Of a DNA stretch of 64,000 bases, positions 1 through 64,000 are shown piece after piece. How positions within the stretch are numbered: the first letter of the stretch is position 1; every line of letters begins with the position of its first letter. A model generated the notes under the pieces. The model made no database searches and was not told where the DNA came from. It saw only the letters and a program-made list of their open reading frames with translations. Both the position numbers and the translations under genes were made by a program. This stretch comes from a virus, in IMG/VR virus record IMGVR_UViG_3300009034_000016, positions 1 to 64,000 of that record, one strand, 5' to 3'.

Positions 1-1422
1 CTCCTTGCAGATCCCGTCCACCTGGATCGCTCTGAGGCGATAGACTCGCTGATTAAACATCGCAGAGTCCGGAACCAAGTCATTCGTCAACGGGTGCTCC
101 TGGAGAGAAGGCTTGATGTTCTATGCGAGTATGTGCTGGGTTATACCATCAAGCCGTTTCACCTGGCCATGATCAAATTCCAAGAAGAAAATCCCTTCTC
201 CCTCCAGTTAAGTTTCCGCGGAGCCGGTAAGAGCCACATACTAACCATCGCAAAGATAATCATGGAACTCCTAATCGATCCGAATATTCGGATTCTTATC
301 GGGAGCAAGACTCAAAAACAAGCCGAAGGTTTTCTCCGGTCGATTAAGCAGCATTTCATGTCCCCTCAGTTCGTCGCCGTATTCGGCAACAGGATAGGGG
401 ATAAGTGGGAGACTTCTGAGATAAACATGAGGGGACGGACCAGCACAGAGATGGAAAGTAATGTCTCGACTATCGGAGTGGAGGGGGCTATCGTATCGAG
501 ACATTTTAATCAGGCATATCTTGATGATATAGTAGCGGAGGAGAACTCAAAGACGCAACTTCAGCGGGACAAGGTATATACCTGGTATTATAAGGAACTT
601 GAACCATGCCTCCTTCCCGGAGAAGACACCCAGTTACACCTTAACGGAACCCCTTATCATCATAAAGATTTTTATAATCACCTGAAGAAAAGAGAATTAA
701 AGGAATTTACTCAAATAATCCCTTCCCTGGATAAAAAAGGTGGGACGCCTTGGCCAGAGCGGTTCCCAGTTGAATACTTTTTGCGGAAGAAAGCAAAAAC
801 TTCAACCGTTATTTTTAATTCGCAATATCAGTGCGACACCCGGGCGATGGAAGCTGCAATCTTCCAGCCGGATTGGTTTCGGGAATGGGATATCTTGCCC
901 GACAACCTCAGAATATTCCAAGCGGTTGATCCCGCAATCAGTCTAAAGACCTCTGCGGACTATTTTGCGAGCGCAACTATCGGGATTGATCACAGTGTAT
1001 CACCCGCGGAGGCTTATGTGCTAAAATGCTATAAAAAGCGAATGACTTTCCCTCAGCAAAAAGAAGAGATGATCCGGGATTTAATCGAATGGAATCCGGA
1101 GAGACTGGGGGTGGAGGCTAACGCATATCAGGGTGCACTTTACCAAGAACTCCGGGCCGATCACAGGACAAGTCCCTATACAATTGTTCCGATCTATAAT
1201 ACAGTTAAGAAAAAAAGCAGGGCCTTTCAGCTTGCCGGTAAATATGAGGAGGGGAGGATATGGCATAAGCAAGGATCCTCGGATTTGGAAGATCACCTGA
1301 TAGACATCACCGGCGATAAGGAAGAAGAGGACGATATGTTCGATGCTGTTGAAATGGGCGTCCGATTAGGTTTTGGTAAAAGAAGCAGAGCATTAAGAGA
1401 GGAAGAACCGGGGTTGATATGA
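1..1422 (+). CDS. terL: Terminase large subunit (5' end outside window)
   Basis: DNA-packaging motor: ATP-driven translocation of phage DNA into the prohead and cutting of the concatemer. Counting residues from the GTG at 94, the Walker A-like FRGAGKS has its lysine at about 46, and the Walker B LDDIVAEE has its aspartates at about 144-145. A RNase H-like nuclease domain follows, with candidate metal ligands D279 (AVDPAIS), E341 (GVEANAYQ) and D417 (DDMFDAVE). The frame is open upstream of GTG 94 all the way to base 1, and the translation there looks like coding sequence. The gene therefore very likely begins left of the window, and 94 is only an internal start candidate. The stop overlaps the portal start by ATGA. 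Family assignment is secure from motif order and from the portal gene next door. Confidence 0.93.
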   Translation, partial: LLADPVHLDRSEAIDSLIKHRRVRNQVIRQRVLLERRLDVLCEYVLGYTIKPFHLAMIKFQEENPFSLQLSFRGAGKSHILTIAKIIMELLIDPNIRILIGSKTQKQAEGFLRSIKQHFMSPQFVAVFGNRIGDKWETSEINMRGRTSTEMESNVSTIGVEGAIVSRHFNQAYLDDIVAEENSKTQLQRDKVYTWYYKELEPCLLPGEDTQLHLNGTPYHHKDFYNHLKKRELKEFTQIIPSLDKKGGTPWPERFPVEYFLRKKAKTSTVIFNSQYQCDTRAMEAAIFQPDWFREWDILPDNLRIFQAVDPAISLKTSADYFASATIGIDHSVSPAEAYVLKCYKKRMTFPQQKEEMIRDLIEWNPERLGVEANAYQGALYQELRADHRTSPYTIVPIYNTVKKKSRAFQLAGKYEEGRIWHKQGSSDLEDHLIDITGDKEEEDDMFDAVEMGVRLGFGKRSRALREEEPGLI

Positions 1423-3104
1423 GTAAAGGAAAAAAAGATGTAATGATGGAAGACGGTAAGGGCCCGGACAGCCCCACTAAGCAAAACATTGTGAAGGCGA
1501 TAGTGGTCGGAATTAGGGAAGATGTCCGTGCAGAGATGTCCGGGAAGACTCGGCAGATTGACGATTCCGAAGACTGGACTACGATGTATAAGGATGGGAA
1601 AGCGATTTCCCCTCCCTTTGAACCGTTAATTCTGGCTCAACTGCCGGAGAACAGCAGCGAACTCGGCCAGTGTATCGAAGCGATGGAGGTCAACATCGAG
1701 GGGTTCGGACATCGCTTTGTCCCCATTGTGGACTCAACAGAGATTAAGGAAGCTCAGAAAAAAGAGATGGAGAAGGAGCATGTAGAACTCTTTAATTTTT
1801 TTAATACATGTTCCGGAGTTGAGGAATCGTTCACGCAGTTAAGAAGAAAAACCCGGAAGGACATGGAAGCAACCGGGAACGGATACTGGGAAATTATCGA
1901 ACCGCCCCTTAAGAAAAATAGTCTTAGCGGGATCAATCATATCGAAGCTCACACTATGAGACTATCGACTCTTGACAAAGAGTTTGTTGATGTGGAGGAG
2001 AAAAGGCTGATTAAGAAGGATGACGGGACTTGGAAATACGAAGAAGTCAAGGTGCAGAGAAAGTTTAGAAAATTCTGCCAGATCAGGGGGGGCAGCACGG
2101 TATGGTTTAAGTCCCTGAACGATCCCCGGGATCTTAATTATAAGACGGGAGAGTTTGCGAAAGATGGGGCAAGGCTTAAAGTCGAAGACCGGGCAAATTC
2201 CGTGATTCATTTCAAAATCTATTCACCTCGCTCACCTTACGGAATCCCACGCTATATAGGAAACCTTTTTTCCATCTATGGGAGTCGGGCATCGGAGGAA
2301 ATAAACTACACTACACTGCGGAACAATAATATTCCCTCAATGATAGTCGCGGTGTCTAACGGCCAGCTTACTTCCGGGACGATTAAAAGAATGAAGGAAT
2401 TTGTTGAGACCCAGATTAAAGGTTCAGATAATTACAGCAAATTTTTATTATTGGAAGCAATGCCGGTTGAGGAGGGCGACGCGGGGGATGGAAAGGTCAA
2501 GATCGAGGTTAAGGAACTTACCGGATCGCAGATGCATGATGCTTTCTTCCAAACCTATGATAAGAACAATTGCGAAAAGGTCCGGCGGTCGTTCCGATTG
2601 CCGCCAATATTTTTGGGCGGCGCAGATGAGTATAATCGTGCTACGGCTGATACATCGAGGAAGCTCGCCGATGAACAAATCTTCGCCCCGGAGCGGGATG
2701 AGATCGATTTCGTGATCAATCGGCAGATACTCCCTAAGCTTAGTGCACGCTATTATGTGTTCAAGTCCAACAGCCCGATTATCACGAATAATGAGGAGTT
2801 AATCCGGCTCCTTACCGCAGCTGAGCGAGCAGGGGGGATTAACCCCCAGATAGCCCGTGATATTATATCCGAGATATTTGGAAAAGACATGGGAAAGGTT
2901 ACAGCAATAGATCCAAAAATACCTTTCACTATCCAAGTGGCAGAGGCGGCGAAGAAGCGTTCGCCGATTAATTTGGGCACGGTAGCACCAATAAAGTCGG
3001 ATGTAGATTATAGTGATGTGCAGGAATTCATAATGGGACTCTTAGCGGTTCGTAAGATTCTAACATCGTATTCGGAATATGGCGGGAAGATAGAAGGCGA
3101 ATAA
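1419..3104 (+). CDS. Portal protein (PBSX/HK97-like)
   Basis: Dodecameric ring at the capsid vertex through which DNA enters and leaves. The 561-aa length is normal for the family. The central part (about residues 265-310) has the portal-like stretch SPYGIPRYIGN, followed by the long helical segment with NNNIPSM. The C-terminal half carries ATADTSRKLADEQIFAP, the conserved region that precedes the family's tail. The gene overlaps terL by four bases (ATGA) and is followed after one base by a small membrane-protein gene. Position between terminase and the Mu F-like gene supports the call. The closest family by eye is the PBSX portal group. Confidence 0.88.
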   Translation: MSKGKKDVMMEDGKGPDSPTKQNIVKAIVVGIREDVRAEMSGKTRQIDDSEDWTTMYKDGKAISPPFEPLILAQLPENSSELGQCIEAMEVNIEGFGHRFVPIVDSTEIKEAQKKEMEKEHVELFNFFNTCSGVEESFTQLRRKTRKDMEATGNGYWEIIEPPLKKNSLSGINHIEAHTMRLSTLDKEFVDVEEKRLIKKDDGTWKYEEVKVQRKFRKFCQIRGGSTVWFKSLNDPRDLNYKTGEFAKDGARLKVEDRANSVIHFKIYSPRSPYGIPRYIGNLFSIYGSRASEEINYTTLRNNNIPSMIVAVSNGQLTSGTIKRMKEFVETQIKGSDNYSKFLLLEAMPVEEGDAGDGKVKIEVKELTGSQMHDAFFQTYDKNNCEKVRRSFRLPPIFLGGADEYNRATADTSRKLADEQIFAPERDEIDFVINRQILPKLSARYYVFKSNSPIITNNEELIRLLTAAERAGGINPQIARDIISEIFGKDMGKVTAIDPKIPFTIQVAEAAKKRSPINLGTVAPIKSDVDYSDVQEFIMGLLAVRKILTSYSEYGGKIEGE

Positions 3105-3105
3105 G

Positions 3106-3309
3106 ATGGTAGAGATATTAAAGCCGATTGCTGAAATCTATGGGCTGCCTGGAATTATTATAGTTCTATGGCTCTGGGATCACCGTTCGCTTATGAAGAT
3201 AATGGTGGCCCGGGAAGATTCGGTTTTAAACGCGCTTATAGACAATACAAGAGCCCTGACTTCCCTGAAAACCCTAATTAAAGAAAGATTGAGGAGAAGT
3301 GGTGATTAA
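3106..3309 (+). CDS. Small single-TM hypothetical protein
   Basis: 67 aa. One hydrophobic segment near residues 13-24 (GLPGIIIVLWLW) is followed by a charged helix ending in KERLRRSG. The ATG lies one base after the portal stop, so the two genes are probably translationally coupled. The topology (short N-tail, one TM, amphipathic cytoplasmic helix) resembles small phage membrane proteins found next to portals, but no function can be assigned. Confidence 0.6.
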   Translation: MVEILKPIAEIYGLPGIIIVLWLWDHRSLMKIMVAREDSVLNALIDNTRALTSLKTLIKERLRRSGD

Positions 3310-3508
3310 GCAGGTAAGGGAATTGTTGAATAGGGCCGGTGTCACAATAAAGTCCGTAAAAATAAACGGGGCTCAAAAATGTATGGAAAGAAAGTTTAGC
3401 CGAGTAATGGAAGAGCATCAGGCAACAGTGCAGGAAATAGCTGAACTGATAAACGAGGAATGTTCTGGATGCAACCCGGGGGACGATGGAGATGGGGCTA
3501 CCAGCTGA
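3299..3508 (+). CDS. Hypothetical protein with C-terminal CxxC
   Basis: 69 aa, starting at GTG 3299 or the adjacent GTG 3302, inside the end of the previous gene. It is mostly helical and charged (VKQVRELLNRAG, then MEEHQATVQEIAELINEE) and ends in CSGC. It overlaps the Mu F-like gene at its 3' end by about 23 bases. The dense overlap on both sides supports expression. I do not recognise a family. Confidence 0.5.
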   Translation: MVIKQVRELLNRAGVTIKSVKINGAQKCMERKFSRVMEEHQATVQEIAELINEECSGCNPGDDGDGATS

Positions 3509-4514
3509 AAAGTTAGAGACAATGAAGGCCAAGGCTGTCCGCGAGATCGACCTGCTTATGGTTGAGGTTATGATGGAGGGCTTGTCTCAGGAGCCCTCGA
3601 TCCGGCGGCTGGAAGTAAGTCTGGCCGAGTCTCTTGTTTCAAAATTCAAAAAGAGGGTCCAGGTGGCGATTAATCGTGGACTGGCTACCCTTAACCTAAA
3701 ACCCGATAAGCCCTATACGGACAAGGATGTTAGGAAATTTTTAGACGCCTTTAAAAAAGAGTACTCGAAGTTTCCGAAAGATGCTGAGCCCACCATTAAT
3801 AGGTTTGCTCCGGCGATGTATAACCAGAGCAGGCGGCTACCAGTGAAGCCGATCAAGAAGCAGGTTGCGATAGACTTCGACCTGATAGACGATGCGGCTC
3901 GGGCTCACATGACCAAGGAGAGTATGTGGTGGGTGGGAGATCATTACGATACGGTGCTCCGGGAACGGCTTAACGATATGACCCGTCACAGCATGATTGA
4001 GAAGGGGCTGGGGCGCGTTGAGGCGGCGAAGGATCTACGAAAGAGCTTGCAGGACAATATGCTGCGAGGCAAGATGCCAGCGGTTCCAATGCCTCCCGGA
4101 TGGCGGGGAACAGACCAGGCATACTTTGAAGCGTTATCGGGAAATATTGCAAACCGGGCAAGCAACTTCGGAACGATTACCAACTACCAGGAAGCGGGTT
4201 TTGAGACCTTTGAAATAGCCGCGATAATTGACCGAAGGACTTCAGATATTTGTCGACGGATGAATGGAAAGGTCTTTACCGTTGACCAGGGAGCCGATCT
4301 CCGGGACCGGATTATAGGCGCCGAGAACCCTACGCAGTTGAAGGGAATAGCGGGGTGGGTAAAAGGCAAGGAGGCTGAGAAGTTATTCGGGATCAAGTCG
4401 GGAGTTGCAGCCACTCCTGCGCAAACTACAAAAATGGCAAAAGCGGGTATGGCCTTGCCACCTTATCATTTTAGGTGCCGGACGGTAATTATACCCGGGC
4501 CGGCTACGCGATAA
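3486..4514 (+). CDS. Mu F-like minor head/morphogenesis protein
   Basis: 342 aa, minor head protein of the SPP1 gp7/Mu F family, thought to be incorporated into the prohead and ejected or involved in head assembly. The signature is the C-terminal Mu F domain: GFETFEIAAIIDRRTSDICRR around residue 240, followed by MNGKVF, and finally LPPYHFRCRTVIIPG with the conserved HFRCR motif at the C-terminus. The N-terminal 200 residues are helical. The gene sits directly after the portal as in SPP1, Mu and PBSX relatives. The start at 3486 overlaps the upstream gene, and M3 is an alternative. Confidence 0.85.
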   Translation: MEMGLPAEKLETMKAKAVREIDLLMVEVMMEGLSQEPSIRRLEVSLAESLVSKFKKRVQVAINRGLATLNLKPDKPYTDKDVRKFLDAFKKEYSKFPKDAEPTINRFAPAMYNQSRRLPVKPIKKQVAIDFDLIDDAARAHMTKESMWWVGDHYDTVLRERLNDMTRHSMIEKGLGRVEAAKDLRKSLQDNMLRGKMPAVPMPPGWRGTDQAYFEALSGNIANRASNFGTITNYQEAGFETFEIAAIIDRRTSDICRRMNGKVFTVDQGADLRDRIIGAENPTQLKGIAGWVKGKEAEKLFGIKSGVAATPAQTTKMAKAGMALPPYHFRCRTVIIPGPATR

Positions 4515-4678
4515 GAATAGATTATGAGTCCAATTACAGCAGATGCTTTAAACGGGGGAAGAAAGCACCCAGCGCAGAGACGCTTCGAAAGTGCCTTAGT
4601 CGAGGACTGGAGAAGGCGACGCTGGGCTTTACTGCTCCACAGCGAAGATGTGCTCAAAATGGAGATCGAGGAAATTGA
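4475..4678 (+). CDS. Small Cys-containing ORF overlapping head gene and fusion gene
   Basis: 67 codons from GTG 4475, read in a different frame from both neighbours. The C-terminal half (KKAPSAETLRKCLSRGLEK, then TLGFTAPQRRCAQ) looks like real protein with two cysteines. The same bases read in the frame of the large fusion gene give an arginine-rich, unlikely stretch. This suggests that the small ORF is genuine and that the fusion protein really starts at ATG 4659, about 20 bases before this stop. The exact start of the small ORF is unclear and no function is known. Confidence 0.4.
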   Translation: MPDGNYTRAGYAIRIDYESNYSRCFKRGKKAPSAETLRKCLSRGLEKATLGFTAPQRRCAQNGDRGN

Positions 4679-7600
4679 TGTAGCGAGCCTTCGCAAGGCA
4701 AGCGACCGGGAGCTACTAAGCCTCCATCGGCGGACTCATCAGCTATGGTCAAAGGTAAAGCCGCACGAAAAGCGGGATGGACTTTATTTAGTGGCGCCCC
4801 ATGCGCAGAGGATATGGGAGGGTAAGAAGAGACTTATTATCAAATCTAAAAAATTTAATGTTGAAGGCAAGAAATACTACCTTGTTCAGGATAAAGTTTA
4901 CGGAGTTATAGAGATGGGAGCCCCTTACAGTATTAACTTAGAGGAGTTCAAGAAACTATCGAAGCTTCACCTGATATCCGAGAAGGAGAGGTCCGAATGG
5001 TGGCCAGACTATAAAACTCTTTATGCCTACGCCGTTAAAAAGTTCGAGAGATTCCCAACCCCGAAAGATTACGATAGGGTCCCGCAGGCCCAGATATTTG
5101 TCAAGGATGTTGAACCGAGAAACAAAGTATCGAGGAGTGATATCGAGGCGGCTCATGAATTAATAGTATCCGAAGTGATAAGGAGGGGAATGGAGCATAA
5201 GACCCCGCTGGAGGATAAGAAAACCAAAGGGGTGGCAAAGTCCGTCCCGAAGGGAATTGATGCAATCTATAACGATGAGTACTTCAAGGGGCTCCTGAGC
5301 ATAGACACAAATTTTATCGCTGATCTTGCAGAGGTCAATAAGTACCTGGCGGGGGAAAGCTTACTCGAAATAGGTTGTGGATGCGGCAGGGCACTCAAGG
5401 TATTTGAAGTTTCCGGAATGAGCATTATCGGGGTTGATGCCGCAAGTAAGGCGATAGAGATGTGCAAGGCTGCCGAGCTCGAGGCCCGGAGGATGGATGC
5501 CCAGTATCTCGAATTCAGAGACGGGATGTTTGACACAGTTTTCTCAATGCACCTGCTTGAACATCTCGAAGATCCTATTAAGGCGATTACCGAGTCTCTA
5601 AGAGTAGCACGGAAGAGGGCGATTCATTTAGTTCCGCTTGGTAAGCGGGAGGATGTTACGCACCTCTGGGAATTTCTCAGCATAGAGAATTTACGGTCTT
5701 TCGTAGGGGATTTAGAAGTTGCAACACACTTTCAACGGATTCCAATGACTAATTGTGGGGTTATTGTATTTGATAAAGAACTACGGGGCGACATTCCTTT
5801 TTTTAATTATCTTGATTCTTTTACGGTAACTCCCGGATATGTCAGCCTCGGAGGGGGGTCGGTTAAAAAACCAAACCCGGACGATCTCGATATAATTATC
5901 AGGGAGGAAATACCGGATGATGGGCTGGAGGTAGCCCTGAGAAATCTCTTTTTCGATCCTGAGATAAGGAAGCGACTGCATTTCATCTATCATTCGGCTG
6001 GCCCTCACGATGATAGCATACCCCTGATGGACAAAGTCTGTCAGCTTCGTTCTGATTTTGAAATAAATCGAGTTGATGTAGAGAAAAGAGAATTGAAGCC
6101 TCTAACCCACTTCAAGCCCTTAAAGACCGGGAGGGGATATACGCAATTGGAGTTCTTTGCCCCGGAGGAGTTGTGGGAGAAGTGGGCCAAGCCCCTGATG
6201 GACGAAGGGATCGATATTGAGGTGGAAAGAAAATTTGGTGGCTGGCGCACGATCGCGCAAATTGACGAGAAGGGCAAGACCTATATATATTTTGATGATA
6301 CCAAGACTGACCGCTCAAAGCAGTTTATGAGTTTGGTTAGCGATCTTGAAGTTATCGGGGAGCCAGTAATATTAGACATGGATCTCGGTGCGGTCTATTC
6401 CGATGGTAGGCCAGTCGATAGAGTTAATCTTGGATTCGGCGGTAAGGTAATAATCCCGGAGAGTGGTAAATTTAAAATCAAGGATGGGCTGGATGCAATG
6501 CTTGTGGCGAATGTCTTTGATATCCTTTACTACGAAGGAGAGGATCTACATACCAAGCCCTGGGAGGAGAGGCGGGAAAGCTTGGAGAAGCTATTTGGCA
6601 AGCATGATTTTCGATTTCTTAAATTAGTCAAGAAGAATATTACATCCGATAAGAAAAGTTTCTTGGCCGCGGTGGCCCGGGTATCGAAGTTACCTGGATC
6701 GGAAGGAGCGGTGCCCAAGGCGGTAAATGGAGACTATCCACTTACGGGTATGACGCCGAGCGTAGCAAAAGTCAAAAATACACTCGAAATCAAAGTTCAG
6801 GTGATGGGTCGAACTCCGGTTAAAGATGAGGATATATGGACTTATGATATATCCGCTCTTGGGGGGGATGGCAATCCCGTAGATCTCGGCAAAACCATGA
6901 ACACCAAGCTGGATACCAAAGCTGGCGATATTATTACGATCTCAGTTCAGGAGGTTATACCTGATTGGGACGAGGAGCGTGAAATCTGGACGATTGCTAT
7001 CGTGATCCCGATTCCGCAAAATATAGAGCCGGGGAGAAAGAAGCCCGACACGGTTAGTGAGATTATCGTCAGGGCGGATAAGGCCAACATTCTCCAGGCA
7101 TCCCCGGCGGTGCGTGATAAGCTCAGGGCTTCAAGAATATCGGTCCGGAAGTTTATCGAGGAGCTTGTTGACTGCTTGGATGAAGAGAAACGGGATGCCC
7201 TCAGACCGCAGCCCGGGTCCCGGGAGGGGCTTGCTAACGAAGTTGTAAAATACATTCCAGAGCATAAAACCTACGTAGAGCCCTTTGCTGGCGGCGGTCG
7301 AGTGCTGATGAAAAAAGAGCCGTCCGAAATTGAGGTTCTTAGCGACTTAGATTCGGAAGTAATGTTCATGTTTAAGGCCGCCAAGTCCTTCACTAAGGAA
7401 GAAATAGAAAAGTTAAGGAAAATGGATTGGACGCGTGCGGAATCGAAATGGCTTCAGCTTAAGAAGTCAAAATTTAAAGATAAGCTCCGGGAATTCTACC
7501 GACTGATGTATGTCCGAAGATGTTCGTTTAATTACGATGGCTCTGCGTTTGCACGAAATAAAGAAGGGAGTCGGCTTGATTTTGGCCGAATAGAGCCTTG

Positions 7601-9143
7601 GTTTGGAGCAAAGGGAAGGCTTGCTAAGGTTAAGCTTCTTACCTGTGACTATGCGATTGCTATAAAAAGATTCGATGGTCCTGAAACATTTTTCCATATC
7701 GATCCGCCTTTTATAGGACATACTGAAAGCGGGGGATGGAAAAAATGGAAAGGCTTTGATTTCGAGAGACTATTTAAAATCGTTAAACAAATCAAGGGAA
7801 AATGGCTACTTACGATCGACGATGCTAAGGAAGTAAGAAAAATATTTTCTAAATATCATATAAAAGAAATTAAGGTTTTTAAGGGAAGCCAGCGTTTTTC
7901 TTGGTATGGGAATAAGATAAGGACGGAGCTCCTTATATCCAATTACAAGTTAGAGAAGGCTGGCGGGGGCAAGGCCGAGGAAACAGAGAAAGCCCAAAAG
8001 CCCGAGGCGAAGATCACGATCAAGAAGGGTGATAAGGGAGATGGGATACTCCAGACCCATGAACTCGGCCTAACGGAAGACCAGGTTAAACTACTCGGCC
8101 CCGACTTTTCATTCGGCTGGGATCCGGTCGAAATAAGCGATAGCCAATTTGGGAGACTCTATGAGATCCAGGATATTGGTTGGGAAGGGCTTGTTAAGAA
8201 AGCATCGGAAGGTGACTCTTCTAACCTGGGTAAGGCGATCAATAAAATTGATAAAGACGAACTGTCAGTATCCCAAAGAAAACTCATTGCACTGGTTGAA
8301 CCGGTTGCTATTCACACTGACATTAGATTACATCCGAAAGGGGCGCCATACTGGGAAGGCGGTGAGGGATTTACTCCGGGAAATCAGTTCCAAATAAATA
8401 AGTTTACTTTATTAGAAAAGGATGCTAAGGTTAGAATATTAATGGACTTCAAACGCCCCCGAAAGGGGACGGGAAGAGTCGAAACGATTAGAGGTCCCTT
8501 GATATGGTTAAAGGTCGGACTCAAAAAACCTCAAAGCTTTCCGCCCGGCTCGGTCGGTTCGACAGCAAAGGCTTGGGCAAGGTTTACGATAAGGGATTTG
8601 TTCGACTGGGAAGCAGGCACTCAGGAACCGCACTATAAGGAGTTTAAGTTTGACGATGGTGTACTTAAGGGCAGACATATTATGGCCTTCGCTCCACTTC
8701 CTGGGCGTGAGCAGAGAATGTGGCTGTTCTCCAGGCCGGGCAAACAAGAGATGGACGAAGAGGGAAAAAGTATCGTCAAGATACTCAAGGTCGATGAGGA
8801 GAAGAGAACTGTCCTCGGAGTAGTATTAGAGCCAGAAACTTTCGATGCCCAAGATGAAATTGTCAGTGCACCAGTTATTGAGAAAACCGCACATGACTTC
8901 CTTGCGAACTACAATCAAAAGACCAAACTTGGATATATGCACACCTTCTTTGAACCGGATCTCCAATTATATGAGTGTTATGTCGCACCCATAGATATGG
9001 TAATCGAGGGGACGAGGGTAAAGAAGGGTTCCTGGCTTATGCTCAGCAAGGTAAATGACGACCATATCTGGCAGCAGGTAAAGGATAAGAAAATTAAGGG
9101 ATATTCCATAGCGGGAATCGCAATAGCAAGGACTATCGGCTAA
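4524..9143 (+). CDS. Giant fusion: ASCH-like / methyltransferase / nucleotidyltransferase / DNA ligase / Dam / LigD-PE-like / XkdF protease
   Basis: Residue numbers count from ATG 4524; ATG 4659 (M46) is the more likely true start. In order: an ASCH/PUA-like domain (about 55-200); a class I SAM methyltransferase (motif I LLEIGCGCGRA at 280, HLLEHLEDP after it); a nucleotidyltransferase-like fold (GGGSV 443, DDLDI 453-457); an ATP-dependent ligase core with KFGGWR (candidate AMP-lysine K570), ILDMDLG (D620 where Glu is usual) and FDILYYEGEDL (665); an OB-like domain (about 755-835); a D12-class adenine methyltransferase (YVEPFAGGG 917, DPPF 1060); a LigD 3'-phosphoesterase-like region (HTDIR near 1264, PPGSVGS near 1340); and a C-terminal XkdF domain (about 1417-1539), the putative prohead protease of PBSX-like phages. 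It lies exactly where the prohead protease is expected, before the scaffold and capsid genes. Several active-site residues are altered, so activity of each module is uncertain. Confidence 0.85.
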   Translation: MSPITADALNGGRKHPAQRRFESALVEDWRRRRWALLLHSEDVLKMEIEEIDVASLRKASDRELLSLHRRTHQLWSKVKPHEKRDGLYLVAPHAQRIWEGKKRLIIKSKKFNVEGKKYYLVQDKVYGVIEMGAPYSINLEEFKKLSKLHLISEKERSEWWPDYKTLYAYAVKKFERFPTPKDYDRVPQAQIFVKDVEPRNKVSRSDIEAAHELIVSEVIRRGMEHKTPLEDKKTKGVAKSVPKGIDAIYNDEYFKGLLSIDTNFIADLAEVNKYLAGESLLEIGCGCGRALKVFEVSGMSIIGVDAASKAIEMCKAAELEARRMDAQYLEFRDGMFDTVFSMHLLEHLEDPIKAITESLRVARKRAIHLVPLGKREDVTHLWEFLSIENLRSFVGDLEVATHFQRIPMTNCGVIVFDKELRGDIPFFNYLDSFTVTPGYVSLGGGSVKKPNPDDLDIIIREEIPDDGLEVALRNLFFDPEIRKRLHFIYHSAGPHDDSIPLMDKVCQLRSDFEINRVDVEKRELKPLTHFKPLKTGRGYTQLEFFAPEELWEKWAKPLMDEGIDIEVERKFGGWRTIAQIDEKGKTYIYFDDTKTDRSKQFMSLVSDLEVIGEPVILDMDLGAVYSDGRPVDRVNLGFGGKVIIPESGKFKIKDGLDAMLVANVFDILYYEGEDLHTKPWEERRESLEKLFGKHDFRFLKLVKKNITSDKKSFLAAVARVSKLPGSEGAVPKAVNGDYPLTGMTPSVAKVKNTLEIKVQVMGRTPVKDEDIWTYDISALGGDGNPVDLGKTMNTKLDTKAGDIITISVQEVIPDWDEEREIWTIAIVIPIPQNIEPGRKKPDTVSEIIVRADKANILQASPAVRDKLRASRISVRKFIEELVDCLDEEKRDALRPQPGSREGLANEVVKYIPEHKTYVEPFAGGGRVLMKKEPSEIEVLSDLDSEVMFMFKAAKSFTKEEIEKLRKMDWTRAESKWLQLKKSKFKDKLREFYRLMYVRRCSFNYDGSAFARNKEGSRLDFGRIEPWFGAKGRLAKVKLLTCDYAIAIKRFDGPETFFHIDPPFIGHTESGGWKKWKGFDFERLFKIVKQIKGKWLLTIDDAKEVRKIFSKYHIKEIKVFKGSQRFSWYGNKIRTELLISNYKLEKAGGGKAEETEKAQKPEAKITIKKGDKGDGILQTHELGLTEDQVKLLGPDFSFGWDPVEISDSQFGRLYEIQDIGWEGLVKKASEGDSSNLGKAINKIDKDELSVSQRKLIALVEPVAIHTDIRLHPKGAPYWEGGEGFTPGNQFQINKFTLLEKDAKVRILMDFKRPRKGTGRVETIRGPLIWLKVGLKKPQSFPPGSVGSTAKAWARFTIRDLFDWEAGTQEPHYKEFKFDDGVLKGRHIMAFAPLPGREQRMWLFSRPGKQEMDEEGKSIVKILKVDEEKRTVLGVVLEPETFDAQDEIVSAPVIEKTAHDFLANYNQKTKLGYMHTFFEPDLQLYECYVAPIDMVIEGTRVKKGSWLMLSKVNDDHIWQQVKDKKIKGYSIAGIAIARTIG

Positions 9144-9189
9144 GTAGCTTTGGCTTTTTTCATAAATAGATTTATTTAATATTTCCCTG

Positions 9190-9275
9190 CCCCGTGAATT
9201 GATCACACGGGGGGCTTTGATCTGGGAATCCAGCTAAATCAAAGGGCTTGGGTTTGAATACCCAAGCCCTTTTTT
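9190..9275 (+). terminator. Three hairpins ending in a rho-independent terminator
   Basis: The first hairpin is CCCCGTG (9190-9196) with CACGGGG (9206-9212). The second is CTTTGAT (9215-9221) with ATCAAAG (9238-9244), enclosing CTGG/CCAG. The third is a perfect 12-bp stem, AAGGGCTTGGGT (9242-9253) with ACCCAAGCCCTT (9260-9271), followed by more T residues. The third is a textbook terminator. Its 5' arm shares three bases with the second hairpin, so the two may compete. It separates the fusion gene from the scaffold and capsid genes. The rest of 9144-9348 shows no gene. Confidence 0.85.
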
Positions 9276-9320
9276 AGTTGGGGAGGGAATTTTTAGTGTG
9301 TGTGTAGTGCCTTGAATCTC

Positions 9321-9334
9321 TGCACGCGCGTGCA
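9321..9334. repeat. Perfect palindrome TGCACGCGCGTGCA abutting SD
   Basis: A 14-bp perfect palindrome followed directly by CGGAGGGAGAG, the ribosome-binding site of the scaffold gene. It is the variant copy of a dispersed GTGCAC-NNNN-GTGCAC element seen also at 26754, 32913 and 62505. As RNA it would fold into a short hairpin next to the SD. As DNA it could be a protein-binding site. Confidence 0.6.
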
Positions 9335-9348
9335 CGGAGGGAGAGATA

Positions 9349-10341
9349 GTGGCTTCACCCGATGTTCCGAGGCCTGGAAGTTCGATAGACGATGATAAGA
9401 AAAAAAAGCGGCTTGTCGGCTTAACGGCCAGGGAAGTGAGTCTAGTAGACAGACCAGCGAATCAGAAGGATTTTCTTGTAATTAAAAATTTATCCGAGAA
9501 AGGAGGGATAGAGATGAAAAGAGAAAAAGTTATTAACGAAGAGGGCAAGGAAGTGCAGATAGTCAAGGATGACCCGACTGGGGACGTTGTCACTCTAGAA
9601 CTCAGTGAGGAGGAAGCTCAAGTTGCTCTTGCTGAGGATCTGGATATTTCGCTAGATGAGTTGAAGTCGCTCCAGGAAAGTGTGAAAGACGAAGGCGAAG
9701 ATGGAGTAGGCGACGGTGCTGGTGGGGCGGCGGACACTGGAGGAGATGCTGGTGGAAAGGAGAAGCAGGTTAAGCTTCCCGCTGCTACGGAGACAATGAT
9801 TAAGAAGCTAATTGCTTTGCTTACCAAGTTACTCGCAAAGTATCCTTATGGATATGGCTATCCGAAAGCCCCCGGATCCCAGAAGACTACGGTAAAGGAT
9901 GGAGGCGATGGTTCTGGTGACAGTGAATCTGGAAAGGGCGCCAGCGAAGGCGATGGTGCCCAAGATGTTGAGAAGATCGGCAGTCCGATTTCCCGGGAAC
10001 GTCTCAAGACTCTGAGAGGGGTTGTCATTACGCTTCAAAAGCTTCTTGACGAACTGGATAAGAAGAGTGAGGGAGAGGAGGCACCAGCTAAGAAGGCCGA
10101 TGAAAAGGGCGGAGAGGAGACTCCGAAGGAAGAGGTCCCGGTTAAGAAAGCCGAAGGAGGCGACGGTGCTGGCGACAAAGGTAAGGAAGATCCCACTCTA
10201 TTAGAGGTAGTGGCCGAGTTGAAAGGTCGCGTAGAGGCCATGGAGCAACTCGAGGGAACTCAAAAGGGACAAAAAGCCGATGGGACGGAAGGTGGCGGGA
10301 CGAAGGAAGGTATGTGGAGTAATGTCCTGGGCATCTCATAA
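9349..10341 (+). CDS. Putative head scaffold protein
   Basis: 330 aa, starting at GTG 9349 behind GGAGGGAGAG. The N-terminus has LTAREVSLVDRPANQKDF, a motif typical of the start of XkdF-like/scaffold-type phage head proteins. The rest is low-complexity, rich in Gly, Asp, Glu, Lys and Ala, with a short helical core (LKTLRGVVITLQKLLDELDKK) and a C-terminal helix. High charge, disorder, and a position between the prohead protease domain and the major capsid gene suit a scaffold that is degraded on maturation. Function is inferred from position and composition only. Confidence 0.65.
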   Translation: MASPDVPRPGSSIDDDKKKKRLVGLTAREVSLVDRPANQKDFLVIKNLSEKGGIEMKREKVINEEGKEVQIVKDDPTGDVVTLELSEEEAQVALAEDLDISLDELKSLQESVKDEGEDGVGDGAGGAADTGGDAGGKEKQVKLPAATETMIKKLIALLTKLLAKYPYGYGYPKAPGSQKTTVKDGGDGSGDSESGKGASEGDGAQDVEKIGSPISRERLKTLRGVVITLQKLLDELDKKSEGEEAPAKKADEKGGEETPKEEVPVKKAEGGDGAGDKGKEDPTLLEVVAELKGRVEAMEQLEGTQKGQKADGTEGGGTKEGMWSNVLGIS

Positions 10342-10363
10342 CATTTACTTTTAGAAAGGAGGG

Positions 10364-11179
10364 ATGACTAAGATGACTAATCAAGAACTTGTTGAAAAGG
10401 GAATAATTGTCGCGTCTGCCCTGGCTACTCAGGGAAAGCTCAATCCGCAGCAGGCCGACAAGTTCCTGGACTATGTCATCGACGAGACGAAACTCAAGGA
10501 CGCAGCGAGGATTGTAAGGTTCAAGCCCGAGAGCTACGATATCGACAAAATCGGAGTTGGGGCGAGAGCAGCGGTGCCGAAGGCTGAGGCTACCGACCCG
10601 GGAATCCGCCGGGGTATTGTCACATCCAGGGTAAGGTTAACTCCTGAAGAAGTTATGGTCCCAGTGGAGATCAGCGATATCTTCAAGGATGTTAATATTG
10701 AGGGCGATGATGTAGAGACTCATATCATCAAAATGTTTGCTACCCAGTTAGCAAACGATCTGGAAGAGCTCTATATCATAGGTGATATTCTCGGACCAGC
10801 CGTACTGGAGGGGAATATCGTAGATGGTGGATCAACGACTCAGTATATCAGGGATAGCTACCTGGCGCTCATGAACGGATGGCTCAGGATATGCGATGGG
10901 ACTACTACTCCCCTCCGGGTGGGGGCGCATGTAGTCAATGCGGCCGGAGTCAACATCGAGTCCAAAATCTTCTCGAACGCGATCAAGGCTATGCCGGAGA
11001 AGTTCAAGCGGAACCGGAATCAGTTAAGATTCCTTATCGCACCCGACTTGGAACAGAACTACCGGGAAAAGATCTCGACCCGGGCAACCGGCGCTGGTGA
11101 TGTAGCCCTGTCTACCACCAAGAACCTGACTCCGTTCGGGATCGAGGCGGTTCCAATACCACTACTAGCCAGGATCTAA
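10364..11179 (+). CDS. Major capsid protein, N-terminal part (frame broken)
   Basis: HK97-fold major capsid protein of the PBSX XkdG-like group. The best start is ATG 10373 (MTNQELVEK), about ten bases after AAAGGAGGG; ATG 10364 touches the SD. The frame runs through the typical PEEVMVPVEISDIF and the ATQLANDLEELYIIGD helix, then stops at TAA 11177 just after GIEAVPIPLLARI, before the expected C-terminal P-domain strands. Those strands are present immediately downstream in the -1 frame. Reading one extra C in the CC at 11169-11170 joins the two parts as PIPLLAQDLTNGTI, giving a protein of about 357 aa, the usual size. A sequencing or assembly deletion is the simplest explanation; a true mutation or recoding cannot be excluded. 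Confidence 0.85.
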   Translation: MTKMTNQELVEKGIIVASALATQGKLNPQQADKFLDYVIDETKLKDAARIVRFKPESYDIDKIGVGARAAVPKAEATDPGIRRGIVTSRVRLTPEEVMVPVEISDIFKDVNIEGDDVETHIIKMFATQLANDLEELYIIGDILGPAVLEGNIVDGGSTTQYIRDSYLALMNGWLRICDGTTTPLRVGAHVVNAAGVNIESKIFSNAIKAMPEKFKRNRNQLRFLIAPDLEQNYREKISTRATGAGDVALSTTKNLTPFGIEAVPIPLLARI

Positions 11180-11181
11180 CC

Positions 11182-11436
11182 AACGGGACGATCACTAGGC
11201 TTACTGGGGGAGCCATTGGTTCCGGTGCTACCGTGAAGGTGACCTATAGCCCTTATTCCCAGATGCTCTTAACCCATTTCCGGAATCTTATTGTAGGTCT
11301 GGGAAGGGATGTGCGGATCGAGAAGGACAGGGACATCTTCAAGGGTGTTAATCAGTATGCGATTACGATCAAAGTGGCGGTGGATATTGAGAACCTCGAC
11401 GCAGTCGTCAAGGTAACGAATATCGGCTTATTGTAG
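11182..11436 (+). CDS. Major capsid protein, C-terminal part (-1 frame)
   Basis: Continuation of the capsid gene in the -1 frame. It opens with NGTITRLTGGAIGSG, then HFRNLIVGLGRDVRIEKDRD and VNQYAITIKVAVDIENLDAVVKV, the characteristic C-terminal strands of PBSX/P2-like capsid proteins, where a resident charged pair precedes a strand ending in AVVK. It has no ribosome-binding site of its own, and GTG 11233 is only an internal codon. It should be read together with the upstream part as one gene. Confidence 0.8.
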   Translation, partial: NGTITRLTGGAIGSGATVKVTYSPYSQMLLTHFRNLIVGLGRDVRIEKDRDIFKGVNQYAITIKVAVDIENLDAVVKVTNIGLL

Positions 11437-11504
11437 CATTCTGAAGAGTCGAGCATCTGGCTAAAGACGCAGAATCTAAAAAACTACGAATAGGAGTAAG
11501 CTAT

Positions 11505-11813
11505 ATGAAAGCAACAGTGGTTCTAAAGGAAGCCGCGACCTATCACTATAAGACCTATATCTTCAAGCACGGGATCCCGCAGCCAGTTACCAATCCTCGA
11601 GACATCAAAGATTTACAAACTGACGGGATGGTTCAGGTGACTATTGAGGACGGGAAGCAGAAATTTTCGACGGGGGATGTTACCGCCGAGGACCTTGAAT
11701 CAATGAACTATAATGAGTTGAAAGAGGTTGCGGACAATCTCGCCCTTGATGAAATCCCGAGGAAGAAAAGCGGGCTGCTGGATTCAATTAAAGAGGCCCT
11801 AGGTCTCGAATAG
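11505..11813 (+). CDS. Hypothetical head-region protein with SAP/HeH-like tail
   Basis: 102 aa behind AGGAGTAAGCTATATG. The N-terminal half is beta-rich and contains YKTYIFKHGIPQPVTN. The C-terminal segment NYNELKEVADNLALDE followed by a second helix resembles a small helix-extended-loop-helix (HeH/LEM or Rho-N-like) fold found in several phage head-region proteins. It lies directly after the capsid gene. Possible DNA contact is inference only. Confidence 0.6.
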   Translation: MKATVVLKEAATYHYKTYIFKHGIPQPVTNPRDIKDLQTDGMVQVTIEDGKQKFSTGDVTAEDLESMNYNELKEVADNLALDEIPRKKSGLLDSIKEALGLE

Positions 11814-11920
11814 GGTTTTTCCCGGATTCAGCTTGGAGCGATAAAAAGACCACAAGCTAAAGGGTAGTGCTGGAGCCAGCACGGTTATTTAGCAGTTGGG
11901 TTAGGAAATCTGGAGGGAAA

Positions 11921-11948
11921 GGGTGTTTCGGAAACCCCCCATTATTTT
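11921..11948 (+). terminator. Weak hairpin, possible terminator
   Basis: GGGTGTTT and AAACCCCC can pair (one bulged T) around a CGG loop, followed by ATTATTTT. Another palindrome, GTGCTGG-AG-CCAGCAC, lies upstream near 11869. The T-run is poor, so this could equally be an mRNA stabiliser before the next SD. The rest of 11814-11951 has no gene that I can support. Confidence 0.35.
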
Positions 11949-11951
11949 AGG

Positions 11952-12407
11952 ATGAGAGGGGGGGAGGTGAAACATAACAATCTTATGAAGGTCATACTTA
12001 AGAGTCCTGCCCCCATCACCGTTGATGACTTTCCGCCCGATACGGTCCGGACCAGGGCGGGTGCTTTACACTTTCGTCCCGGCTCACTGGTGGAAATAAC
12101 GCAGAGTGAATATGAGCATCTCAAGGGCGGGGGAATGAATCTTGAAATTCATACCGCTGATGCCAAGGATGCCTCTCAAACCGGGGGAACGGGAGAGCCA
12201 GTAGCGGGGGGGTCAGGGGTAGATGATAAATTGCTTGAACTGAGCGTGGCTGCGGTGCGCGATGAAGTTCTAACCCGAAAGTCTGGCATGATGGCCGAGG
12301 AATATGCTGATTTTATTATGAGGTTAGCACTTATAGAAGCGGACGGTAAAAACCGAAGCAGCCTGATACACTTTTTCGAAGAAGAGGCTAAGCATTGCGG
12401 AGTATGA
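11952..12407 (+). CDS. Hypothetical head/neck protein
   Basis: Up to 151 aa. The more natural start is ATG 11985 (MKVILKSPAPITV), although its SD (GGGGGGAGGTG) is about 15 bases away; ATG 11952 is the longer choice. The N-terminal third is beta-like (TRAGALHFRPGSLVEITQSEY), then comes a Gly-rich linker, then a helical C-terminal half. It sits in the head-completion cluster. I do not recognise a family. Confidence 0.55.
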   Translation: MRGGEVKHNNLMKVILKSPAPITVDDFPPDTVRTRAGALHFRPGSLVEITQSEYEHLKGGGMNLEIHTADAKDASQTGGTGEPVAGGSGVDDKLLELSVAAVRDEVLTRKSGMMAEEYADFIMRLALIEADGKNRSSLIHFFEEEAKHCGV

Positions 12408-12462
12408 TACGCTCAAGGTTCATGTTAACAACGGGCAGACCCTCAATTTTGACCTTCAGGAT

Positions 12463-12771
12463 GTGGGGGAGAGAGCAGAATGGCTTAGATTAGCCGGGGA
12501 CCCCTCCTTTCAGGAAACTATCACGGGGCTTGCGATTCTAAATAATCGCATACTCCATACCCTCCCGATTCCAAAAGGCTTCAGACAGGTTGAATTCAGC
12601 GCCGATAGAATAGAGGACCGTAAAAACGGTATGATAGTGGGGGAGCGAATGGAGTGTCAGGCTGACGGGATCTTGGTATCTGAGATAGTTTATTATTCTA
12701 AAACTCCCCGGATTACCCGGGTGGATCTGCTCCGGGTAGGCCGGCAGGTATTTAGGAGCAAAGATGTCTAA
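12463..12771 (+). CDS. Hypothetical head-region protein, true start uncertain
   Basis: 102 aa from GTG 12463. The same frame is open and coding-like upstream, reading AEYDTLKVHVNNGQTLNFDL back to about 12394, so the real protein is probably about 23 residues longer. No ATG, GTG or TTG is present there; an ATT at 12394, behind an AAGAGG, is a candidate unusual start. The protein is beta-rich. Its stop overlaps the next gene (ATGTCTAA). Function unknown. Confidence 0.5.
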   Translation: MGERAEWLRLAGDPSFQETITGLAILNNRILHTLPIPKGFRQVEFSADRIEDRKNGMIVGERMECQADGILVSEIVYYSKTPRITRVDLLRVGRQVFRSKDV

Positions 12772-13033
12772 GAGAATACATTTCGAGGATTATGCAGCAC
12801 CGACTTCTTACGGGGATCCAATCGAGTTCGGCTTTGAGGCCGAGCACATGAGAATAATACACGACGGCAATGGGACCCTGACAATATCCTTCGATAAGAC
12901 CGCAACGGACGGGAAGATGCTCAGCACGGACACTCCACTTGAACTCCTCGATCTGCGAATGTCGAAGATATGGATCAAATCAAGTGTGGATACCGATCCG
13001 GTAAGGGTCTACGCCTGGCGATCCGGCAGATAG
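12764..13033 (+). CDS. Conserved-looking phage structural hypothetical
   Basis: 89 aa, overlapping the previous stop by eight bases. It is beta-rich (MRIIHDGNGTLTISFD, then IWIKSSVDTDPVRVYAWR), ends in Trp-Arg-Ser-Gly-Arg and has no cysteines. The context is the head-completion block between the capsid and the connector genes. Small beta proteins here are sometimes head decoration or stopper subunits, but nothing in the sequence decides that. Confidence 0.55.
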   Translation: MSKRIHFEDYAAPTSYGDPIEFGFEAEHMRIIHDGNGTLTISFDKTATDGKMLSTDTPLELLDLRMSKIWIKSSVDTDPVRVYAWRSGR

Positions 13034-13065
13034 GATTTTAAAAGTGGTGTAGGGGAAGGTTCCTA

Positions 13066-13776
13066 ATGGCATTATTGATTACTATCTCGGACTTCAGGTT
13101 TCAGGAGAACTTTAAGAAAGTGCCCCCAGAGGACGCTAAATTAAAAGAACTAATCGAATACTGGCAATCCTGGATTGAACGGGTAACGGGAAATTATTTT
13201 GAAAAAAAGGCCTTATCCTTCTATGTGGACGGAAACGATTCCGAAATGTTACACCTTGGAATTCCGATTATCACGATAACTCACTTAAGAATTAACGACT
13301 CCACTGCCGATCTTCCAGCTGATGAATACGCGGTCTATAATGGCAGGACTCCGCCAAATGATGACCGCCAAAATCCAAAGATAGTGCTTAAACAAAATTA
13401 TCGAAGAAATATATTTACCGATCCGGTGACGCCGATCCTGGGGCAGGTTTCAAAGCGAAGATTTCTGAGAGGCGAGAAAAACCAATACATCGAGGGGGAA
13501 TTCGGATACTTGGAACCGGATGACTCGGTTCCCCAGCCCATTCTCAGGGCGCTAAAAAGACTTGTCCTGAAAGATGCAGAGGCGATAGCCGGGGGTAAGA
13601 CAGTGCTGGACACCATGGATAAGTCCCGACTGATATCTCAAACGACAGATAAGCATAGCTATAAATTATCGGCAAGTCCCGGGGGTGGAGCTAGCTTAAC
13701 AGGGGATCAAGAGGTAGACAAAATATTAAGGGCTTATCGAGCACCGGCCGCAATGGGTGTGCCGAGGGATTGGTAG
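13066..13776 (+). CDS. Head-tail connector (gp6-like)
   Basis: 236 aa. It begins with an acidic/aromatic helix pair (KLKELIEYWQSWIERVTGNYF), followed by a beta domain with LGIPIITITHLRIND, and a helical C-terminus (PILRALKRLVLKDAEAIAGG). That helix-strand-helix plan and length resemble HK97 gp6/SPP1 gp15-type connectors that sit beneath the portal. Gene order (two genes later HK97 gp10-like, then sheath) supports it. Exact family unverified. Confidence 0.6.
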   Translation: MALLITISDFRFQENFKKVPPEDAKLKELIEYWQSWIERVTGNYFEKKALSFYVDGNDSEMLHLGIPIITITHLRINDSTADLPADEYAVYNGRTPPNDDRQNPKIVLKQNYRRNIFTDPVTPILGQVSKRRFLRGEKNQYIEGEFGYLEPDDSVPQPILRALKRLVLKDAEAIAGGKTVLDTMDKSRLISQTTDKHSYKLSASPGGGASLTGDQEVDKILRAYRAPAAMGVPRDW

Positions 13777-13777
13777 A

Positions 13778-14170
13778 ATGGACCCTGACCTGATACATCC
13801 GATACCGGTTGAAATCGAGCAGATCGATAAGGGAAAAACAGCCTATGATGATGACGCGAGGGAGGCTGTTAGAACGATAGGCCGGAGTGTAGTGCAGAAA
13901 CTTGAAGCTCAAGTCTCTTGGTCGGTAAAGGATGAACCAATTCCTGGGAAGCAGGGGATATCGGAGGAGGCCCGGGGGTATTTGTTATTCAGACGAAATG
14001 ATTTAATCGGAAAATCTATCATAATAAATAGAGGGGATAAAATTATCAAGATCGGACATGATGATGTTGAGTTATTTATTCTTGGTAGAACCCCGGCGGG
14101 GCACTATCCTGATCAGGGCGGAGCTACTTTGCTGCAAGCTTATTTCGGTGATAGAAATCCGAGAACGTGA
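13778..14170 (+). CDS. Putative head-closure/neck protein
   Basis: 130 aa from ATG 13778, preceded by GAGGG at suitable spacing; GTG 13757 is a less likely longer start. The sequence is an N-terminal helix (AREAVRTIGRSVVQKLEAQVS) then beta strands (GKSIIINRGDKIIKIG). Size, position directly after the connector and overlap with the upstream stop suggest a head-closure (stopper) protein. Family not recognised with certainty. Confidence 0.55.
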   Translation: MDPDLIHPIPVEIEQIDKGKTAYDDDAREAVRTIGRSVVQKLEAQVSWSVKDEPIPGKQGISEEARGYLLFRRNDLIGKSIIINRGDKIIKIGHDDVELFILGRTPAGHYPDQGGATLLQAYFGDRNPRT

Positions 14171-14173
14171 AGT

Positions 14174-14764
14174 ATGGCTGACATTAAATTAACAGGCGAC
14201 TGGGGAACTTTTGGACAGGTGCTTATTGCCCTCTCGAGGCCTAAGAGTTACGATCCCGAGGTAAAGCGGTGCCTGCTGGCTTCCGGGGAAATGGTTCGGG
14301 GTGAGATCCGGAAAAGAATCGCCGATAAGAAATATGCACCTAACCGCCCAATGACTGTGGCTTTAAAGGGAAGCGATGTGCCGCTTGTTGATAAGGGAGA
14401 TCTATATAGAGCAATTGCTGTAAAGAAGCCCATTGAAAAGCGGGAAGTGTTCATAGGTGTTCTCCGGACGGCTAAAAAAGGCAGGAGAAAGCTTGCTAAT
14501 GTCGCCGCTATTCTGCACTATTGGAGAGGTCCCATTAAGGTAACTCCCAAGATGCGCCGTTATTTCCTGGCAATGTCAATTAAGTTCCCCGGTAAATGGT
14601 TCCCCCTGAAACCCGATACAAAGTTTTTGTCCTTCACCCGGAGGCCGTTCATAACGGATGTGACTGACGATACCAAAGTAATTGATGTATTTAAAGAGAA
14701 CTGCCTTAAAGTTATGGATGCAATAATTAATGAAAGACCAGGACGCTATCGGGGGCGGGTATAA
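14174..14764 (+). CDS. Tail completion / HK97 gp10-like neck protein
   Basis: 196 aa. The family hallmark PLVDKGDLYRAIAV (the usual pattern is P-L-x-D-T-G-x-L-x-x-S/A-I) is at residues 75-88, after a segment rich in basic residues. This motif characterises HK97 gp10-like and Mu virion-morphogenesis proteins that join head and tail. The length is typical. It is followed by a 7-bp hairpin at 14768-14790. Confidence 0.7.
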   Translation: MADIKLTGDWGTFGQVLIALSRPKSYDPEVKRCLLASGEMVRGEIRKRIADKKYAPNRPMTVALKGSDVPLVDKGDLYRAIAVKKPIEKREVFIGVLRTAKKGRRKLANVAAILHYWRGPIKVTPKMRRYFLAMSIKFPGKWFPLKPDTKFLSFTRRPFITDVTDDTKVIDVFKENCLKVMDAIINERPGRYRGRV

Positions 14765-14794
14765 ACTATCGCCATCTTTTTGCTGGCGATTTCC

Positions 14795-16054
14795 ATGTTT
14801 CACATTATGAGCATAATTAAGATCATTAAATTAGTTGAATTCCCGGAGACAGCCAGGCCGAAGATCGAGTTCAGCGACACGGATAAGATTCGCCTGGATC
14901 CGGTAACTAACCGAGTGGTGCTGAAAAAAGACAGCCTGGGATATTACCCGGTATCCGAGGATCCGATTTATGTTCTGGCTCCCTACATTGAGCCCACATC
15001 TCAGAGGAAGTGGCTAAAATTTGAAGAACTAACGTATAAGCCCGATGGTACTTCAATATTTCATCGTCTGGTTGATAAGACTAATCATACTTGGCATTGG
15101 ACGGGTTCGATCTGGGAGGACAAGGGCGAGGGTGTATGGACTGCCCCGTGGAATACCGAGCAAGAAATTAATGAGAATATCGAGACTCTTTCCTTTGGGG
15201 GTAACAACCCCCATGCGATCCGGATAGCGACCTGGCTGAAAACGGTCGACCGCAACGTGACCCCGAAGCTCCAAGGACACAAGTTGCTTATGGAAGCGGA
15301 CATCAGTTTTCAGGAAAGCTGGCTGCTCCGAGCGTTAGTGCCCTCATTGAAGGCGGGGATACACTTCGACGCCGATTTGAAATTAGATATGTTTTCTTCT
15401 CAATCATATGTTGATCTGGCGGGTGAAGATCTGGGGGGGTTGAATATCAAAGATTGTGCCGTAGGATACGATCTGACCGATGACCCGAACCTGACGATTA
15501 ACATAGTTTCCAGTTACGATCCGGTAACTAAGCGAGTGACCTTTACTGGTTCAATCACCTCGGAGCATGAAGTTCTTTTGAGGCTTGAATGTGAACCGGA
15601 GGTGGCGATAACAACCGGACAGGACTATACAGAACTGGCGAAGGTGCCGGCCCTGATTTTGGATGACCTCACAGTCACCGAAAGTCTTCAATCCTATGAT
15701 GGTGAAACGATTAAGGACAAGGTAAATAATGAAGGCTGGCAGATGGCCCCGCCCTTAAATGAAGTGTGGTCTTTTCTCTTTTTATGTATCACCGACAAGC
15801 TTACCGACCAGCTAAGGTTAGCGAATGCGATCAAGAGTTACTTTAGGAGTAATCCCATTCTGCACTGGGATGCTCTCGATGTCGATCTCGACTTAGTGCA
15901 GACGAGTAAGTATTCCTCTAACTATCGTGCCAACCTCTCCGGCGTAATCCAGGGAGAATGTAATTTTCAGGTGAAATGGGTTCCTAACTATTTATCCCCG
16001 GGTGGGGGAGTGGATTTGATAAAAACATTTAACTTAACTATGTTACTTAGGTGA
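14795..16054 (+). CDS. Hypothetical structural protein before tail sheath
   Basis: About 420 aa. The start is uncertain: ATG 14795 or 14807. TTG 14780 would lie inside a hairpin, ATCGCCA (14768-14774) with TGGCGAT (14784-14790). No clear SD is present. The N-terminal half is beta-rich with Trp repeats (NHTWHWTGSIWED), and the C-terminal part contains a helical segment (PLNEVWSFLFLCITDKLTDQL). In contractile-tailed phages the gene before the sheath often encodes a tail terminator or neck-associated protein, but this one is too long for a simple terminator. I do not assign a function. Confidence 0.6.
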   Translation: MFHIMSIIKIIKLVEFPETARPKIEFSDTDKIRLDPVTNRVVLKKDSLGYYPVSEDPIYVLAPYIEPTSQRKWLKFEELTYKPDGTSIFHRLVDKTNHTWHWTGSIWEDKGEGVWTAPWNTEQEINENIETLSFGGNNPHAIRIATWLKTVDRNVTPKLQGHKLLMEADISFQESWLLRALVPSLKAGIHFDADLKLDMFSSQSYVDLAGEDLGGLNIKDCAVGYDLTDDPNLTINIVSSYDPVTKRVTFTGSITSEHEVLLRLECEPEVAITTGQDYTELAKVPALILDDLTVTESLQSYDGETIKDKVNNEGWQMAPPLNEVWSFLFLCITDKLTDQLRLANAIKSYFRSNPILHWDALDVDLDLVQTSKYSSNYRANLSGVIQGECNFQVKWVPNYLSPGGGVDLIKTFNLTMLLR

Positions 16055-16076
16055 AACTTAAAAGGAGGTAGGTGTT

Positions 16077-18416
16077 ATGGCACAAAGACGATTCGGACCG
16101 GTTAACGCCCCGGGGGTCGGTATAATAGAGAAGGCGCCTGAGCGTGCAGTTTCCCCGGCTGTCCTCGGCCCCGTTTGTTACTTTGGAATCACCGAGAAAG
16201 GTGAGGTTGGGGAACTTAATGCCTGTCTTACCAAGCCTGAGTTTACCCGGCGGATGGGGGGGAGGATACCGGATTCCCTGCTACCCGACGCAGCACAGGA
16301 TTATTTTGATAGCGGAAGGGGTGCAGGGCGACTCTACGGTGTCCGGGTTACTGACGGCTCGGAGGTAAAGTCCGAACTAACCTTGAAAAATCGGGCCTCT
16401 ACCCGGGCGGATGTAATTAAGGTGACGGCAAAGAATGGCGGAAGCTGGGGGGGTAAGAAGAGGGTCTTCTTTGCGGATATCGTTGACTATGCAACCGATC
16501 TTACCGAGACGGTATTGAAGACCTCGTGGCAGCCTACTACCGAGATCCCGAAGGATATGTTTAAGGGTGCGGTATTGACTTTCATGAAAACCAGTAAGAG
16601 CTACACCGTAATAAGCTCTACTCTGGCGAACTCGACTACCGAGCTTGAACTGACTGTAACGGCGGATAGCAAGATGGCGACCGACTGCAATTTCGGAGCG
16701 GCGGAGGACTATACCTTTACGGTTGTGTTGGGGAACGGGGAGAAGCACTTAGCGTTGGAGATCATGGACGGGCTGCTCAATCCGACCACCGAGTGGGGTT
16801 TGCGGATCTATGTGGACGGGGTGCTGGGCCCCGAGTATCCTAACCTGAATATGGATCCCGAAGCCTCGAATTATTTTATCAATGTCATCAACGATGATAC
16901 CGGAAACTTCGAGATCGAGGTTGAAGACCTGGTAACCGGGGCGAGGACGGCTGAGAGCCGCCCGGCGACGCATTACGGAGTAAATAAGACCATTGCGACG
17001 ACGAAGCTGACATTCGAGGCGGCAATTCCCGCCTACGATTCGGGGAATACCGGGGACGGCACGGTAGGGACATTCACTTACGGAGCGGATGTTAAGCCAC
17101 AGGTAATTACCCTGGAGTGTACCTCCGGAGGCCCTACGGGAACTTTCACAGTAAAGTCAACTATTGCACCCCTTGATGATCTGGCTGACGCGACTTCCGC
17201 TTCGGCTTATACCGCCCCGAGCCCTTTGGGAATAGGGTTCACGATTACAGACGGGGGAACGGCGTGGATAATCGGGGATACGATTGTAATCGATGTCAGA
17301 CCATTCGAGGAGGGTAAGTTGGTAGGTGGGAGGATATACCCATGTCTTATTGATGCCAACGAAGGAGGCAAGGAAGATCGGAGAGTGTATTTTCGGATCG
17401 TAGCGAACACGGAGACCGAGATCGACATAGGCGCCGGCGAAGACCTCACCCAGGACGGAGACTTTGAAACCGGGGATACCTTTATGGTAGTTGCACCGGA
17501 GGAACTCGGGCTTGGCTATGATGGTATCGCAGATATTGCGGACTCTGATTATAATGCCCTGTTGAACATCAGCACCTCGCCGGTGAATGAATTATCTAAC
17601 GCGAACATAGGGCTGCTTAAAATGGCTTGTCCCGGGGTGACTGCGACCGCAGTGCAGAAGGCAGGAGTTGCCCTCGCCTATGCTCTTAATTATCAATTCC
17701 GGATCGAGGTACCCGCCAATATAGTGACTTCCTCGGCCGCCGAAAAGTATGTAAACGATACCATCGGAAGGAACGATTCTATGGTCGGAGCCTTTCCGAG
17801 CTACGGAGATGTCAGCAACCCGGACGGCGAGGGGCTGAAGCAAATTTCTCTTACTGGTTCCATCCAGGGGAGGGAGGCCGGGGTCGCCCGGGATTGGGGC
17901 GGATATCACAAAGCCGCCGCGGGAATTGACGTAATCCTAAGCAGGGTTCTCAAGCTACCCGTTACACTATTCCCCGGCGATGAGGAACTTCTCAATCCCC
18001 AGGGATTGCAAATTATAAAATTCAAGGGGGGAAACTGTATCGTCTGGGGAGATAGAACCCTGGCCTTGGATCCGGGTTGGAAATGGAAGCACCAGCGGGA
18101 GCAGATGAGTTATTATGAGCATGTGCTGCAGGAGAATTTCGATTGGATTATTTTTGCGATACACGATCCGGAAACACGAGCCCAGGCGATAACAACTCTC
18201 CGGGCGTACTTCCTAATCGAGTATTCCAAAAGGGCCCTGGACAGAAACTACACCTTTGACGAGGCCTGCGATATCAAGGTAGATGCGGAAATCAATACCC
18301 CGGAGGCCCGGGCTGCGGGCGATATGTATGCTGAGATCGCATTACGGCTGCCCGACACCGTAGAGAGATTTATCATGACTGTGAACAAGCGAGGTATCTT
18401 CGAGTCCGTCGAGTAG
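16077..18416 (+). CDS. Tail sheath protein
   Basis: 779 aa, the contracting outer cylinder of the tail. The start has a strong AAAAGGAGGT. The N-terminus (FGPVNAPGVGIIEKAPE) and the C-terminal domain (GGNCIVWGDRTLA, YFLIEYSKRALDRN, and LRLPDTVERFIMTVNKR at the end) are classic sheath. Between about residues 90 and 470 there is a large beta-rich insertion, making the protein longer than the common 400-500 aa; such surface domains are frequent in sheaths. The downstream order (tube, chaperone, tape measure) confirms it. Confidence 0.92.
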   Translation: MAQRRFGPVNAPGVGIIEKAPERAVSPAVLGPVCYFGITEKGEVGELNACLTKPEFTRRMGGRIPDSLLPDAAQDYFDSGRGAGRLYGVRVTDGSEVKSELTLKNRASTRADVIKVTAKNGGSWGGKKRVFFADIVDYATDLTETVLKTSWQPTTEIPKDMFKGAVLTFMKTSKSYTVISSTLANSTTELELTVTADSKMATDCNFGAAEDYTFTVVLGNGEKHLALEIMDGLLNPTTEWGLRIYVDGVLGPEYPNLNMDPEASNYFINVINDDTGNFEIEVEDLVTGARTAESRPATHYGVNKTIATTKLTFEAAIPAYDSGNTGDGTVGTFTYGADVKPQVITLECTSGGPTGTFTVKSTIAPLDDLADATSASAYTAPSPLGIGFTITDGGTAWIIGDTIVIDVRPFEEGKLVGGRIYPCLIDANEGGKEDRRVYFRIVANTETEIDIGAGEDLTQDGDFETGDTFMVVAPEELGLGYDGIADIADSDYNALLNISTSPVNELSNANIGLLKMACPGVTATAVQKAGVALAYALNYQFRIEVPANIVTSSAAEKYVNDTIGRNDSMVGAFPSYGDVSNPDGEGLKQISLTGSIQGREAGVARDWGGYHKAAAGIDVILSRVLKLPVTLFPGDEELLNPQGLQIIKFKGGNCIVWGDRTLALDPGWKWKHQREQMSYYEHVLQENFDWIIFAIHDPETRAQAITTLRAYFLIEYSKRALDRNYTFDEACDIKVDAEINTPEARAAGDMYAEIALRLPDTVERFIMTVNKRGIFESVE

Positions 18417-18444
18417 GATTTAAAAAGGGAAAGGAGAAAGTAGA

Positions 18445-18861
18445 ATGAAAAGTGAATCGTCATACATGGGTTGGGCCGGCCGCCGAGCGGGAGCCCATTG
18501 GCATTCAACCGCGTCCAAGACCACAATGACCGATGGAAACCATAGCCACATTTGTGAGGATCTAAAAACCGTTCTTGATGGCGGAGAGCACGGCCACGAG
18601 ATTAAAGATCGAGAAGTTACCAGCAAGGGAGACCACGCCCATGCGTATCTAACAACCGATGCTAAATGGGCTTTTACTGAGCCAAATGGTGGAGAGCATG
18701 AACACGAGGTAGAACCGGACAACAAAGCACAAGGCGGGCAGCATGAGCATGTTCTAACTCTCCCGGATGGAAAAAAGCTGAAGACTCTTAGCCATGAGGA
18801 TATTAGGGCAAAATTGGTGGAGAAGTCTTTGCCCCCGAATTTCTGGGATAATGTAGTTTAG
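18445..18861 (+). CDS. His-rich HxH-repeat protein between sheath and tube
   Basis: 138 aa. Six HxH motifs occur at about residues 18, 33, 49, 64, 85 and 100, most within G-x-H-x-H, at about 15-residue spacing: GAHWH, GNHSH, GEHGH, GDHAH, GEHEH, GQHEH. HxH ladders bind metal in phage fibre tips (for example T4 gp37), so a metal-stapled, extended beta structure is a reasonable inference. The C-terminal 30 residues are a helical tail. Location between sheath and tube genes suggests a virion component. No family recognised. Confidence 0.7.
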   Translation: MKSESSYMGWAGRRAGAHWHSTASKTTMTDGNHSHICEDLKTVLDGGEHGHEIKDREVTSKGDHAHAYLTTDAKWAFTEPNGGEHEHEVEPDNKAQGGQHEHVLTLPDGKKLKTLSHEDIRAKLVEKSLPPNFWDNVV

Positions 18862-18915
18862 TTCAGGAAAAAAAGTAAATTTAGTTTTTGGAAAATAGAG
18901 TAAGGAGGTGAGATC

Positions 18916-19353
18916 ATGAGAGGAGAAGTTTTACCGGATCACATGCCGATCAGTAATTTCACGCTTTTGGTGGTCGGTTTGCCGCCCATGTATTTCTCTA
19001 AGATAGCAGGGCTTGAGCAAGAGCTGCAAACTGTCGACCTTCCAGACCGGACCACCGCATCGGGAGGCAACACTACCCCGGTGGAATTTACTGCCGAGAC
19101 GATGATGCACCACACTAACGATCAACTTGCTCTTGAACTCTGGTTTAAGGAGGGGCAGGATCCGGTCTCGCCGTTGTATAAAAAAGCTGCGACCCTGATT
19201 CATAAGAGTTTAAGTGGGGGTAATTTCCGTTCCTTTACCCTGGTCGCTCTTTATGTCAGCAAGAGAAAAACGCCAGATCTTGATAAGATTAACGAGGGCG
19301 AGCCCGCGGTAATCGAGTGGACATTTAAAGCGGATGACATGCTGCCGATATAG
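18916..19353 (+). CDS. Tail tube protein (gp19-like)
   Basis: 145 aa behind AAGGAGGTGAGATC. The pattern NFTLLVVGLPPMYFSKIAGLEQE near the N-terminus, ELWFKEGQDPVSP in the middle and PAVIEWTFKADDM at the end is that of T4 gp19-like tube proteins, which stack as hexamers inside the sheath. Size and position are as expected. The start could also be ATG 18943 (MPISNF). Confidence 0.85.
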   Translation: MRGEVLPDHMPISNFTLLVVGLPPMYFSKIAGLEQELQTVDLPDRTTASGGNTTPVEFTAETMMHHTNDQLALELWFKEGQDPVSPLYKKAATLIHKSLSGGNFRSFTLVALYVSKRKTPDLDKINEGEPAVIEWTFKADDMLPI

Positions 19354-19457
19354 AAGTAATGGTGAATTATTCGTAAAACGCTTATCATTACGTCTGGCAG
19401 GTGAAAGAGAGAGTCACCAGGACTCATCTAAATCTAAAACATTGATTGGAGGTTCTA

Positions 19458-20294
19458 ATGAGAAAAACTAATCTCAAGGACTTGCAAAATGTTTTACCTA
19501 TCGGAGTCTTTTCCCAAGAAGGAACATTTTGCAAGGAATTTAGTTTGCGCCCCTGGCGAATGAAAGAGGAACGTCAGATCGGACAAATCCGGGAACGGGA
19601 AGAGGGCTTAAATATGGGAAAATTCGGCTCCGAACTATTAGCCTTGATGATTACCAGCATAGGAGGTGTTGACTTCGAGAACAAACCCTATGAGGAACGG
19701 AGGCTTTTCGTAAACCAGATGTATCTTTCGGATGTGCTATATGTTTATGTTTATCTCCGGTATCAGGCCCTGGGGCGGGACTTACACCTGGATATTATCT
19801 GCCCATCCTGTAAGAAGAAATTCAGCTTCAGAGCCGATCTTGAAACGCTTGATGTCATGGTATATGAGGATATCGAGGACCCATCGGAATTAGTGCAGAT
19901 GGTAGAACTACGGAAAGGGTTAGAGATCGGGGGAGAGCTCCGCAAACAACTCTGGCTTCGCCCAAATGTCTGGAATGTTATGGAAAATATGAAGATCTCT
20001 ACCAGTGCGAATGACGGGGAACTAAAGGCGGAGTTATTTAAGGATAGCGTCATCAGGTATGGCGACAATGCGGATACACCTCCCCAGTTCGTTCTCAGCG
20101 ATAATGTTCTTGACGAACTGTGGAAAGTGGATATCGAGGAGATCAAAGCGCATCTTGAGCGGCTTAACGCCGGTGCGACTATGGTAATTAGCGGTGAGTG
20201 TCCTGCCTGTGAAAATGAGTTCTTTAAAGGGCTTGATTGGAACTATGATTCTTTTTTCGCACATTCCTCCCTATCGGGTCAGCCGAGGAGTTAA
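19458..20294 (+). CDS. Tail assembly chaperone, zero-frame product
   Basis: 279 aa from ATG 19458, five bases after GGAGG. The sequence has the LRPWRMKEERQI start seen in chaperone/baseplate-assembly proteins encoded just before tape measures. It also has two zinc-finger-like pairs, CPSCKKKF in the middle and CPACENEFF near the C-terminus. The frame ends at TAA 20292. A canonical -1 slippery heptamer lies at 20252-20258, and a coding extension follows in the -1 frame to 20428. Such G/GT-type frameshifts are a conserved device in phage tail genes, and this gene occupies the expected place. Confidence 0.75.
   Translation: MRKTNLKDLQNVLPIGVFSQEGTFCKEFSLRPWRMKEERQIGQIREREEGLNMGKFGSELLALMITSIGGVDFENKPYEERRLFVNQMYLSDVLYVYVYLRYQALGRDLHLDIICPSCKKKFSFRADLETLDVMVYEDIEDPSELVQMVELRKGLEIGGELRKQLWLRPNVWNVMENMKISTSANDGELKAELFKDSVIRYGDNADTPPQFVLSDNVLDELWKVDIEEIKAHLERLNAGATMVISGECPACENEFFKGLDWNYDSFFAHSSLSGQPRS
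20252..20258 (+). promoter_or_regulatory. -1 ribosomal slippery heptamer T TTT TTC
   Basis: In the zero frame the codons are TCT TTT TTC GCA, so the pattern X XXY YYZ is satisfied exactly. Slipping back one base opens a frame that runs to TAA 20426-20428. A stimulatory structure downstream was not established by eye. Confidence 0.75.
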
Positions 20295-20428
20295 GGGAGG
20301 AGTGTTTTAAACTGGTCTATCATATTCCGGGGTTGAGCCTTGAAGCGGTTGAGAACATGACGCCCGCCGAACGATCCTGGTGGTGGGAGCGTTTAGTGGA
20401 GCAGAGGGAAAGGGATACTAAGGGGTAA
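20259..20428 (+). CDS. Tail assembly chaperone, -1 frameshift extension
   Basis: About 57 residues read in the -1 frame after the slippery site, with no start codon suited to independent translation. The middle reads EECFKLVYHIPGLSLEAVEN, and it ends MTPAERSWWWERLVEQRERD. The helix followed by an aromatic-rich WWW segment matches the C-terminal extensions of tail chaperones translated by frameshift. It ends 12 bases before the tape-measure start. Confidence 0.7.
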
Positions 20429-20440
20429 TAAGGAATAATT

Positions 20441-22246
20441 ATGGCCTTTCGTAACATAGGCATGGGAGCACGGCTCACATTCGATGAACGCAAGGGGGTT
20501 GCATCGATGGGACGCGCTTCGCGCTCTTTTACCATGCTAACTAAATCTGCAAGATTAGCTGGCAGGGGTGTCAAGTGGATGCTCCCAAGCTTCCGTCAGT
20601 TAGCGATTGCGGGAGCTGCGGTTGCCGCGGTTGGCGGCCTGATGGTCAAGTCATACGCCGATTTTGAGCAGGCTATGGCCGGAGTTAGGGCTGTTGCGGT
20701 AACCGCGACCGAGCCTGAGTTTAAGGAGATGACGAGTCTGGCCAAACAACTTGGTGCTACAACCAAGTTCACCGCGACCGAATCGGCGGAAGCGATGGAG
20801 TTATTCACCCGGGCTGGGTTCAATGCAAGGGAAGTAATGTCGGCGATTCCCGCGGTGTTGAGTGCCGCGGCGGCGGAGGGAATGGGGATCGCCGAGGCAG
20901 CGGATATCAGCAGTAATTCACTGAGGATTATGGGACTTGAAGCAACGGAGACCGCCCGGGTAGTGGATGTGCTGGCCCTGGCTTCTGCAAAGTCTAATAC
21001 CAATATGCAGATGCTGGGTGAGGCATTTCGCTATGGGGGTGCACAGGCAAGGATCCTGGGAATACCGCTTGAGATGACGGCGGCAATGTTCGGTAAGCTG
21101 GCCGATAGCGGGTTGAAGGCGACAACGGGCGGGACATCGTTGACTGCTATGCTGGTCAGGATGGTAAAGCCTTCTGCGAAGGCTACTAAGTTTATGCAGA
21201 TGCACAATATTTCCTTAACTGACGCAGCGGGCAAGTTCAAACCCATGCCGGTGCTCATAGATAAATTTGCAAAGGCTATTTCTGGGATTAGCGATGAGGC
21301 GAAGCGGTCGGCAACTATTCAGGAACTGTTTGGTATTAGGGGGGCTAAAGCTTACAGTGCGTTTGCCGCAGTCGGAGGTCGAGCGCTTCAGGACTTAGCC
21401 ACCGATCTCGGTAATTCCGAAGGCGCGGCCAAGCGAATGGCGGATATTCGGATGGAGACCCTGGCGGGGCAGTTCACCCTGTTGAAGTCTGCTACCGAGG
21501 GATTCCGGATCGAGATAGGCGAATATCTCGCACCCATCACCCGGGAATGGACAAAGAATGCAACGGATTGGATTGGGAGTGTAGCAACGGCCCTTCGACT
21601 TCTTAAAGAACCAGGGGAAATGACGGGCGAGCAGCTAAGGGAATGGATGGGCCTGACGGGGAGTGCGAGGGAAGCGGCGGTTACTCTAACTGCGGCGGTT
21701 AAGGGAATTGAAGGTGCAATGCGAAGCCTTGCTGCCTTTATGCAGAGTGAAACGGTTGCAACCCTAAAGGATTTTGTTAAGTGGATTGGTTTTGGGCTCG
21801 GACAACTCGGGAAGTTGGGGGAGGTTACTAAAATTCCGAGGGAACTTCTTGATCAGGCCAAGTTAGCTGCTCAGGCGAAAATGGATATAGCCGAGATTAC
21901 GAAATATACCCCCACGGAGGTTGTCACAAAGAAGGTCGGTGAATTATTTGGAGCCCTTCCTGCCGAGGCGCGGAGAGGATTCGTTCCGGGAGTAGAACCG
22001 AGGAAAGCAGTTCCCGCTGGACAGATGGGGCCCCTGCCGGTAACCCCCGGTCCCACCCCCCCGATGAGAATTGCCGAGCCAACCCCAGCAACTATGCCAG
22101 AGGTAGTAATCCATACGCATGTTATTCTTGATGGTCGGGAGATCGCCCGGGCTGTTGACAGGGTGAAATCCAATCTGGCGGAAAGGGTGGGATTAGACCT
22201 GGGGGCTGGAGGACTCCGGGCAATCGCTGAAGGGGGTGTAGCCTAA
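20441..22246 (+). CDS. Tape measure protein
   Basis: 601 aa. The N-terminal domain is the phage tail tape-measure (TMP) core: a hydrophobic segment near residues 50-70 (AGAAVAAVGGLMVKSYADFE), then the conserved FTATESAEAMELFTRAGF and LGEAFRYGGAQARILGIPLE motifs. A helical middle and a Pro-rich C-terminal linker follow, ending in HVILDGREIARAVDRVKS, a common TMP C-terminal motif. It determines tail length; at 600 aa the tail should be short. The gene directly follows the frameshifted chaperone. Confidence 0.9.
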   Translation: MAFRNIGMGARLTFDERKGVASMGRASRSFTMLTKSARLAGRGVKWMLPSFRQLAIAGAAVAAVGGLMVKSYADFEQAMAGVRAVAVTATEPEFKEMTSLAKQLGATTKFTATESAEAMELFTRAGFNAREVMSAIPAVLSAAAAEGMGIAEAADISSNSLRIMGLEATETARVVDVLALASAKSNTNMQMLGEAFRYGGAQARILGIPLEMTAAMFGKLADSGLKATTGGTSLTAMLVRMVKPSAKATKFMQMHNISLTDAAGKFKPMPVLIDKFAKAISGISDEAKRSATIQELFGIRGAKAYSAFAAVGGRALQDLATDLGNSEGAAKRMADIRMETLAGQFTLLKSATEGFRIEIGEYLAPITREWTKNATDWIGSVATALRLLKEPGEMTGEQLREWMGLTGSAREAAVTLTAAVKGIEGAMRSLAAFMQSETVATLKDFVKWIGFGLGQLGKLGEVTKIPRELLDQAKLAAQAKMDIAEITKYTPTEVVTKKVGELFGALPAEARRGFVPGVEPRKAVPAGQMGPLPVTPGPTPPMRIAEPTPATMPEVVIHTHVILDGREIARAVDRVKSNLAERVGLDLGAGGLRAIAEGGVA

Positions 22247-23029
22247 ATGGGCGTGCCGATATTAGGTGGATTATTTGGTAAGACCTGGCCCTGGAAACTC
22301 GAGGACCTTGATCATAAAGGAACGGTTATCGAGGGACACTTCGCCCCGGAGAACCTTACGCTTAATGCGGGTTCAACGTTCGGGGAGACCACAGGGCTTA
22401 ACAGGTTAAATCCCGTGCTCCAGTTTCTGCACGGCAATGGAAGGCGGTTTTCATTTGATGCCCTAATCTTCGCTCGTGATACCACCAAGAGGATTGAGGA
22501 GGCACTCGAGGGAATACTGAAACTTACCGAGAGGGCACCCGACCTGAAACGACCCCCCGTGTGTCGCTTTTCAGTAGGACATGTTGAGGCACTCAATGAC
22601 CTGGTGGTTGTCAGCTCGGTTGGTGGAGTAAGGATCGCAGAGTTAAGAAAAGACGGATCGCTCCGTTCATTCGAGGCGAGGATTAGCCTGATTAGATATG
22701 TGCCATTCAGTGTTGAGGAGCAGCCCCAGACTTCGGCGGAGCAACCAGCACCGTCAACTCGGTATATCAAAACTCTCGATAACGACATGTTTGAGCAAGT
22801 GGCACAGCGGGAGTATAGAGATCCGTTAAAGGGAGTCATTATCAAGGCGGAAAATCCGGGGGTAGGCGATACCCTGGAGGCGGGGGAGACGCTGAAGATC
22901 CTTCCCGCCGATCATCCCACGGTGAGGGCGCGTGTAGCACCTAGTTCAATAGCCCTGGGCAATGGCAAAAGCCAAAGAGAGAATTTGTTTGCAGCGAGGG
23001 GTGAGACCCGCTATCTTTATAATATTTGA
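22247..23029 (+). CDS. LysM-type tail tube/hub assembly protein (CIS tube-like)
   Basis: 260 aa, start coupled to the tape-measure stop. The N-terminal 150 residues (GHFAPENLTLNAGSTFGE, FLHGNGRRFSFDALIFA) match the pattern of contractile-injection-system tube/baseplate adaptor proteins. A LysM-like segment follows (NDMFEQVAQREYRDPLKG, then GDTLEAGETLKILPADHP). Such proteins sit between tube and hub and can bind peptidoglycan. The gene order (tape measure, this gene, gpD-like hub) is the standard one. Confidence 0.75.
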   Translation: MGVPILGGLFGKTWPWKLEDLDHKGTVIEGHFAPENLTLNAGSTFGETTGLNRLNPVLQFLHGNGRRFSFDALIFARDTTKRIEEALEGILKLTERAPDLKRPPVCRFSVGHVEALNDLVVVSSVGGVRIAELRKDGSLRSFEARISLIRYVPFSVEEQPQTSAEQPAPSTRYIKTLDNDMFEQVAQREYRDPLKGVIIKAENPGVGDTLEAGETLKILPADHPTVRARVAPSSIALGNGKSQRENLFAARGETRYLYNI

Positions 23030-23035
23030 GGAATT

Positions 23036-24199
23036 ATGGCTCAATTTGACGATTTAGCTCCCCGGTATCAGATCGAGGTAAATGGCATCCCTCTCCAGGA
23101 AGATGTGCTTGCCGGCATTAACTCGGTCGAATTCAGTGAGAGCGAAGACCTGATGGATGAAGTGCGGATCAAGCTCGACAATGTGAACACGGAAGGTGAT
23201 TATCGAACGGCGGTCCGTCCCCGGTTTTCGGATTCCAAGGTGTTAGCGGAAGGTAATGTTATTGACTTGTTTATGGGGTATGGCGATGTTCTTGACTGGA
23301 TGACCCGCTGTGAAGTAGTCAATTGGGAGCCGGACTTTCCTAAAAGTGCAGTTCCTACCTTGGATGTCATTGCCTTTTCAGGTGCTCATAGAATGGCGTC
23401 CCCAAAGAATCCGAAGCATAAGACGAAAAACTGGCGGGATGCACCCCATAGTGATTTTGTAGCTGAGATAGCACGTAGCTATAAGTTCGGAACCGATAAT
23501 ATAGAGAACACAAAGCTTAAGAAATTTACTCCCCAGGCTTCCAATATTAGCGACTTTGAGTTCATTAAAACACTGGCGGAATTTCACGGCTTTGAATTCT
23601 TTGTAACATTTAACACGCAGTCCAAGCGATGGGATTTATATTTCAGAACCCCGGAGGTCAGGCCCGCAGCGGTATATAATCTATTCTACGACAAGGGCGA
23701 TGAGACTACATTATTTTCCTTTAAACCCGATTTTACCCTGAGCGGGGTTTTTACGGAAATCGAATTGGTAGGCTGGGACGAAGAGCGGGGGATCCCCATT
23801 ATCATCCGAATCGTGGAGGATAAGGAAGGGGAGAAGGCGAAGTTCACCGAGGGGGGAACGGAATCGATCCTATCACAGGTTATAGAGAGTGGGTTGGAAA
23901 CATGTCTTGCAGCTGAGTTCGGCAAGCGGATCAAGGTGATCACCGCGCCGCAGATAGCGGACGAGCCGACGGCGCAAGCTCTGGCGGAGTCCATACTGCG
24001 GAGGGGTAAAGAGGCGTTTCTGTCCGGGCGGGGGCAAACCGTAGGGATCGAGAAGATAAGGGCTCGTCAGGTGCATAATCTTCTCGGCCTAGGGAATAGG
24101 TTCTCCGGTAAGTACCTCTTTGCGGAAGTCAATCACAAGATGCCTGGGGATGGGATTGGGTACAGCCTTGATTTCAGGGCACGGAAGATTATTGAGTGA
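23036..24199 (+). CDS. Baseplate hub protein (gpD/VgrG-like)
   Basis: 387 aa, related to P2 gpD late-control protein and the gp27 half of VgrG. The supporting segments are DLAPRYQIEVNGIPLQED at the N-terminus, LDVIAFSGAHRMASPK, then the hub-typical NISDFEFIKTLAEFHGFEFF. The C-terminal strands include RARQVHNLLGLGNRFSGKY. It forms the trimeric hub at the end of the tube and precedes the spike gene. Confidence 0.85.
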   Translation: MAQFDDLAPRYQIEVNGIPLQEDVLAGINSVEFSESEDLMDEVRIKLDNVNTEGDYRTAVRPRFSDSKVLAEGNVIDLFMGYGDVLDWMTRCEVVNWEPDFPKSAVPTLDVIAFSGAHRMASPKNPKHKTKNWRDAPHSDFVAEIARSYKFGTDNIENTKLKKFTPQASNISDFEFIKTLAEFHGFEFFVTFNTQSKRWDLYFRTPEVRPAAVYNLFYDKGDETTLFSFKPDFTLSGVFTEIELVGWDEERGIPIIIRIVEDKEGEKAKFTEGGTESILSQVIESGLETCLAAEFGKRIKVITAPQIADEPTAQALAESILRRGKEAFLSGRGQTVGIEKIRARQVHNLLGLGNRFSGKYLFAEVNHKMPGDGIGYSLDFRARKIIE

Positions 24200-24225
24200 A
24201 AAAAGTCTAATTTTTGTAAGGGACA

Positions 24226-24852
24226 ATGGTCAAAGAAATACATATCGGCGAGGTAACTAACAACCTGGTTGGCCCGGACGGGAAGCCATTCCGCCGGGGC
24301 GAGGTTATGTTCAAGTGCGAAACCTTGCTTGAGGACGGCTCGGAATACCCCATTCCAGCGGCTCCCTCATTCCATTATGCTACGAATGGATACGGGATGT
24401 TTTTTGTGCCCCCACCCGGAACTCAGATCGAGATCGAGGTTGCCCAGGGTCGGGATAAGATCGTGGAGAGCAGGGTGCGATACCGGGCGATGCTGTATTC
24501 TGACATTAATGAAGTGCCTTCGGAATTTCTTAGTAATTATCCTCATAAAAAGGGGATTAAGCTTTTATCGGGGCGCCTCATATTCGACGATAGCCCCGGG
24601 GGCGAGTTGCTGGAATTATTTCACGAGGGCGGAACCGGCTTTGAACTGAAAAAGAATGGGGACTGGGTAGAGAAGGTCATCAAGGATAAGCTAATTGAGA
24701 TCCTGGGCCAGTTGAAGATCACGGCCCAGGGGATCATGCTGGGAGATGATAATCTGGTTGCTCTGGATGGGGTGGTAACGGGACAGTCCATTGATCCATT
24801 TACAGGTCAGAAGCATATTGATGTATCCAGTGTGGTGAGAGCTAAGAAGTAA
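24226..24852 (+). CDS. Baseplate spike protein (gpV/gp5 OB-fold)
   Basis: 208 aa. The N-terminal OB-fold-like part has MFFVPPPGTQIEIEVAQG, close to the PPxGTxVEV hallmark of gpV and gp5 N-domains. The C-terminal half is repetitive beta (DKLIEILGQLKITAQGIML), as in a membrane-piercing needle. No His-x-His iron-binding tip or PAAR motif is visible. Position directly after the hub is typical. Confidence 0.8.
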   Translation: MVKEIHIGEVTNNLVGPDGKPFRRGEVMFKCETLLEDGSEYPIPAAPSFHYATNGYGMFFVPPPGTQIEIEVAQGRDKIVESRVRYRAMLYSDINEVPSEFLSNYPHKKGIKLLSGRLIFDDSPGGELLELFHEGGTGFELKKNGDWVEKVIKDKLIEILGQLKITAQGIMLGDDNLVALDGVVTGQSIDPFTGQKHIDVSSVVRAKK

Positions 24853-24869
24853 AAAAAGGAGAGACCCCT

Positions 24870-25094
24870 ATGGCACTTAATGGAGATAATTTGGGCGATG
24901 AAATGAGAGTTGCGGTCACTGCCGAGGATCCTGCTGACAGAACCGCTATGTTCAGAGCCCTTGGAAATGCCGTGATAGACCATTTTAAAAACAATGCTGA
25001 GATAACCATTGACGATCCCTCGGGCTTAGTTGACAACCAAGGGAATCCACCAGCTTCCAGCCACACCGGAACGGCGACAGGGGGGATTACTTAA
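24870..25094 (+). CDS. Small baseplate-region hypothetical
   Basis: 74 aa with a good SD (AAGGAGAGACCCCT). One amphipathic helix (MFRALGNAVIDHFKNNAEI) is followed by a Gly/Thr-rich tail (SSHTGTATGGIT). Similar small proteins occur between spike and wedge genes, but their role is unclear. Confidence 0.6.
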   Translation: MALNGDNLGDEMRVAVTAEDPADRTAMFRALGNAVIDHFKNNAEITIDDPSGLVDNQGNPPASSHTGTATGGIT

Positions 25095-25159
25095 GGTTAG
25101 GGGAGAAAGTTGCTTGAACGCTGTTAATTAAAAAACAGCGGTCTTATATCTTAAGAATC

Positions 25160-25525
25160 ATGCCAAAAGGACTTGCATTACCATTAGGTGTTGATCAATA
25201 TGGCCGGGCAAAAACTCTGAGCGGGACTGAGCAGTTAGAAAAGCTACTGCGGGCAGGGCTGTCTATCTGCTCGAGCAATAATCCGTTTCAGGCTGACCTG
25301 GGCCTCGATCCGACATTGATATTTGACATAACCTCGCCCGCTGCGGAAGGGGCTGCCCGGGATGCGATAAAGGCTGTGTTCAAGACCTTTGAACTCCGGG
25401 GCCGGGCCAAACTTTCACCGCCCATTGAGTTTGAACGGGGAGACGGTAAGTTGACGGCACACATCAAGTACATTGATTTAGAAGCTGAAAAGGAATCGGA
25501 ACTCTATTTTTCCATAATGCCTTAA
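25160..25525 (+). CDS. gp25-like baseplate wedge protein
   Basis: 121 aa, the P2 W/T4 gp25 lysozyme-fold-like wedge component. The core segments are LRAGLSICSSNNPFQADLG, then a helix (AARDAIKAVFKTFE) and strands ending KYIDLEAEKESELYF, as in the family. The upstream spacer 25095-25159 carries a perfect 7-bp hairpin, CGCTGTT (25119-25125) with AACAGCG (25134-25140), and no strong SD before ATG 25160. A TnpB element starts within 40 bases of the stop. Confidence 0.78.
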   Translation: MPKGLALPLGVDQYGRAKTLSGTEQLEKLLRAGLSICSSNNPFQADLGLDPTLIFDITSPAAEGAARDAIKAVFKTFELRGRAKLSPPIEFERGDGKLTAHIKYIDLEAEKESELYFSIMP

Positions 25526-26688
25526 TTAAAAGGGAACTTGCATTGGAATAGAGGAAGATGATTATGAGAAAATCTTTTAGATATAGGCTTTTCACTAATA
25601 AAATTCAGGAACTAAAGCTGAGCCAACTGCTTGACTCGGCCCGCTTTCTTTATAACTGCGCTCTTGAACAAAGAATTATCTGCTATAAACAATGGCGTAA
25701 ATCTATTAACTATTACGACCAAGCTAATAGCCTTAAAGAAATTCGCGGCTTTAACAAAGGCATTGCTCAGCTTAATTATTCTTGCTCTCAAAATATACTC
25801 CGGCAACTTGACAAAGCTTTTCAAGGCTTCTTTAGACGCATCCCCCAAGGCGAAAAACCTGGATTTCCCCGATTTAAAGGAGAGGATAGATTTAACTCGA
25901 TTACATTTCCAACCTATGGAGATGGTGTCAAGCTTCAGAATGGAAAACTTTATATTCAGAATATTGGCCATATCAGAATTAAGCTCCATAGAAACTTAAA
26001 AGGAACAATCAAAACTATTACAATTAAAAGGCAAAACGGGCGATTCTATGTTTCTTTTTCTTGCAATGGAGTCCCAAGAGCAATCCTTCCAGCCTCCACC
26101 AAAGAGATAGGTATTGATGTCGGTATTAAGTCCTTCGCCGTTATGTCCGATGGTCAAGTTATTGACAACCCGAAACACTTGAAGCAAAGCGAAAATAAGC
26201 TGAAAGCTCTTCAGCAACAACACTCTGAAAAGCGGACTCGCAAGACCAAAAGAAAATTGGCCCAGCTGCATGAAAAAGTAAGTAACCAGCGCAAAGACTT
26301 TCTGCATAAACTGAGTAGAAAAATCGTGAACCAATTTGGTTTTATCTTTGTCGAGGATCTCAAACCCAGAGAAATGGTCAATAATAATTTTAAGGTTCTC
26401 AACAAGTATATCAACGATGCTGCGTGGTCTTTGTTCTTTAACTTCACGGCCTACAAAGCGGAAGAGGCTGGTAGGGTGTTTGTTAAAGTCAACCCAAAAG
26501 GAACTACGCAAGAATGTTCTAATTGCGGGGAAATTGTTCCGAAAGATTTGAGTGTGAGAATTCATCATTGTCCTCGGTGTAGCTTTAAGGTCCCTCGTGA
26601 TTTCAACTCATCGTTAAATATTCTTGGGCGTGGACAACGCCTCGTGCATAGTACGGAAGCCGCCTGCTTTAGCTGACGGAGTTGTCAC
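25526..26688 (+). mobile_element. TnpB-only IS200/IS605-type element
   Basis: An IS605-family element lacking the TnpA transposase, between two essential baseplate genes. The right end is recognisable: just after the tnpB stop, the sequence CGGAAGCC...CTGCTTTAGC...CGGAGTTGTCAC (26654-26688) matches the imperfect hairpin and terminal GT(T)GTCAC common in this family. The left end is not resolvable within the 32 bases that separate the gp25 stop from tnpB. The insertion leaves both neighbours intact. Confidence 0.75.
25564..26676 (+). CDS. tnpB: TnpB RNA-guided endonuclease
   Basis: About 370 aa from ATG 25564 (MRKSFRYRLF); ATG 25558 is two codons upstream. Counting from 25558, the RuvC triad is intact: D187 (GIDVGIKS), E266 (FVEDLKP) and D348 (PRDFNSSLN). 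The zinc ribbon CSNC...CPRC lies between the last two. The N-terminal wedge/REC region (SARFLYNCALEQR) is complete. TnpB proteins cut DNA guided by an omega RNA transcribed from the element's right end, promoting retention of the element. Lower G+C than its neighbours fits recent transfer. Nothing suggests inactivation. Confidence 0.92.
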   Translation: MRKSFRYRLFTNKIQELKLSQLLDSARFLYNCALEQRIICYKQWRKSINYYDQANSLKEIRGFNKGIAQLNYSCSQNILRQLDKAFQGFFRRIPQGEKPGFPRFKGEDRFNSITFPTYGDGVKLQNGKLYIQNIGHIRIKLHRNLKGTIKTITIKRQNGRFYVSFSCNGVPRAILPASTKEIGIDVGIKSFAVMSDGQVIDNPKHLKQSENKLKALQQQHSEKRTRKTKRKLAQLHEKVSNQRKDFLHKLSRKIVNQFGFIFVEDLKPREMVNNNFKVLNKYINDAAWSLFFNFTAYKAEEAGRVFVKVNPKGTTQECSNCGEIVPKDLSVRIHHCPRCSFKVPRDFNSSLNILGRGQRLVHSTEAACFS

Positions 26689-26710
26689 ATATTTGATGTG
26701 AGCAATCAGC
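26600..26710 (+). ncRNA. Candidate omega RNA (right end of TnpB element)
   Basis: In this family the guide RNA scaffold overlaps the 3' end of tnpB and continues through the right end, with the guide taken from the flanking DNA. Here the scaffold would end at GTTGTCAC (26681-26688), and the guide would begin with ATATTTGATGTGAGCAATC. Boundaries are inferred from the family, not seen directly. Confidence 0.45.
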
Positions 26711-26753
26711 ATGTGTCTGTTCCGGCAACCTAAAATGGAAATTAAACTAAGCC

Positions 26754-26769
26754 GTGCACACGCGTGCAC
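26754..26769. repeat. GTGCACACGCGTGCAC element before gpJ
   Basis: GTGCAC-ACGC-GTGCAC, a 6-bp self-complementary arm on each side of four bases, followed directly by GGGAGGGG, the SD of the gpJ gene. It is identical to the copy at 62505 and shares 15 bases with the copy at 32913. The remaining 26689-26753 holds no gene. Confidence 0.65.
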
Positions 26770-26784
26770 GGGAGGGGCGAGAAA

Positions 26785-28944
26785 TTGAGTGACGAGCTAA
26801 TTCAGGTTCCCGACTTTAAATTCAGCACATTTTACTACGCCGATATTCTCCGGGCGTTGATTAACTATCGCAGATCTAATGTGCCGGAGATCACCGACGA
26901 GAACCCATTAGAGCCCTATATCCAGTTAGAGCGGGCCTTCGCCCTGGTAGCCCACCAGAATAATGTGCTCCTTGACTTTATTGCTAAGGAAACGCTTCTC
27001 CCAACCGCCCAGCTACGACAGAGCGTTGCATCACACCTGAAGATGATTGATTATGAACTGAGCGAGGCTTCTCCCGCGGTTACCGAGATCGTAATGAAGC
27101 TGACTAAATTATTTACCTCTTCATTTCAGATCCTCCCGATTTTATCACGAGTTGCAACGGAATATTCCGAGGAGCAGCCGGCGATCGCGTTCGAGGATTT
27201 ACTTGGGCTTAACATCGAGAGGACCGATCAAGTTAGTAAGGTGTTCGCTCTGGAAGACACTACTTACACGGACTACACTACGGAAGCTAATACCGATGCA
27301 TCCTATTTCTCTCCCTGGGCGACCCCGGCAGCCGGAGACAAGTTGTATGTCGGCCACGAGGGGATCATGTGGGATAAACTTAACGTAATATTTCAAACCG
27401 GGGGCAGTGGGCTCACGGGGATATGGGAGTACTACGACGGTGAGTGGTCCGATGTTAATCCCTCAAGGGTCAAAATAGATGGGGATAAGCTGGTGGTTGA
27501 TCTCACTTCCTTATTGGGTGCCAATGATCGGTCTGGAGCGGTTGTCAGGTTAATTCTCATATCCACCTCAGCCTACGAGGAAATGACATCACAGTGGGGG
27601 GATCCCGGGATCGCCGAGTGGGGAGCCGGGGACATCAATTACGCCGAAACTACCGGGTTCCTCGGGCAAACCAGCCCTTCCGAAGAGGCTAACCAATATG
27701 TCGTTGGATCGCAGTGGCATAGCCTCGAAGAAACAGACGGAACCGCCAATCTAAGTCAAGACGGAGATGTGGATTATGACCTGCCCCAGACACTAACGAA
27801 ACGGTGGGCAAGGGGCGAGATCAATGCTTACGAAGCATACTGGATGAGATACCGTATTATCAGCGTGAGTTCTCCTGCCGGACCGAGTATCGACCGGCTT
27901 AAGGTCGATACCGGCAATCAGCATATCATGCACTCATTTACCCAGGGGCTCACGGTAGAGGACGATCCCCTCGGGACCTCTAACGGCCAGGCTAATCAGT
28001 CGTTTACATTTACCCAGGGGCCGTTGATAGGCGGTTCCCAGAAAGTCTATGTTGACGATGGGTTGTGGACGGAAGTCCGAAACTTTCTTAATTCCGGCCC
28101 CGGGGATGGGCATTATATCCTGTCGGTTGATGATGATGGAATAGCTACGGCAACATTCAGCGACGGGGTAAGCGGGAGAATCCCGCCATCGGGGAATACT
28201 ATCCGCTCGGAATATCGAATCAATGCGGAGGAGGATGGTAATGTGGGGGCTGGGACGATTGGGGTGAATAAATCCGGGATATCCTTCGTAACGGATATTG
28301 TCAATCCCAGGCAGGCAATCGGATGGACGGCAAAGGAGGGCTCCACGCCTGCTCTGCTTGAAATAGCTAAGCTTGAAGGCCCGGCTAGTGTGAGGACTCT
28401 TGAGAGGGCGGTCGGACCCTCGGATGTCAGGGATTTGGCAGTTGCCTACACGACGGAGGAGGGATCGAAGCTGGTGAGTAGAGCCCGGGCGGTGGAAGAA
28501 GCCTACGGGGCCAAGACGGTGTTATGTGTAGTAGTGGGCACGGGGGGGGCAACGCTCAGCGAAGCTCAGCAAACCGAGCTTGAGGAGTATTTCAACGGCA
28601 ACCTCCTGACGGGCAAGGACGGAGTACTGGTTCTAAATCAACGAGTCTATGTTGATAACTATACTCCCAAGATAATAGATGTTACGGCGACGGTCTATGG
28701 GGGTAAGAAGGACTTGATTGAGACGGCTTTGAAGGTGCTGCTCGACCCGGAGGCAAGAACGGCGGACGGCCTGCGTTGGGAATGGGATTTTGGGGAGACT
28801 GTCCCGACATCAAGGATCATAGCCCAGATATTTATCGTGGCTGGTGTGAGACAGGTAGAACTCACAGCCCCGGCCGCTAATGTTGTCCTGACCGTGAACG
28901 AACTACCGAAAGTTGGGACGCTCAGTATAACAGTGAATCCGTGA
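26785..28944 (+). CDS. Baseplate wedge protein J-like
   Basis: About 719 aa from TTG 26785 behind GGGAGGGGCGAGAAA. The C-terminal region carries the gpJ/gp47 hallmarks: ERAVGPSDVRDLAVAYTTEEG, then VDNYTPKIIDVTATVYGG, and the final VRQVELTAPAANVVL with ELPKVGTL. The N-terminal 130 residues are helical, and a beta-rich insertion fills residues 150-480. It builds the baseplate wedge with gp25 and gpI. GTG 26764 is an unlikely start inside the palindromic element. Confidence 0.85.
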   Translation: MSDELIQVPDFKFSTFYYADILRALINYRRSNVPEITDENPLEPYIQLERAFALVAHQNNVLLDFIAKETLLPTAQLRQSVASHLKMIDYELSEASPAVTEIVMKLTKLFTSSFQILPILSRVATEYSEEQPAIAFEDLLGLNIERTDQVSKVFALEDTTYTDYTTEANTDASYFSPWATPAAGDKLYVGHEGIMWDKLNVIFQTGGSGLTGIWEYYDGEWSDVNPSRVKIDGDKLVVDLTSLLGANDRSGAVVRLILISTSAYEEMTSQWGDPGIAEWGAGDINYAETTGFLGQTSPSEEANQYVVGSQWHSLEETDGTANLSQDGDVDYDLPQTLTKRWARGEINAYEAYWMRYRIISVSSPAGPSIDRLKVDTGNQHIMHSFTQGLTVEDDPLGTSNGQANQSFTFTQGPLIGGSQKVYVDDGLWTEVRNFLNSGPGDGHYILSVDDDGIATATFSDGVSGRIPPSGNTIRSEYRINAEEDGNVGAGTIGVNKSGISFVTDIVNPRQAIGWTAKEGSTPALLEIAKLEGPASVRTLERAVGPSDVRDLAVAYTTEEGSKLVSRARAVEEAYGAKTVLCVVVGTGGATLSEAQQTELEEYFNGNLLTGKDGVLVLNQRVYVDNYTPKIIDVTATVYGGKKDLIETALKVLLDPEARTADGLRWEWDFGETVPTSRIIAQIFIVAGVRQVELTAPAANVVLTVNELPKVGTLSITVNP

Positions 28945-28980
28945 AAAAAACTCTGTGCCTAAAGAATTATAGAGGAATTT

Positions 28981-30162
28981 ATGCCTTACCCGTTTAACAT
29001 CTACGATTTTATAATCGAGCCCATCCGGCTTCAGGATCAAAAAACCAAATTTTTGGAACGGTATCTGAAGGGGCCGCAGAACGTTGCGAACACGACATGG
29101 GATAAGATTCAGAGTGTCAAGCAGTTATTCGATTGGGAACTCACCCCGGATGAGGCTCTTAGATATCTACTCTGGCATGTCGGATTTACACGGGATCTTG
29201 ATTACATCGTCCAGGAGCTTGATTACGATGACCTGCGACGACTTCTCGGCCTTGCCATTCCGATGTGGAAAAGTAAGGGAGTCCCTAGCGGGCTTGAGGG
29301 CACCGTTAGATCTCTTGTTGGTAGAGACCCACAGATATTCGACTGGTTTCATTTAAGATACGAGGAGGGCAAAACATATTTCGGGGAAGAGTGGCTGGGA
29401 GACGATCCGTTTTTCGTAGAGGAGGTTGGGGCGGCCGCAAGAGATGAGCACTACTCCATTGCTTTTGTTGAAGATACTTATGAGAGCATAAACCAGACTT
29501 TACTCGCCGATATTTTTCGTTTATGTAGACCCCTCGGTGAGCGGTTTGATATATTTCTGTGTAATATATTTGACCAGTTTACAGTTGGGTTTGATAGATG
29601 GAGTGTTTGCGAAGGAAGCGATAATCTTTCTTTAGAAAATGGGGTTTTAGTTTACGGATTTGGGTTGGGTGGCCATGTTAAATTTAATATAAATGAGGCA
29701 GTTAATTGGAAATCCTATATAACAAAATGGAGAGTAAAGATAGAGCATCAATCGACTTCCAATCAAACATTTGGAATTAGCGTATATATGTATCCTGGTT
29801 CTGGAACTTACGATGATCAAATACTTTGTATTTACAGAAATGATACAAAAACAGCGTCAATTTGGAAACGTATTAACGATTCTTGGACGGTGGAGGCGAC
29901 GACATCTTATTATATTCCTCCAGAAGCTTGGTTTACTTGGACAATTGTCATAGATCATCAATACGAGGGTGAGACTGAGGAGCGCATTGTTATCAAATGG
30001 TATTTGGACGGAGATTTAGTTATAGAGAAGGACTGGCCGAAGGCGGACGTTCCTAATCAGGGAACGGTGGGTTTCAGAAGAACCGTTAATACTAAATGTT
30101 ATATTGATTGGGTTAGGTTACAGAAATTGCCGATAGTTCCCATTAATGTTGGGCCGGCATAG
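28981..30162 (+). CDS. gpI-like tail protein fused to a lectin-like domain
   Basis: 393 aa. Residues 1-190 are gpI/wedge-like: LRYLLWHVGFTRD and IPMWKSKGVPSGLEGTVRSL are the typical segments that link wedge to fibre. Residues about 200-385 form a separate beta-sandwich resembling LamG/concanavalin lectins (RWSVCEGSDNLSLENG, YLDGDLVIEKDW, NTKCYIDWVRL). The DNA of this second half is visibly more A+T-rich than the first, suggesting an acquired receptor-binding domain. The fusion places an adhesin directly on the baseplate. Confidence 0.78.
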   Translation: MPYPFNIYDFIIEPIRLQDQKTKFLERYLKGPQNVANTTWDKIQSVKQLFDWELTPDEALRYLLWHVGFTRDLDYIVQELDYDDLRRLLGLAIPMWKSKGVPSGLEGTVRSLVGRDPQIFDWFHLRYEEGKTYFGEEWLGDDPFFVEEVGAAARDEHYSIAFVEDTYESINQTLLADIFRLCRPLGERFDIFLCNIFDQFTVGFDRWSVCEGSDNLSLENGVLVYGFGLGGHVKFNINEAVNWKSYITKWRVKIEHQSTSNQTFGISVYMYPGSGTYDDQILCIYRNDTKTASIWKRINDSWTVEATTSYYIPPEAWFTWTIVIDHQYEGETEERIVIKWYLDGDLVIEKDWPKADVPNQGTVGFRRTVNTKCYIDWVRLQKLPIVPINVGPA

Positions 30163-30174
30163 AGGAGGTAATTC

Positions 30175-32082
30175 ATGGCAACCGGAGATAAATACACAAA
30201 TGTCTATTCCAAGAAGTTCCTATCCTGGCAAGAGTTCAGCACCTACATCATTACTTACCTTAAGAACTTAATCAAGGACGGGATTGCCAGTTTCGTTACC
30301 GGAGGGCTATCAAGTGGCTTCTTCTCAGCCGTTACGCTATCTTCCGATATTGCGGACGAGATCGATGTCGGGGCATTTAAGGGAGCGGATAAAGAGTCCA
30401 ATATTATAGAGCAAGCCATCCCTCGCTCCGGTTATGAAAAAGATGTGCCTTTTGAGAATACCACGGCCATCGACTATCATGTCGGGGTGCACCAGTTTGA
30501 GGTGCCAGACGATGCCGAGATCGCGGCCCGGAGTGGGCAGGCGGAATATCGCTATTTCCGGGAGGACATCGGGGAGATGGCTCACCCGGATTCCGTTACC
30601 GATAATGGGGATGGGACGATGACCCTGGTTGTCAACTCCGTAACCGAGGCCCGGGATAACACGGACCGATATGTCTATGTCTGGTTAGTTGATCCCCTAT
30701 CTGCGGTGGATTGGATCGAGGAGAAGCAGATAGTATGGAGTAGCGGGACTTCCGAGAATAAGATTACCACAACGGCGAAGCTCGGCCAGGATACGATCTC
30801 TACCAATGTTAATGACTACTGGGTAGCTTTGCGGGGAGTCTCGATTAAGCGGGATACCGACTTAAGGACAGATAAATCTTATATCTATGTCGGTAAGGCG
30901 ACGGGTAATAGCGGGGGCATTCCGACCTTCAGCACGACCGACCAGAAGCTGTTGGAAAGTATTTATAACTTTGAGCAGGAGGTGATTGATGCGCGGACCT
31001 CCGATGTATATGGGGCAAAAGCGTCTCTTGATCTAAGGATAGAAGAAGTGGATGGGGAGGTCAATACTGCCCGGGATGGCAAGACCACACTTCAAGACAG
31101 GCTTGAAGGAGAAGCCGAGTTCAATGTGATTATTGATACCGCCGACAAGGGCGATTACCTAACCTTGGCTGCCTATATTGCCGATTCTCCGGCTGCCGGG
31201 GATCGGGTTCTAATTAATGTCGATGAGGAGATCACTGGGGCCACGATGGTTATCCCGGCCAACATCATGCTTCAGCAGCAAAAGAATAAGAAATTTTGGT
31301 GTGATGAAGATTTAGCGATTGTCCTTCAGTTTAGCGATGGAATTGTGACCGTAGGAGAGATTTTACTTGATTTGTCACATACTGGCACCGTAACGACAGC
31401 GATATCTTTTAATGGGGGCAATAATAGCCATTTCAATCTTAGAGTTGGCAATCTTAGCACAGGAACAGTTACTAATGCCTTCAAGATAGAATCTGGCAAG
31501 AGAAGTAATGTAGCGAAAGGAGAAGCGATTGAGGTTGGTGCAGGACTATTCACTAACATTTTAGTTGATAGCTCTGGTACAACAGATAACGATATTGTTA
31601 TTAGGAAAGATGGCGGAGTTATAAATGGGGGCGATGGGACTGCTGATTATCGAATGGATCAAGAACATGAGGAAAGCGGACTACACTCAGATGGTGGATC
31701 TTATGGTTGGCATGGAGATCAAGACACAATAAAGATACTTTCAGGGGATTTTTCTTCAAACGATGCTAGTAATCCAGCAGTGCTCTATGCCGGCTTTGTT
31801 TCAAGTTTGAACGCTACTGTAGATTTTTATGCTAATATTCCTATACCGATGGGATATAAAGCTACTGCTGTTAGGATATATTCAAGTGTCTCAAGGGACA
31901 TTGATGTTCTTGAATGTGATATAGATACATCCACATCCATAAGTAAAGGAACTGGTAATACAACGGCGGAGATCGACATAACCGATGTAACTGCTGATGG
32001 GACTAATTATTTAAATATCCAGGTTAAAGATATTAATAGTGCAGAGATAAGAGGAGGTTATGTAACTATTGCGAAGGCTTAA
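30175..32082 (+). CDS. Tail fibre protein
   Basis: 635 aa after GAGGAGGTAATTC. The N-terminal part probably attaches to the baseplate (KKFLSWQEFSTYIITYLK, then SGYEKDVPFENT). The middle contains a helical stalk (ARTSDVYGAKASLDLRIEEVD), then a pectate-lyase/beta-helix-like start (FNVIIDTADKGDYLTLAAYI). The C-terminal half is Thr/Ser/Asn-rich beta and clearly more A+T-rich. It overlaps the end of the convergent minus-strand gene by 17 bases. A receptor-binding role is inferred from architecture and position. Confidence 0.75.
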   Translation: MATGDKYTNVYSKKFLSWQEFSTYIITYLKNLIKDGIASFVTGGLSSGFFSAVTLSSDIADEIDVGAFKGADKESNIIEQAIPRSGYEKDVPFENTTAIDYHVGVHQFEVPDDAEIAARSGQAEYRYFREDIGEMAHPDSVTDNGDGTMTLVVNSVTEARDNTDRYVYVWLVDPLSAVDWIEEKQIVWSSGTSENKITTTAKLGQDTISTNVNDYWVALRGVSIKRDTDLRTDKSYIYVGKATGNSGGIPTFSTTDQKLLESIYNFEQEVIDARTSDVYGAKASLDLRIEEVDGEVNTARDGKTTLQDRLEGEAEFNVIIDTADKGDYLTLAAYIADSPAAGDRVLINVDEEITGATMVIPANIMLQQQKNKKFWCDEDLAIVLQFSDGIVTVGEILLDLSHTGTVTTAISFNGGNNSHFNLRVGNLSTGTVTNAFKIESGKRSNVAKGEAIEVGAGLFTNILVDSSGTTDNDIVIRKDGGVINGGDGTADYRMDQEHEESGLHSDGGSYGWHGDQDTIKILSGDFSSNDASNPAVLYAGFVSSLNATVDFYANIPIPMGYKATAVRIYSSVSRDIDVLECDIDTSTSISKGTGNTTAEIDITDVTADGTNYLNIQVKDINSAEIRGGYVTIAKA

Positions 32083-32482
32083 AGGTTAATAAAAAGCAAT
32101 CGTTTTTGCTCATATCATCATAAAATTCTCTTTGCTTTTGATATGGGTAATTTTCGTCATCATCGCAATAGGATTCTATATGAGCAGTTTCGTGAATAAT
32201 AACAGAACATTCGTAGGTTAATGAGGAATATTTTATATAAATATTGTCACAGTCACATTTTGCAAGACCATTTTTTGGTTTACCTTCATGTATTAATTCA
32301 TCAATATGGTATGCACAATGGACATAATTTCTAATGTATTCTGGCCACTCCGGTCCTGCGCACTCAATGATTCTCCAGTGTTTTGCAGAGATACTGAGAT
32401 TCTTAGATTTATCAGGACAAGGAGGGCAATCGGGGCCGCAACTGAAAAGGAAAATAAGACAGAATAAAAGAAGCTTCTTCAT
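32066..32482 (-). CDS. Moron lipoprotein with HETAH motif
   Basis: 138 aa, the only convincing minus-strand gene here. Signal peptide MKKLLLFCLIFLFSC has a lipobox (LFS-C15), so the mature protein should be lipid-anchored. Several Cys-rich pairs follow (CPPC, CDCDN). VIIHETAHIE places a zinc-metallopeptidase-like HExxH at 97-101, in a domain rich in Cys and Tyr. A promoter with perfect -35 and extended -10 lies just upstream, with almost no leader, so the mRNA may be near-leaderless. Phage lipoproteins of this kind often block superinfection (for example T5 Llp), but that role is inference. The HExxH could also be structural or inactive. Confidence 0.8.
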   Translation of the reverse strand: MKKLLLFCLIFLFSCGPDCPPCPDKSKNLSISAKHWRIIECAGPEWPEYIRNYVHCAYHIDELIHEGKPKNGLAKCDCDNIYIKYSSLTYECSVIIHETAHIESYCDDDENYPYQKQREFYDDMSKNDCFLLTFKPSQ

Positions 32483-32494
32483 TTTTTTAATTCT

Positions 32495-32519
32495 ATTATA
32501 GCAAAATAGAGTTTGTCAA
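32495..32519 (-). promoter_or_regulatory. Minus-strand promoter for the lipoprotein gene
   Basis: On the minus strand, TTGACA (32514-32519) is followed 13 bases later by TATAAT (32495-32500), preceded by TGC, making an extended -10 (TGCTATAAT). An alternative -10, TAGAAT, gives an 18-base spacer. The start codon is only about 12 bases from TATAAT, so little or no 5' leader and no SD are present. Confidence 0.65.
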
Positions 32520-32553
32520 GCTAATTATTCCTTTTTAAGCAGAATCATTACTA

Positions 32554-32667
32554 ATGGCAGAAACTAAAAATAAAAATATGCCTTCGATAGAGCAAACCAT
32601 ATTAGCACTTCCCAAGGAGGTAATAGTGCCCTTTCAGGTCTATATTTTTCTTCTCCATCCGCAATAA
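32554..32667 (+). CDS. Possible 37-aa ORF in lysis spacer
   Basis: ATG 32554 to TAA 32665-32667, encoding a 37-residue peptide that begins MAETKNKNMPSIEQTILALP. No good SD precedes it. The rest of 32483-32739 contains only the minus-strand promoter and a possible plus-strand promoter around 32669 (TTGACT, 15 bases, TATTTT). Coding status is doubtful. Confidence 0.25.
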   Translation: MAETKNKNMPSIEQTILALPKEVIVPFQVYIFLLHPQ

Positions 32668-32739
32668 CTTGACTAATCTATCCTTTCTGTATTTTCGATT
32701 TAACCTAACTTTTTAGAAACTAAATAGTTGGGGGTGGAT

Positions 32740-33402
32740 ATGAAAGATAAACTTCTCATAATCCCTGGGCATCTTGGTAAGGATACCGGGGCTATCGGTA
32801 AACCCTCTGAAGACATCGTTGGTGACTTCGGCCCCCCGACCTCCGAGAAGGAATGCTGGATCAATCTACAGCAGGCGATTGGATTTTGTATTGCCTGGGC
32901 GGCAAGTGACCTGTGCACACGCGTGCAGGTAACCCTTGTAGTTCCAAACGGTGAGGTAAAGCCCGGGCTGATTGATGTAATTGATATGAAAGGTCCCAAG
33001 AAATTCACTTTAGAGAAACGCGTCTTGCTGGCAAATTCTCTCTCGGCGGACATGGTAGAATTACATCAGAATGCTTTTTCCAGTTCGGTTGTCCAGGGGA
33101 GCGAGATCTGTGTTTATAGGAAGTTCAGGCGAGGGAAACTGTCAGAGAATACCATAGTAGCCCGGGCAATGCTGGAGGAGTTGGAAAAGCTTGGGCTCCA
33201 GAGCCGGGGGGTCAAGGAGCGCCCAGATTTGTATTCGCTCAGAAAGACAAAACATCTATCTTTCGTAGTAGAGTCGGGGTTCATTTCAAATCCCAGAGAG
33301 CTACGGCTTCTTGATGTGGACTGTGATGGATTTAACGAGAGTGTGGGTTTGGCGCTCTGGCAGGGGTATTCCAAAGCATACAAAAAGCTGAAAGGACTAT
33401 AA
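32740..33402 (+). CDS. N-acetylmuramoyl-L-alanine amidase (endolysin)
   Basis: 220 aa from ATG 32740 behind GGGGGTGG; TTG 32728 is the longer alternative. It is an Amidase_3-type zinc enzyme that cleaves the peptidoglycan stem peptide from the glycan. The zinc-site pattern is visible: IIPGHLGKDTGAIG at the N-terminus (His), KRVLLANSLSADMVELHQNA with the second His, and HLSFVVESGFISNPRE with the catalytic Glu. There is no signal peptide, so holin-dependent release is expected; a holin-like gene follows two bases later. A GTGCACACGCGTGCA element lies inside the coding sequence at 32913. Confidence 0.85.
   Translation: MKDKLLIIPGHLGKDTGAIGKPSEDIVGDFGPPTSEKECWINLQQAIGFCIAWAASDLCTRVQVTLVVPNGEVKPGLIDVIDMKGPKKFTLEKRVLLANSLSADMVELHQNAFSSSVVQGSEICVYRKFRRGKLSENTIVARAMLEELEKLGLQSRGVKERPDLYSLRKTKHLSFVVESGFISNPRELRLLDVDCDGFNESVGLALWQGYSKAYKKLKGL
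32913..32927. repeat. GTGCACACGCGTGCA element inside amidase gene
   Basis: Fifteen bases identical to the elements at 26754 and 62505, here within an open reading frame and not next to an SD. Chance recurrence of 15 identical bases in 64 kb is very unlikely. Confidence 0.65.
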
Positions 33403-33404
33403 CG

Positions 33405-33650
33405 TTGACCGACTTCGTTATCGCTCTATTAATATTTTTCCTGATATGTATCCCGATGAGCATAGTTGGGTTGTTAACCAATGACACAACACTGCAGTTT
33501 GTGATGTTAACCCTCACCGGGGTCGCTTTCCTGGCGGGGTTTATAATGAAGGGGCTGCTTAATCGGCTGGTAGGCCCGGGCGGTAAAGAAAATAAGCAGC
33601 CATTGGAGACGGTTGAGTTGACGAACATCCCGGGTAATAGTTTAAGGTGA
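33405..33650 (+). CDS. Holin-like two-TM protein
   Basis: 81 aa from TTG 33405, two bases after the amidase stop. Two hydrophobic helices (about residues 4-24 and 31-50) are followed by a hydrophilic tail (GPGGKENKQPLET). Size, topology and adjacency to the endolysin fit a class II holin, the protein that permeabilises the inner membrane. Sequence alone does not prove it. Confidence 0.65.
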   Translation: MTDFVIALLIFFLICIPMSIVGLLTNDTTLQFVMLTLTGVAFLAGFIMKGLLNRLVGPGGKENKQPLETVELTNIPGNSLR

Positions 33651-33658
33651 AGAGGTAG

Positions 33659-33967
33659 ATGGCGTTTGCAAATCCAATACCGGAAGCCGTTGCAGTTATT
33701 CCATTACCGGATTATGACTCCGGCTGGTTTACTACTATCATTGATGCTTATGTCAATTTAACACATAATTTAGGTGGTAGTACTGACCGTTATATGGTAG
33801 AATTACATTACCGGGGTGGCCCACTCGGGGAAGGAGAGAGTGACCGATGGGAAAAAAATAAAGGGGTGCATTGGGAAAATCTAACAACAACTACTATAGA
33901 TGTATACCGGGCCAAGGAAGATGATTGCTGCCTCGAAGCAAGGGTGAGGATTTGGGTTACAGATTGA
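33659..33967 (+). CDS. Small beta-rich adhesin-island protein
   Basis: 102 aa behind GAAGAGGTAG. It contains DYDSGWFTTIIDAYVNLTHNLG, resembling repeat units seen in tail-fibre proteins (the WxxxxxxxxxxLxHxLG pattern). The end (LEARVRIWVTD) is a strand. It opens the second adhesin island. Confidence 0.6.
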   Translation: MAFANPIPEAVAVIPLPDYDSGWFTTIIDAYVNLTHNLGGSTDRYMVELHYRGGPLGEGESDRWEKNKGVHWENLTTTTIDVYRAKEDDCCLEARVRIWVTD

Positions 33968-33979
33968 TTGGATTAACTT

Positions 33980-35167
33980 ATGGCTAATTTAGAAAAAATT
34001 CAATTCGCTGCTGCTAAAACCGGACTAAGTATCATAGGCAGAATAGTGCGGGATGCTGATCTTTATTATTATGATTTCGTAACAGGGGGCAATACCTTCG
34101 TTGCCACCGATTCGGCTAATACAAGAATAACTATGCCTGCCCGAAGTGCTCCGCAAAACTATATCTACGAATCCGCTACTTTTGATATTGAACTCTGGAA
34201 CGACGGTTGGTACGAATGGCAAGTATATGATGCTGTCGATAAGCTGCTTGCATTATCACGATATTATATTTCCAATGGGTTTATCATGTTTGATAATTAT
34301 CTTGTTGGTTTAAAGACCGATATAACGGGAGTGAAAGCAAAGACGGATAACCTGCCCCCGAACCCCACGAGCGAAACTAATGCGACCGCCAATAAGGACT
34401 CTATTATCGTCGAGATAGATAATAACGAAACCAAAATAGATTCCGTGCAGGGGGATGTTACCGCCATTAAGGCAAAAACCGATAATCTGCCTGTCGATCC
34501 AACTTCCGAAGCTAATGCAACTGCGAACAGGAACGCAATCGTAGCTGAGGTTAACGAGAACGAGGGAAAGATAGATATCGTTGACGGCAATGTGGATAGT
34601 ATCAAAACAAAAACTGATAACCTGCCCGTTGATCCAGCGAGTGAAGCCAACGCCACAGCTAACAAGGATGTGATCGTAGCTGAGGTAAATGTTAATGAAG
34701 GCAAAATAGATTCAGTTCAGGTAGATGCAACCGCAATAAAGGCAAAGACTGATAATTTACCGACGGATCCGACGTCTGAGACCAATGCTACGGCGAATAA
34801 GAATGAGATAGTTACCGAGGTGGATGTCAATGAGACCCTAATTAACGGGGTCAAAATTAAAACGGATAACCTCCCAATCGACCCTACCTCCGAGACAAAT
34901 GCTACTACCAATAAAGATGAAATCATTGCAGAGATAGACGGCAATGAGGGGAAGCTTGATGACATTAAATCAGATACCACAGCTATTAAGGCGAAGACAG
35001 ATAACTTACCTCCTGACCCTGCTAGTCAATCCCAGGTGGAAACCGCTATCGACCTCGTGCCCGAAGCGGTATGGGAAGTTGATATAAACGATACCGAGCA
35101 ACCAACTATAATCCAAAAAGCTAAACACTGGCAGGGACTGGTAGGCTCGATAATGAGGAAACAATGA
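33980..35167 (+). CDS. Repeat-stalk fibre protein
   Basis: 395 aa. The N-terminal 110 residues form a beta-rich head or attachment domain (YYYDFVTGGNTFVATDS). Then come six units beginning (I/V)KxKTDNLPxDP, five of them with SEANATANKD and (I/V)xAEVN. Full units are 45 residues, and one is exactly seven shorter. Such repeats build trimeric coiled-coil/beta stalks. The C-terminus (EAVWEVDINDTEQPTIIQ) carries the VWE(V/T) motif seen in phage fibres. It overlaps the next gene by ATGA. Confidence 0.72.
   Translation: MANLEKIQFAAAKTGLSIIGRIVRDADLYYYDFVTGGNTFVATDSANTRITMPARSAPQNYIYESATFDIELWNDGWYEWQVYDAVDKLLALSRYYISNGFIMFDNYLVGLKTDITGVKAKTDNLPPNPTSETNATANKDSIIVEIDNNETKIDSVQGDVTAIKAKTDNLPVDPTSEANATANRNAIVAEVNENEGKIDIVDGNVDSIKTKTDNLPVDPASEANATANKDVIVAEVNVNEGKIDSVQVDATAIKAKTDNLPTDPTSETNATANKNEIVTEVDVNETLINGVKIKTDNLPIDPTSETNATTNKDEIIAEIDGNEGKLDDIKSDTTAIKAKTDNLPPDPASQSQVETAIDLVPEAVWEVDINDTEQPTIIQKAKHWQGLVGSIMRKQ
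34331..35030 (+). repeat. Tandem 135-bp coding repeats (six units)
   Basis: Units start at 34331, 34466, 34601, 34736, 34850 and 34985. Spacing is 135 bp except for the fourth unit, which is 114 bp, a loss of exactly seven codons (one heptad). The last unit is truncated. Amino-acid conservation is higher than nucleotide conservation, so the repeats are old and under selection. Confidence 0.85.
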
Positions 35168-35643
35168 TTAATGTTCCTAAATTGAAGTCGAAAATGCAAG
35201 AAGTCGTTTGCCCGCAGATGCCGGAATTATGCAGCCTCATATCGTCTCAGGCCTGGTGTCTCGGGAATGCCGAGAAGTTACAATGTCTTGCTGATAACCT
35301 TAACCCTCTCCTGGCGCAGTTTGCCCCAAATGAACTCCTGGACATCGCGGATAAAATAGTAGATATGAAGCATGGGGATTTAGCACAAATCCTGATATAT
35401 CTCATTTCGTGCGTGCCGTCTTTATGTGAATTAATGGAGGGCACTCAGCTCAGCGGAGCTTTATTAGCAAAGCGGAATTTGCTCAAATCCAAAATAGTGC
35501 ATCAAATAGTATTTAAGGAATCTATTGTCAAGTATGGGTGTCAATCGCTGCTGCTTGAACTCAAAGCATATTTAGAATCTCTGGGTGAACTAAGTCCCGA
35601 AGATCAAAAGATACTTGACCAAATAAACGAACTATTATCTTAG
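35164..35643 (+). CDS. Helical cysteine-containing hypothetical
   Basis: 159 aa, ATGA-coupled to the stalk gene. Mainly helical, with six or more cysteines (VVCPQMPELC, WCLGNAEKLQCLA, ISCVPSLCELM, YGCQSLL) and a C-terminal helix SPEDQKILDQINELL. No signal peptide. Possibly a chaperone or connector of the fibres. I do not recognise it. Confidence 0.6.
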   Translation: MINVPKLKSKMQEVVCPQMPELCSLISSQAWCLGNAEKLQCLADNLNPLLAQFAPNELLDIADKIVDMKHGDLAQILIYLISCVPSLCELMEGTQLSGALLAKRNLLKSKIVHQIVFKESIVKYGCQSLLLELKAYLESLGELSPEDQKILDQINELLS

Positions 35644-35651
35644 GGGTTAGT

Positions 35652-36638
35652 ATGTTTGAATGGTCTACAATACATCAAATCTATCATGGTAGGAATTTTT
35701 ATACTAATGCTAACCCTGCTATTGGCAATGATGCTAATTCCGGAACACAGGAAAGTCCCTTCCTGACAATTGCGCGGGCATTATTGGAATGTAGAGCAGG
35801 CGAAGGGGATAAGGTATGGGCTTACAGTTCAAGAGTGCACTTGCCTGGATTAGGATTATATGCCTTTACGGAAAATGTGCATCTTGATAAAATATTCACG
35901 GCTATTATAGGCCATTTCGGCGTTAATGTTAGTTCCGGGATAGGGATTGATATTTATAATCCTTTCCGACCGATTGAGGATTGTTTGGTTTCAGGAGCTT
36001 TGGTTTCAGGTAATGGAATTGATTCTGGATATCGTTTAAAAAATGCAGCCAGATCGCTAATCGTTCGTTCTGATTGGCTTCTTATTGATGAAGATCCAGG
36101 ACAGGTTGGCTTTGAACTTACCGCCGATCCTGTCGATCCGAATCTTGAATTTTTCGGAGGGAATGGATTTATTAATTGTAAGGCTTCTGGCAATAGAATA
36201 GGAGGGGGGGTTGACAAAACTACTGCATTCAAATTAACAGACTACGGATTTGAAGCTAACTACCTACTGGATCCTTTCGTATCTAAATGTGAGCGCGGAA
36301 TAGAAATTACAAATAGTTCGACTCACGGGGATCATGCTATTGTAGGTGCAAGGTTTTACGATAATGATGAGCCCTGCCACCAAGCGGACGCACTGCACCA
36401 CTGGCACTTATGGGGCTGCCTTTACGATGACCTGGAGCGAGGGCTTGATGGATGGGGGAGGCAGCTGCCCTGGCCTAACGAAGAAGCCTCCTGGACTTTT
36501 GCTCATCCGGACGAATCACCTTTCAGGAATATCGGAGCATTACTTTCTAATAAGATAGGAACCATATCGTCAACATCTATGATTAGGGAGATGCTTTTAA
36601 GTAATCTGTCTAATGGAGGATTCGGGAAGATGTCATGA
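35652..36638 (+). CDS. Right-handed beta-helix tailspike-like protein
   Basis: 328 aa. The start FYTNANPAIGNDANSGTQES, followed by PFLTIARALLECRAGEGD, is the typical entry of a pectate-lyase-like beta-helix (the D-x-N-x-G-T...P-F-x-T-I-x-x-A-L pattern). Regular short strands and turns follow for about 200 residues. Such domains often bind or degrade surface polysaccharide. Catalytic residues cannot be identified by eye. It overlaps the next gene by four bases. Confidence 0.7.
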   Translation: MFEWSTIHQIYHGRNFYTNANPAIGNDANSGTQESPFLTIARALLECRAGEGDKVWAYSSRVHLPGLGLYAFTENVHLDKIFTAIIGHFGVNVSSGIGIDIYNPFRPIEDCLVSGALVSGNGIDSGYRLKNAARSLIVRSDWLLIDEDPGQVGFELTADPVDPNLEFFGGNGFINCKASGNRIGGGVDKTTAFKLTDYGFEANYLLDPFVSKCERGIEITNSSTHGDHAIVGARFYDNDEPCHQADALHHWHLWGCLYDDLERGLDGWGRQLPWPNEEASWTFAHPDESPFRNIGALLSNKIGTISSTSMIREMLLSNLSNGGFGKMS

Positions 36639-37600
36639 GTGAATTGATGAAATTAAATACACTCTATGGTGGTAGCTTAAAGTTGTTCAATCCACTTACA
36701 AGACAGCCTGTTACTGGGAAACTGCCTGGTGATTTTGCCCATACAGTCTACTCCAACGACTCCCTCTCTCTAGACCCGGTAATGGTCGTAGAAATTCTAC
36801 CTTCAGGTAATGGTGAATATTACTGGACTCATACAGCAACGGAGTTGGGATACCGTAAGATAATGATAGAGACTGAAATTATCATTTCTGGGATTACCTT
36901 TCGTCTATCGTTTCCTTTTTCTTTTGAAGTCGTCAAGAACGATCTACAGGATGTCTATGACAAGATTGACAGCCTGGCTGCCGGAGAAGGCTCCGAGCCG
37001 GTGATAATCTATGCGAAAGAGACCGGGAGCGAGCTGCCGATTCCCGAAGTGGACTATGAGATCTGGGACGAAAGTAATTCAGTAAGACTCCATAGTGGCG
37101 AAGATTCCAATAACAACGGCAATCAGGAATTTAATCTCAACCCGGGCAATTACAAGGTAAAGCTCCGGAAGCCTTATTGGAATTTTCCGTTTATAACGGA
37201 TTTAATTGTCTTAACTGGGGGAACCGAACTCACTATCCACGGAGATAGACTATTGCCCTCCGTTCCCTCGGACCCGAATTTGTGCGTAGTTTACGGATAT
37301 GCTTACGGAGTAAATGGGCAGAAACTTCCAGGTGCTGGTATTGTTGCGGAACTAAGTGATTTATCCGCGTTCAAGAACTCGATAAAGATTGCGGAGATGA
37401 CTAACGAGGCCTCCTCTAACGAAGAAGGTTATTTTGAACTTGAATTGATTCCCAACAGTAAGCTTGAGCCGGAAGGATCGCGGTATTCTTTTAAAATCAC
37501 AAAGGACGGAATTTATTTATGGACAGTTCGGGGAACCGTGCCGGATCAAGCAAGTGCACAATTTAGGGATATAATTGATTTATCTGAGATTGATTGTTGA
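36635..37600 (+). CDS. Fibre tip protein, paralogue A
   Basis: 321 aa. Residues 1-110 form an Ig-like domain (DDSLSLDPVMVVEIL-type strands). Residues 125-320 form a carboxypeptidase-regulatory-like/Ig pair with IPEVDYEIWDESNSVRLHSG, GNYKVKLRKPYWNFPF, LCVVYGYAYG and EEGYFELELIPNSK. The last 200 residues are clearly related to those of the gene at 38275, with conserved blocks in the same order. The two flank a lectin-like gene. Confidence 0.7.
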   Translation: MSELMKLNTLYGGSLKLFNPLTRQPVTGKLPGDFAHTVYSNDSLSLDPVMVVEILPSGNGEYYWTHTATELGYRKIMIETEIIISGITFRLSFPFSFEVVKNDLQDVYDKIDSLAAGEGSEPVIIYAKETGSELPIPEVDYEIWDESNSVRLHSGEDSNNNGNQEFNLNPGNYKVKLRKPYWNFPFITDLIVLTGGTELTIHGDRLLPSVPSDPNLCVVYGYAYGVNGQKLPGAGIVAELSDLSAFKNSIKIAEMTNEASSNEEGYFELELIPNSKLEPEGSRYSFKITKDGIYLWTVRGTVPDQASAQFRDIIDLSEIDC

Positions 37601-37639
37601 ATTTTTTTCATTTGAACTAAAAAAATATAGATTGTTAAA

Positions 37640-38278
37640 TTGCTGTGCTATCAAACAAATTTCAATGCTCCTGACTATGATCTTGGCCCACTCCCGGGCC
37701 AGCAAGGGTGGATTAATCCCGTTCCGGGTAGTTGGCTCGACCCGACGGTTGAGCCGGCTGCTATTTTCTCTGGGCAAGAAGTTCACGCTGCGGCTAGCGC
37801 CGCTCAAATTGCTGGATGTGCAAGATTTCTGGATGGTTTTGGTGCAGGGGGTACCCAGTGGCTTAGGGGATCTTTTGCGAGTAGGCAGCCATTACCATAT
37901 TTAAGCTCTCAAATTACTGATGTTGGAGGAGCATTCGCTTCTCAATTGTTTGGATTTGGAGCTATCCTCTTTTATCCTGATAAAATAATAGTCCAAGATG
38001 GTGCAAATATAGTTTCTACCGGCGTGACCTTTGCTCCCGACGAACCACATATTGTGAAAGCGAAAATAGATTTTACCACCAAAACATGGGATGCTTATGT
38101 TGATGATATGTCCACACCGAAAAAAGTTAATCTCGACCTGCAAGATGCGAATATAAATGATATAAGAGGTTTTATATTCTTTGGAGTCAATGGTTACGGC
38201 ACCAAAGTGATGGATGATTTTTTTGTTGGAGATTTCGATCCTGACCTTGCAATTTTCCGCAGGAGAAGAGAAGTATGA
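37640..38278 (+). CDS. LamG-like lectin domain protein
   Basis: Up to 212 aa. The start is uncertain: TTG 37640 without an SD, and in-frame stops lie just upstream (37598, 37613, 37628). The order of strands NFNAPDYDLGPLPGQQGW, ARFLDGFGAGGTQWLRG, ITDVGGAFASQLFGFGAI and GVNGYGTKVMDDFFVGDF is that of a concanavalin/LamG sandwich. It ends four bases inside the next gene. Its location between two related fibre-tip genes suggests an exchangeable receptor-binding cassette. Confidence 0.62.
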   Translation: MLCYQTNFNAPDYDLGPLPGQQGWINPVPGSWLDPTVEPAAIFSGQEVHAAASAAQIAGCARFLDGFGAGGTQWLRGSFASRQPLPYLSSQITDVGGAFASQLFGFGAILFYPDKIIVQDGANIVSTGVTFAPDEPHIVKAKIDFTTKTWDAYVDDMSTPKKVNLDLQDANINDIRGFIFFGVNGYGTKVMDDFFVGDFDPDLAIFRRRREV

Positions 38279-39303
38279 TATTAGAGTTTGAAATTCAAAA
38301 GAATGCAGAAGCATATGTAGAAATCTATATTATGGGGTTTGATGGCCATGGTAAGACAGGATTAACATTAGGGACTTTTACTGAGGTTGTTCGCAAACCA
38401 CCGGATGATACTATCAAGGCACTTACTGGTGAAACTTATACCGAACAAGAAAACGGGTGGTATGGACTCCATATACCGGCTAATTTTTGTGATGTTAATG
38501 GGGAATGGAAAATCCATATCAATGAACATGTAGACGGCGGGTGTTTTGATGGGGCTGCTGTCATTAAGGTTATGGAGCATAATCCATACGATTTTTCTGA
38601 CATGGCCAAGGATTCAACTGTCGCCAAAGCAGCGGGAACTAAAGGAACAGACAATATCTTCGACGGCGTGGAAAGTCTCCAGCAGGGCTCCGGGTCTGAG
38701 ACAGCTACCATCTACGCGAAGGAGACTACTACTGAGAATCCCATTCCCGAGGCATATTTTGAAATCTGGGACGAGAGCAATTCCACCCGGCTCTACCGGG
38801 ACGAGGACAGCGATGCTAACGGGACGGCAATATTTAATTTGGCTCCGGGCAACTATAAGGTCAAGATCCGAAAGCCATTCTGGGACTTCCCGACTTACAC
38901 CGATTTGACCGTCCCGGTTGGCGGGACATCGCTGACGGTGCATGCTACGCTCTTCAGTCCATCGGCCCCTCCGGGACCCGATCTTTGCGTGGTCTATGGT
39001 TGGGTAATAGATACCCAAAATAATAAAATTTTCGATGCAATAATAAAAGCTACTCTTGACAACGACGATGCGTTCGATGAAGGTTCGCAGAAAGTAGCTG
39101 ACATGACAATTGAAACAACAAGCAACTTGGAAGGATACTTTGAACTCGTTTTGATTCCCAATTCTAAATATAGTATTACCGGGACCAAGTATGAGTTCGA
39201 GATTGTAAAGGTCGAGGAAGGGTATGGATGGAGAAAGCTGGGTGTTGTCCCCGACCTTGACAATGTGAAGCTGGAGGACGTTGTGAATCCAGCGGCAGAA
39301 TGA
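38275..39303 (+). CDS. Fibre tip protein, paralogue B
   Basis: 342 aa. It starts with a sandwich-like domain (FEIQKNAEAYVEIYIMGFD), then a short helix pair (FDGVESLQQGSGSETATI). The last 200 residues match the gene at 36635 block for block: YFEIWDESNSTRLY, GNYKVKIRKPFWDFPTY, LCVVYGWVID, EGYFELVLIPNSKYS. This is an old duplication, about half identical. It is the last adhesin gene. Confidence 0.7.
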   Translation: MILEFEIQKNAEAYVEIYIMGFDGHGKTGLTLGTFTEVVRKPPDDTIKALTGETYTEQENGWYGLHIPANFCDVNGEWKIHINEHVDGGCFDGAAVIKVMEHNPYDFSDMAKDSTVAKAAGTKGTDNIFDGVESLQQGSGSETATIYAKETTTENPIPEAYFEIWDESNSTRLYRDEDSDANGTAIFNLAPGNYKVKIRKPFWDFPTYTDLTVPVGGTSLTVHATLFSPSAPPGPDLCVVYGWVIDTQNNKIFDAIIKATLDNDDAFDEGSQKVADMTIETTSNLEGYFELVLIPNSKYSITGTKYEFEIVKVEEGYGWRKLGVVPDLDNVKLEDVVNPAAE

Positions 39304-39331
39304 AGAGAGTTCTTAACAAAGGAGGTGTAGC

Positions 39332-39781
39332 ATGACAAAGTGTCTCAGTGGGGTTATGGTGTTACTGGTAGTGCTGTTTATGCCGCTATTAGTATTCGCC
39401 CAGGATGTAGAGGAGGTGTTTGGCATTGAGGAGATAGTTAGCAATCTCCTCGGGGCGGGGGGCTGGCCCTTAGCTTTGGCGGCACTCTTCTCCTTGGCGA
39501 TGGCGGTCCTGTTAGGTCGGCTCGGGTTCAAGGGGAAGTTGATAAAGATCCCCTGGGTAACGGAATGGCTGAAAGCTAAAATATCAGAGAAGCTATGGCC
39601 ATTAGTGATCATAGGCGTAGCCGGGCTTATAGGGCTATTCACTGCCTTGGGAACCGAGGAGGTGATGACCCTGGCGGTAGCGATATCCGGATTAATAGAG
39701 GGAATTCTATTTGGAGCAGCTTCAATCGGTTTGCACCAATTACAGCGCAAGACGGGCCAGGCCATAGCGGGAAAAGAGTAG
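39332..39781 (+). CDS. Membrane protein with signal peptide, holin-like
   Basis: 149 aa behind AAGGAGGTGTAGC. A signal peptide ending AQDVEE (residues 1-24) is followed by two or three hydrophobic helices: WPLALAALFSLAMAVLLG, LWPLVIIGVAGLIGLFTAL and VAISGLIEGILFGAASIGL. A second holin or pinholin is possible; a membrane component of superinfection exclusion is the alternative. The topology is clear, but the function is not. Confidence 0.6.
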   Translation: MTKCLSGVMVLLVVLFMPLLVFAQDVEEVFGIEEIVSNLLGAGGWPLALAALFSLAMAVLLGRLGFKGKLIKIPWVTEWLKAKISEKLWPLVIIGVAGLIGLFTALGTEEVMTLAVAISGLIEGILFGAASIGLHQLQRKTGQAIAGKE

Positions 39782-39825
39782 GGCCCCTTGATGCCTTTCA
39801 GATCAGGGGGCTAACCAAGGTTGCT

Positions 39826-40083
39826 ATGGTTTTGGTGGATAAATATCTCCCCGGGGAGACTGATTTAGACAAGGAGTTTAAAACCCATATAGTTTTTGTC
39901 CTGAACCGAGTCTTGGTCAACTATAATAGTATCCGGGATCCGGACAGGATAAAAAAGATCGGAAGACTACTCATGAGATTCGGAAGGGTGGCGCAGCTCT
40001 ATGGGAAGAAGAAAAAAGGTTATAGCCGTCTTAGGGACATTGCTTCTCAGCTTGATGACATTTTGGATGCCTTCGGCGGATGA
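39826..40083 (+). CDS. Basic helical hypothetical
   Basis: 85 aa from ATG 39826 behind AAGG. The frame is open far upstream, but that part is antiparallel noise over the previous gene. Charged helices (PDRIKKIGRLLMRFGRVAQLYGKKKKG) end in DDILDAFGG. It overlaps the next gene, which starts inside it at 40001, by 83 bases. Unknown. Confidence 0.5.
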   Translation: MVLVDKYLPGETDLDKEFKTHIVFVLNRVLVNYNSIRDPDRIKKIGRLLMRFGRVAQLYGKKKKGYSRLRDIASQLDDILDAFGG

Positions 40084-40417
40084 GAAAACAACTGGGCACT
40101 TTGATCCCGATGGATCCTGGCACCCCGAAGATCCCACGGTCGAGAATACCTACCAGATGCCGGATATCTCGGCAGGATTCCTTTTCGACCTGAAAGAATA
40201 TGGTATCTATCCCAGTCTGAGCGTAGAACTCCTTGATATGAGGAGAATTAAGATTGACTCTGGAGTGGCAGTCCAGAGGATATATCTCTACGGTGGATAC
40301 CGATGGACAAGTATTTTTGAACTCTCCACTGGGTTATGGGCTGGGATCTATATAATTGAGGACAAAGGAGGTGTAGGCTTCAATTACGGAATTGCGATGA
40401 CAATTATGAAATTTTAA
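40001..40417 (+). CDS. Secreted beta-rich protein
   Basis: 138 aa. Signal peptide MGRRKKVIAVLGTLLLSLMTFW, then a short polar stretch (TTGHFDPDGSW) and alternating strands (GIYPSLSVELLDMR, QRIYLYGGYRW, LSTGLWAGIYIIED, GFNYGIAMTIMKF) ending in Phe, as small outer-membrane beta-barrels do. It may be an exported lysis or exclusion factor. The last 83 bases of the upstream gene overlap its start. It ends the structural operon. Confidence 0.6.
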   Translation: MGRRKKVIAVLGTLLLSLMTFWMPSADEKTTGHFDPDGSWHPEDPTVENTYQMPDISAGFLFDLKEYGIYPSLSVELLDMRRIKIDSGVAVQRIYLYGGYRWTSIFELSTGLWAGIYIIEDKGGVGFNYGIAMTIMKF

Positions 40418-40468
40418 TTCTTCAACCTTCCCCAAATAACCTCAAATAAATTTAATAATATTACCATG

Positions 40469-40499
40469 AAATAGCCGGTATTAAATCGGCTATTTTTTT
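40469..40499 (+). terminator. Rho-independent terminator closing the structural operon
   Basis: AATAGCCG (40470-40477) pairs with CGGCTATT (40487-40494) around a 9-base loop, followed by a T run. A clean, strong terminator. The gap from 40418 to 40679 otherwise contains only A+T-rich sequence and no gene. Confidence 0.9.
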
Positions 40500-40679
40500 G
40501 CCTTTTTATGGGTCTCGCAAATCCTTATTAAATGGAGCTTTTCTCCCTTTGTATTTTATTAAGCCTCCAATATTAAAGGGGTATTTTCTCCATTAATTTA
40601 TCCGATTAATATTTATAAATATATGAAATATAAAGGTTTTCTTATTTCTAATATTTCTTTTAAAATAGGTCGATTTTGC

Positions 40680-40708
40680 TTGACAACGGTTTGGGGATAT
40701 AATATAGT
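40680..40708 (+). promoter_or_regulatory. Sigma70-type promoter of the non-structural region
   Basis: TTGACA (40680-40685), 17 bases, TATAGT (40703-40708). The perfect -35 and optimal spacing predict strong constitutive or early transcription starting near 40715. It lies directly before the structured RNA. Confidence 0.8.
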
Positions 40709-40712
40709 ATAG

Positions 40713-40841
40713 ACAATGAAGGAGCAAAAAAACATGGAGCAAAAAAAATTGAAAGAACAAACTCGAAGGCTCGGTTCTGCTGGGCTAAGAGTAATGGCTG
40801 GGGGTTTTGGGTTGCTCCATGTTTCCCCCGGCCATTTTTTT
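40713..40841 (+). ncRNA. Structured leader RNA / small RNA with loop-5' complementarity
   Basis: Predicted transcript of about 125 nt from the promoter to a terminator hairpin. The terminator's 20-nt loop contains TTGCTCCATGTTT (40812-40824), perfectly complementary to AAACATGGAGCAA at 40730-40742 near the RNA's 5' end. This can form a pseudoknot with the intact terminator. If the long 13-bp helix wins, it could instead disturb the terminator. The 5' part also has near-repeats (GGAGCAAAAAAA twice). No known riboswitch or sRNA family is recognised. A 52-codon ORF (40716-40874) crosses it but is not convincing. Confidence 0.7.
40793..40841 (+). terminator. Terminator/attenuator before the non-structural genes
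   Basis: AATGGCTGGGGG (40793-40804) pairs with CCCCCGGCCATT (40825-40836), twelve pairs with one G-U, followed by TTTTT. It lies between the promoter and the first gene's SD (AGGAGGAGAAG), so expression of downstream genes would require read-through. Confidence 0.85.
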
Positions 40842-40854
40842 ACAGGAGGAGAAG

Positions 40855-41043
40855 ATGAAGAGGTATTTCGTTGAGAAAAGAGAAAATCAAATCATCGGGG
40901 GAGATAATCGCCACGGTTGGGCGGTTGTAGAGCGGATAGGCGATGTATGGGGAAAAAAGATGGATGCTTTGAAATACACTATAGCTGTGTATCCGACTCG
41001 GAAAGAGGCTCAACAAGAGGTTAAGGGGTTGAATCGATCATAA
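40855..41043 (+). CDS. Small hypothetical (62 aa), first after leader
   Basis: ATG 40855 behind AGGAGGAGAAG, immediately after the attenuator's T run. Charged alpha/beta protein (RHGWAVVERIGDVWGKK, YPTRKEAQQEVKG). The pattern Y-x-T-R-x-E-A at the end resembles small phage proteins with a 'read-out of arguments' fold of unknown role. Function unknown. Confidence 0.6.
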   Translation: MKRYFVEKRENQIIGGDNRHGWAVVERIGDVWGKKMDALKYTIAVYPTRKEAQQEVKGLNRS

Positions 41044-41054
41044 TGAGTACTTAA

Positions 41055-41071
41055 CCCCGAAACTACCGGGG
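41055..41071 (+). other. Stem-loop directly before SD (hairpin 1)
   Basis: CCCCG (41055-41059) with CGGGG (41067-41071), loop AAACTAC, then GAAAGGAGGT. The first of a family of stop codon - hairpin - SD spacers. Confidence 0.65.
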
Positions 41072-41087
41072 AAAGGAGGTAAAAAAA

Positions 41088-41459
41088 ATGTTGTGGATTA
41101 AAGATGTGATCAAAACAGAAAACGGGGTGCACTATATCCCCTCAAATTATCGTGAACTGATGGAAAAGGGCGAACAATATGAAACTATATGGTCGCTCGA
41201 TTCACAAGCTGAACGCTTGCGGAAAGAATGGGATAGTGGAAGCGGTTGGATTGAAGCCCCCATTTGTGTTAGTGTTGGGGATGCAGGATGCTCTTTTCTG
41301 GAGCCCTTCATATCGAAGCAAGAAGCTCTTGATTGGATTCGGGAGCAGGTTGGGAAAGAAAGAGTATATTTCAGTTGGAATGCAAATCAGGAATTGCGAG
41401 AAATGTTCCCCGAAATCCCAATACTTTCACAAGAACATTGGAAGGCATTGGGAAGCTAA
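41088..41459 (+). CDS. Hypothetical protein (123 aa)
   Basis: Strong AAGGAGGTAAAAAAA before ATG. The middle contains GSGWIEAPICVSVGDAGCSF and the end is EMFPEIPILSQEHWKALGS. Mixed alpha/beta, single domain, no signal or membrane segment. Not recognised. Confidence 0.6.
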   Translation: MLWIKDVIKTENGVHYIPSNYRELMEKGEQYETIWSLDSQAERLRKEWDSGSGWIEAPICVSVGDAGCSFLEPFISKQEALDWIREQVGKERVYFSWNANQELREMFPEIPILSQEHWKALGS

Positions 41460-41484
41460 CCCCTGAGCTCTCCCCCCACCGGGG
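41460..41484 (+). other. Stem-loop before SD (hairpin 2)
   Basis: CCCC (41460-41463) with GGGG (41481-41484), starting one base after the stop codon, and followed by AAAGGAGGAGG. Confidence 0.5.
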
Positions 41485-41498
41485 AAAGGAGGAGGAAG

Positions 41499-41681
41499 AT
41501 GGAGAAAATAGCATGGTTCAGAATAAAAAAGAGGGTTTTCGGTGATGGGTATCAGGTGAGAGTAAGAACTTTCACTGGAGAAGAAGATACTGTTGATATA
41601 ATCCCTGACCTCAGCCAAGCACAGCGTAAATTTGATAGTCTCCTTGAAAGTATGATACCTCTATCGGAAAGACCTATTTAA
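41499..41681 (+). CDS. Small hypothetical (60 aa)
   Basis: ATG behind AAAGGAGGAGGAAG. Basic beta strands (RIKKRVFGDGYQVRVRTFTG), then a helix (LSQAQRKFDSLLESM). Size and plan are similar to the gene at 40855, so the two could be distantly related. Unknown. Confidence 0.55.
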   Translation: MEKIAWFRIKKRVFGDGYQVRVRTFTGEEDTVDIIPDLSQAQRKFDSLLESMIPLSERPI

Positions 41682-41683
41682 CC

Positions 41684-41702
41684 CCCGCTCTCCCTGAGCG
41701 GG
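41684..41702 (+). other. Stem-loop before SD (hairpin 3)
   Basis: CCCGCTC (41684-41690) with GAGCGGG (41696-41702), 7 bp, 5-base loop, then AACAAAGGAGGAG. The strongest of the short series. Confidence 0.75.
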
Positions 41703-41718
41703 AACAAAGGAGGAGAAG

Positions 41719-42174
41719 ATGGGGTTAAGAAAAGATAAATGGGTAAAGCGTTGGAAAGTGCCAGGCTCTAATGGTAATGGCAATTGGACTGTTGCCGTAG
41801 ATAAAGACGGTAACTACGGTTGCAGTTGTCCCAGGTGGAAATTTAAAAGGGAACTATGCCATCACATTCAACTTGTCAAGATGGGGGGCGGGGATAACAT
41901 TATCCCGTATGAGCGTCCAGAGTATATATTGGCAAGCGTTAATAAGCCTATATTGGATAGAGAAAAAAACAGGCTATTGGTCCCTCTAATAGGCATCCCC
42001 GATGCTCACATGATGCAAGCTACTATCTGCTTCCATCTACTCAAGAATGGCTATTCAATGGGTGAAGTAAGGGAATTAAGAAGGATTCCTAGTGAATGGA
42101 CAATAAAGGCCATATTCGCTCATATCAAAAGGCACGGAGAGGCAGAATACCCCGCAGGTTGGTATAACCATTAA
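41719..42174 (+). CDS. SWIM zinc-finger protein
   Basis: 151 aa. The N-terminal SWIM-type zinc finger is explicit: GCSCPRWKFKRELCHHI (C-x-C ... C-x-H spacing) at about residues 33-50. The C-terminal part has helices (VRELRRIPSEWTIKAIFAHIKRHG). SWIM fingers bind DNA or proteins. The C-terminal helices could form a winged-helix-like unit. A regulator or repair partner is possible; the function is unknown. Confidence 0.75.
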   Translation: MGLRKDKWVKRWKVPGSNGNGNWTVAVDKDGNYGCSCPRWKFKRELCHHIQLVKMGGGDNIIPYERPEYILASVNKPILDREKNRLLVPLIGIPDAHMMQATICFHLLKNGYSMGEVRELRRIPSEWTIKAIFAHIKRHGEAEYPAGWYNH

Positions 42175-42194
42175 CCCCTGAGCTTAGCTTGGGG
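42175..42194 (+). other. Stem-loop before SD (hairpin 4)
   Basis: CCCC (42175-42178) with GGGG (42191-42194), starting right after TTAA, and followed by AAGAAAGGAGGAAG. Confidence 0.5.
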
Positions 42195-42208
42195 AAGAAA
42201 GGAGGAAG

Positions 42209-43003
42209 TTGGAATTGATACCTAATAACTACGAGATGAAGAAGCAGGCGAGAATAGACCAATATAGAGAAAGAGCAGAGAAAGCCCGTGTTGAGTCAGA
42301 TTTGAAATACAAGGAAGCTAAGAGGATGGGGGAAGTAATTCCAATGGGACAACCAATCTTGATCGGACATCACTCAGAAAAAGCAGACCGAAATTATAGG
42401 GCACGGATTGATAAAAAAATTGATGGGTCTTATAGGGAATTAAAAAAAGCTGAGCATTACGAAAGGAAGGCCGAGGCAGCCGAAAAAAACAGGGCAATTA
42501 GTTCAGACGACCCGGAGGCAGTCCAGAAGCTCAAGGCCAAGATAGAGAAAGCCGAGAAATATCAGGCAAGGATGAAGCAGGTAAACCAAGCCTTTAAAAA
42601 GGGCGATGAGGCACTGAAAGCCCTGGGGCTAACAGATGAGGCCATTTACATAATGAAAGCCAAGATAGAAGGTGCTTACAGTTGGGAAAAACAGCCCTTC
42701 CCTTCATATTGCTTGACCAACAATAACGCTAACATCCGGCGAATGAAGAAACGGCTCGAAGACATTGAGAGCCAGCAAGGAGCTGAAAGCTCAGCCAAAC
42801 AATATGATGGCTTTGAGATAGTTGAAGACATAGAGGATAACAGGATCCGGATTCTATTTGATGGGAAGCCCCCGGAGAACATCAGAAGCATTTTAAAACA
42901 GTGTGGATTCCGCTGGAGCCCCTACAATAAAGCCTGGCAGAGACACTTAAACAATGCCGGTAGGGGTGCAGTCGAGCAGGCAATTAATTTGATGAATGCT
43001 TAA
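42209..43003 (+). CDS. DUF3560-like protein
   Basis: 264 aa from TTG 42209 with a strong SD. The N-terminal part is a charged helical domain (KKQARIDQYRERAEKAR, then SEKADRNYRARIDKKI) as in the DUF3560 family. The C-terminal beta domain has RSILKQCGFRWSPYNKAWQR, a short motif shared with many plasmid and phage proteins. Often encoded near mobile-element or anti-restriction genes, the family has no established activity. Confidence 0.72.
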   Translation: MELIPNNYEMKKQARIDQYRERAEKARVESDLKYKEAKRMGEVIPMGQPILIGHHSEKADRNYRARIDKKIDGSYRELKKAEHYERKAEAAEKNRAISSDDPEAVQKLKAKIEKAEKYQARMKQVNQAFKKGDEALKALGLTDEAIYIMKAKIEGAYSWEKQPFPSYCLTNNNANIRRMKKRLEDIESQQGAESSAKQYDGFEIVEDIEDNRIRILFDGKPPENIRSILKQCGFRWSPYNKAWQRHLNNAGRGAVEQAINLMNA

Positions 43004-43015
43004 CCCTGAGCTTAA

Positions 43016-43026
43016 CCCCACCGGGG
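43016..43026 (+). other. Stem-loop before next gene (hairpin 5)
   Basis: CCCC-ACC-GGGG, 4 bp with a 3-base loop, 14 bases upstream of the GAGAGG before ATG 43044. Confidence 0.45.
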
Positions 43027-43043
43027 GCCTTGCTGAGAGGTTG

Positions 43044-44015
43044 ATGATGAATAGTAAAATAGTAAACATCCCAGGATATACAATAACAGCGAGGGAGAGA
43101 AAATCTAAGTATATCCATGAGTTCACGAAAACCCCGGCGGAAATTATATGTCCTCATTTCTGGGTTTTATCCCAGGGAAATCTTTGTCCCTTTGCCTGTT
43201 CCTATTGTTACCTGGAAGGGACTTTTAGGTGGGGTAATGCTAAGAGCGAAGCCCCGGTGGTCTTCGTAGATGATCCGGATAGTGAACAACCGACCCAGAG
43301 GGGAATGAAAAGGGAAGTCGAGGGCTGGCTTAATAAGCCGGGGAATTTAGTGTTGAATGCCGGCGAGCTCTCAGATGCCCTGGTCTTTGACCACTGGACA
43401 AAGATGTCAAGATGGTTGATCCCCCTATTCGGAGAACAGAGAAATCACAAGCTATTGCTATTGACAAAAAGCGATAATGTGAAGGGACTATTGGAACTGC
43501 CCCATAATGGGCAGACTATAGTTTCATTCTCCATAAATGCCCTGGAGGTATCTAAGAGATTTGAGGCTGGGGCGCCTCTTCCGACAGATAGACTGAGCGT
43601 TGCCAAGCTATGCCAGGATGCTGGATACCCAGTCAGGCTCAGGATAGATCCGATGATACCGGTCGAGGGATGGAAGGAGAAATATACTGAGTTGATGCGC
43701 TTAATTGGTGATCTTGAAATTAAACCTGAAAGGATAACCGTGGGATCCCTCCGGTATTTCCCGACTGTTCGGACGGCGGTGAAATCAAGCGACCGCCCGG
43801 GGAAGGATGTGTTTGACTATGGCCGGGAGTGGACGAAGGTAGACGGTAGGCTGAGAGTGGATTTTAATACCAGGATCGAGATGTATAGACTTGTTTTAGG
43901 CTATATAAAATTTTATCTTGACAAAATTGGTTTTGGGATTTGCAAAGAGACAGAAAAAGCCTGGGAAGAAATAGGCGAAGGAATTCCCAGGGGGGTATGT
44001 AATTGCACGACTTGA
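43044..44015 (+). CDS. Radical SAM protein, spore photoproduct lyase-like
   Basis: 323 aa from ATG 43044 behind GAGAGG. The iron-sulfur cluster motif C48-PFA-C52-SY-C55 is followed by YLEG, and the sequence before it (CPHFWVLSQGNLCPF) is like spore photoproduct lyase (SplB) relatives. Conserved later parts include NAGELSDALVFD, LLLLTKSDNVKGLL, SFSINALEVSKRFE and LRIDPMIPVEGW. SplB repairs thymine dimers in spores without light. A dimer-repair role in a phage is attractive but untested. It sits in the block before the recombination genes. Confidence 0.78.
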   Translation: MMNSKIVNIPGYTITARERKSKYIHEFTKTPAEIICPHFWVLSQGNLCPFACSYCYLEGTFRWGNAKSEAPVVFVDDPDSEQPTQRGMKREVEGWLNKPGNLVLNAGELSDALVFDHWTKMSRWLIPLFGEQRNHKLLLLTKSDNVKGLLELPHNGQTIVSFSINALEVSKRFEAGAPLPTDRLSVAKLCQDAGYPVRLRIDPMIPVEGWKEKYTELMRLIGDLEIKPERITVGSLRYFPTVRTAVKSSDRPGKDVFDYGREWTKVDGRLRVDFNTRIEMYRLVLGYIKFYLDKIGFGICKETEKAWEEIGEGIPRGVCNCTT

Positions 44016-44035
44016 AAAGAAAGGAGGCGATAACA

Positions 44036-44221
44036 ATGAGAAAAGGCGAGAAAATTAGAATAAGGTTGGGTGGTAACCGTTACTGGGTGACGATTCTTAA
44101 AATTAGAGAGGAGCTTCCTGGTGGCTGGTTTTTAAAGGTCAAGTTCGGGCAAGGAGCGATTCGGGATTTGGGGGTAAATCGCCATCCCATATATACGACG
44201 GGTAAGGAAATAAAAGAATAG
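44036..44221 (+). CDS. Small beta-rich hypothetical
   Basis: 61 aa from ATG 44036 behind AAAGGAGGCGATAACA. Basic beta strands (KIRIRLGGNRYWVTILKI, GWFLKVKFGQGAIRD). The plan resembles an SH3-like nucleic-acid-binding barrel. Function unknown. The 44222-44374 spacer holds a structured RNA. Confidence 0.55.
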   Translation: MRKGEKIRIRLGGNRYWVTILKIREELPGGWFLKVKFGQGAIRDLGVNRHPIYTTGKEIKE

Positions 44222-44271
44222 AGGGGGATTGAATATAAACCCTGCCCTGATAAGATTGAAAGTTATATATC

Positions 44272-44356
44272 AATATTGCCTGTTCAATCACCTCGCCCGG
44301 GGCCTGAGGTAAACTTCGAAACGGAGAAATTGCTCCCCGATTGCTCAGGCAATATT
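44272..44356 (+). ncRNA. Three-way-junction RNA before SD
   Basis: Outer helix AATATTGCCTG (44272-44282) with CAGGCAATATT (44346-44356), 11 perfect pairs. It encloses CCTC/GAGG (44291-44294 with 44306-44309) and GGAG/CTCC (44323-44326 with 44333-44336). The 3' strand ends five bases before AAGGAGGTTAGAGA, so folding could control access to the SD. No known riboswitch class is recognised. Confidence 0.6.
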
Positions 44357-44374
44357 TCACAAGGAGGTTAGAGA

Positions 44375-44656
44375 GTGGATAAGATAAGCAAGATATTGTT
44401 AATCGAGGGGATCGTTTTATCATGCTGGGTATTTTGTTCCATTATGGAGGGGATGGGGGAAACCGCAGTCTTGGGAAAGTCACCCGTTGGGGACAATGAG
44501 AAGAGAAACATAGAGGTTGTTCTACCCAAAGGGACCTGGGATAACCTTGAACATATATCTAAGGTCAAAGGCATACCGATAGGGGAAATTATAGGGCAGG
44601 GGGTCGTGGCCTGGCATATTTATTGTGATCTAAAAAGTCAAGAGGAAGGGAGGTGA
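44375..44656 (+). CDS. N-terminal TM plus ribbon-helix-helix-like protein
   Basis: 93 aa from GTG 44375. Residues 4-24 (ISKILLIEGIVLSCWVFCS) are hydrophobic. Residues 48-85 (RNIEVVLPKGTWDNLEHISKV, then helix) have the strand-helix-helix pattern of RHH DNA-binding proteins. A membrane-tethered regulator would be unusual; the alternative is that translation starts internally. Structured RNA precedes it. Confidence 0.55.
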   Translation: MDKISKILLIEGIVLSCWVFCSIMEGMGETAVLGKSPVGDNEKRNIEVVLPKGTWDNLEHISKVKGIPIGEIIGQGVVAWHIYCDLKSQEEGR

Positions 44657-44660
44657 AGCA

Positions 44661-45005
44661 GTGGAGCTAAAGCATTTGAATATTGACAGAAACGGATTTC
44701 GTTTGAGGGCAGAGATACAAGGCTTTGAGGTTGATATTAAACAAGGAGAAGGAACTGTCGAGGTTCCTATATGTATTGAGATTGAAAATAACAAGCGAAA
44801 GCCTCTTGGCTATGTTCGATTAATGGAGAATAAAATAACCGATAAAATAATTCTACAGATATGGCACTCAAGGAAGGAGTATAACGGTGCCTTGAAGCTA
44901 TTAAAATCTAAACTAATGTTTGCCGATGGAGGGGTATCAATAAACTATGTGAAGAAGTATGTTAAAACTTTGGGAGAGTGGGCCAAAGGGAGGAGGGTAG
45001 AATAA
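44661..45005 (+). CDS. Hypothetical protein (114 aa)
   Basis: GTG 44661 behind GGGAGGTGAAGCA. Beta-rich N-terminal half (FRLRAEIQGFEVDI, EVPICIEIENNKRK) and helical end (YVKKYVKTLGEWAKG). Not recognised. Confidence 0.55.
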   Translation: MELKHLNIDRNGFRLRAEIQGFEVDIKQGEGTVEVPICIEIENNKRKPLGYVRLMENKITDKIILQIWHSRKEYNGALKLLKSKLMFADGGVSINYVKKYVKTLGEWAKGRRVE

Positions 45006-45024
45006 AAAAGAAGATGGTTAACGA

Positions 45025-45045
45025 CTGGAGGAAAAGGGTTTCCAG
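45025..45045 (+). other. Stem-loop before SD (hairpin 6)
   Basis: CTGGA (45025-45029) with TCCAG (45041-45045), then AAGAAAGGAGG. Confidence 0.55.
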
Positions 45046-45061
45046 AAGAAAGGAGGATTAG

Positions 45062-45250
45062 ATGAAAGTAAGACTTAGTGACGACGAGTTAAAAAGTGCC
45101 GTCCTTGGATATCTCAATTCAAAGGGGATGGGGGTATCCCACGATAACCTGACAGTCAGGTTTGATAGGGTCGGGAAGAAGATAGTAGTTTTGGCTTCTA
45201 TTGATTTCGGTGGGAAGCCTGACGAAAAGCAGGCGATAGAAGATATTTAG
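45062..45250 (+). CDS. Small hypothetical (62 aa)
   Basis: Charged alpha/beta: DDELKSAVLGYLNSKG, then a strand pair TVRFDRVGKKIVVLASID. The pattern of a terminal helix followed by beta strands recalls small nucleotide-binding or toxin-like folds, but no family is recognised. Confidence 0.55.
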   Translation: MKVRLSDDELKSAVLGYLNSKGMGVSHDNLTVRFDRVGKKIVVLASIDFGGKPDEKQAIEDI

Positions 45251-45270
45251 TAGAAAAGGAGGCGATTAAT

Positions 45271-46317
45271 ATGGCAGAAAAGAACAAAAAGGAAGTGACA
45301 GCACTGGAGAAGTATGATCCTAAAGAATACAATGTGCTGTTGCCGACAACTACCATCCGGCAGATTAGCCCTTTTCACAAGCCGACAGTAGAGATCGTTC
45401 AGCTCGACCCAGACCCGGAAGGGCCGGATGTCTATAAGCAGGACGACAAGGGGGAGAAGCTATCCCTCAGAAAAGCGGCGCTGATGAAATTCGCTGTTGC
45501 GGCCGGATTAGTGTGGGATTGGAAGAATACACGCCGGGTTGACGATGGCAAAGATCCTAATATAGTTAGATACTCAGCGGTAGCGGCTTTGAGAAAAGAA
45601 GACCTAACCTGGATACCGCTAAAGGCCGACAAGGAAATTGACCTGGTGGCGATCGAGGCCGATCTCAGAGAGAATGTGTATTTAAAAAAGGCGAAAAGAC
45701 TGAAGAAGGCAAACAAGCTTGACCAGTCAGTTGAGAACTACGTCTCATATAACGTAGAGCGAGACATGAGACAGAAGAGACTTCACAAGTGCCAGTTAGC
45801 CGAAACCGGAGCGATGCTCCGAGTGATCCGGAGCCTACTGGGCTTACCCCCAACCTTCACGCCAACTCAAATCCAGAAGCCGTTTGTGATGATGCGAGTG
45901 GCGTTCGATCCGGACATGCGAGACCCGGAGATTAGAAAGCTGCTCCTGGAGGAGGCTGGCAAGTCCATCGGGGCAGCCTACAATGGAACGGGATCGCCGG
46001 CTATGTTAACAGCAGGGTCCCTGGAAGAGATCGCTGGGGATGAAACCGAGGAACAATCAGCGATTGACATAGGAGCGGAGGTAGTGGACGAAAAAGAAAG
46101 CCATTGGCCAACTGCCGATGAGTTTAATGGGATGACCGCGTTGGACCAGGCAAATGTTTTGGAGAAGCTAATGACTGAGGTTAGCTTCGACCGGAAGAAA
46201 CTCAAGAACGCAGTGATCCCGGATTGGGCAAAGGAACATAGAATATTGTTTTTTGAGAAGCTCATGAGCGAACTCCTTGGACAGGAAGAGGAAAAGCTTC
46301 CTTTTGAAGAAAGTTAG
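45271..46317 (+). CDS. Conserved phage protein of recombination region
   Basis: 348 aa behind AAGGAGGCGATTAAT. The N-terminal sequence VLLPTTTIRQISPFHKPTVEI, with charged helices (LSLRKAALMKFAVAAGLVW), resembles a conserved protein of large phages. A hydrophilic C-terminus follows. It lies immediately upstream of sbcD/sbcC, where single-strand-annealing recombinases are often found, so a RecT-like or SSAP function is possible. No diagnostic motif is seen. Confidence 0.6.
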   Translation: MAEKNKKEVTALEKYDPKEYNVLLPTTTIRQISPFHKPTVEIVQLDPDPEGPDVYKQDDKGEKLSLRKAALMKFAVAAGLVWDWKNTRRVDDGKDPNIVRYSAVAALRKEDLTWIPLKADKEIDLVAIEADLRENVYLKKAKRLKKANKLDQSVENYVSYNVERDMRQKRLHKCQLAETGAMLRVIRSLLGLPPTFTPTQIQKPFVMMRVAFDPDMRDPEIRKLLLEEAGKSIGAAYNGTGSPAMLTAGSLEEIAGDETEEQSAIDIGAEVVDEKESHWPTADEFNGMTALDQANVLEKLMTEVSFDRKKLKNAVIPDWAKEHRILFFEKLMSELLGQEEEKLPFEES

Positions 46318-46321
46318 AAAA

Positions 46322-46407
46322 ATCCGGATCGTTTGCTTTTTGATGGCGAGCAACTAATCCGGATAGGGGTCGGGGTCGGATGGTGGGGTTTAAGTCCGGC
46401 CCCGACC
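46322..46407 (+). other. Two hairpins before sbcD
   Basis: First, ATCCGGAT (46322-46329) with ATCCGGAT (46357-46364). Then a 13-bp stem with one G-U, GGTCGGGGTCGGA (46368-46380) with TCCGGCCCCGACC (46395-46407). The second ends three bases before GGAG, the SD of ATG 46424. Confidence 0.7.
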
Positions 46408-46423
46408 AATGGAGAAAAAAACA

Positions 46424-47653
46424 ATGAAGGTGAAGATATTACAGATCGGTGACATCCATCTGAGAAGCAAGCACTTGGATGAGAATCTAAAATGCTGTGA
46501 TTTTGCAGCTGGTAAGGCTGAGGAAGAAAAGCCTGACATCATAATGGTTACCGGAGATGTCTTCGATAGCCAGGTTGCTCTTGATAGCGAGGTAGTCCGA
46601 GCGGGAATTGAATTTCTTGGCCGCTTAGGAGACGTTGCCCCGATGATCATTGTCCAGGGGACAAGGACTCATGACCGTGATAGTCTTAAGGCCCTACAGA
46701 GACTCAAGACAGCACACGATGTCCATATATCGTTTGAGCCGGAGACGATTGTATTTACTGGTATTAGCTTTATAAAAACGGTTGCCGAGAATTATTCTCA
46801 GGCCAGCCACCTCAACGCCAAGCTCCTGATTAACACCCTACCCGCGCCCCCCCGCCTGGCCGGTGAAGGGAGTTTGGAAGAGCAGAGTCAGAACCTTGCC
46901 AGACACTTGGAAACGATAATCACGGGCTTCGGGGCATCGGCCGCAGAGCTCGATTGGCCACACGTGATCGCGGGACATATAAGCATAAAGGGGGCAAAAA
47001 TTTCAGATAAGCAGATAATGTTCGGAATGGACGCCGAGCTATCAAAGGAAGCTTTTGTCCCAGCGAAGGCGGACCTGATATGTCTGGCTCATATCCATGT
47101 AGCACAGAGAATCGGAGACAACATATTTTATTGCGGGTCTACATCCCGCCTGAACTACGGAGAGGACGAAGGCAAGGGGTTCTGGATGCATGAGTTGTCC
47201 TGGGGGAAGGAAAGAGATCCTGTCTCTCAACGATTTTGCGTGGATAGAAAGAGCAGATTCATAGAGACGCCGGCCAGGAAGATGATCTTGATTGAGGAGG
47301 ACCTGACCGGTGAGGGGATTGACAGATTCAGGAACGACCTTATAGGGGCTGACTTCGAGGACTGCTTTGTCCGGGTTAGATATCGGATTAAGGAAAAAGA
47401 CGTCCATCGGCTCGGGAGAAAAGAGGTTGAAGGTATAATGAATAAGAGTGGAGCTTACGAAGTAAAGATCGAGGTTGAGGTTGTCCCGGAATTGCGAGTG
47501 CGCTGCGAGAACCTGGTAACCGCCGGAACGCTGAGGCAGAAGATTGTAGCAATGCCCAGGGAGGAGCCCGTGCCCGAGTCGGTCTTGGAAAAAGCTGATA
47601 AGCTCGAGGACCTAAATAAGGAAGAGATAGAAACGGGGGTAATGGAATTATGA
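46424..47653 (+). CDS. sbcD: SbcD-like nuclease subunit
   Basis: 409 aa from ATG 46424, nine bases after GGAG; ATG 46409 is longer. Calcineurin-like phosphoesterase motifs: GDIHLRSKH, VTGDVFDSQ, QGTRTHDRDS (GNHD-like but with Thr-Arg-Thr), VIAGHI and LAHIHVAQRI with two His. Mre11/SbcD-type exonuclease that, with SbcC, processes DNA ends and hairpins, like T4 gp47. The C-terminal region (LRQKIVAMPRE) is typical of capping domains. It precedes two tiny ORFs and sbcC. Confidence 0.83.
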   Translation: MKVKILQIGDIHLRSKHLDENLKCCDFAAGKAEEEKPDIIMVTGDVFDSQVALDSEVVRAGIEFLGRLGDVAPMIIVQGTRTHDRDSLKALQRLKTAHDVHISFEPETIVFTGISFIKTVAENYSQASHLNAKLLINTLPAPPRLAGEGSLEEQSQNLARHLETIITGFGASAAELDWPHVIAGHISIKGAKISDKQIMFGMDAELSKEAFVPAKADLICLAHIHVAQRIGDNIFYCGSTSRLNYGEDEGKGFWMHELSWGKERDPVSQRFCVDRKSRFIETPARKMILIEEDLTGEGIDRFRNDLIGADFEDCFVRVRYRIKEKDVHRLGRKEVEGIMNKSGAYEVKIEVEVVPELRVRCENLVTAGTLRQKIVAMPREEPVPESVLEKADKLEDLNKEEIETGVMEL

Positions 47654-47669
47654 GCCAAGGAGAGGTAGC

Positions 47670-47756
47670 ATGACTATGGACGTTCCTCTTATTAAGAGAC
47701 GAGAAATGGTTATTAAGAATAAACAGACCAAGAGAAGGAGCAAGCCAGAATATTGA
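47670..47756 (+). CDS. Basic 28-aa micro-ORF
   Basis: ATG 47670 behind CAAGGAGAGGTAGC. Strongly basic: REMVIKNKQTKRRSKP. Good SD and no better use of the 120-base interval. Could be a leader peptide or a DNA-binding peptide. Confidence 0.45.
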   Translation: MTMDVPLIKRREMVIKNKQTKRRSKPEY

Positions 47757-47772
47757 GAAGGAAAAATAGAAA

Positions 47773-47874
47773 ATGATAAAACTTATTTTGGTATTGATTT
47801 TATTTCTATTTAACATTGTTCTCGGCCTTAAACTGGCCAGGCTGCATAGAGAGGATAGGTGGAAAAATGATTAA
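47773..47874 (+). CDS. 33-aa single-TM micro-protein
   Basis: ATG 47773. Hydrophobic helix IKLILVLILFLFNIVLGLKL, then a charged tail ending HREDRWKND. It overlaps the start of sbcC (ATG 47867) by eight bases, so coupling is likely. SD only weak (AAGGAAAAATAGAAA). Confidence 0.5.
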   Translation: MIKLILVLILFLFNIVLGLKLARLHREDRWKND

Positions 47875-50056
47875 TCAGCGCATTCGATTGGTAGGGTTCA
47901 CCGGGATCCAGAGTGGGATGGGCTTAGAGGAAATAGATGTAGACCTCCGGGGCCTCAGAGGATTAGTTGCTATCTGTGGGGACAACGGTGCGGGTAAGTC
48001 TACCTTCTTAGAGTGTCTGCAACCATTCCGGCAGATGATTAGCCGGGAAGGGGGTTTGAAAGATCATACTTATTTGAGCCAGTCTGTCAAGGAACTCTGG
48101 TTTAGCATGGACGGAATCGATTATCACTCAACGGTGCTTGTTAATCCGCAGAAAGAGAAAAGCACGGGAACGCTATTGCCCGGGACTAATAGCGGGCTGG
48201 TTAGTGATTACGATACCGAACTCAGAAAGCTGATAGGTTCCCCCACTATGTTCATGAACTCGGTATTCGCTGGACAAAAGAGTAAAAGGTTTACCGAGTT
48301 GACTCAGGGTAATCGAAAGGAACTCTTCATTGAATTTCTCGGCCTGGATCGGTTAATAAATTACTGTCAGATCTCCCGGGGCTGCGAGAAGTTAATTAAG
48401 GTCAAGCGGATGGGGGTGGAGGAGGAAATCCGCAGGCTTCGGGATAAAGTAGGGGACTTAGACGACCTGAGACAAAGGGTAAAAGCAAAGGAGGGGGACC
48501 TCGAGACATTCAGACAGTACCTCGCTCAACTGAGCAAGCAACTTACCGAAGCAAAAGGTCAGCACAATATCCTGGAAGCTCAGGCGATAGAGGTGGTTAA
48601 AAAGAGGGGAGAGATCGAGGCCCTGAAAGCGAAGATAAATGGCAAGGAGAGCGAGATCCGGGCGGAAGTAACTGGGAACTTAAATAGGCTGGAAACGCAT
48701 AAACGAGGACTTGAGAGGGAGGTTGAAAGTGCGGATAGAGACATAGCCGATGCGAAGGCTAAAATCTCCAGAGCTGAGGGGCAGCTTGACTCAATAGCAG
48801 AGATAGCATCAATAGAGCCCTGGGCCATCGAGAAGATGAAAGCCGAACTAAAGCTCATAGACAATAAAGTAAAGCAACTGAATCAAGTCGAGAAAAGATA
48901 TGCTGGTGTGGATGCTACCATTAAGGCGAAGGTGGGGGAGGTTAAGAGACTCGAGGGCCGGCCAGCGGACTGCAAAATCAATGATTGTGTATTTATTTCC
49001 GGGGCTCTTAAGGCTAAAGAAGACCTTGAGTCGTCAAGGCAGATGATGATAGGGTTGGAAAGGGAGCTTATAGCCCTACCGGAACTAAATGAGAAAAAGG
49101 ACTTACTTTCAGATAAGCTGTCAACCCTGGCGGAGAACCAGCAAAAGATTGCCGACCGGGAACATCTTAAGCAGAGAATAAAAGAGAATGAGAGGATTCT
49201 GGCCGTTAAGGGAAATAAATCGGGAGAACTTCACGAAGAGATTGAGAAGACCTCGGCGTCAATCCAATCCTTAAGTGTCCAGTCTGCCCTTGATAGGAGC
49301 CAGGAACTTAAGGATCTGTCCCTGGAGTTGAACAAGGCCGAGGAGTCGATCGATGAAGATGTTGTGTTCCAAAGGGATAAATTAAAAACCGAAATAGAGG
49401 GGATACAGAATACCGTCAACGAGACAGGGGAGAAAATTGCACAGGTGGATGCTAATCTAAATTCACTTAAGAACGAAATAGCTGAGGCCGAGAAATCTCA
49501 GGAGGAAATTAAGTCGCTGTCGGAGAGGGTTAAATTTCTGGAATCCGAGCAATCGGATTGGATATTTCTGGGAAGGATCTGTGGGAAAGACAACCTACAA
49601 GCACTTGAGATAGATGCCGTGGCTCCTACTGTCACGGGATATGCGAATAGCCTATTAAGTGCGTGTTATGGATCCCGGTTTAATATTACTTTTCAGACTG
49701 TCAACGAAAAAGGGAATGAAACTTTCGATGTAATTATAAATGATATTAAGCAGGAAAGGCCAGTTCTAATTGAAAATGTTTCCGGGGGGGAGGAAGTATG
49801 GATACTTAAAGCGTTACGGTTGGCTGTTACACTGATGATGAAATCAAGATCTGGTAGGCGGTTTCAAACTCTTTATTCAGATGAAGAGGATGGTGCTTTA
49901 AATCCCACAAAAAGAGAACCTTATGTTCAGATGTATCGAAAGGCAATGGAAATTGGTGGATTTGAGGTAGCTTATTTGATAACCCATTCCCCGGAAGTGA
50001 TTCAATTATGCGATTCAATAATGAGGTTTGGAGAGGGTGGTATTAGTAGAGAATAA
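47867..50056 (+). CDS. sbcC: SbcC-like ATPase subunit
   Basis: 729 aa from ATG 47867 (MINQRIRLVG); the preceding 17 codons are noise. Walker A G-DNGAGKST at 38-46, then Q-loop-like text, long coiled coils (VGDLDDLRQRVKAKEGDLE, EIEALKAKINGKESEIRA), and a hook-like C-x4-C (DCKINDCVF, atypical versus CxxC) near residue 365. The ABC signature VSGGEE and Walker B LYSDEEDGAL follow, then the His switch TH(SPEV). SMC/Rad50 family, partner of SbcD as in T4 gp46. It is the last gene before the origin. Confidence 0.85.
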   Translation: MINQRIRLVGFTGIQSGMGLEEIDVDLRGLRGLVAICGDNGAGKSTFLECLQPFRQMISREGGLKDHTYLSQSVKELWFSMDGIDYHSTVLVNPQKEKSTGTLLPGTNSGLVSDYDTELRKLIGSPTMFMNSVFAGQKSKRFTELTQGNRKELFIEFLGLDRLINYCQISRGCEKLIKVKRMGVEEEIRRLRDKVGDLDDLRQRVKAKEGDLETFRQYLAQLSKQLTEAKGQHNILEAQAIEVVKKRGEIEALKAKINGKESEIRAEVTGNLNRLETHKRGLEREVESADRDIADAKAKISRAEGQLDSIAEIASIEPWAIEKMKAELKLIDNKVKQLNQVEKRYAGVDATIKAKVGEVKRLEGRPADCKINDCVFISGALKAKEDLESSRQMMIGLERELIALPELNEKKDLLSDKLSTLAENQQKIADREHLKQRIKENERILAVKGNKSGELHEEIEKTSASIQSLSVQSALDRSQELKDLSLELNKAEESIDEDVVFQRDKLKTEIEGIQNTVNETGEKIAQVDANLNSLKNEIAEAEKSQEEIKSLSERVKFLESEQSDWIFLGRICGKDNLQALEIDAVAPTVTGYANSLLSACYGSRFNITFQTVNEKGNETFDVIINDIKQERPVLIENVSGGEEVWILKALRLAVTLMMKSRSGRRFQTLYSDEEDGALNPTKREPYVQMYRKAMEIGGFEVAYLITHSPEVIQLCDSIMRFGEGGISRE

Positions 50057-50063
50057 AGGGATT

Positions 50064-50080
50064 ATGCACACCGTGTGCAT
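50064..50080. repeat. Palindrome ATGCACAC-C-GTGTGCAT
   Basis: Perfect 8-bp arms with a single central base, three bases before the first DnaA box. It resembles the GTGCAC-containing elements elsewhere and may be a site for the same protein. Confidence 0.6.
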
Positions 50081-50083
50081 AAG

Positions 50084-50261
50084 TTATCCACAGAGTTATC
50101 AACAGGGTGTTGATAATTTATTTCGTGAATATTTATTTAAAATCTATCAACAGGGTTATCAACAACCACTGACTACTATATATGGTATTATATTTGAAAC
50201 TTAAATACAATAGATGGTATTTTTAAAATGAAACTTCATGTCTCTAAAAAAGTTATCCACA
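50084..50261 (+). other. Candidate replication origin with DnaA boxes
   Basis: DnaA boxes: perfect TTATCCACA at 50084-50092 and 50253-50261. Close variants are TTATCAACA at 50096 and 50156, the inverted TGTTGATAA at 50108-50116, and CTATCAACA at 50144. Between them is an A+T-rich stretch suitable for unwinding (50112-50250). The next genes are a putative initiator and a DnaC-like loader, so this is very likely a host-DnaA-assisted origin. The rest of 50057-50343 contains no gene. Confidence 0.75.
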
Positions 50262-50343
50262 GCCCCTATAAAGATCCTAGTATAATAAGATCATAGATAT
50301 ATAGGAAGATTATAGCTGTAAGGGGGTTGTAGGGGGGGGATAG

Positions 50344-51003
50344 ATGGAAGAAGATAATCGGTATTATGATATTCCGATCTATTTACTTGATGTGATAAAA
50401 AAATTAGCCCCAATAAAAGTCGCGGTCCTAATATATTGCGCTGAAATTATTTATGGATTGGGAGCTAAAAGGGTTTTTATAGACCAAGTCGTTATGCAAT
50501 TAGGAATTAAGAAAAAAGAGGCGGAGGTGGTTTTAAATAAATTAGTTAGAATGGGGGTAATGATTAAAGAGGGAGAGTGTTATAGTTTTATTAATATAGA
50601 AAAACTAAGGAATATATCACGAGGCTGGGAAAAATATAAAACGAAAGTTATAAATCCATCAGAACATAAAACCGAAACTATAACGATCACAGAAGAAGAG
50701 AAAAGAATACTTAAAGTCCTCTGTGAAATAAAAGGATTCCCAAGAGGGTATAAAGAGGATGTAATAACAATAAAACTTATAAGGGCCTTAGAAGAGGAAT
50801 TTCCAATAGTTGACCCCGAGGAATTGGTAAAGAATTGGGTTGTGTATAAACAAGATCAACCATTTAAAAAAAGATCATCACCTCGAGCGCAGTTAAGAAA
50901 CCAGTTTAAAATGGCGTCGCAGCGGGGGATGTTCCTTAAGTCGCCGGGACTAAAAGGGGAAGGGAGAAAATATGCAGGAAAAGTCGCTCGGTATAAAGGA
51001 TAA
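50344..51003 (+). CDS. Putative replication initiator (DnaD/O-like)
   Basis: 219 aa. The N-terminal winged-helix-like domain is LLDVIKKLAPIKVAVLIYC, then FIDQVVMQLGIKKKEAEVVLNKLVRMGVM. The C-terminal basic part (FKKRSSPRAQLRNQFKM) fits a loader-binding tail as in DnaD/lambda O relatives. It overlaps the DnaC-like gene by 32 bases and directly follows the DnaA-box origin. The initiator role is inferred mainly from context. Confidence 0.65.
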   Translation: MEEDNRYYDIPIYLLDVIKKLAPIKVAVLIYCAEIIYGLGAKRVFIDQVVMQLGIKKKEAEVVLNKLVRMGVMIKEGECYSFINIEKLRNISRGWEKYKTKVINPSEHKTETITITEEEKRILKVLCEIKGFPRGYKEDVITIKLIRALEEEFPIVDPEELVKNWVVYKQDQPFKKRSSPRAQLRNQFKMASQRGMFLKSPGLKGEGRKYAGKVARYKG

Positions 51004-51634
51004 CCCTCGATGCCAACTATGTGGTGATACAGGGATTGAGTATATAGGGGAACGTGCAGTCCGTGTATGTCAATGTGTCCTGGAAAATAAAATTAAAAAG
51101 GCTGTTGGGGAGACATTTGTCAAGAAGGGATTTAAAGAATACATTCCTAAGAATGAAAGCCAAGTAAGGGCGTTAGGGGCATTTAAGAGAAACCTGGAAG
51201 GGAGTTTTTATTTATATGGTGACTTTGGGAGTGGAAAGACACACCTACTGTCCGCACAGTACTCGGCTATGGTTAGGGATAGGTCAAAAAAGGAAATGGT
51301 GTTTATGACGGACATAGAGTATGTAAACAGCGTGCGTCAGAAAGACCCGTTAATAAAAATAGAGGACATAAAAAAGGCGAAGGACGGGATCCATTTATTT
51401 TTTAAAGACTTTGGGAAGACGACCCCAACTGCCTGGGCCCTCGAGGAATTATTTAATATCATTGATGCTATCTATAGCAGGCAAGGAGAAGGGGAAAAAT
51501 TCGGGATCTCAATAGCAAGTAACTCCGAGCTATCCGTAATCGCCGACCGCTACGATATAGAGGGGACGGCGCTGGGTGGGGCGATAGCTAGGCGTATTGA
51601 GGATATGTGTGAGGTGTATAAAATTAACAATTAA
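50972..51634 (+). CDS. dnaC: DnaC-like helicase loader ATPase
   Basis: 220 aa. N-terminal zinc-ribbon-like CQLCGDTG ... CQC (the DnaC/DnaI start). AAA+ core with Walker A GDFGSGKTH (83-91) and Walker B-like FFKDFGKTTP, a shift from the usual DE. A sensor-like asparagine and GGAIARRIED (arginine finger region) follow. It loads the replicative helicase. The helicase gene is not in this window. Confidence 0.8.
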   Translation: MQEKSLGIKDNPRCQLCGDTGIEYIGERAVRVCQCVLENKIKKAVGETFVKKGFKEYIPKNESQVRALGAFKRNLEGSFYLYGDFGSGKTHLLSAQYSAMVRDRSKKEMVFMTDIEYVNSVRQKDPLIKIEDIKKAKDGIHLFFKDFGKTTPTAWALEELFNIIDAIYSRQGEGEKFGISIASNSELSVIADRYDIEGTALGGAIARRIEDMCEVYKINN

Positions 51635-51657
51635 TAGGAAAAGGGAGGACAATAGGG

Positions 51658-51849
51658 ATGAAATGCTGTAATCTAAAGGAAGTTGACATCGTGAGGAACG
51701 GAGCAGGGCAGATAATGAAGGTAGAGGAGAACTTCAAGGATTGCCTAGAGAAGAAGTGTAATAGTTGGAATCCTAATAGGGGAGAATGTGCAACATGTAA
51801 TAGCACGGGGAGAAGAGATGGAATTCATATGGTTGTAGAAACCAAATAA
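51658..51849 (+). CDS. Small Cys-rich hypothetical
   Basis: 63 aa with six cysteines (MKCCNLKEVD, DCLEKKCNSW, GECATCNSTG), suggesting a small zinc-binding fold. SD weak (GGAGGACAATAGGG). Unknown. Confidence 0.5.
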   Translation: MKCCNLKEVDIVRNGAGQIMKVEENFKDCLEKKCNSWNPNRGECATCNSTGRRDGIHMVVETK

Positions 51850-51890
51850 GAGCAATAGGGAACTAACGGGATGTTTCAAGACGTCCAGTG

Positions 51891-51920
51891 AGAATCCGGC
51901 CACCGAGGTTTGAAAGGAGG
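51891..51920 (+). repeat. Repeated spacer ending in TTTGAAAGGAGG
   Basis: About 30 bases from GAATCCGGCCACCG to the SD, nearly identical (one mismatch) to 60381-60410. Together with the GCCGG-AAT-CCGGC hairpin at 60378 and 52155, it is a recurring 3'-end/SD module. Confidence 0.55.
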
Positions 51921-51931
51921 AAAGTTATAAT

Positions 51932-52186
51932 ATGGGAATACAAGCTTATTCGACAACGGGAAAAAGAATTGTAAGAAAGAGTGGAACCGTATCTTTTTAT
52001 GGGAAGAAATATTTTGCGTCTTTTCTAATATCAAGGATAGGACAGGAAGTTTTTATTAGAGATTATGGGGACGAGATATACGCCACTGATTCAAACGGAT
52101 TTTGTGCATCTATACAAGAATGGAAACCAAAAGTTGCTGCAAGAAAAGAGACGAGCCGGAATCCGGCAACTGGTCGGTTAAACTAA
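51932..52186 (+). CDS. Small hypothetical, repeat-derived C-terminus
   Basis: 84 aa. Beta-rich (RKSGTVSFYGKKYFASFLIS) with C-terminal ETSRNPATGR, encoded by the GCCGGAATCCGGC repeat. The same tail sequence, ETSRNPATG, ends the protein at 60149. Unknown. Confidence 0.5.
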   Translation: MGIQAYSTTGKRIVRKSGTVSFYGKKYFASFLISRIGQEVFIRDYGDEIYATDSNGFCASIQEWKPKVAARKETSRNPATGRLN

Positions 52187-52205
52187 CAAGAAGAGGAGGA
52201 TTGTT

Positions 52206-53261
52206 ATGATATGTCCAAAATGCGGTAGGTTAATCATTAAACCCGAACATAACTTAACCGACGAGGGAAAGTGTACGAACTGCGGGGAGTTATTGATGAC
52301 CCCAGAACAGCTTAAGGAGTTTGCTACGGATGAGGAAATGAGTAAGCTCAAGGTGTACTCTAAGTCGAAGGACGGGGGTGTTGGGAAAGAGTTATCGCTT
52401 ATCACCTACGCCGATATAAGACCCCCAAAGAACAAAAAAGAGGCTACGGACTTAAGTAGAAAACTGATCCAGATCAAGGAGGGTATAGACGCGAGCTATT
52501 TTACAATGGGAGCAATCCTTCAGGTATTCTACGATGAGGAATCATTTAAGCTGCTTGGGCACAATACCTTCCGGGAGTATGTTGACAGCATGCTTGGATT
52601 TGGGTGGCGCAAGGCGATGTATCTGATAGGGATCGCGGAGGCTTTCGGGGAGAAGGGATTGGTCCTCAGCGAGAAGCAGAAAGCCGGGATTGAATGGTCA
52701 AAAATGCGAGAGTTGGCCGCTCTTTTTAAGAAAGGAATACTTAATCAGGAAAACCTTAACGAATGGCTTGGACTCGCAAAAACTCTTGGAACTCGGGAGT
52801 TAATCGAAAAGGTCAAGGAAGCGAAAGGATCGGCACCTACACCAGAAGAAGATAAGATGGTAGGCTTTATGATAAAACTCTTCCCCGGTCAGGTCAAGAT
52901 CGTTAACCAGGCGATGGAGCAGGCTGCGCAACTAACCGGCTGGGAAGTTAAGGGGGGTAACCTCGAAATGATCTGTGCGGAGTTCCTGGGGGGCCTTCAG
53001 GAACCGGTGGCGAGGTTAAATAAACTTATTGAGAGCATAGAGAGGGCCTATAAGGTAAAGATCGTCTATGAATCGGTAGAAGTAAAAACGACAGGGGAGC
53101 CGGCCCCGGGGAAAGCCAAGGGGAAGAAGGACAATCCCGATAATAATGGTAAGCCCAGTAATAAGGAGGGCAGCCCCAGCAAGGGAAAGGCTAACCCTGG
53201 CAAGGGTAGCAAAAAGGAATCCGGCAAAGAAGAGGATAACGGCCTCCCTTATGAGGAGTAA
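52206..53261 (+). CDS. Zinc-ribbon protein with disordered acidic tail
   Basis: 351 aa. N-terminal zinc ribbon CPKC ... CTNC. The central helical domain contains LGHNTFREYVDSMLGFGWRK (exactly 20), a phage-common HTH-like motif. Then a second helical domain, a Lys/Gly/Pro-rich disordered linker and an acidic C-terminus, EEDNGLPYEE. The tail resembles SSB-type partner-binding ends. Possibly a replication or recombination scaffold. Confidence 0.55.
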   Translation: MICPKCGRLIIKPEHNLTDEGKCTNCGELLMTPEQLKEFATDEEMSKLKVYSKSKDGGVGKELSLITYADIRPPKNKKEATDLSRKLIQIKEGIDASYFTMGAILQVFYDEESFKLLGHNTFREYVDSMLGFGWRKAMYLIGIAEAFGEKGLVLSEKQKAGIEWSKMRELAALFKKGILNQENLNEWLGLAKTLGTRELIEKVKEAKGSAPTPEEDKMVGFMIKLFPGQVKIVNQAMEQAAQLTGWEVKGGNLEMICAEFLGGLQEPVARLNKLIESIERAYKVKIVYESVEVKTTGEPAPGKAKGKKDNPDNNGKPSNKEGSPSKGKANPGKGSKKESGKEEDNGLPYEE

Positions 53262-53354
53262 ATGGGGGAATACATCCTTTATCGGAATAAACGTCTCTAT
53301 GGAGGTAAAATGGAACTCTGGGGCACTATTTTGAACTCCTCAAGGAAATCTTAG
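53262..53354 (+). CDS. 30-aa micro-ORF
   Basis: ATG 53262 overlaps the previous stop (TAAATG) behind GAGGAG. The peptide is basic and aromatic (YILYRNKRLYGG...WGTI). Small; coding plausible from coupling. Confidence 0.4.
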   Translation: MGEYILYRNKRLYGGKMELWGTILNSSRKS

Positions 53355-53355
53355 A

Positions 53356-53433
53356 ATGGCTAACGACAAAACTCGACCAGAGGACTATCAATCGGAACTC
53401 GGGCAGGATCCCGGACAACTAAGGAGGAATTAA
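53356..53433 (+). CDS. 25-aa micro-ORF
   Basis: ATG 53356 to TAA 53431-53433, peptide MANDKTRPEDYQSELGQ..., preceded by AAGGAAATCTTAGA. It ends three bases before the next start, over the next gene's SD. Status uncertain. Confidence 0.35.
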   Translation: MANDKTRPEDYQSELGQDPGQLRRN

Positions 53434-53436
53434 ATT

Positions 53437-54255
53437 ATGGCGAAGAAGGGAGAAAGCTATCCAAATTGTCTCGGAGGCTATGAGCCATTCGAGACTAACA
53501 AAGACCCGGAGTGTGACGGGGGGGAACGTAAAGTCGGGGAAAAGTTAAAGACAGAACCAGCCTGTCTATGGCATGACCGATGTATAGCCGTGCAGACGGT
53601 ATCACAGGTCAGGGGGGTGACCCCCGAGACCTTATTGAAGCAGATGTCAGTTGGTAAGATAATGGAAATGTATCAGAACGAGGCTCAAAAAGTAATGGAA
53701 GAAGAAATAGCTGGGACTGAGTCTCAGGTTCCCCCTGATGTGGAGGAGCACCTCGATTTACCAGGGCAGTATATCAACTTCAAGCTCGGAACAAATAAGG
53801 CCAGGAAATTTGTAGCGGAATTACAGGACTTCTATGAAGCGATACAAAACTTTATGGTCAAGCTACAGGACCTTACAGATAAGGTCAATCAGGCATTAGG
53901 GCAACCGATTAAGAAGTTGCATGCCGAGGTACGGAAATCCAAAGCACCTAGGAGAGCCAAACCTATTGCTGGACTAATGGCCCGGGAAGAGGCGGATGTC
54001 GCTAAGATTGCCAGGAAGATGCGTATGCCGTGGTATCAGGCGAATAGCAAGGGGGGGTACGTGGTAATTCAGGAAGGGAAAATTCTCAGGATACCGAAAA
54101 ACTGTGAGAATCCTTTCAGGAATAGCTCGGCATGGGGATTGGTCTTCAGGTCATATCAAACGGGGGGAACACTGTCCGAAATAATAAGCCGAGCCAGGGA
54201 ACGTCTGAGAAAGGTTCGCAGGCTCAGAGCTTCGGATAGTAAGTTAAGGAGATAA
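53437..54255 (+). CDS. Hypothetical protein (272 aa)
   Basis: Strong AAGGAGGAATTAAATT before the ATG. N-terminal Cys-containing segment (CLGGYEPFETNKDPECDGG ... CLWHDRC), an extended helical region (FVAELQDFYEAIQNFMVKL) and a basic C-terminal helix (ISRARERLRKVRRLR). The first part could bind zinc. Unknown function. Confidence 0.55.
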   Translation: MAKKGESYPNCLGGYEPFETNKDPECDGGERKVGEKLKTEPACLWHDRCIAVQTVSQVRGVTPETLLKQMSVGKIMEMYQNEAQKVMEEEIAGTESQVPPDVEEHLDLPGQYINFKLGTNKARKFVAELQDFYEAIQNFMVKLQDLTDKVNQALGQPIKKLHAEVRKSKAPRRAKPIAGLMAREEADVAKIARKMRMPWYQANSKGGYVVIQEGKILRIPKNCENPFRNSSAWGLVFRSYQTGGTLSEIISRARERLRKVRRLRASDSKLRR

Positions 54256-54261
54256 GGATTA

Positions 54262-54409
54262 GGCTCCCGGCGGCGAATATTAAACGAGCACCCGGCGTGA
54301 TTAACCAAGGCAAGGCGGGGAAATAATGGGCAGGTGCAACCTGTTGGCCGCAGGGCTCAGTGGGTTAGCCGGAAAACCCTAAGAGCGTGTTGGAAACAAT
54401 CACCTGCCC
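54262..54409 (+). ncRNA. Structured intergenic element E1 (cloverleaf-like)
   Basis: Begins with GGCTCCCGGCGGCGAATA, shared with E2 at 59262. Its 3' part is closed by GGGCAGGTG (54328-54336) with CACCTGCCC (54401-54409), enclosing CCTG/CAGG (54340-54354), GCTC/GAGC plus GGGTT/AACCC with a 7-base loop (54355-54386), and TGTT/AACA. It resembles a cloverleaf but is not a canonical tRNA. No gene lies in this gap (54256-54433). Confidence 0.5.
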
Positions 54410-54433
54410 TGCCCTAAATTGGAAGGGAGTAAA

Positions 54434-54814
54434 ATGGATTTTCAAGAGGCGAAGTATATCACTTTATGGAAGCTGGCCCTAACCTACGGTGAGGGGGGCA
54501 AAGTGCCGGAGATATACCATTCAAGAACAGACCCCAGACGCCGGGAGCGGTTTTGGGTTGAGCAAATGGATATGGATGACAGTTCCCGGAGCTGTGCGTT
54601 TTGCCAAGTTGGCCTCAGCATCATCGCAAGTGGTATCGCAAATTATAAGGAAGTATCTCATAATGAGTGCGACTACTGCCCGATCGACGGTCTCTGCGAC
54701 GAGTGGAGACAACTGAACCGGGGCAAGCCACTCTACCACCGCTACCACAAGCAGGCTCTACGGCGAATATTTAATAAATTACTGGCATTACCAATGCCGA
54801 AGGAAATAAAATGA
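54434..54814 (+). CDS. Cys-cluster hypothetical protein
   Basis: 126 aa from ATG 54434 behind GGAAGGGAG. Cysteines are clustered: CAFCQVG ... NECDYCPIDGLCDEW, a zinc or Fe-S binding arrangement. Flanked by E1 and by an ATGA-coupled gene. Unknown. Confidence 0.55.
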   Translation: MDFQEAKYITLWKLALTYGEGGKVPEIYHSRTDPRRRERFWVEQMDMDDSSRSCAFCQVGLSIIASGIANYKEVSHNECDYCPIDGLCDEWRQLNRGKPLYHRYHKQALRRIFNKLLALPMPKEIK

Positions 54815-54999
54815 ACATCTACTTTCTAACAGACGAACAGGCAAAGCGACTGGGGATAGAGGGTGTCGAATATATTAAATACAAACGATACTCTCCCGCT
54901 CCGGCTAATGTTATTGTTGACAATGTGATATGCACTGAGAGACGATTTGTGAGGATACTCGGAAGGACGGCATTGAGAATATTGAGGGAGGAGAAGTGA
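54811..54999 (+). CDS. Small hypothetical (62 aa)
   Basis: ATGA overlap with the previous gene. Basic with a helix (TDEQAKRLGIEGVEYIKYKRY) and a strand (ANVIVDNVICTERRFV), and a C-terminal amphipathic helix. Unknown. Confidence 0.5.
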   Translation: MNIYFLTDEQAKRLGIEGVEYIKYKRYSPAPANVIVDNVICTERRFVRILGRTALRILREEK

Positions 55000-55205
55000 T
55001 GGAATATACTCAAGTAACTAACATGCCTGACAATTTTTATGTAGAGAAATGCTGCCCCAATGCCTTAATTAAACACGATAAAATATATAAATGTAATTAT
55101 GGTTTCGGAATACCTCGTTGGAATAAATGGCCTTCTGAACAGATTTTTTCTTGTAATAATTGTGGTAAGAAACTTCAAACCCTAACCCACCCGGAGGCGA
55201 CATGA
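54999..55205 (+). CDS. Zinc-ribbon-like small protein
   Basis: 68 aa from ATG 54999 (GTG 54996 also possible). Cys pairs KCCPNA ... KCNYG ... FSCNNCGKK fit a zinc ribbon. TGATG overlap with the upstream gene, ATGA with the downstream one. Confidence 0.55.
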   Translation: MEYTQVTNMPDNFYVEKCCPNALIKHDKIYKCNYGFGIPRWNKWPSEQIFSCNNCGKKLQTLTHPEAT

Positions 55206-55375
55206 AAGAACCTAAGACAAAAAATAAAGACCCCTTAAAATTAGAGTTAAAGAAAGGTGAAAACTTAGCAAGGGAATTGGTATTGCATCTCAATAGAATG
55301 GGAGCGGGGAAAGCTAAGATACCAGTGAAATTGAGCGGAAGAGAATATGTAATTGAGATAAAAACAAAGGAGTAA
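55202..55375 (+). CDS. Small charged protein (57 aa)
   Basis: ATG 55202 overlaps the previous stop by four bases. Lys/Glu-rich N-terminus, helix NLARELVLHLNRMGAGKAK, then strands (IPVKLSGREYVIEI). Ends three bases before the next ATG. Good coupling supports expression. Confidence 0.5.
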   Translation: MKEPKTKNKDPLKLELKKGENLARELVLHLNRMGAGKAKIPVKLSGREYVIEIKTKE

Positions 55376-55378
55376 GCT

Positions 55379-55750
55379 ATGCCGGTATTAACAACTTATT
55401 ATGAGGTGTTCTGTTCGTGTGGTAAGGGGTTATGTAAAGACCTCAGAGCTGCGGAAGAAGATGGAATAATGAAAATCATTATTGAGCCCTGTCCTGATTG
55501 TTTAGAAAAAGCAAAAGGGATAGATTATATGAGGGAATTGCAAGCTATTTATGATAGCGAGATTAATTTCCAGATAAACTGTTTTTGGGATGGGGGCTGG
55601 GAGGTAGCAATCGGAGACGAGATGAACGGATGGAAAATAAAGCATTCGGAAGAAACTCTTGAGGGAGCTATCAAATGGCTGATAAAAGCGGTGTGTGGTT
55701 GGTATCCCAATAGTGGATATGCAAAGAGGAAAGAGGATGCTCAAAAGTAG
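55379..55750 (+). CDS. Cys-containing hypothetical
   Basis: 123 aa. N-terminal CSCGKGLC and CPDC suggest a zinc finger (first 45 residues). The rest is alpha/beta (INFQINCFWDGGWEVAIG, then helix EGAIKWLIKAVCG). Unknown. Confidence 0.55.
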   Translation: MPVLTTYYEVFCSCGKGLCKDLRAAEEDGIMKIIIEPCPDCLEKAKGIDYMRELQAIYDSEINFQINCFWDGGWEVAIGDEMNGWKIKHSEETLEGAIKWLIKAVCGWYPNSGYAKRKEDAQK

Positions 55751-55772
55751 AGGAACTAAAGGAGATTGAGGT

Positions 55773-56033
55773 ATGAGTGATAAAAATGAATATATGCAAT
55801 GTAACTTTCAAAAGACTTTCAAAGACGGTAGTGTTGGTTGTAGGTTAAAGATAGAAATTATACAGGGGCAAATAGGATTTCAGTTTTGTGATGAAGAAAA
55901 GTGTCGATTGGCGGGAATAGAATCTGATGTAAAAGATATTTATAAATTATTAATGGATGAATATAAGATTGATGTTTTAAATAGAGATAATTTAAGGGAA
56001 AAACATGGTCTAAAAAAGAGAAAACAACCATGA
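55773..56033 (+). CDS. Hypothetical (86 aa)
   Basis: Start behind AAAGGAGATTGAGGT, a leader almost repeated before 56062. Cys-containing N-terminus (MQCNFQKTF ... GCRLKIE ... CDEEKC), then helices (VKDIYKLLMDEYKIDVL). Unknown. Confidence 0.5.
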   Translation: MSDKNEYMQCNFQKTFKDGSVGCRLKIEIIQGQIGFQFCDEEKCRLAGIESDVKDIYKLLMDEYKIDVLNRDNLREKHGLKKRKQP

Positions 56034-56061
56034 CACCCACCGAAGTTAAGGAGATTAAGGT

Positions 56062-56316
56062 ATGAATTTTGAGACTGAATTTCTAAAGTTTATAGAGAGG
56101 GAACCGAAGCCCAAAACAAGAATATTTTCTGTAATGACTAAAGATGAAAGTTGTGAGCTTGGGAAAATAAAGTGGTATCCGGCGTGGAGGCATTATTGCT
56201 TTTTCCCGACCGTAGAGACTGAGACAGTTCATTCAGATAGGTGCTTATTACAAATATCAAATTTTGTTAAACGATTAAATGATGAACACAAAAGGAGTCA
56301 CCATGACAACCACTGA
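56062..56316 (+). CDS. Paralogous protein 1 (84 aa)
   Basis: Clearly related to the gene at 57386: both read LKFIE-x-x-PKPKTR, ELG-x-IKWY, WRHYCFFPT and ETVHSDRCLL in the same order. The fold is probably a small beta domain with a C-terminal helix. The unusual WRHYCFFP and HSDRC suggest a binding site. Function unknown. Confidence 0.6.
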   Translation: MNFETEFLKFIEREPKPKTRIFSVMTKDESCELGKIKWYPAWRHYCFFPTVETETVHSDRCLLQISNFVKRLNDEHKRSHHDNH

Positions 56317-56494
56317 AGTAAAGCAAGCCCATGATAGGATTTGGGCTGTTAGGGAGAAGATAGGATTATGGAATATAGAGATAGGTGGTAAAGCTGTGTT
56401 AAGGATAAGGATTAGATACGATATACCCTTTGCGAATACTGAGAACTTTGAAACCACTGAACAAGTCAACCAATTCCTAAAGGAGCTGGAATGA
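56303..56494 (+). CDS. Paralogous small protein 2 (63 aa)
   Basis: ATG 56303 behind AAAAGGAGTCACC, overlapping the previous gene. Sequence DRIWAVREKIGLWNIEI ... FETTEQVNQFLKELE is related to the gene at 56617 (WEKREKIGLIDINE ... CFETLIEVRRFLDGLE). Unknown. Confidence 0.55.
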   Translation: MTTTEVKQAHDRIWAVREKIGLWNIEIGGKAVLRIRIRYDIPFANTENFETTEQVNQFLKELE

Positions 56495-56616
56495 AATATG
56501 CTAAGTGTTGCGGGGAATGTATTATGAATCATGAATGTTTGTTTCAAGACAACAACGATGTAGAAAGTTGTAGTGATTTTCAGTCCCTTGATAATGATGA
56601 ATTGGAGGATGAATAA
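56491..56616 (+). CDS. 41-aa Cys-rich peptide
   Basis: ATGA overlap at 56491. MKYAKCCGECIMNHECLF carries four of its five cysteines (CC-x-x-C); the rest is acidic. Zinc-binding micro-protein likely. Confidence 0.5.
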   Translation: MKYAKCCGECIMNHECLFQDNNDVESCSDFQSLDNDELEDE

Positions 56617-56844
56617 ATGAAAGAATCTGAAGTCTGGCCGTTAGCTACTGAGATTTGGGAGAAGCGGGAGAAGATAGGGCTAATTGACATAAATGAAAGA
56701 ATGATTAATCCAGATAATGAAAAATTAGGATGGGGGATTTGTATCGAGGGGACAAAAATTAAAGAAGATTATGGAACTAAATGTTTTGAAACCCTAATTG
56801 AAGTCCGCCGCTTTCTGGACGGGCTGGAACAGGAGGAGTTATGA
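56617..56844 (+). CDS. Paralogous small protein 3 (75 aa)
   Basis: Starts directly after the previous stop. Related to 56303 (see there), with an insertion of about 10 residues (RMINPDNEKLGWGICIEG). Indicates local duplication. Confidence 0.55.
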   Translation: MKESEVWPLATEIWEKREKIGLIDINERMINPDNEKLGWGICIEGTKIKEDYGTKCFETLIEVRRFLDGLEQEEL

Positions 56845-57230
56845 AATTCGACCTACCAATCAAAGTTTATCTTGACGGTGATATGTGGTGTGCTCTATTA
56901 GGTAAGGACTTACAAGAAGGGCTTGCGGGATTTGGTAAAACACCTAAAAGGGCTCTCAAAGTTCTTTGTGAAACATTAACCGAGAATTTCTTAAATCTGC
57001 CAACGAGTTTAATAAGCGAAATTGATTTTAGCAAGGGAGAGAAAGTTAAGCCCGTATTATATTTGTCGGGTAGCGAGAAGGGAACTTCCGGTATCATGCG
57101 TCAGACAGACAAGGCCTTACGAAATGCAGGAATGAAAGACAAGGCAGATAAGTTTATATTAGAGGCAAGGAAATCTATATCTTATGATAAATTGCTTCAT
57201 CTTTGTGAGGAATATGTAACGATTAAATAA
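56841..57230 (+). CDS. Hypothetical (129 aa)
   Basis: ATGA overlap. The N-terminal half looks like a small alpha/beta domain (GDMWCALLGKDLQEGLAGFG, then helix PKRALKVLCETL). The C-terminal half is helical (IMRQTDKALRNAGMKDKADKF) and could be an independent module. Unknown. Confidence 0.5.
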   Translation: MKFDLPIKVYLDGDMWCALLGKDLQEGLAGFGKTPKRALKVLCETLTENFLNLPTSLISEIDFSKGEKVKPVLYLSGSEKGTSGIMRQTDKALRNAGMKDKADKFILEARKSISYDKLLHLCEEYVTIK

Positions 57231-57240
57231 AGGACACCCC

Positions 57241-57396
57241 ATGCCCTGCACCGAGTGTGAATACTATCGAATCTATTATGAACCCTTAGAGTATGGGGGC
57301 GCTCCCTGTTGGAAGGAGGAGCCCGATTGTCGGTTAGGGAGAGAGGAGGGGGAGTGCGAGTTGATAACAGAAGAGGAGGAAGAAAATGGTAGTTAA
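57241..57396 (+). CDS. 51-aa acidic Cys protein
   Basis: ATG 57241, peptide starting MPCTECEYYRIYYEPLEYG, with six cysteines (the start CxxC, APCW, PDC, GEC) and a Glu-rich tail. Its end overlaps the next start by 11 bases. A small zinc or iron-binding protein is plausible. Confidence 0.5.
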   Translation: MPCTECEYYRIYYEPLEYGGAPCWKEEPDCRLGREEGECELITEEEEENGS

Positions 57397-57640
57397 AACA
57401 CAATGGCTCAAATTTATAGAGAAAAAACCAAAGCCTAAAACAAGAGTATTTGCAGTTACACCTAAAGAAAATAATTGTGAACTCGGAGAGATAAAATGGT
57501 ATGGCCCCTGGAGACATTATTGTTTTTTCCCCACAACAGAAATAGAAACAGTTCATTCAGATAGGTGCCTATTAGAAATTTCAACATTCATAACAAGATT
57601 GAATAAAGAACATGCTGATACTAAAGAAGGAGGAAGGTGA
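57386..57640 (+). CDS. Paralogous protein 1b (84 aa)
   Basis: Duplicate of 56062 with about 60% identity: LKFIEKKPKPKTR, IKWYGPWRHYCFFPT, ETVHSDRCLLEIS. The 3' end overlaps the radical SAM gene. Retention of two copies suggests selected function. Confidence 0.6.
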   Translation: MVVKTQWLKFIEKKPKPKTRVFAVTPKENNCELGEIKWYGPWRHYCFFPTTEIETVHSDRCLLEISTFITRLNKEHADTKEGGR

Positions 57641-58563
57641 AAATTAATCTCTTAGATATAGATTCCAAGATCCCCAACTTGGCTTTAATGAAAATATCAG
57701 CTTATCATAAGTCAATTCACAATGAAGTGTTTTTAAACTTTCCTATATGTAATCCAGACATGACTTTTGCCTCTTGTATATTTACTAAGAATAAAAACAA
57801 AGTGCCTTTTGGTGTTAAGGCTGGCGGCCCAGGATATAACCTAAAAACAAAATTGCCTGAGCATATAGAAAGGTGTTCACCAGACTATTCCCTCTATCCA
57901 AAAATAGATTATTCGCTTGGCTATACTTATCGTTATTGTCCCCGGAAATGTGCTTTTTGTAATGTTTGGAAAATGGGGAATAAGAGAGGCGAACACCATA
58001 GTATCTATGAATTTTATGATAAACAATTCAGAATAATTCGACTTCTGAATAACAACACCTTTGCCGATCCGGATTGGCGGGAGACTTTTAAGGAAATAAA
58101 AAAAGAAAACCTGATTGCCCATTTCGACCAGGGCTTTGATATTAGACTCCTATCTGAGGAAAAGGCTCATTATTTGAAATTGATTAAGCACCATAAACAA
58201 ATTTATTTTGCCTTCGATGATATTAAGTTAGAAAAGGATATTAGGCAGGGGATAAAAATATTAGATAAGGCAAAAATATCAAGGTCGAAAATTGCTTTTT
58301 TTATACTGACTGGATTTAATTCAAACCTCAATGAAGATATTGAAAGAGTTGAAATGCTTAGGAGTATGAACATTGATTGTTACGTTATGGCTTATAATGG
58401 CGGAGTTAATCGTTTGACCAGAGAATATGCACGCTATGTAAACACTAAAGTAGTTTTTAAAACTCGGTCATTTGAACAATTTTTAAAATCAAGAAATGTT
58501 GGTTATTTATTAATGGCAGGGGGCTCAACCTTTACAAAGGGGCAAGCCCCTGGTGAGGGGTAG
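57637..58563 (+). CDS. Radical SAM protein (phage type)
   Basis: 308 aa from GTG 57637. Cluster motif C101-PRK-C105-AF-C108, preceded by YSLGYTYRY. Conserved later: FADPDWRETFKE, LIAHFDQGFDIRLLSEEKA, KIAFFILTGFNSNLNEDIER and YVMAYNGGVNR. Resembles phage-encoded radical SAM proteins of unknown substrate, some in queuosine/DNA-modification contexts. The substrate is not predictable here. Confidence 0.72.
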   Translation: MKINLLDIDSKIPNLALMKISAYHKSIHNEVFLNFPICNPDMTFASCIFTKNKNKVPFGVKAGGPGYNLKTKLPEHIERCSPDYSLYPKIDYSLGYTYRYCPRKCAFCNVWKMGNKRGEHHSIYEFYDKQFRIIRLLNNNTFADPDWRETFKEIKKENLIAHFDQGFDIRLLSEEKAHYLKLIKHHKQIYFAFDDIKLEKDIRQGIKILDKAKISRSKIAFFILTGFNSNLNEDIERVEMLRSMNIDCYVMAYNGGVNRLTREYARYVNTKVVFKTRSFEQFLKSRNVGYLLMAGGSTFTKGQAPGEG

Positions 58564-58571
58564 GAAGGGAG

Positions 58572-58817
58572 GTGATAAAAGTGGGAGTTATTAACTTGGA
58601 TATTTATGGGAGCTTCCCAGGGGGAGTGCATGGACAAAGGTCGTTTAGTGCTATGACACATGGTCATGCCCATGCTGTTACTGAGGCCATAGCTTTTCTG
58701 GTAAATAAAGTATTGCCAAAAGCCATTGCCCTCGATCACAAGCTCCATGAGGAAGGCGAAAAACCATCAAAGGGATTTGACCCAGAAACGAAAGGAGGTG
58801 ATTCAAATGAACCATAA
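58572..58817 (+). CDS. Small His-containing hypothetical (81 aa)
   Basis: GTG 58572 behind GGAAGGGAGG. Contains GVHGQRSFSAMTHGHAHAV, a His-rich segment, and a helix (LVNKVLPKAIALDHKL). Overlaps the next gene's SD region. Unknown. Confidence 0.5.
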   Translation: MIKVGVINLDIYGSFPGGVHGQRSFSAMTHGHAHAVTEAIAFLVNKVLPKAIALDHKLHEEGEKPSKGFDPETKGGDSNEP

Positions 58818-59244
58818 AATGCTTAGCAAGTTTAGTGTAGTGCTAATAGTCGTTGCCCTGCTATTCCTAACGGCAGGGTTAGTGATAGCGGAGGAGGATA
58901 CTATTGGACCGATAAAGTTTGGGCCGATGTTGACGGCTCAAATGATTAGAATGAAGTTTGACCCTACCCGGACTTCATTTATGACCAGTGGCCTGGGTGG
59001 TGGATTTTTTGCCGAGTATCAGGCTAAGGAAAAAACCGCCTTCAAGCCCAGGGTAGAAATCTATGTCCTGGCCTCATCCCAGGAGGAAAGTAAGGAACTG
59101 GATATTGAGTTTGGCTGTTCCGGCTCATTATTGTCAATCGGCCCATTACAGTTAGGAACTATCGGGGCAATTTACAATCCCGATGAGGACGAATGGTCAT
59201 TGATAATAGGGGGCAGCTTAACTCTATGGGGTAAGGGATTGTAG
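58807..59244 (+). CDS. Secreted beta-rich protein 2
   Basis: 145 aa from ATG 58807 behind AAAGGAGGTGATTC. Signal peptide ending LVIAEEDT. The rest alternates strands (MTSGLGGGFFAEYQAKE, PRVEIYVLAS, FGCSGSLLSIGPLQLGTIG, WSLIIGGSLTLWGKG), like a small barrel. Comparable in plan to the protein at 40001. Export suggests action at the envelope. Confidence 0.6.
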   Translation: MNHKMLSKFSVVLIVVALLFLTAGLVIAEEDTIGPIKFGPMLTAQMIRMKFDPTRTSFMTSGLGGGFFAEYQAKEKTAFKPRVEIYVLASSQEESKELDIEFGCSGSLLSIGPLQLGTIGAIYNPDEDEWSLIIGGSLTLWGKGL

Positions 59245-59261
59245 GCATTGGTCTGCTCAAT

Positions 59262-59370
59262 GGCTCCCGGCGGTGAATTAGTCATGGACTTCGTGTTAAA
59301 TAGACCGGGCTGATTTATCGAGACCGCTTGCGTTCTTAATTGGGATTAGCGCTGGTGGGTTCTGGGAGCC
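59262..59370 (+). ncRNA. Structured intergenic element E2
   Basis: Starts with GGCTCCCGGCGGTGAATTA, matching E1. Closed by GGCTCCC (59262-59268) with GGGAGCC (59364-59370), 7 bp. Inner candidates include GCGTT/AGCGC. No canonical tRNA T-arm, so it is not a tRNA. It precedes the gene at 59383, which lacks an SD. Confidence 0.5.
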
Positions 59371-59382
59371 TTAATAAAATTT

Positions 59383-59817
59383 ATGAGAACGATACCTTTA
59401 AATCTTAATGAAGCTGCTAAGTTTGTGAAAAAATATCATAGGCATAATGATCCACCTACTCGAAGTAAGTTTTCAATAGGAGCAACTAAGGAGGGTAAAT
59501 TGGTTGGGGTTGCTATTGCAGGCAGACCTGTTGCAAGGCTTCTTAATGATGGGAGAACACTTGAAATAATAAGGGTATGCACAGACGGCACTTTCAATGC
59601 TAATAGTTTCTTATATTCACGAGTTAAGAAAATAGCTCTGTTGATGGGTTATGAAAAAGTGATTACTTATACATTGCAAGAAGAGTCCGGGGCTTCCCTA
59701 AAAGCAATAGGAGCTCAAATAGAGGCAGAGGTAAAAGCCAAGAGTTGGAATTGTAAAGGAAGGCCAAGAAGAGAACAAGAGGTTTATAAGAAACCTAAAT
59801 ATAGGTGGATATTGTAA
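59383..59817 (+). CDS. Acetyltransferase-like protein (XF1762-type)
   Basis: 144 aa. The sequence KFVKKYHRHNDPPTRSKFSIG, then GVAIAGRPVAR, EIIRVCTDGTFNANSFLYSR and KVITYTLQEESGASLKAIGA is that of phage proteins annotated as XF1762/GNAT-like. The middle resembles the acetyl-CoA-binding region. Substrate unknown. No SD before the ATG; E2 lies 12 bases upstream. Confidence 0.7.
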   Translation: MRTIPLNLNEAAKFVKKYHRHNDPPTRSKFSIGATKEGKLVGVAIAGRPVARLLNDGRTLEIIRVCTDGTFNANSFLYSRVKKIALLMGYEKVITYTLQEESGASLKAIGAQIEAEVKAKSWNCKGRPRREQEVYKKPKYRWIL

Positions 59818-59852
59818 GGTTCCGGGAGCCAGGTTTGAAAGGAGGTAATGTT

Positions 59853-60125
59853 GTGGGTTTTGTAGATCGTGATCGTTATCCTTATGATGTAGGTGAACTT
59901 TTTGTTACAGAGCTTATGGTGTGTCATAGTGCTGCTGGTTACTTCATTGGTCGTATGTGTTGGGATAAGGAATTAAGTTTTGAAGATCAGTTTTCTCGTG
60001 AAAGTGGTTATTATCCTACTGCAACTGTCGCTCAGAAGGCATTAAAAGAAGGATTCGAGGTTAGAGAGTGTTCGGAGAATGAGATGGCATATAACGAAGG
60101 ACTACCACGCCCCGGTGCGACCTGA
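59853..60125 (+). CDS. Hypothetical (90 aa)
   Basis: GTG 59853 behind TTTGAAAGGAGGTAATGTT. Mixed alpha/beta: VGFVDRDRYPYDVGELFVTE, GYFIGRMCWDKE. Resembles small phage ASC-1-like or DUF proteins, not assignable. Confidence 0.5.
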   Translation: MGFVDRDRYPYDVGELFVTELMVCHSAAGYFIGRMCWDKELSFEDQFSRESGYYPTATVAQKALKEGFEVRECSENEMAYNEGLPRPGAT

Positions 60126-60148
60126 CGGTAAGTAGGAGAAGGGAAAAT

Positions 60149-60403
60149 ATGATTAATAAGAATTTACCAGAACCGGAACCCAGAGATAGGCAGTGCGTTT
60201 ATTGTTTTCGTAAAACAGGATCGCTCAAAGGTCAGCTTATTCATTGGCCAAGTCCTGATTTTAAAGGTTGGGTTGCTACTGTAAGTGGTATGGAAATAGA
60301 GCCATTTTCTACTTGGTTATACATTTGTCAATGGTGTCGTGGTGTAGAAACAAAAAGAAAGCAACGCTCCGAGACGAGCCGGAATCCGGCCACCGGGGTT
60401 TGA
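60149..60403 (+). CDS. Small Cys protein with repeat-derived tail
   Basis: 84 aa. CVYCFRK and CQWC suggest a zinc ribbon, plus a middle beta segment (GWVATVSGMEIEPFSTW). The C-terminus ETSRNPATG is encoded by the spacer repeat and is shared with the protein at 51932. Confidence 0.5.
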   Translation: MINKNLPEPEPRDRQCVYCFRKTGSLKGQLIHWPSPDFKGWVATVSGMEIEPFSTWLYICQWCRGVETKRKQRSETSRNPATGV

Positions 60404-60410
60404 AAGGAGG
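60378..60410 (+). repeat. GCCGG-AAT-CCGGC hairpin plus repeated SD spacer
   Basis: GCCGG (60378-60382), AAT, CCGGC (60386-60390), then CACCGGGGTTTGAAAGGAGG. The hairpin recurs at 52155-52167 and the spacer at 51891-51920. The hairpin itself encodes the C-terminus of the upstream protein. Confidence 0.6.
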
Positions 60411-60413
60411 ACT

Positions 60414-60887
60414 ATGTTTCCAAAATTTATCTTTAATAAGGAAATAGGGCAAACCATTAAGGCCGAAGCAATGCAACAGATAATTAATAAATATATCTGG
60501 AGGTGTGGCTTAGAACATGCCTTCAAGACTACTTTCTGGGAGCGGATTGAATACTGGTATCTGAGGATCTTTTGGGAGCCGTGGCAAAAATTTAGAAATG
60601 AAATAAATTCTCTAAAAGATTTAAGTGATTATTATCCTAAAAATCTTGAAGAAGCAATAGATAAAGCAAATGATTTATATAGAATGTGGATGAAACAAGG
60701 CAACAAGGAGGATGCTATTACTATCGGTTTTCTCCTCTCCCACGCCAAAGAGTGCCCAAGCTGTAGGAAGGTGGAGGAAGTGGTGAGGAAGTTGAAGGAG
60801 AGATTTGAGGAGACTGAAAATTTAGAAATGAAAGCCGAGCTTGAACTTATTATTGAGATGCTAACCGAGGAGGCCGCCCATGGATAG
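60414..60887 (+). CDS. Helical hypothetical with CPSC
   Basis: 157 aa. Mostly helical: VLHAFKTTFW-like aromatic region (LRIFWEPWQKFRNEI), then AKECPSCRKVEEVVRKLKE and a long amphipathic C-terminal helix. Unknown. Confidence 0.5.
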   Translation: MFPKFIFNKEIGQTIKAEAMQQIINKYIWRCGLEHAFKTTFWERIEYWYLRIFWEPWQKFRNEINSLKDLSDYYPKNLEEAIDKANDLYRMWMKQGNKEDAITIGFLLSHAKECPSCRKVEEVVRKLKERFEETENLEMKAELELIIEMLTEEAAHG

Positions 60888-61113
60888 GAAGGAAGCGATT
60901 GAGGAACTGGATCATTGTTTGGAAGCAAACGAATTCCCCGCTTGGGAAGCTATTGCTATTGCTCACAAGAACCTCAAGCTGGTTGAGGAAGTGGTGGGGT
61001 GGTTAGAGGATTCAATTAAAAGCACATCCAGTACTCCCGGGCAAGTTAGTTTCATCGATGGCAGAATAGACGCTTGGGAGGATATATTAGAAATGCTAAC
61101 CGAGGGGGAGTGA
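60880..61113 (+). CDS. Helical hypothetical (77 aa)
   Basis: ATGG start eight bases before the upstream stop. Helices AIEELDHCLEANEFPAWEAI and NLKLVEEVVGWLEDSIK. Unknown. Confidence 0.45.
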   Translation: MDRKEAIEELDHCLEANEFPAWEAIAIAHKNLKLVEEVVGWLEDSIKSTSSTPGQVSFIDGRIDAWEDILEMLTEGE

Positions 61114-61307
61114 TGAATTACTGTTCAAGTTGTGGCCTTCCTGTCCCTGAAGGGCAGGGGGGAGTTTGTTCAATGTGTTACGGCGATCCCGAATATGGTA
61201 GGGATGGGTATTATAAACAACGCCTCGAGGAAGAAGAAATGCAAGAACAGGAAAGAGAACGGGAGGAAGAGGAAACGGGAGGAAGAGGAAAGGAGGGAGA
61301 AGAGTGA
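61113..61307 (+). CDS. Zinc-ribbon plus acidic tail protein
   Basis: 64 aa. Starts MNYCSSCGLPVPEGQGGVCSM with CxxC and CxxC (CSSC ... CSMC), then a highly charged Glu/Arg tail (EEEMQEQEREREEEE). TGATG overlap with the previous gene. Confidence 0.5.
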   Translation: MNYCSSCGLPVPEGQGGVCSMCYGDPEYGRDGYYKQRLEEEEMQEQEREREEEETGGRGKEGEE

Positions 61308-61570
61308 TGAAACTGGAAAAGGCGATTGAGATGGTTAAAGAGGTTACCTCTTATGTGGAGGAAAAGATACCGAACCCTCTGTATTGGTTCAACACGGACG
61401 AACGGGAAGCCCTCCGCCTCGTGATTGAGGCGGCGGAGAGGGATTTAAAAAAGTTTGACGAAAGAATAGAGAAATTGGAAAACAAGATTAAAAGATTAGA
61501 ATCGCTACCCATAGTTTATGGCCCAAATACAGCTTACTTACCACACAAGAAGGAAGGAGGAAAGGAATGA
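61307..61570 (+). CDS. Coiled-coil hypothetical
   Basis: 88 aa from ATG 61307 (GTG 61304 also possible). Contains EREALRLVIEAAERDLKKFD, close to REAFKLVIQAAKERSG in the next protein, then a coiled-coil (RIEKLENKIKRLES). Suggests the two adjacent genes share a domain. Confidence 0.5.
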   Translation: MKLEKAIEMVKEVTSYVEEKIPNPLYWFNTDEREALRLVIEAAERDLKKFDERIEKLENKIKRLESLPIVYGPNTAYLPHKKEGGKE

Positions 61571-62004
61571 GTAAAGGTCTAAAGAAAACAACCGAAGAAT
61601 TAAGGGAAAATATTGGGAAAGTAGAGGAAATATTAAAAACTGGGGGATGGACAAGGAATCAGCGGGAAGCCTTTAAACTTGTAATTCAAGCTGCTAAGGA
61701 GCGAAGTGGGTGGGGCGAGAACGTAAAGGTAATTTGCAAGATTACCAATAGCTGTAAATGTGGTCACCATCTCATGGTTATAACAAATAAGGAAACCTGC
61801 GAAAAGCAAGCCAACCTCTCCTTTCTCCAGAAGGTGAGGGAGGAGTGTAAGAAGTATTATAACTTTGATGAACATTATACAGATTGTAAGAAATGTCGTT
61901 ATGAGAGAGATTGTATATTTCAGTCTCTTGATGCTGAGTCAGATCAAGGATTAATGGATCTCATCGAGAAGGTGCTGGAGGCCCCAGAAATCGCGAAGGG
62001 GTAG
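61567..62004 (+). CDS. Cys/His-rich hypothetical
   Basis: 145 aa. N-terminal helix pair shared with the gene at 61307, then CKCGHHLMVITNKETCEKQ and CKKCRYERDCIF, a zinc or Fe-S cluster candidate. C-terminal helix. Unknown. Confidence 0.5.
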   Translation: MSKGLKKTTEELRENIGKVEEILKTGGWTRNQREAFKLVIQAAKERSGWGENVKVICKITNSCKCGHHLMVITNKETCEKQANLSFLQKVREECKKYYNFDEHYTDCKKCRYERDCIFQSLDAESDQGLMDLIEKVLEAPEIAKG

Positions 62005-62067
62005 GAAGGGAAAATTTATTTTAATGGGGGGAGGAGTAAGATATCCCATAACCAAAAGGAGGTAGCC

Positions 62068-62490
62068 ATGGACCCGTTATTGTTGCTAGTGAATCTTAAA
62101 AAAGACTTTGGTGTTATTCTGGAGCAACTGAAGTGTGCCGGGAGCGAGAGTGAGGCAAAAGAACAGTTAGCCCTAAACGCAAGTATGCAGGCGGATTGGG
62201 CGAAGAGGGAAGGCGAGGAGCTATACAATCAGATCGTGGCCGATGCTGAATATAGGCAGTGGCGGGCGAAAGTGATAAATAACTTACTTACCCAGGACCC
62301 GAAGTTGTCGGAATGGAAGATCAAGGCGCTGATTGAACAGGATGATAAATTCGTAGAGTTTAAGCAGTTTATAGCCAAGAGTCAGATGGAGCATCAGGTT
62401 TACGGCAGGTTTATTGATGCGCTCCATGACCAGGCTGAGGCTATAAGGTTTCTGCTTGATCGGGAGCCTGATTTTAAGCTGGAGAAGTAA
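62068..62490 (+). CDS. Helical hypothetical (140 aa)
   Basis: AAAGGAGGTAGCC before the ATG. All-helical and charged: LALNASMQADWAKREGEELY, YRQWRAKVINNLLTQDPK, then a C-terminal helix. The rest of the interval 62005-62067 holds only the SD. Unknown. Confidence 0.5.
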   Translation: MDPLLLLVNLKKDFGVILEQLKCAGSESEAKEQLALNASMQADWAKREGEELYNQIVADAEYRQWRAKVINNLLTQDPKLSEWKIKALIEQDDKFVEFKQFIAKSQMEHQVYGRFIDALHDQAEAIRFLLDREPDFKLEK

Positions 62491-62504
62491 TGGGCTTGCA
62501 ACAC

Positions 62505-62520
62505 GTGCACACGCGTGCAC
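62505..62520. repeat. GTGCACACGCGTGCAC element before SD
   Basis: Identical to the copy at 26754 and followed directly by GGAGGAG, the SD of the next gene. Confidence 0.65.
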
Positions 62521-62530
62521 GGAGGAGTAA

Positions 62531-62908
62531 ATGAAGAAGTGTTTAAAATGCGGGAAATGCTGTAAGGAGATCCCGATTGAGCATAGCCCAAAAAGGTTAA
62601 AGGAATACTATCTTGACTGGAGGCTACGGAAGAAAAAAGAACCAGATATACTCATGGATATATGGTTACTGTATCCAATGTTAAGATATTTAGGGAGAAG
62701 AAGGTATGGAAGGTATTTGTATCGCTGCATTCATCTGACTAAAGGGAATCTATGTGATATCAACTCCATAAAACCGGATATGTGTAAGGGATATCCCTGG
62801 TATGGTGAAAAAGAATCTGAAAGGAAGTTGAGCTCATTGACAATCTTAAAGTGTGGGTATAACAAATGGTTAGAAAGGATCAAGGATGAAGAAGATAAAA
62901 CTGGTTAA
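62531..62908 (+). CDS. YkgJ-type cysteine-cluster protein
   Basis: 125 aa. N-terminal CLKCGKCCKEIP (C-x2-C-x2-CC) and later CIHLTKGNLCDI, CKGYPW and KCGYN fit the YkgJ/Fe-S or zinc cluster family. Function of the family is unsettled; metal binding is likely. Overlaps the next gene by 23 bases. Confidence 0.7.
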   Translation: MKKCLKCGKCCKEIPIEHSPKRLKEYYLDWRLRKKKEPDILMDIWLLYPMLRYLGRRRYGRYLYRCIHLTKGNLCDINSIKPDMCKGYPWYGEKESERKLSSLTILKCGYNKWLERIKDEEDKTG

Positions 62909-63413
62909 CTTAATTCCGAGGATACATCGTCTGAAGGATGATAATGTCCCGCACTTCGATCTATCACCCGGGACCATAGCCGAGGTTTACCTAATCTTCG
63001 GCGGGTTGGTTTGGAATCTCCTGCGCAGGGTTACTGGGATGCTTATAGGTGCAACCGCAACAACCATCGGGAATAATATATATTTCTATACCCCATCCCC
63101 GGATATGGCCGAGAAAATCCGGGACTATCTGCCACTTATCGTCCATGAGCTAATCCATATCAAGCAGTTTAAAAAGAATGGCTTGGTCAGGTTTGTTTCA
63201 ATCTACTTCGGTCAATTTTTCAGGGAGTTCTATAAGATCTGGCGCAGTGGCCACGGCTTTGATATTAAGGGGGCTTACGCCATGATCGGCCTGGAGAGAG
63301 AAGCCTACGATGCGGAAAACTATATGTATCAGCACCCGGAGATAGCTGAGAGTTTCAGGATTTTCGGGGCTTGGGGAAAGGGAGGATTAAATCAATGTGG
63401 GATCGAATTTTAA
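62886..63413 (+). CDS. Membrane-associated HExxH protein
   Basis: 175 aa. Hydrophobic segment near 33-45 (EVYLIFGGLVWNLL) and another at 50-64 (TGMLIGATATTIGNN), then the zinc-peptidase-like VHELIHIKQF with His at 87 and 91. A further Glu-rich helix (REAYDAENYMYQHPE) could supply the third ligand (E). Resembles small DUF4157-like peptidases. Activity and target unknown. Confidence 0.6.
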   Translation: MKKIKLVNLIPRIHRLKDDNVPHFDLSPGTIAEVYLIFGGLVWNLLRRVTGMLIGATATTIGNNIYFYTPSPDMAEKIRDYLPLIVHELIHIKQFKKNGLVRFVSIYFGQFFREFYKIWRSGHGFDIKGAYAMIGLEREAYDAENYMYQHPEIAESFRIFGAWGKGGLNQCGIEF

Positions 63414-63487
63414 CTATCTATCTAATCGGTGGGGGGATTATTCTGGTAATTCTCCTAATTTTCTTCGTAATAGTCGGGGAATGGTGA
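63395..63487 (+). CDS. 30-aa single-TM micro-protein
   Basis: ATG 63395 behind GGGAGGATTAAATCA. Sequence MWDRILTIYLIGGGIILVIL continues hydrophobic to the end (VGEW). A membrane peptide; could be part of a lysis or membrane complex. Confidence 0.5.
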   Translation: MWDRILTIYLIGGGIILVILLIFFVIVGEW

Positions 63488-63489
63488 AA

Positions 63490-63684
63490 ATGAAGTGTCC
63501 ATATTGCAGCGATAGCGATACAACCGTCATATATATTTGCAATACCGACGACAGAAAAAAATATAAATATAGGAGACTCCCTAAGAAGCTCAGAGGAAAC
63601 AATACTATTCGACGGCGGCGTAAATGCCTTGGTTGCGGATATAGGTTTAACACGGTGGAGAGCCATGCTGAGGGAGGGGAATGA
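63490..63684 (+). CDS. NrdR-like zinc-ribbon protein
   Basis: 64 aa from ATG 63490; ATG 63481 is also possible. The ribbon MKCPYCSDSDTTVI ... RRRRKCLGCGYRFNTVE matches the N-terminal zinc ribbon of NrdR, the repressor of ribonucleotide-reductase genes, but the ATP-cone is absent. Could be a stand-alone DNA-binding ribbon. A phage decoy or regulator is conceivable. Confidence 0.6.
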   Translation: MKCPYCSDSDTTVIYICNTDDRKKYKYRRLPKKLRGNNTIRRRRKCLGCGYRFNTVESHAEGGE

Positions 63685-63929
63685 CAAGGACGTGCATATT
63701 TTGTGGGAGTGAGTGGGAAGAAGTAAACAAATCACATCCAGAGAATGACTGCGGGATTTGTTTAAGATGTCTTGGTGATGGAAACGATCGTCCAGAATCC
63801 AGAACGGCCGTCTTTTACCCTATTAATTTCGATTCTTTTAATCTTCGTAATAGTTGGTTAGATCTGCTATTTAGAGACATTACCGATCACCTTATTTTGG
63901 CGGAGGAACTGGAGGGGGAGGGGGGTTGA
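63681..63929 (+). CDS. CxxC zinc-finger hypothetical
   Basis: 82 aa. CIFCGSEW ... DCGICLRCLG gives two CxxC pairs. C-terminal half is Leu-rich and acidic (FRDITDHLILAEELEGE). ATGA overlap with the NrdR-like gene. Confidence 0.55.
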   Translation: MTRTCIFCGSEWEEVNKSHPENDCGICLRCLGDGNDRPESRTAVFYPINFDSFNLRNSWLDLLFRDITDHLILAEELEGEGG

Positions 63930-63930
63930 T

Positions 63931-64000
63931 ATGTGTAAACATAAAGACTTTAAAATAGAGACATGGAGAGGGCCATATTGTCCTTGGTGTAGGAACGATA
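63931..64000 (+). CDS. Partial gene running off the right edge
   Basis: ATG 63931, one base after the previous stop. Visible start MCKHKDFKIETWRGPYCPWC, so another zinc-type small protein is likely. 3' end outside the window. Confidence 0.5.
   Translation, partial: MCKHKDFKIETWRGPYCPWCRND

What the first reader, a model, noticed from the sequence alone, without database searches (positions are those of the whole stretch)
4524..9143. Multi-enzyme fusion carrying two DNA methyltransferase-like domains and a ligase core ahead of a prohead-protease domain
One open frame links, in order, ASCH-like, SAM methyltransferase, nucleotidyltransferase-like, ATP-ligase core (KFGGWR), OB-like, Dam-type (FAGGG/DPPF), LigD-PE-like and XkdF domains, placed exactly where a phage encodes its prohead protease. 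Seen: motifs and order. Known: XkdF is the putative prohead protease of PBSX-like phages, and prohead proteases cut themselves and capsid partners. Inference: the enzymes may ride inside the prohead as protease-linked cargo, be released by cleavage during maturation, and be injected with the genome to seal nicks or methylate DNA. I know of no described phage with this exact chain.
Basis: partly seen in the sequence, partly recalled or inferred. Interest (0 to 1): 0.92.

Follow-up and report, generated by a model that had tools for sequence, protein, structure and literature searches.

The report
Prohead protease carrying DNA-repair enzymes
In this uncultured bacterial virus the only recognised protease that matures the empty virus shell is fused to a chain of DNA-repair and DNA-methylation enzymes, and related chains in other bacterial and archaeal viruses suggest that these viruses load a DNA end-repair kit into their heads.

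Summary
ORF 4524-9143 (1539 aa) contains a SAM methyltransferase, an ATP-dependent DNA-ligase core with OB domain, a Dam-type methylase, a LigD-type 3'-phosphoesterase (PE) and a C-terminal XkdF protease. The nucleotidyltransferase (NT) rests on motifs only; the 'ASCH' label was not confirmed, though that domain is conserved.

It is not a singleton. About 20 related proteins share an NT-ligase-OB-PE core, including ANMV-1 virus and contigs binned with methane-oxidising archaea. Where tested, the gene sits in the head module, next to portal and usually capsid genes. Five contigs, including this one, have XkdF fused at the C terminus, and in each it is the only XkdF. The methylases and N-terminal domain come and go.

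Best explanation: a LigD-like DNA end-healing and sealing enzyme built into the prohead as part of the maturation protease, released by cleavage, acting on the packaged or entering genome. Encapsidation and injection are inferred.

Closest known kind: 'polyvalent proteins' with C-terminal assemblin-like peptidases (Iyer 2017). New here: the LigD-like content, fusion to the sole XkdF, its spread into archaeal viruses, and a protease apparently split with the scaffold. Caveats: ligase motif drift, no proteomics, Dam insertion at this site unconfirmed.

The parts
4524..9143 (+). Multi-enzyme fusion ORF, 1539 aa
   Evidence: conserved order in L002 and L007; dN about 0.15 against saturated dS in the part shared with L002
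4773..5138 (+).
   Evidence: Also in L002, L006, L014, L023; no Pfam or meaningful PDB match
5256..5783 (+). Class I SAM methyltransferase (residues 245-420, LEIGCGCG motif at 281)
   Evidence: Pfam Methyltransf_11 5e-16; also in L002 and L007 only
5793..6128 (+). Putative Pol-beta-type nucleotidyltransferase (residues 424-535)
   Evidence: Conserved motif GG-x(n)-(G/D)-D-(I/L)-D in the relatives; no Pfam or PDB support
6159..6803 (+). ATP-dependent DNA ligase adenylation domain (residues 546-760); motif I KFGGWR at residue 570
   Evidence: Pfam 3e-11; PDB profile 8.5e-25; Foldseek 1.7e-17; motif I KFDG/KYDG in archaeal-virus relatives
6786..7025 (+). OB-fold domain of the ligase (residues 755-834)
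   Evidence: Modelled with the ligase at good confidence; conserved in 19 of 20 relatives
7191..7958 (+). Dam-type (D12 class) adenine methyltransferase (residues 890-1145; FAGGG at 921, DPPF at 1060)
   Evidence: Pfam 1e-15; similar module at a different site in L018
8025..8744 (+). LigD-type 3'-phosphoesterase domain (residues 1168-1407; ILQTHE at 1175 and HTDIR at 1264 read as the two halves of its active-site motif, split by an insert of about 80 aa)
   Evidence: Profile of relatives to LigD-PE structures; Foldseek top hits 3p43, 3p4h, 3n9b; motif reading
8757..9140 (+). XkdF (Peptidase_S78_2) prohead protease domain (residues 1412-1539); conserved His1473 and Ser1528
   Evidence: Pfam 2e-27; only copy in the contig; His/Ser conserved in the fused relatives
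9229..9282 (+). Terminator-like hairpin between the fusion gene and the scaffold-like gene
   Evidence: RNA fold z = -6.2
9349..10341 (+). Scaffold-like gene whose N terminus carries the S-L-V-D-R-P-A-N motif of XkdF-type proteases
   Evidence: phrog_3017 head maturation protease, profile positions 12-53; same pairing in L007, L010, L017, L018
94..1422 (+). Terminase large subunit (start of the head module)
   Evidence: phrog_38 2e-76
1419..3104 (+). Portal protein
   Evidence: Phage_portal 2e-11 and phrog_12 1e-32
3486..4514 (+). MuF-like minor head protein
   Evidence: Phage_Mu_F 2e-7
10364..11179 (+). Capsid-like (phrog_1623, virion structural protein) gene; shorter than in L007
   Evidence: phrog_1623 8e-58; L007 relative 397 aa

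Best explanation
The gene encodes the virus's own prohead maturation protease (XkdF) with a DNA end-healing and sealing machine attached to its N terminus: a LigD-type 3'-phosphoesterase that would clean 3' ends, a putative Pol-beta-type nucleotidyltransferase, and an archaeal-type ATP-dependent DNA ligase with OB domain. This lineage adds two methyltransferases, one of them Dam-type. Because protease and scaffold assemble inside the prohead, the enzymes would be built in at low copy. The adjacent gene, a scaffold-like protein, starts with the SLVDxPAN segment that belongs to the protease in other phages, so docking of the two may hold the cargo inside. The protease then cleaves scaffold and linkers, the freed enzymes stay with the packaged genome, and they repair nicks, clean and join ends, or methylate the DNA in the head or at entry. 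Shown: domain content, recurrent head-module position, sole XkdF, purifying selection in the part shared with L002. Inferred: encapsidation, cleavage, ejection and substrate.
For: Domain content. About 20 relatives with the NT-ligase-OB-PE core, including ANMV-1 virus, where it lies between a portal and a gene whose C terminus looks MuF-like. Portal and/or capsid genes beside the core gene in L007, L010, L012-L015, L017, L018, L021, L022. XkdF fused in five contigs and the only XkdF in each. Only one PF01068 ligase per virus contig. Catalytic His and Ser kept. The gene after the fusion starts with an S/G-(L/I)-V-D-x-(P/A)-A-N motif in all five; in psiM2 the same motif follows the catalytic Ser on one chain, in Lactococcus phage 28201 it precedes the protease. 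No ribosome-binding site before the XkdF part in the window, and clear sites before the scaffold gene but not before the fusion gene, fitting one low-copy polypeptide. dN well below dS over the ligase. Precedents: T4 Alt and P1 DdrB packaged in heads, C-terminal assemblin-like peptidases in polyvalent proteins (PMC5512222).
Against: No virion proteomics and no cultured relative with the fusion. In Corndog, enzymes encoded between portal and protease were not found in purified virions (PMC4351075). Archaeal-virus members carry the core enzyme without the protease, so fusion is not obligatory. Ligase motif I (KFGG instead of KxDG), motif III (Asp for Glu) and motif VI have drifted in this lineage, so strand joining may be weak. 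NT identity is motif-only. Cleavage sites are unknown. The two-chain protease idea was not modelled.
Confidence: 0.5

Rival explanations
1. The enzymes act in the infected cell, not in the virion. Late in infection the chain repairs and methylates newly made DNA at the portal or during packaging, and the protease releases itself from the enzymes before or as the prohead forms.
For: Head-gene position and presumed late expression also fit this; archaeal members are unfused next to portal and protease genes; Corndog enzymes between portal and protease are seen in infected cells but not in virions (PMC4351075).
Against: In five contigs the enzymes are fused to the sole XkdF; in a single chain the natural place of that protease is inside the prohead; no convincing internal start for a free protease in the window.
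Confidence: 0.27
2. The enzymatic part is decayed and now serves a structural or DNA-binding role in the head.
For: Motif I KFGG, motif III Asp and a weak motif VI in the window; KYNG in L007; NT and methyltransferase parts are the least conserved between window and L002.
Against: Catalytic Lys570 and Gly573 and the motif V lysine are invariant across relatives; purifying selection on the ligase; methylases, PE and XkdF keep their motifs; archaeal relatives have canonical ligase motifs.
Confidence: 0.12
3. The chain modifies proteins or host molecules (for instance capsid methylation) and the DNA-related domains serve host takeover.
For: The Methyltransf_11 domain has no known substrate; Corndog enzymes in this position are thought to modify the capsid (PMC4351075); polyvalent proteins often target host proteins (PMC5512222).
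Against: Most domains are DNA end-processing or DNA-methylation enzymes, and the ligase profile matches DNA ligases.
Confidence: 0.06
4. The chain is partly an assembly artefact.
For: The Dam insertion at this site was found in this contig only (one search found no relative); the nearby capsid-like gene looks disrupted.
Against: The frame is open across every junction; L002 and L007 from other metagenomes confirm the other junctions; L018 shows a similar Dam module in the same kind of chain.
Confidence: 0.05

Closest known systems
Polyvalent proteins with C-terminal assemblin-like peptidases (Iyer et al. 2017, PMC5512222)
   Same: Large multi-domain protein in a viral head-gene context, DNA methylase among the domains, maturation-type peptidase at the extreme C terminus, predicted packaging and processing
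   Different: The paper's main text names no DNA ligase or LigD-PE module and was not among the hits for XkdF; here the peptidase is the virus's only XkdF and the enzymes form a LigD-like repair set
Bacterial LigD (NHEJ ligase)
   Same: One chain carrying 3'-phosphoesterase, a putative nucleotide-adding domain and an ATP-dependent DNA ligase with OB fold
   Different: Putative Pol-beta-type NT in place of the AEP polymerase domain, ligase closer to archaeal DNA ligases, no Ku in the contig, fused to a prohead protease in a head module
PBSX XkdF / psiM2 and Lactococcus phage head maturation proteases
   Same: Same protease family, same gene position, same conserved His and Ser
   Different: The four examined are small proteins (about 151-351 aa) without enzymes attached; here the SLVDxPAN part lies on the next gene
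ANMV-1 virus 'ATP-dependent DNA ligase' (AJP62006.1)
   Same: NT-ligase-OB-PE core directly after the portal gene
   Different: No protease, no methyltransferases; ligase motifs canonical

Membership tests
XkdF (Peptidase_S78_2) prohead protease | Match above the Pfam curated cut-off | tested here: met
   96 bits against 24
XkdF (Peptidase_S78_2) prohead protease | Conserved catalytic His and Ser | tested here: met
   His1473 and Ser1528, invariant in the aligned fused members
XkdF (Peptidase_S78_2) prohead protease | Position between portal/MuF and capsid genes | tested here: met
XkdF (Peptidase_S78_2) prohead protease | Proteolytic activity in the prohead | not testable with these tools
   Needs purified protein or proheads
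Polyvalent protein (Iyer 2017) | Several disparate catalytic domains in one chain | tested here: met
Polyvalent protein (Iyer 2017) | Assemblin-like peptidases, where present, at the C terminus | tested here: met
   XkdF at residues 1418-1533 of 1539; that XkdF counts as assemblin-like rests on prior knowledge and was not tested by structure
Polyvalent protein (Iyer 2017) | Transfer into the host with the DNA | not testable with these tools
   Needs virion proteomics or a translocation assay
ATP-dependent DNA ligase | Nucleotidyltransferase fold plus OB fold | tested here: met
ATP-dependent DNA ligase | Motif I KxDG | tested here: not met
   KFGG in the window and L002, KYNG in L007, KWNG in L010; KxDG in the other aligned relatives
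LigD (NHEJ) | 3'-phosphoesterase domain | tested here: met
   one relative found by the Pfam model
LigD (NHEJ) | AEP-type polymerase domain | tested here: not met
   Pfam and the best 25 NCBIfam matches of the chain list no AEP/primase domain; a putative NT domain lies beside the ligase
LigD (NHEJ) | Ku partner | tested here: not met
   No PF02735 in the contig
Dam-type (D12) adenine methyltransferase | FxGxG and DPP(Y/F) motifs, Pfam match | tested here: met
   FAGGG 921, DPPF 1060, 58 bits against 22
ASCH domain | Pfam or structural match | tested here: inconclusive
   No match to ASCH; conserved domain without identified fold

The most novel reading that the evidence does not exclude
A split maturation protease acts as the loading device for DNA-repair cargo: the scaffold's N-terminal SLVDxPAN segment completes the XkdF fold carried on the multi-enzyme chain, so cargo, protease and scaffold co-assemble inside the prohead; self-cleavage then frees a LigD-like kit that heals and circularises the genome on entry. 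The ligase-PE core would be a widespread virion-borne genome-repair enzyme of tailed viruses of bacteria and archaea.
Probability: 0.25. Interest if true: 0.88.

Novelty: new variant of a known kind. Interest (0 to 1): 0.72.

Why it matters
It points to a family of multi-enzyme proteins in the head modules of bacterial and archaeal tailed viruses, with a LigD-like DNA end-repair core, that is not described in the literature searched. If the enzymes are packaged, these viruses bring their own ligase, end-healing enzyme and methylase into the cell with the genome, which would bear on how linear viral genomes are sealed and protected at entry. The apparent split of the XkdF protease between cargo chain and scaffold gives a simple testable loading rule.

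Tried and rejected
RNA ligase/RNA repair reading: rejected as first choice because profile and fold searches return DNA ligases; one relative also matched Pfam RNA_ligase weakly. Existing phage 'DNA methyltransferase / prohead protease' annotations as precedents for the fusion: the four XkdF genes looked at encode proteins of about 151-351 aa that contain the protease (and scaffold) but no methylase, so the label looks propagated. Scan for further copies of the OB-Dam-PE junction: none found. PE+XkdF structure prediction: poor model (mean pLDDT 50), used only for its ranking of LigD-PE hits. A scan with the PE+XkdF alignment could not run. A PE profile from the ANMV-1-like subgroup found no PE structure. 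Paenibacillus locus L025 is a short ordinary-looking ligase (332 aa), not a member. Number of XkdF fusion events: the ligase tree needs two changes but long branches make this unsafe.

Full report
OBSERVATION. The frame 4524-9143 is open for 1539 codons. Pfam places a Methyltransf_11 domain, a DNA ligase adenylation domain, a D12 (Dam-type) methyltransferase and an XkdF protease in it with scores well above the curated cut-offs. The contig is an 80,478-base virus record; its last 119 called bases repeat its first 119, so it is probably a complete circular map. The gene lies between a MuF-like gene and a scaffold-like plus a capsid-like gene, with terminase and portal upstream.

LIGASE. A profile from 18 relatives finds archaeal DNA ligases in the PDB at 8.5e-25 and a LigD ligase domain at 6e-9. 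AlphaFold models the adenylation and OB domains mostly at 80-96 pLDDT; Foldseek ranks archaeal ligases first. In this lineage motif I reads KFGG (window, L002), KYNG (L007) or KWNG (L010) instead of KxDG; the other aligned relatives keep KxDG. The adenylated lysine, the motif I glycine and the motif V lysine are invariant.

PHOSPHOESTERASE. In relatives a motif such as FVIQNHFRGSSSHGDFR resembles the LigD-PE signature (my reading, from memory of that family). A profile of five such relatives finds four PDB sequences at E<=5, all LigD-type phosphoesterases (3p4h 0.0046, 3p43, 2lj6, 3n9b); a profile of five ANMV-1-like members found none. The poor model of the window's own PE+XkdF segment still ranks LigD-PE structures first to third (E 0.015-0.15). 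In the window and L007 the two motif halves (ILQTHE 1175, HTDIR 1264) are apart by an insert of about 80 residues.

WEAKER LABELS. The nucleotidyltransferase rests on a motif conserved in the relatives with no database support and low model confidence. The N-terminal 'ASCH-like' domain is shared with archaeal-virus proteins at about 30% identity but matched no ASCH entry.

FAMILY. Scans of viral and genome contigs plus ANMV-1 gave about 20 relatives. Domain HMMs (run against these 20 proteins only, so the E-values are relative) show an NT-ligase-OB-PE core with optional parts: XkdF in the window, L007, L010, L017, L018; Methyltransf_11 in the window, L002, L007; Dam in the window (between OB and PE) and L018 (before the ligase); the N-terminal domain in the window, L002, L006, L014, L023. 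L010 has the PE before the ligase; L018 has an intein in the PE; no NT was detected in L017 and L018. L017 and L018 are near-copies of each other apart from the Dam module and the intein. Several members are in MAG contigs of Methanosarcinales and Methanophagales. In ANMV-1 the 866-aa chain follows a gene annotated 'MutT-like phage hydrolase' that is a portal by Pfam.

GENE CONTEXT. Portal and/or capsid genes flank the core gene in L007, L010, L012-L015, L017, L018, L021 and L022; in L014 and L021 a separate head maturation protease gene lies downstream, and in L014 the portal is on the other strand. Each virus contig tested has one PF01068 ligase. In the five fused contigs XkdF is the only XkdF (most of these contigs may be incomplete). 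No Ku was found in the window's contig.

PROTEASE AND SCAFFOLD. His1473 and Ser1528 are conserved. In psiM2 a SIVDRPA motif follows the catalytic serine on the same chain; in Lactococcus phage 28201 the equivalent precedes the protease; in the five fused contigs it opens the next gene, the scaffold-like protein. The protease therefore looks divided between cargo chain and scaffold. That the motif is a strand of the protease fold is an inference from these permutations and from the HK97-type proteases as I know them. The scaffold gene has a clear ribosome-binding site in all five while the fusion gene has none or a weak one (starts of L017 and L018 uncertain), and in the window a strong hairpin separates the two genes (the number of terminator-like patterns in the region is not above shuffles, but this hairpin's fold is, z = -6.2). 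This suggests a low-copy protease chain and abundant scaffold.

SELECTION. Between window and L002 the fusion has dN 0.15 against saturated dS; ligase dN 0.12, dS 1.8. The shared enzymatic part is maintained; the Dam and PE parts lie beyond the end of L002 and were not tested.

MECHANISM. Because a prohead protease works inside the prohead, a chain that is the virus's only XkdF should be built in there, with its enzymes. PE, NT and ligase together resemble LigD in function. The likely job is end cleaning, nick sealing or end joining of the packaged or entering genome, with Dam marking it against restriction. Encapsidation, processing and ejection are inference. Packaged head enzymes are known (T4 Alt, P1 DdrB; PMC5512222), and phages that use host LigD through their own Ku have been reported (cited in PMC7719229). 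The counter-example is Corndog (PMC4351075).

RELATION TO KNOWN WORK. Iyer et al. 2017 (PMC5512222) described polyvalent proteins and noted that assemblin-like peptidases, when present, are always C-terminal. This chain fits that kind. Searches of the text library found no description of a ligase, LigD-PE and prohead protease in one chain; the library lacks most subscription papers.

LIMITS. No proteomics; no cultured relative; Dam insertion seen at this site once; the capsid-like gene in this contig appears disrupted by a deletion and frame change relative to L007, which may be an assembly error.

Noticed in passing
11100-11430: The capsid-like gene ends at 271 aa; a C-terminal part similar to L007's capsid continues in another frame and a middle stretch seen in L007 is missing. 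Deletion or assembly error.
   Followed up: partly
G000 contig ends (window 1-119 and L031 end): The last 119 called bases of the 80,478-base contig equal its first 119, so the contig is probably a complete circular map.
   Followed up: partly
L018:1869-7133: The relative in L018 carries an intein with a LAGLIDADG-like endonuclease domain inside its phosphoesterase domain and a Dam module at a different site from the window's.
   Followed up: partly
L011:7640-12454 and L020: Archaeal-virus-type relatives have a long N-terminal extension with a PEGA domain and a caspase-like looking segment (by eye) ahead of the ligase core.
   Followed up: no
L002:6182-7744: The MuF-like protein of the closest relative has an extra C-terminal domain with an HNHP motif (JAB/RadC-like by eye) that the window's MuF protein lacks.
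   Followed up: partly
25558-26676: A TnpB-like (IS605 OrfB type) gene by eye, lying within the tail genes.
   Followed up: no
L031:10935-12158 and L031:13322-14650: Two further DNA-methyltransferase-looking genes (DPPYG and SPPYWG motifs) in the last 16 kb of the contig, which also holds a tyrosine recombinase and a RuvC-like resolvase (by eye).
   Followed up: no
NC_023601.2 (L028), Lactococcus phage records such as KX456206.1, and similar phage records: Stand-alone XkdF proteases appear in public phage records as 'DNA methyltransferase', apparently a propagated misannotation.
   Followed up: partly
33980-35167: Protein with a repeated unit (DNLPxDPTSE-NATANK), probably tail-associated.
   Followed up: no
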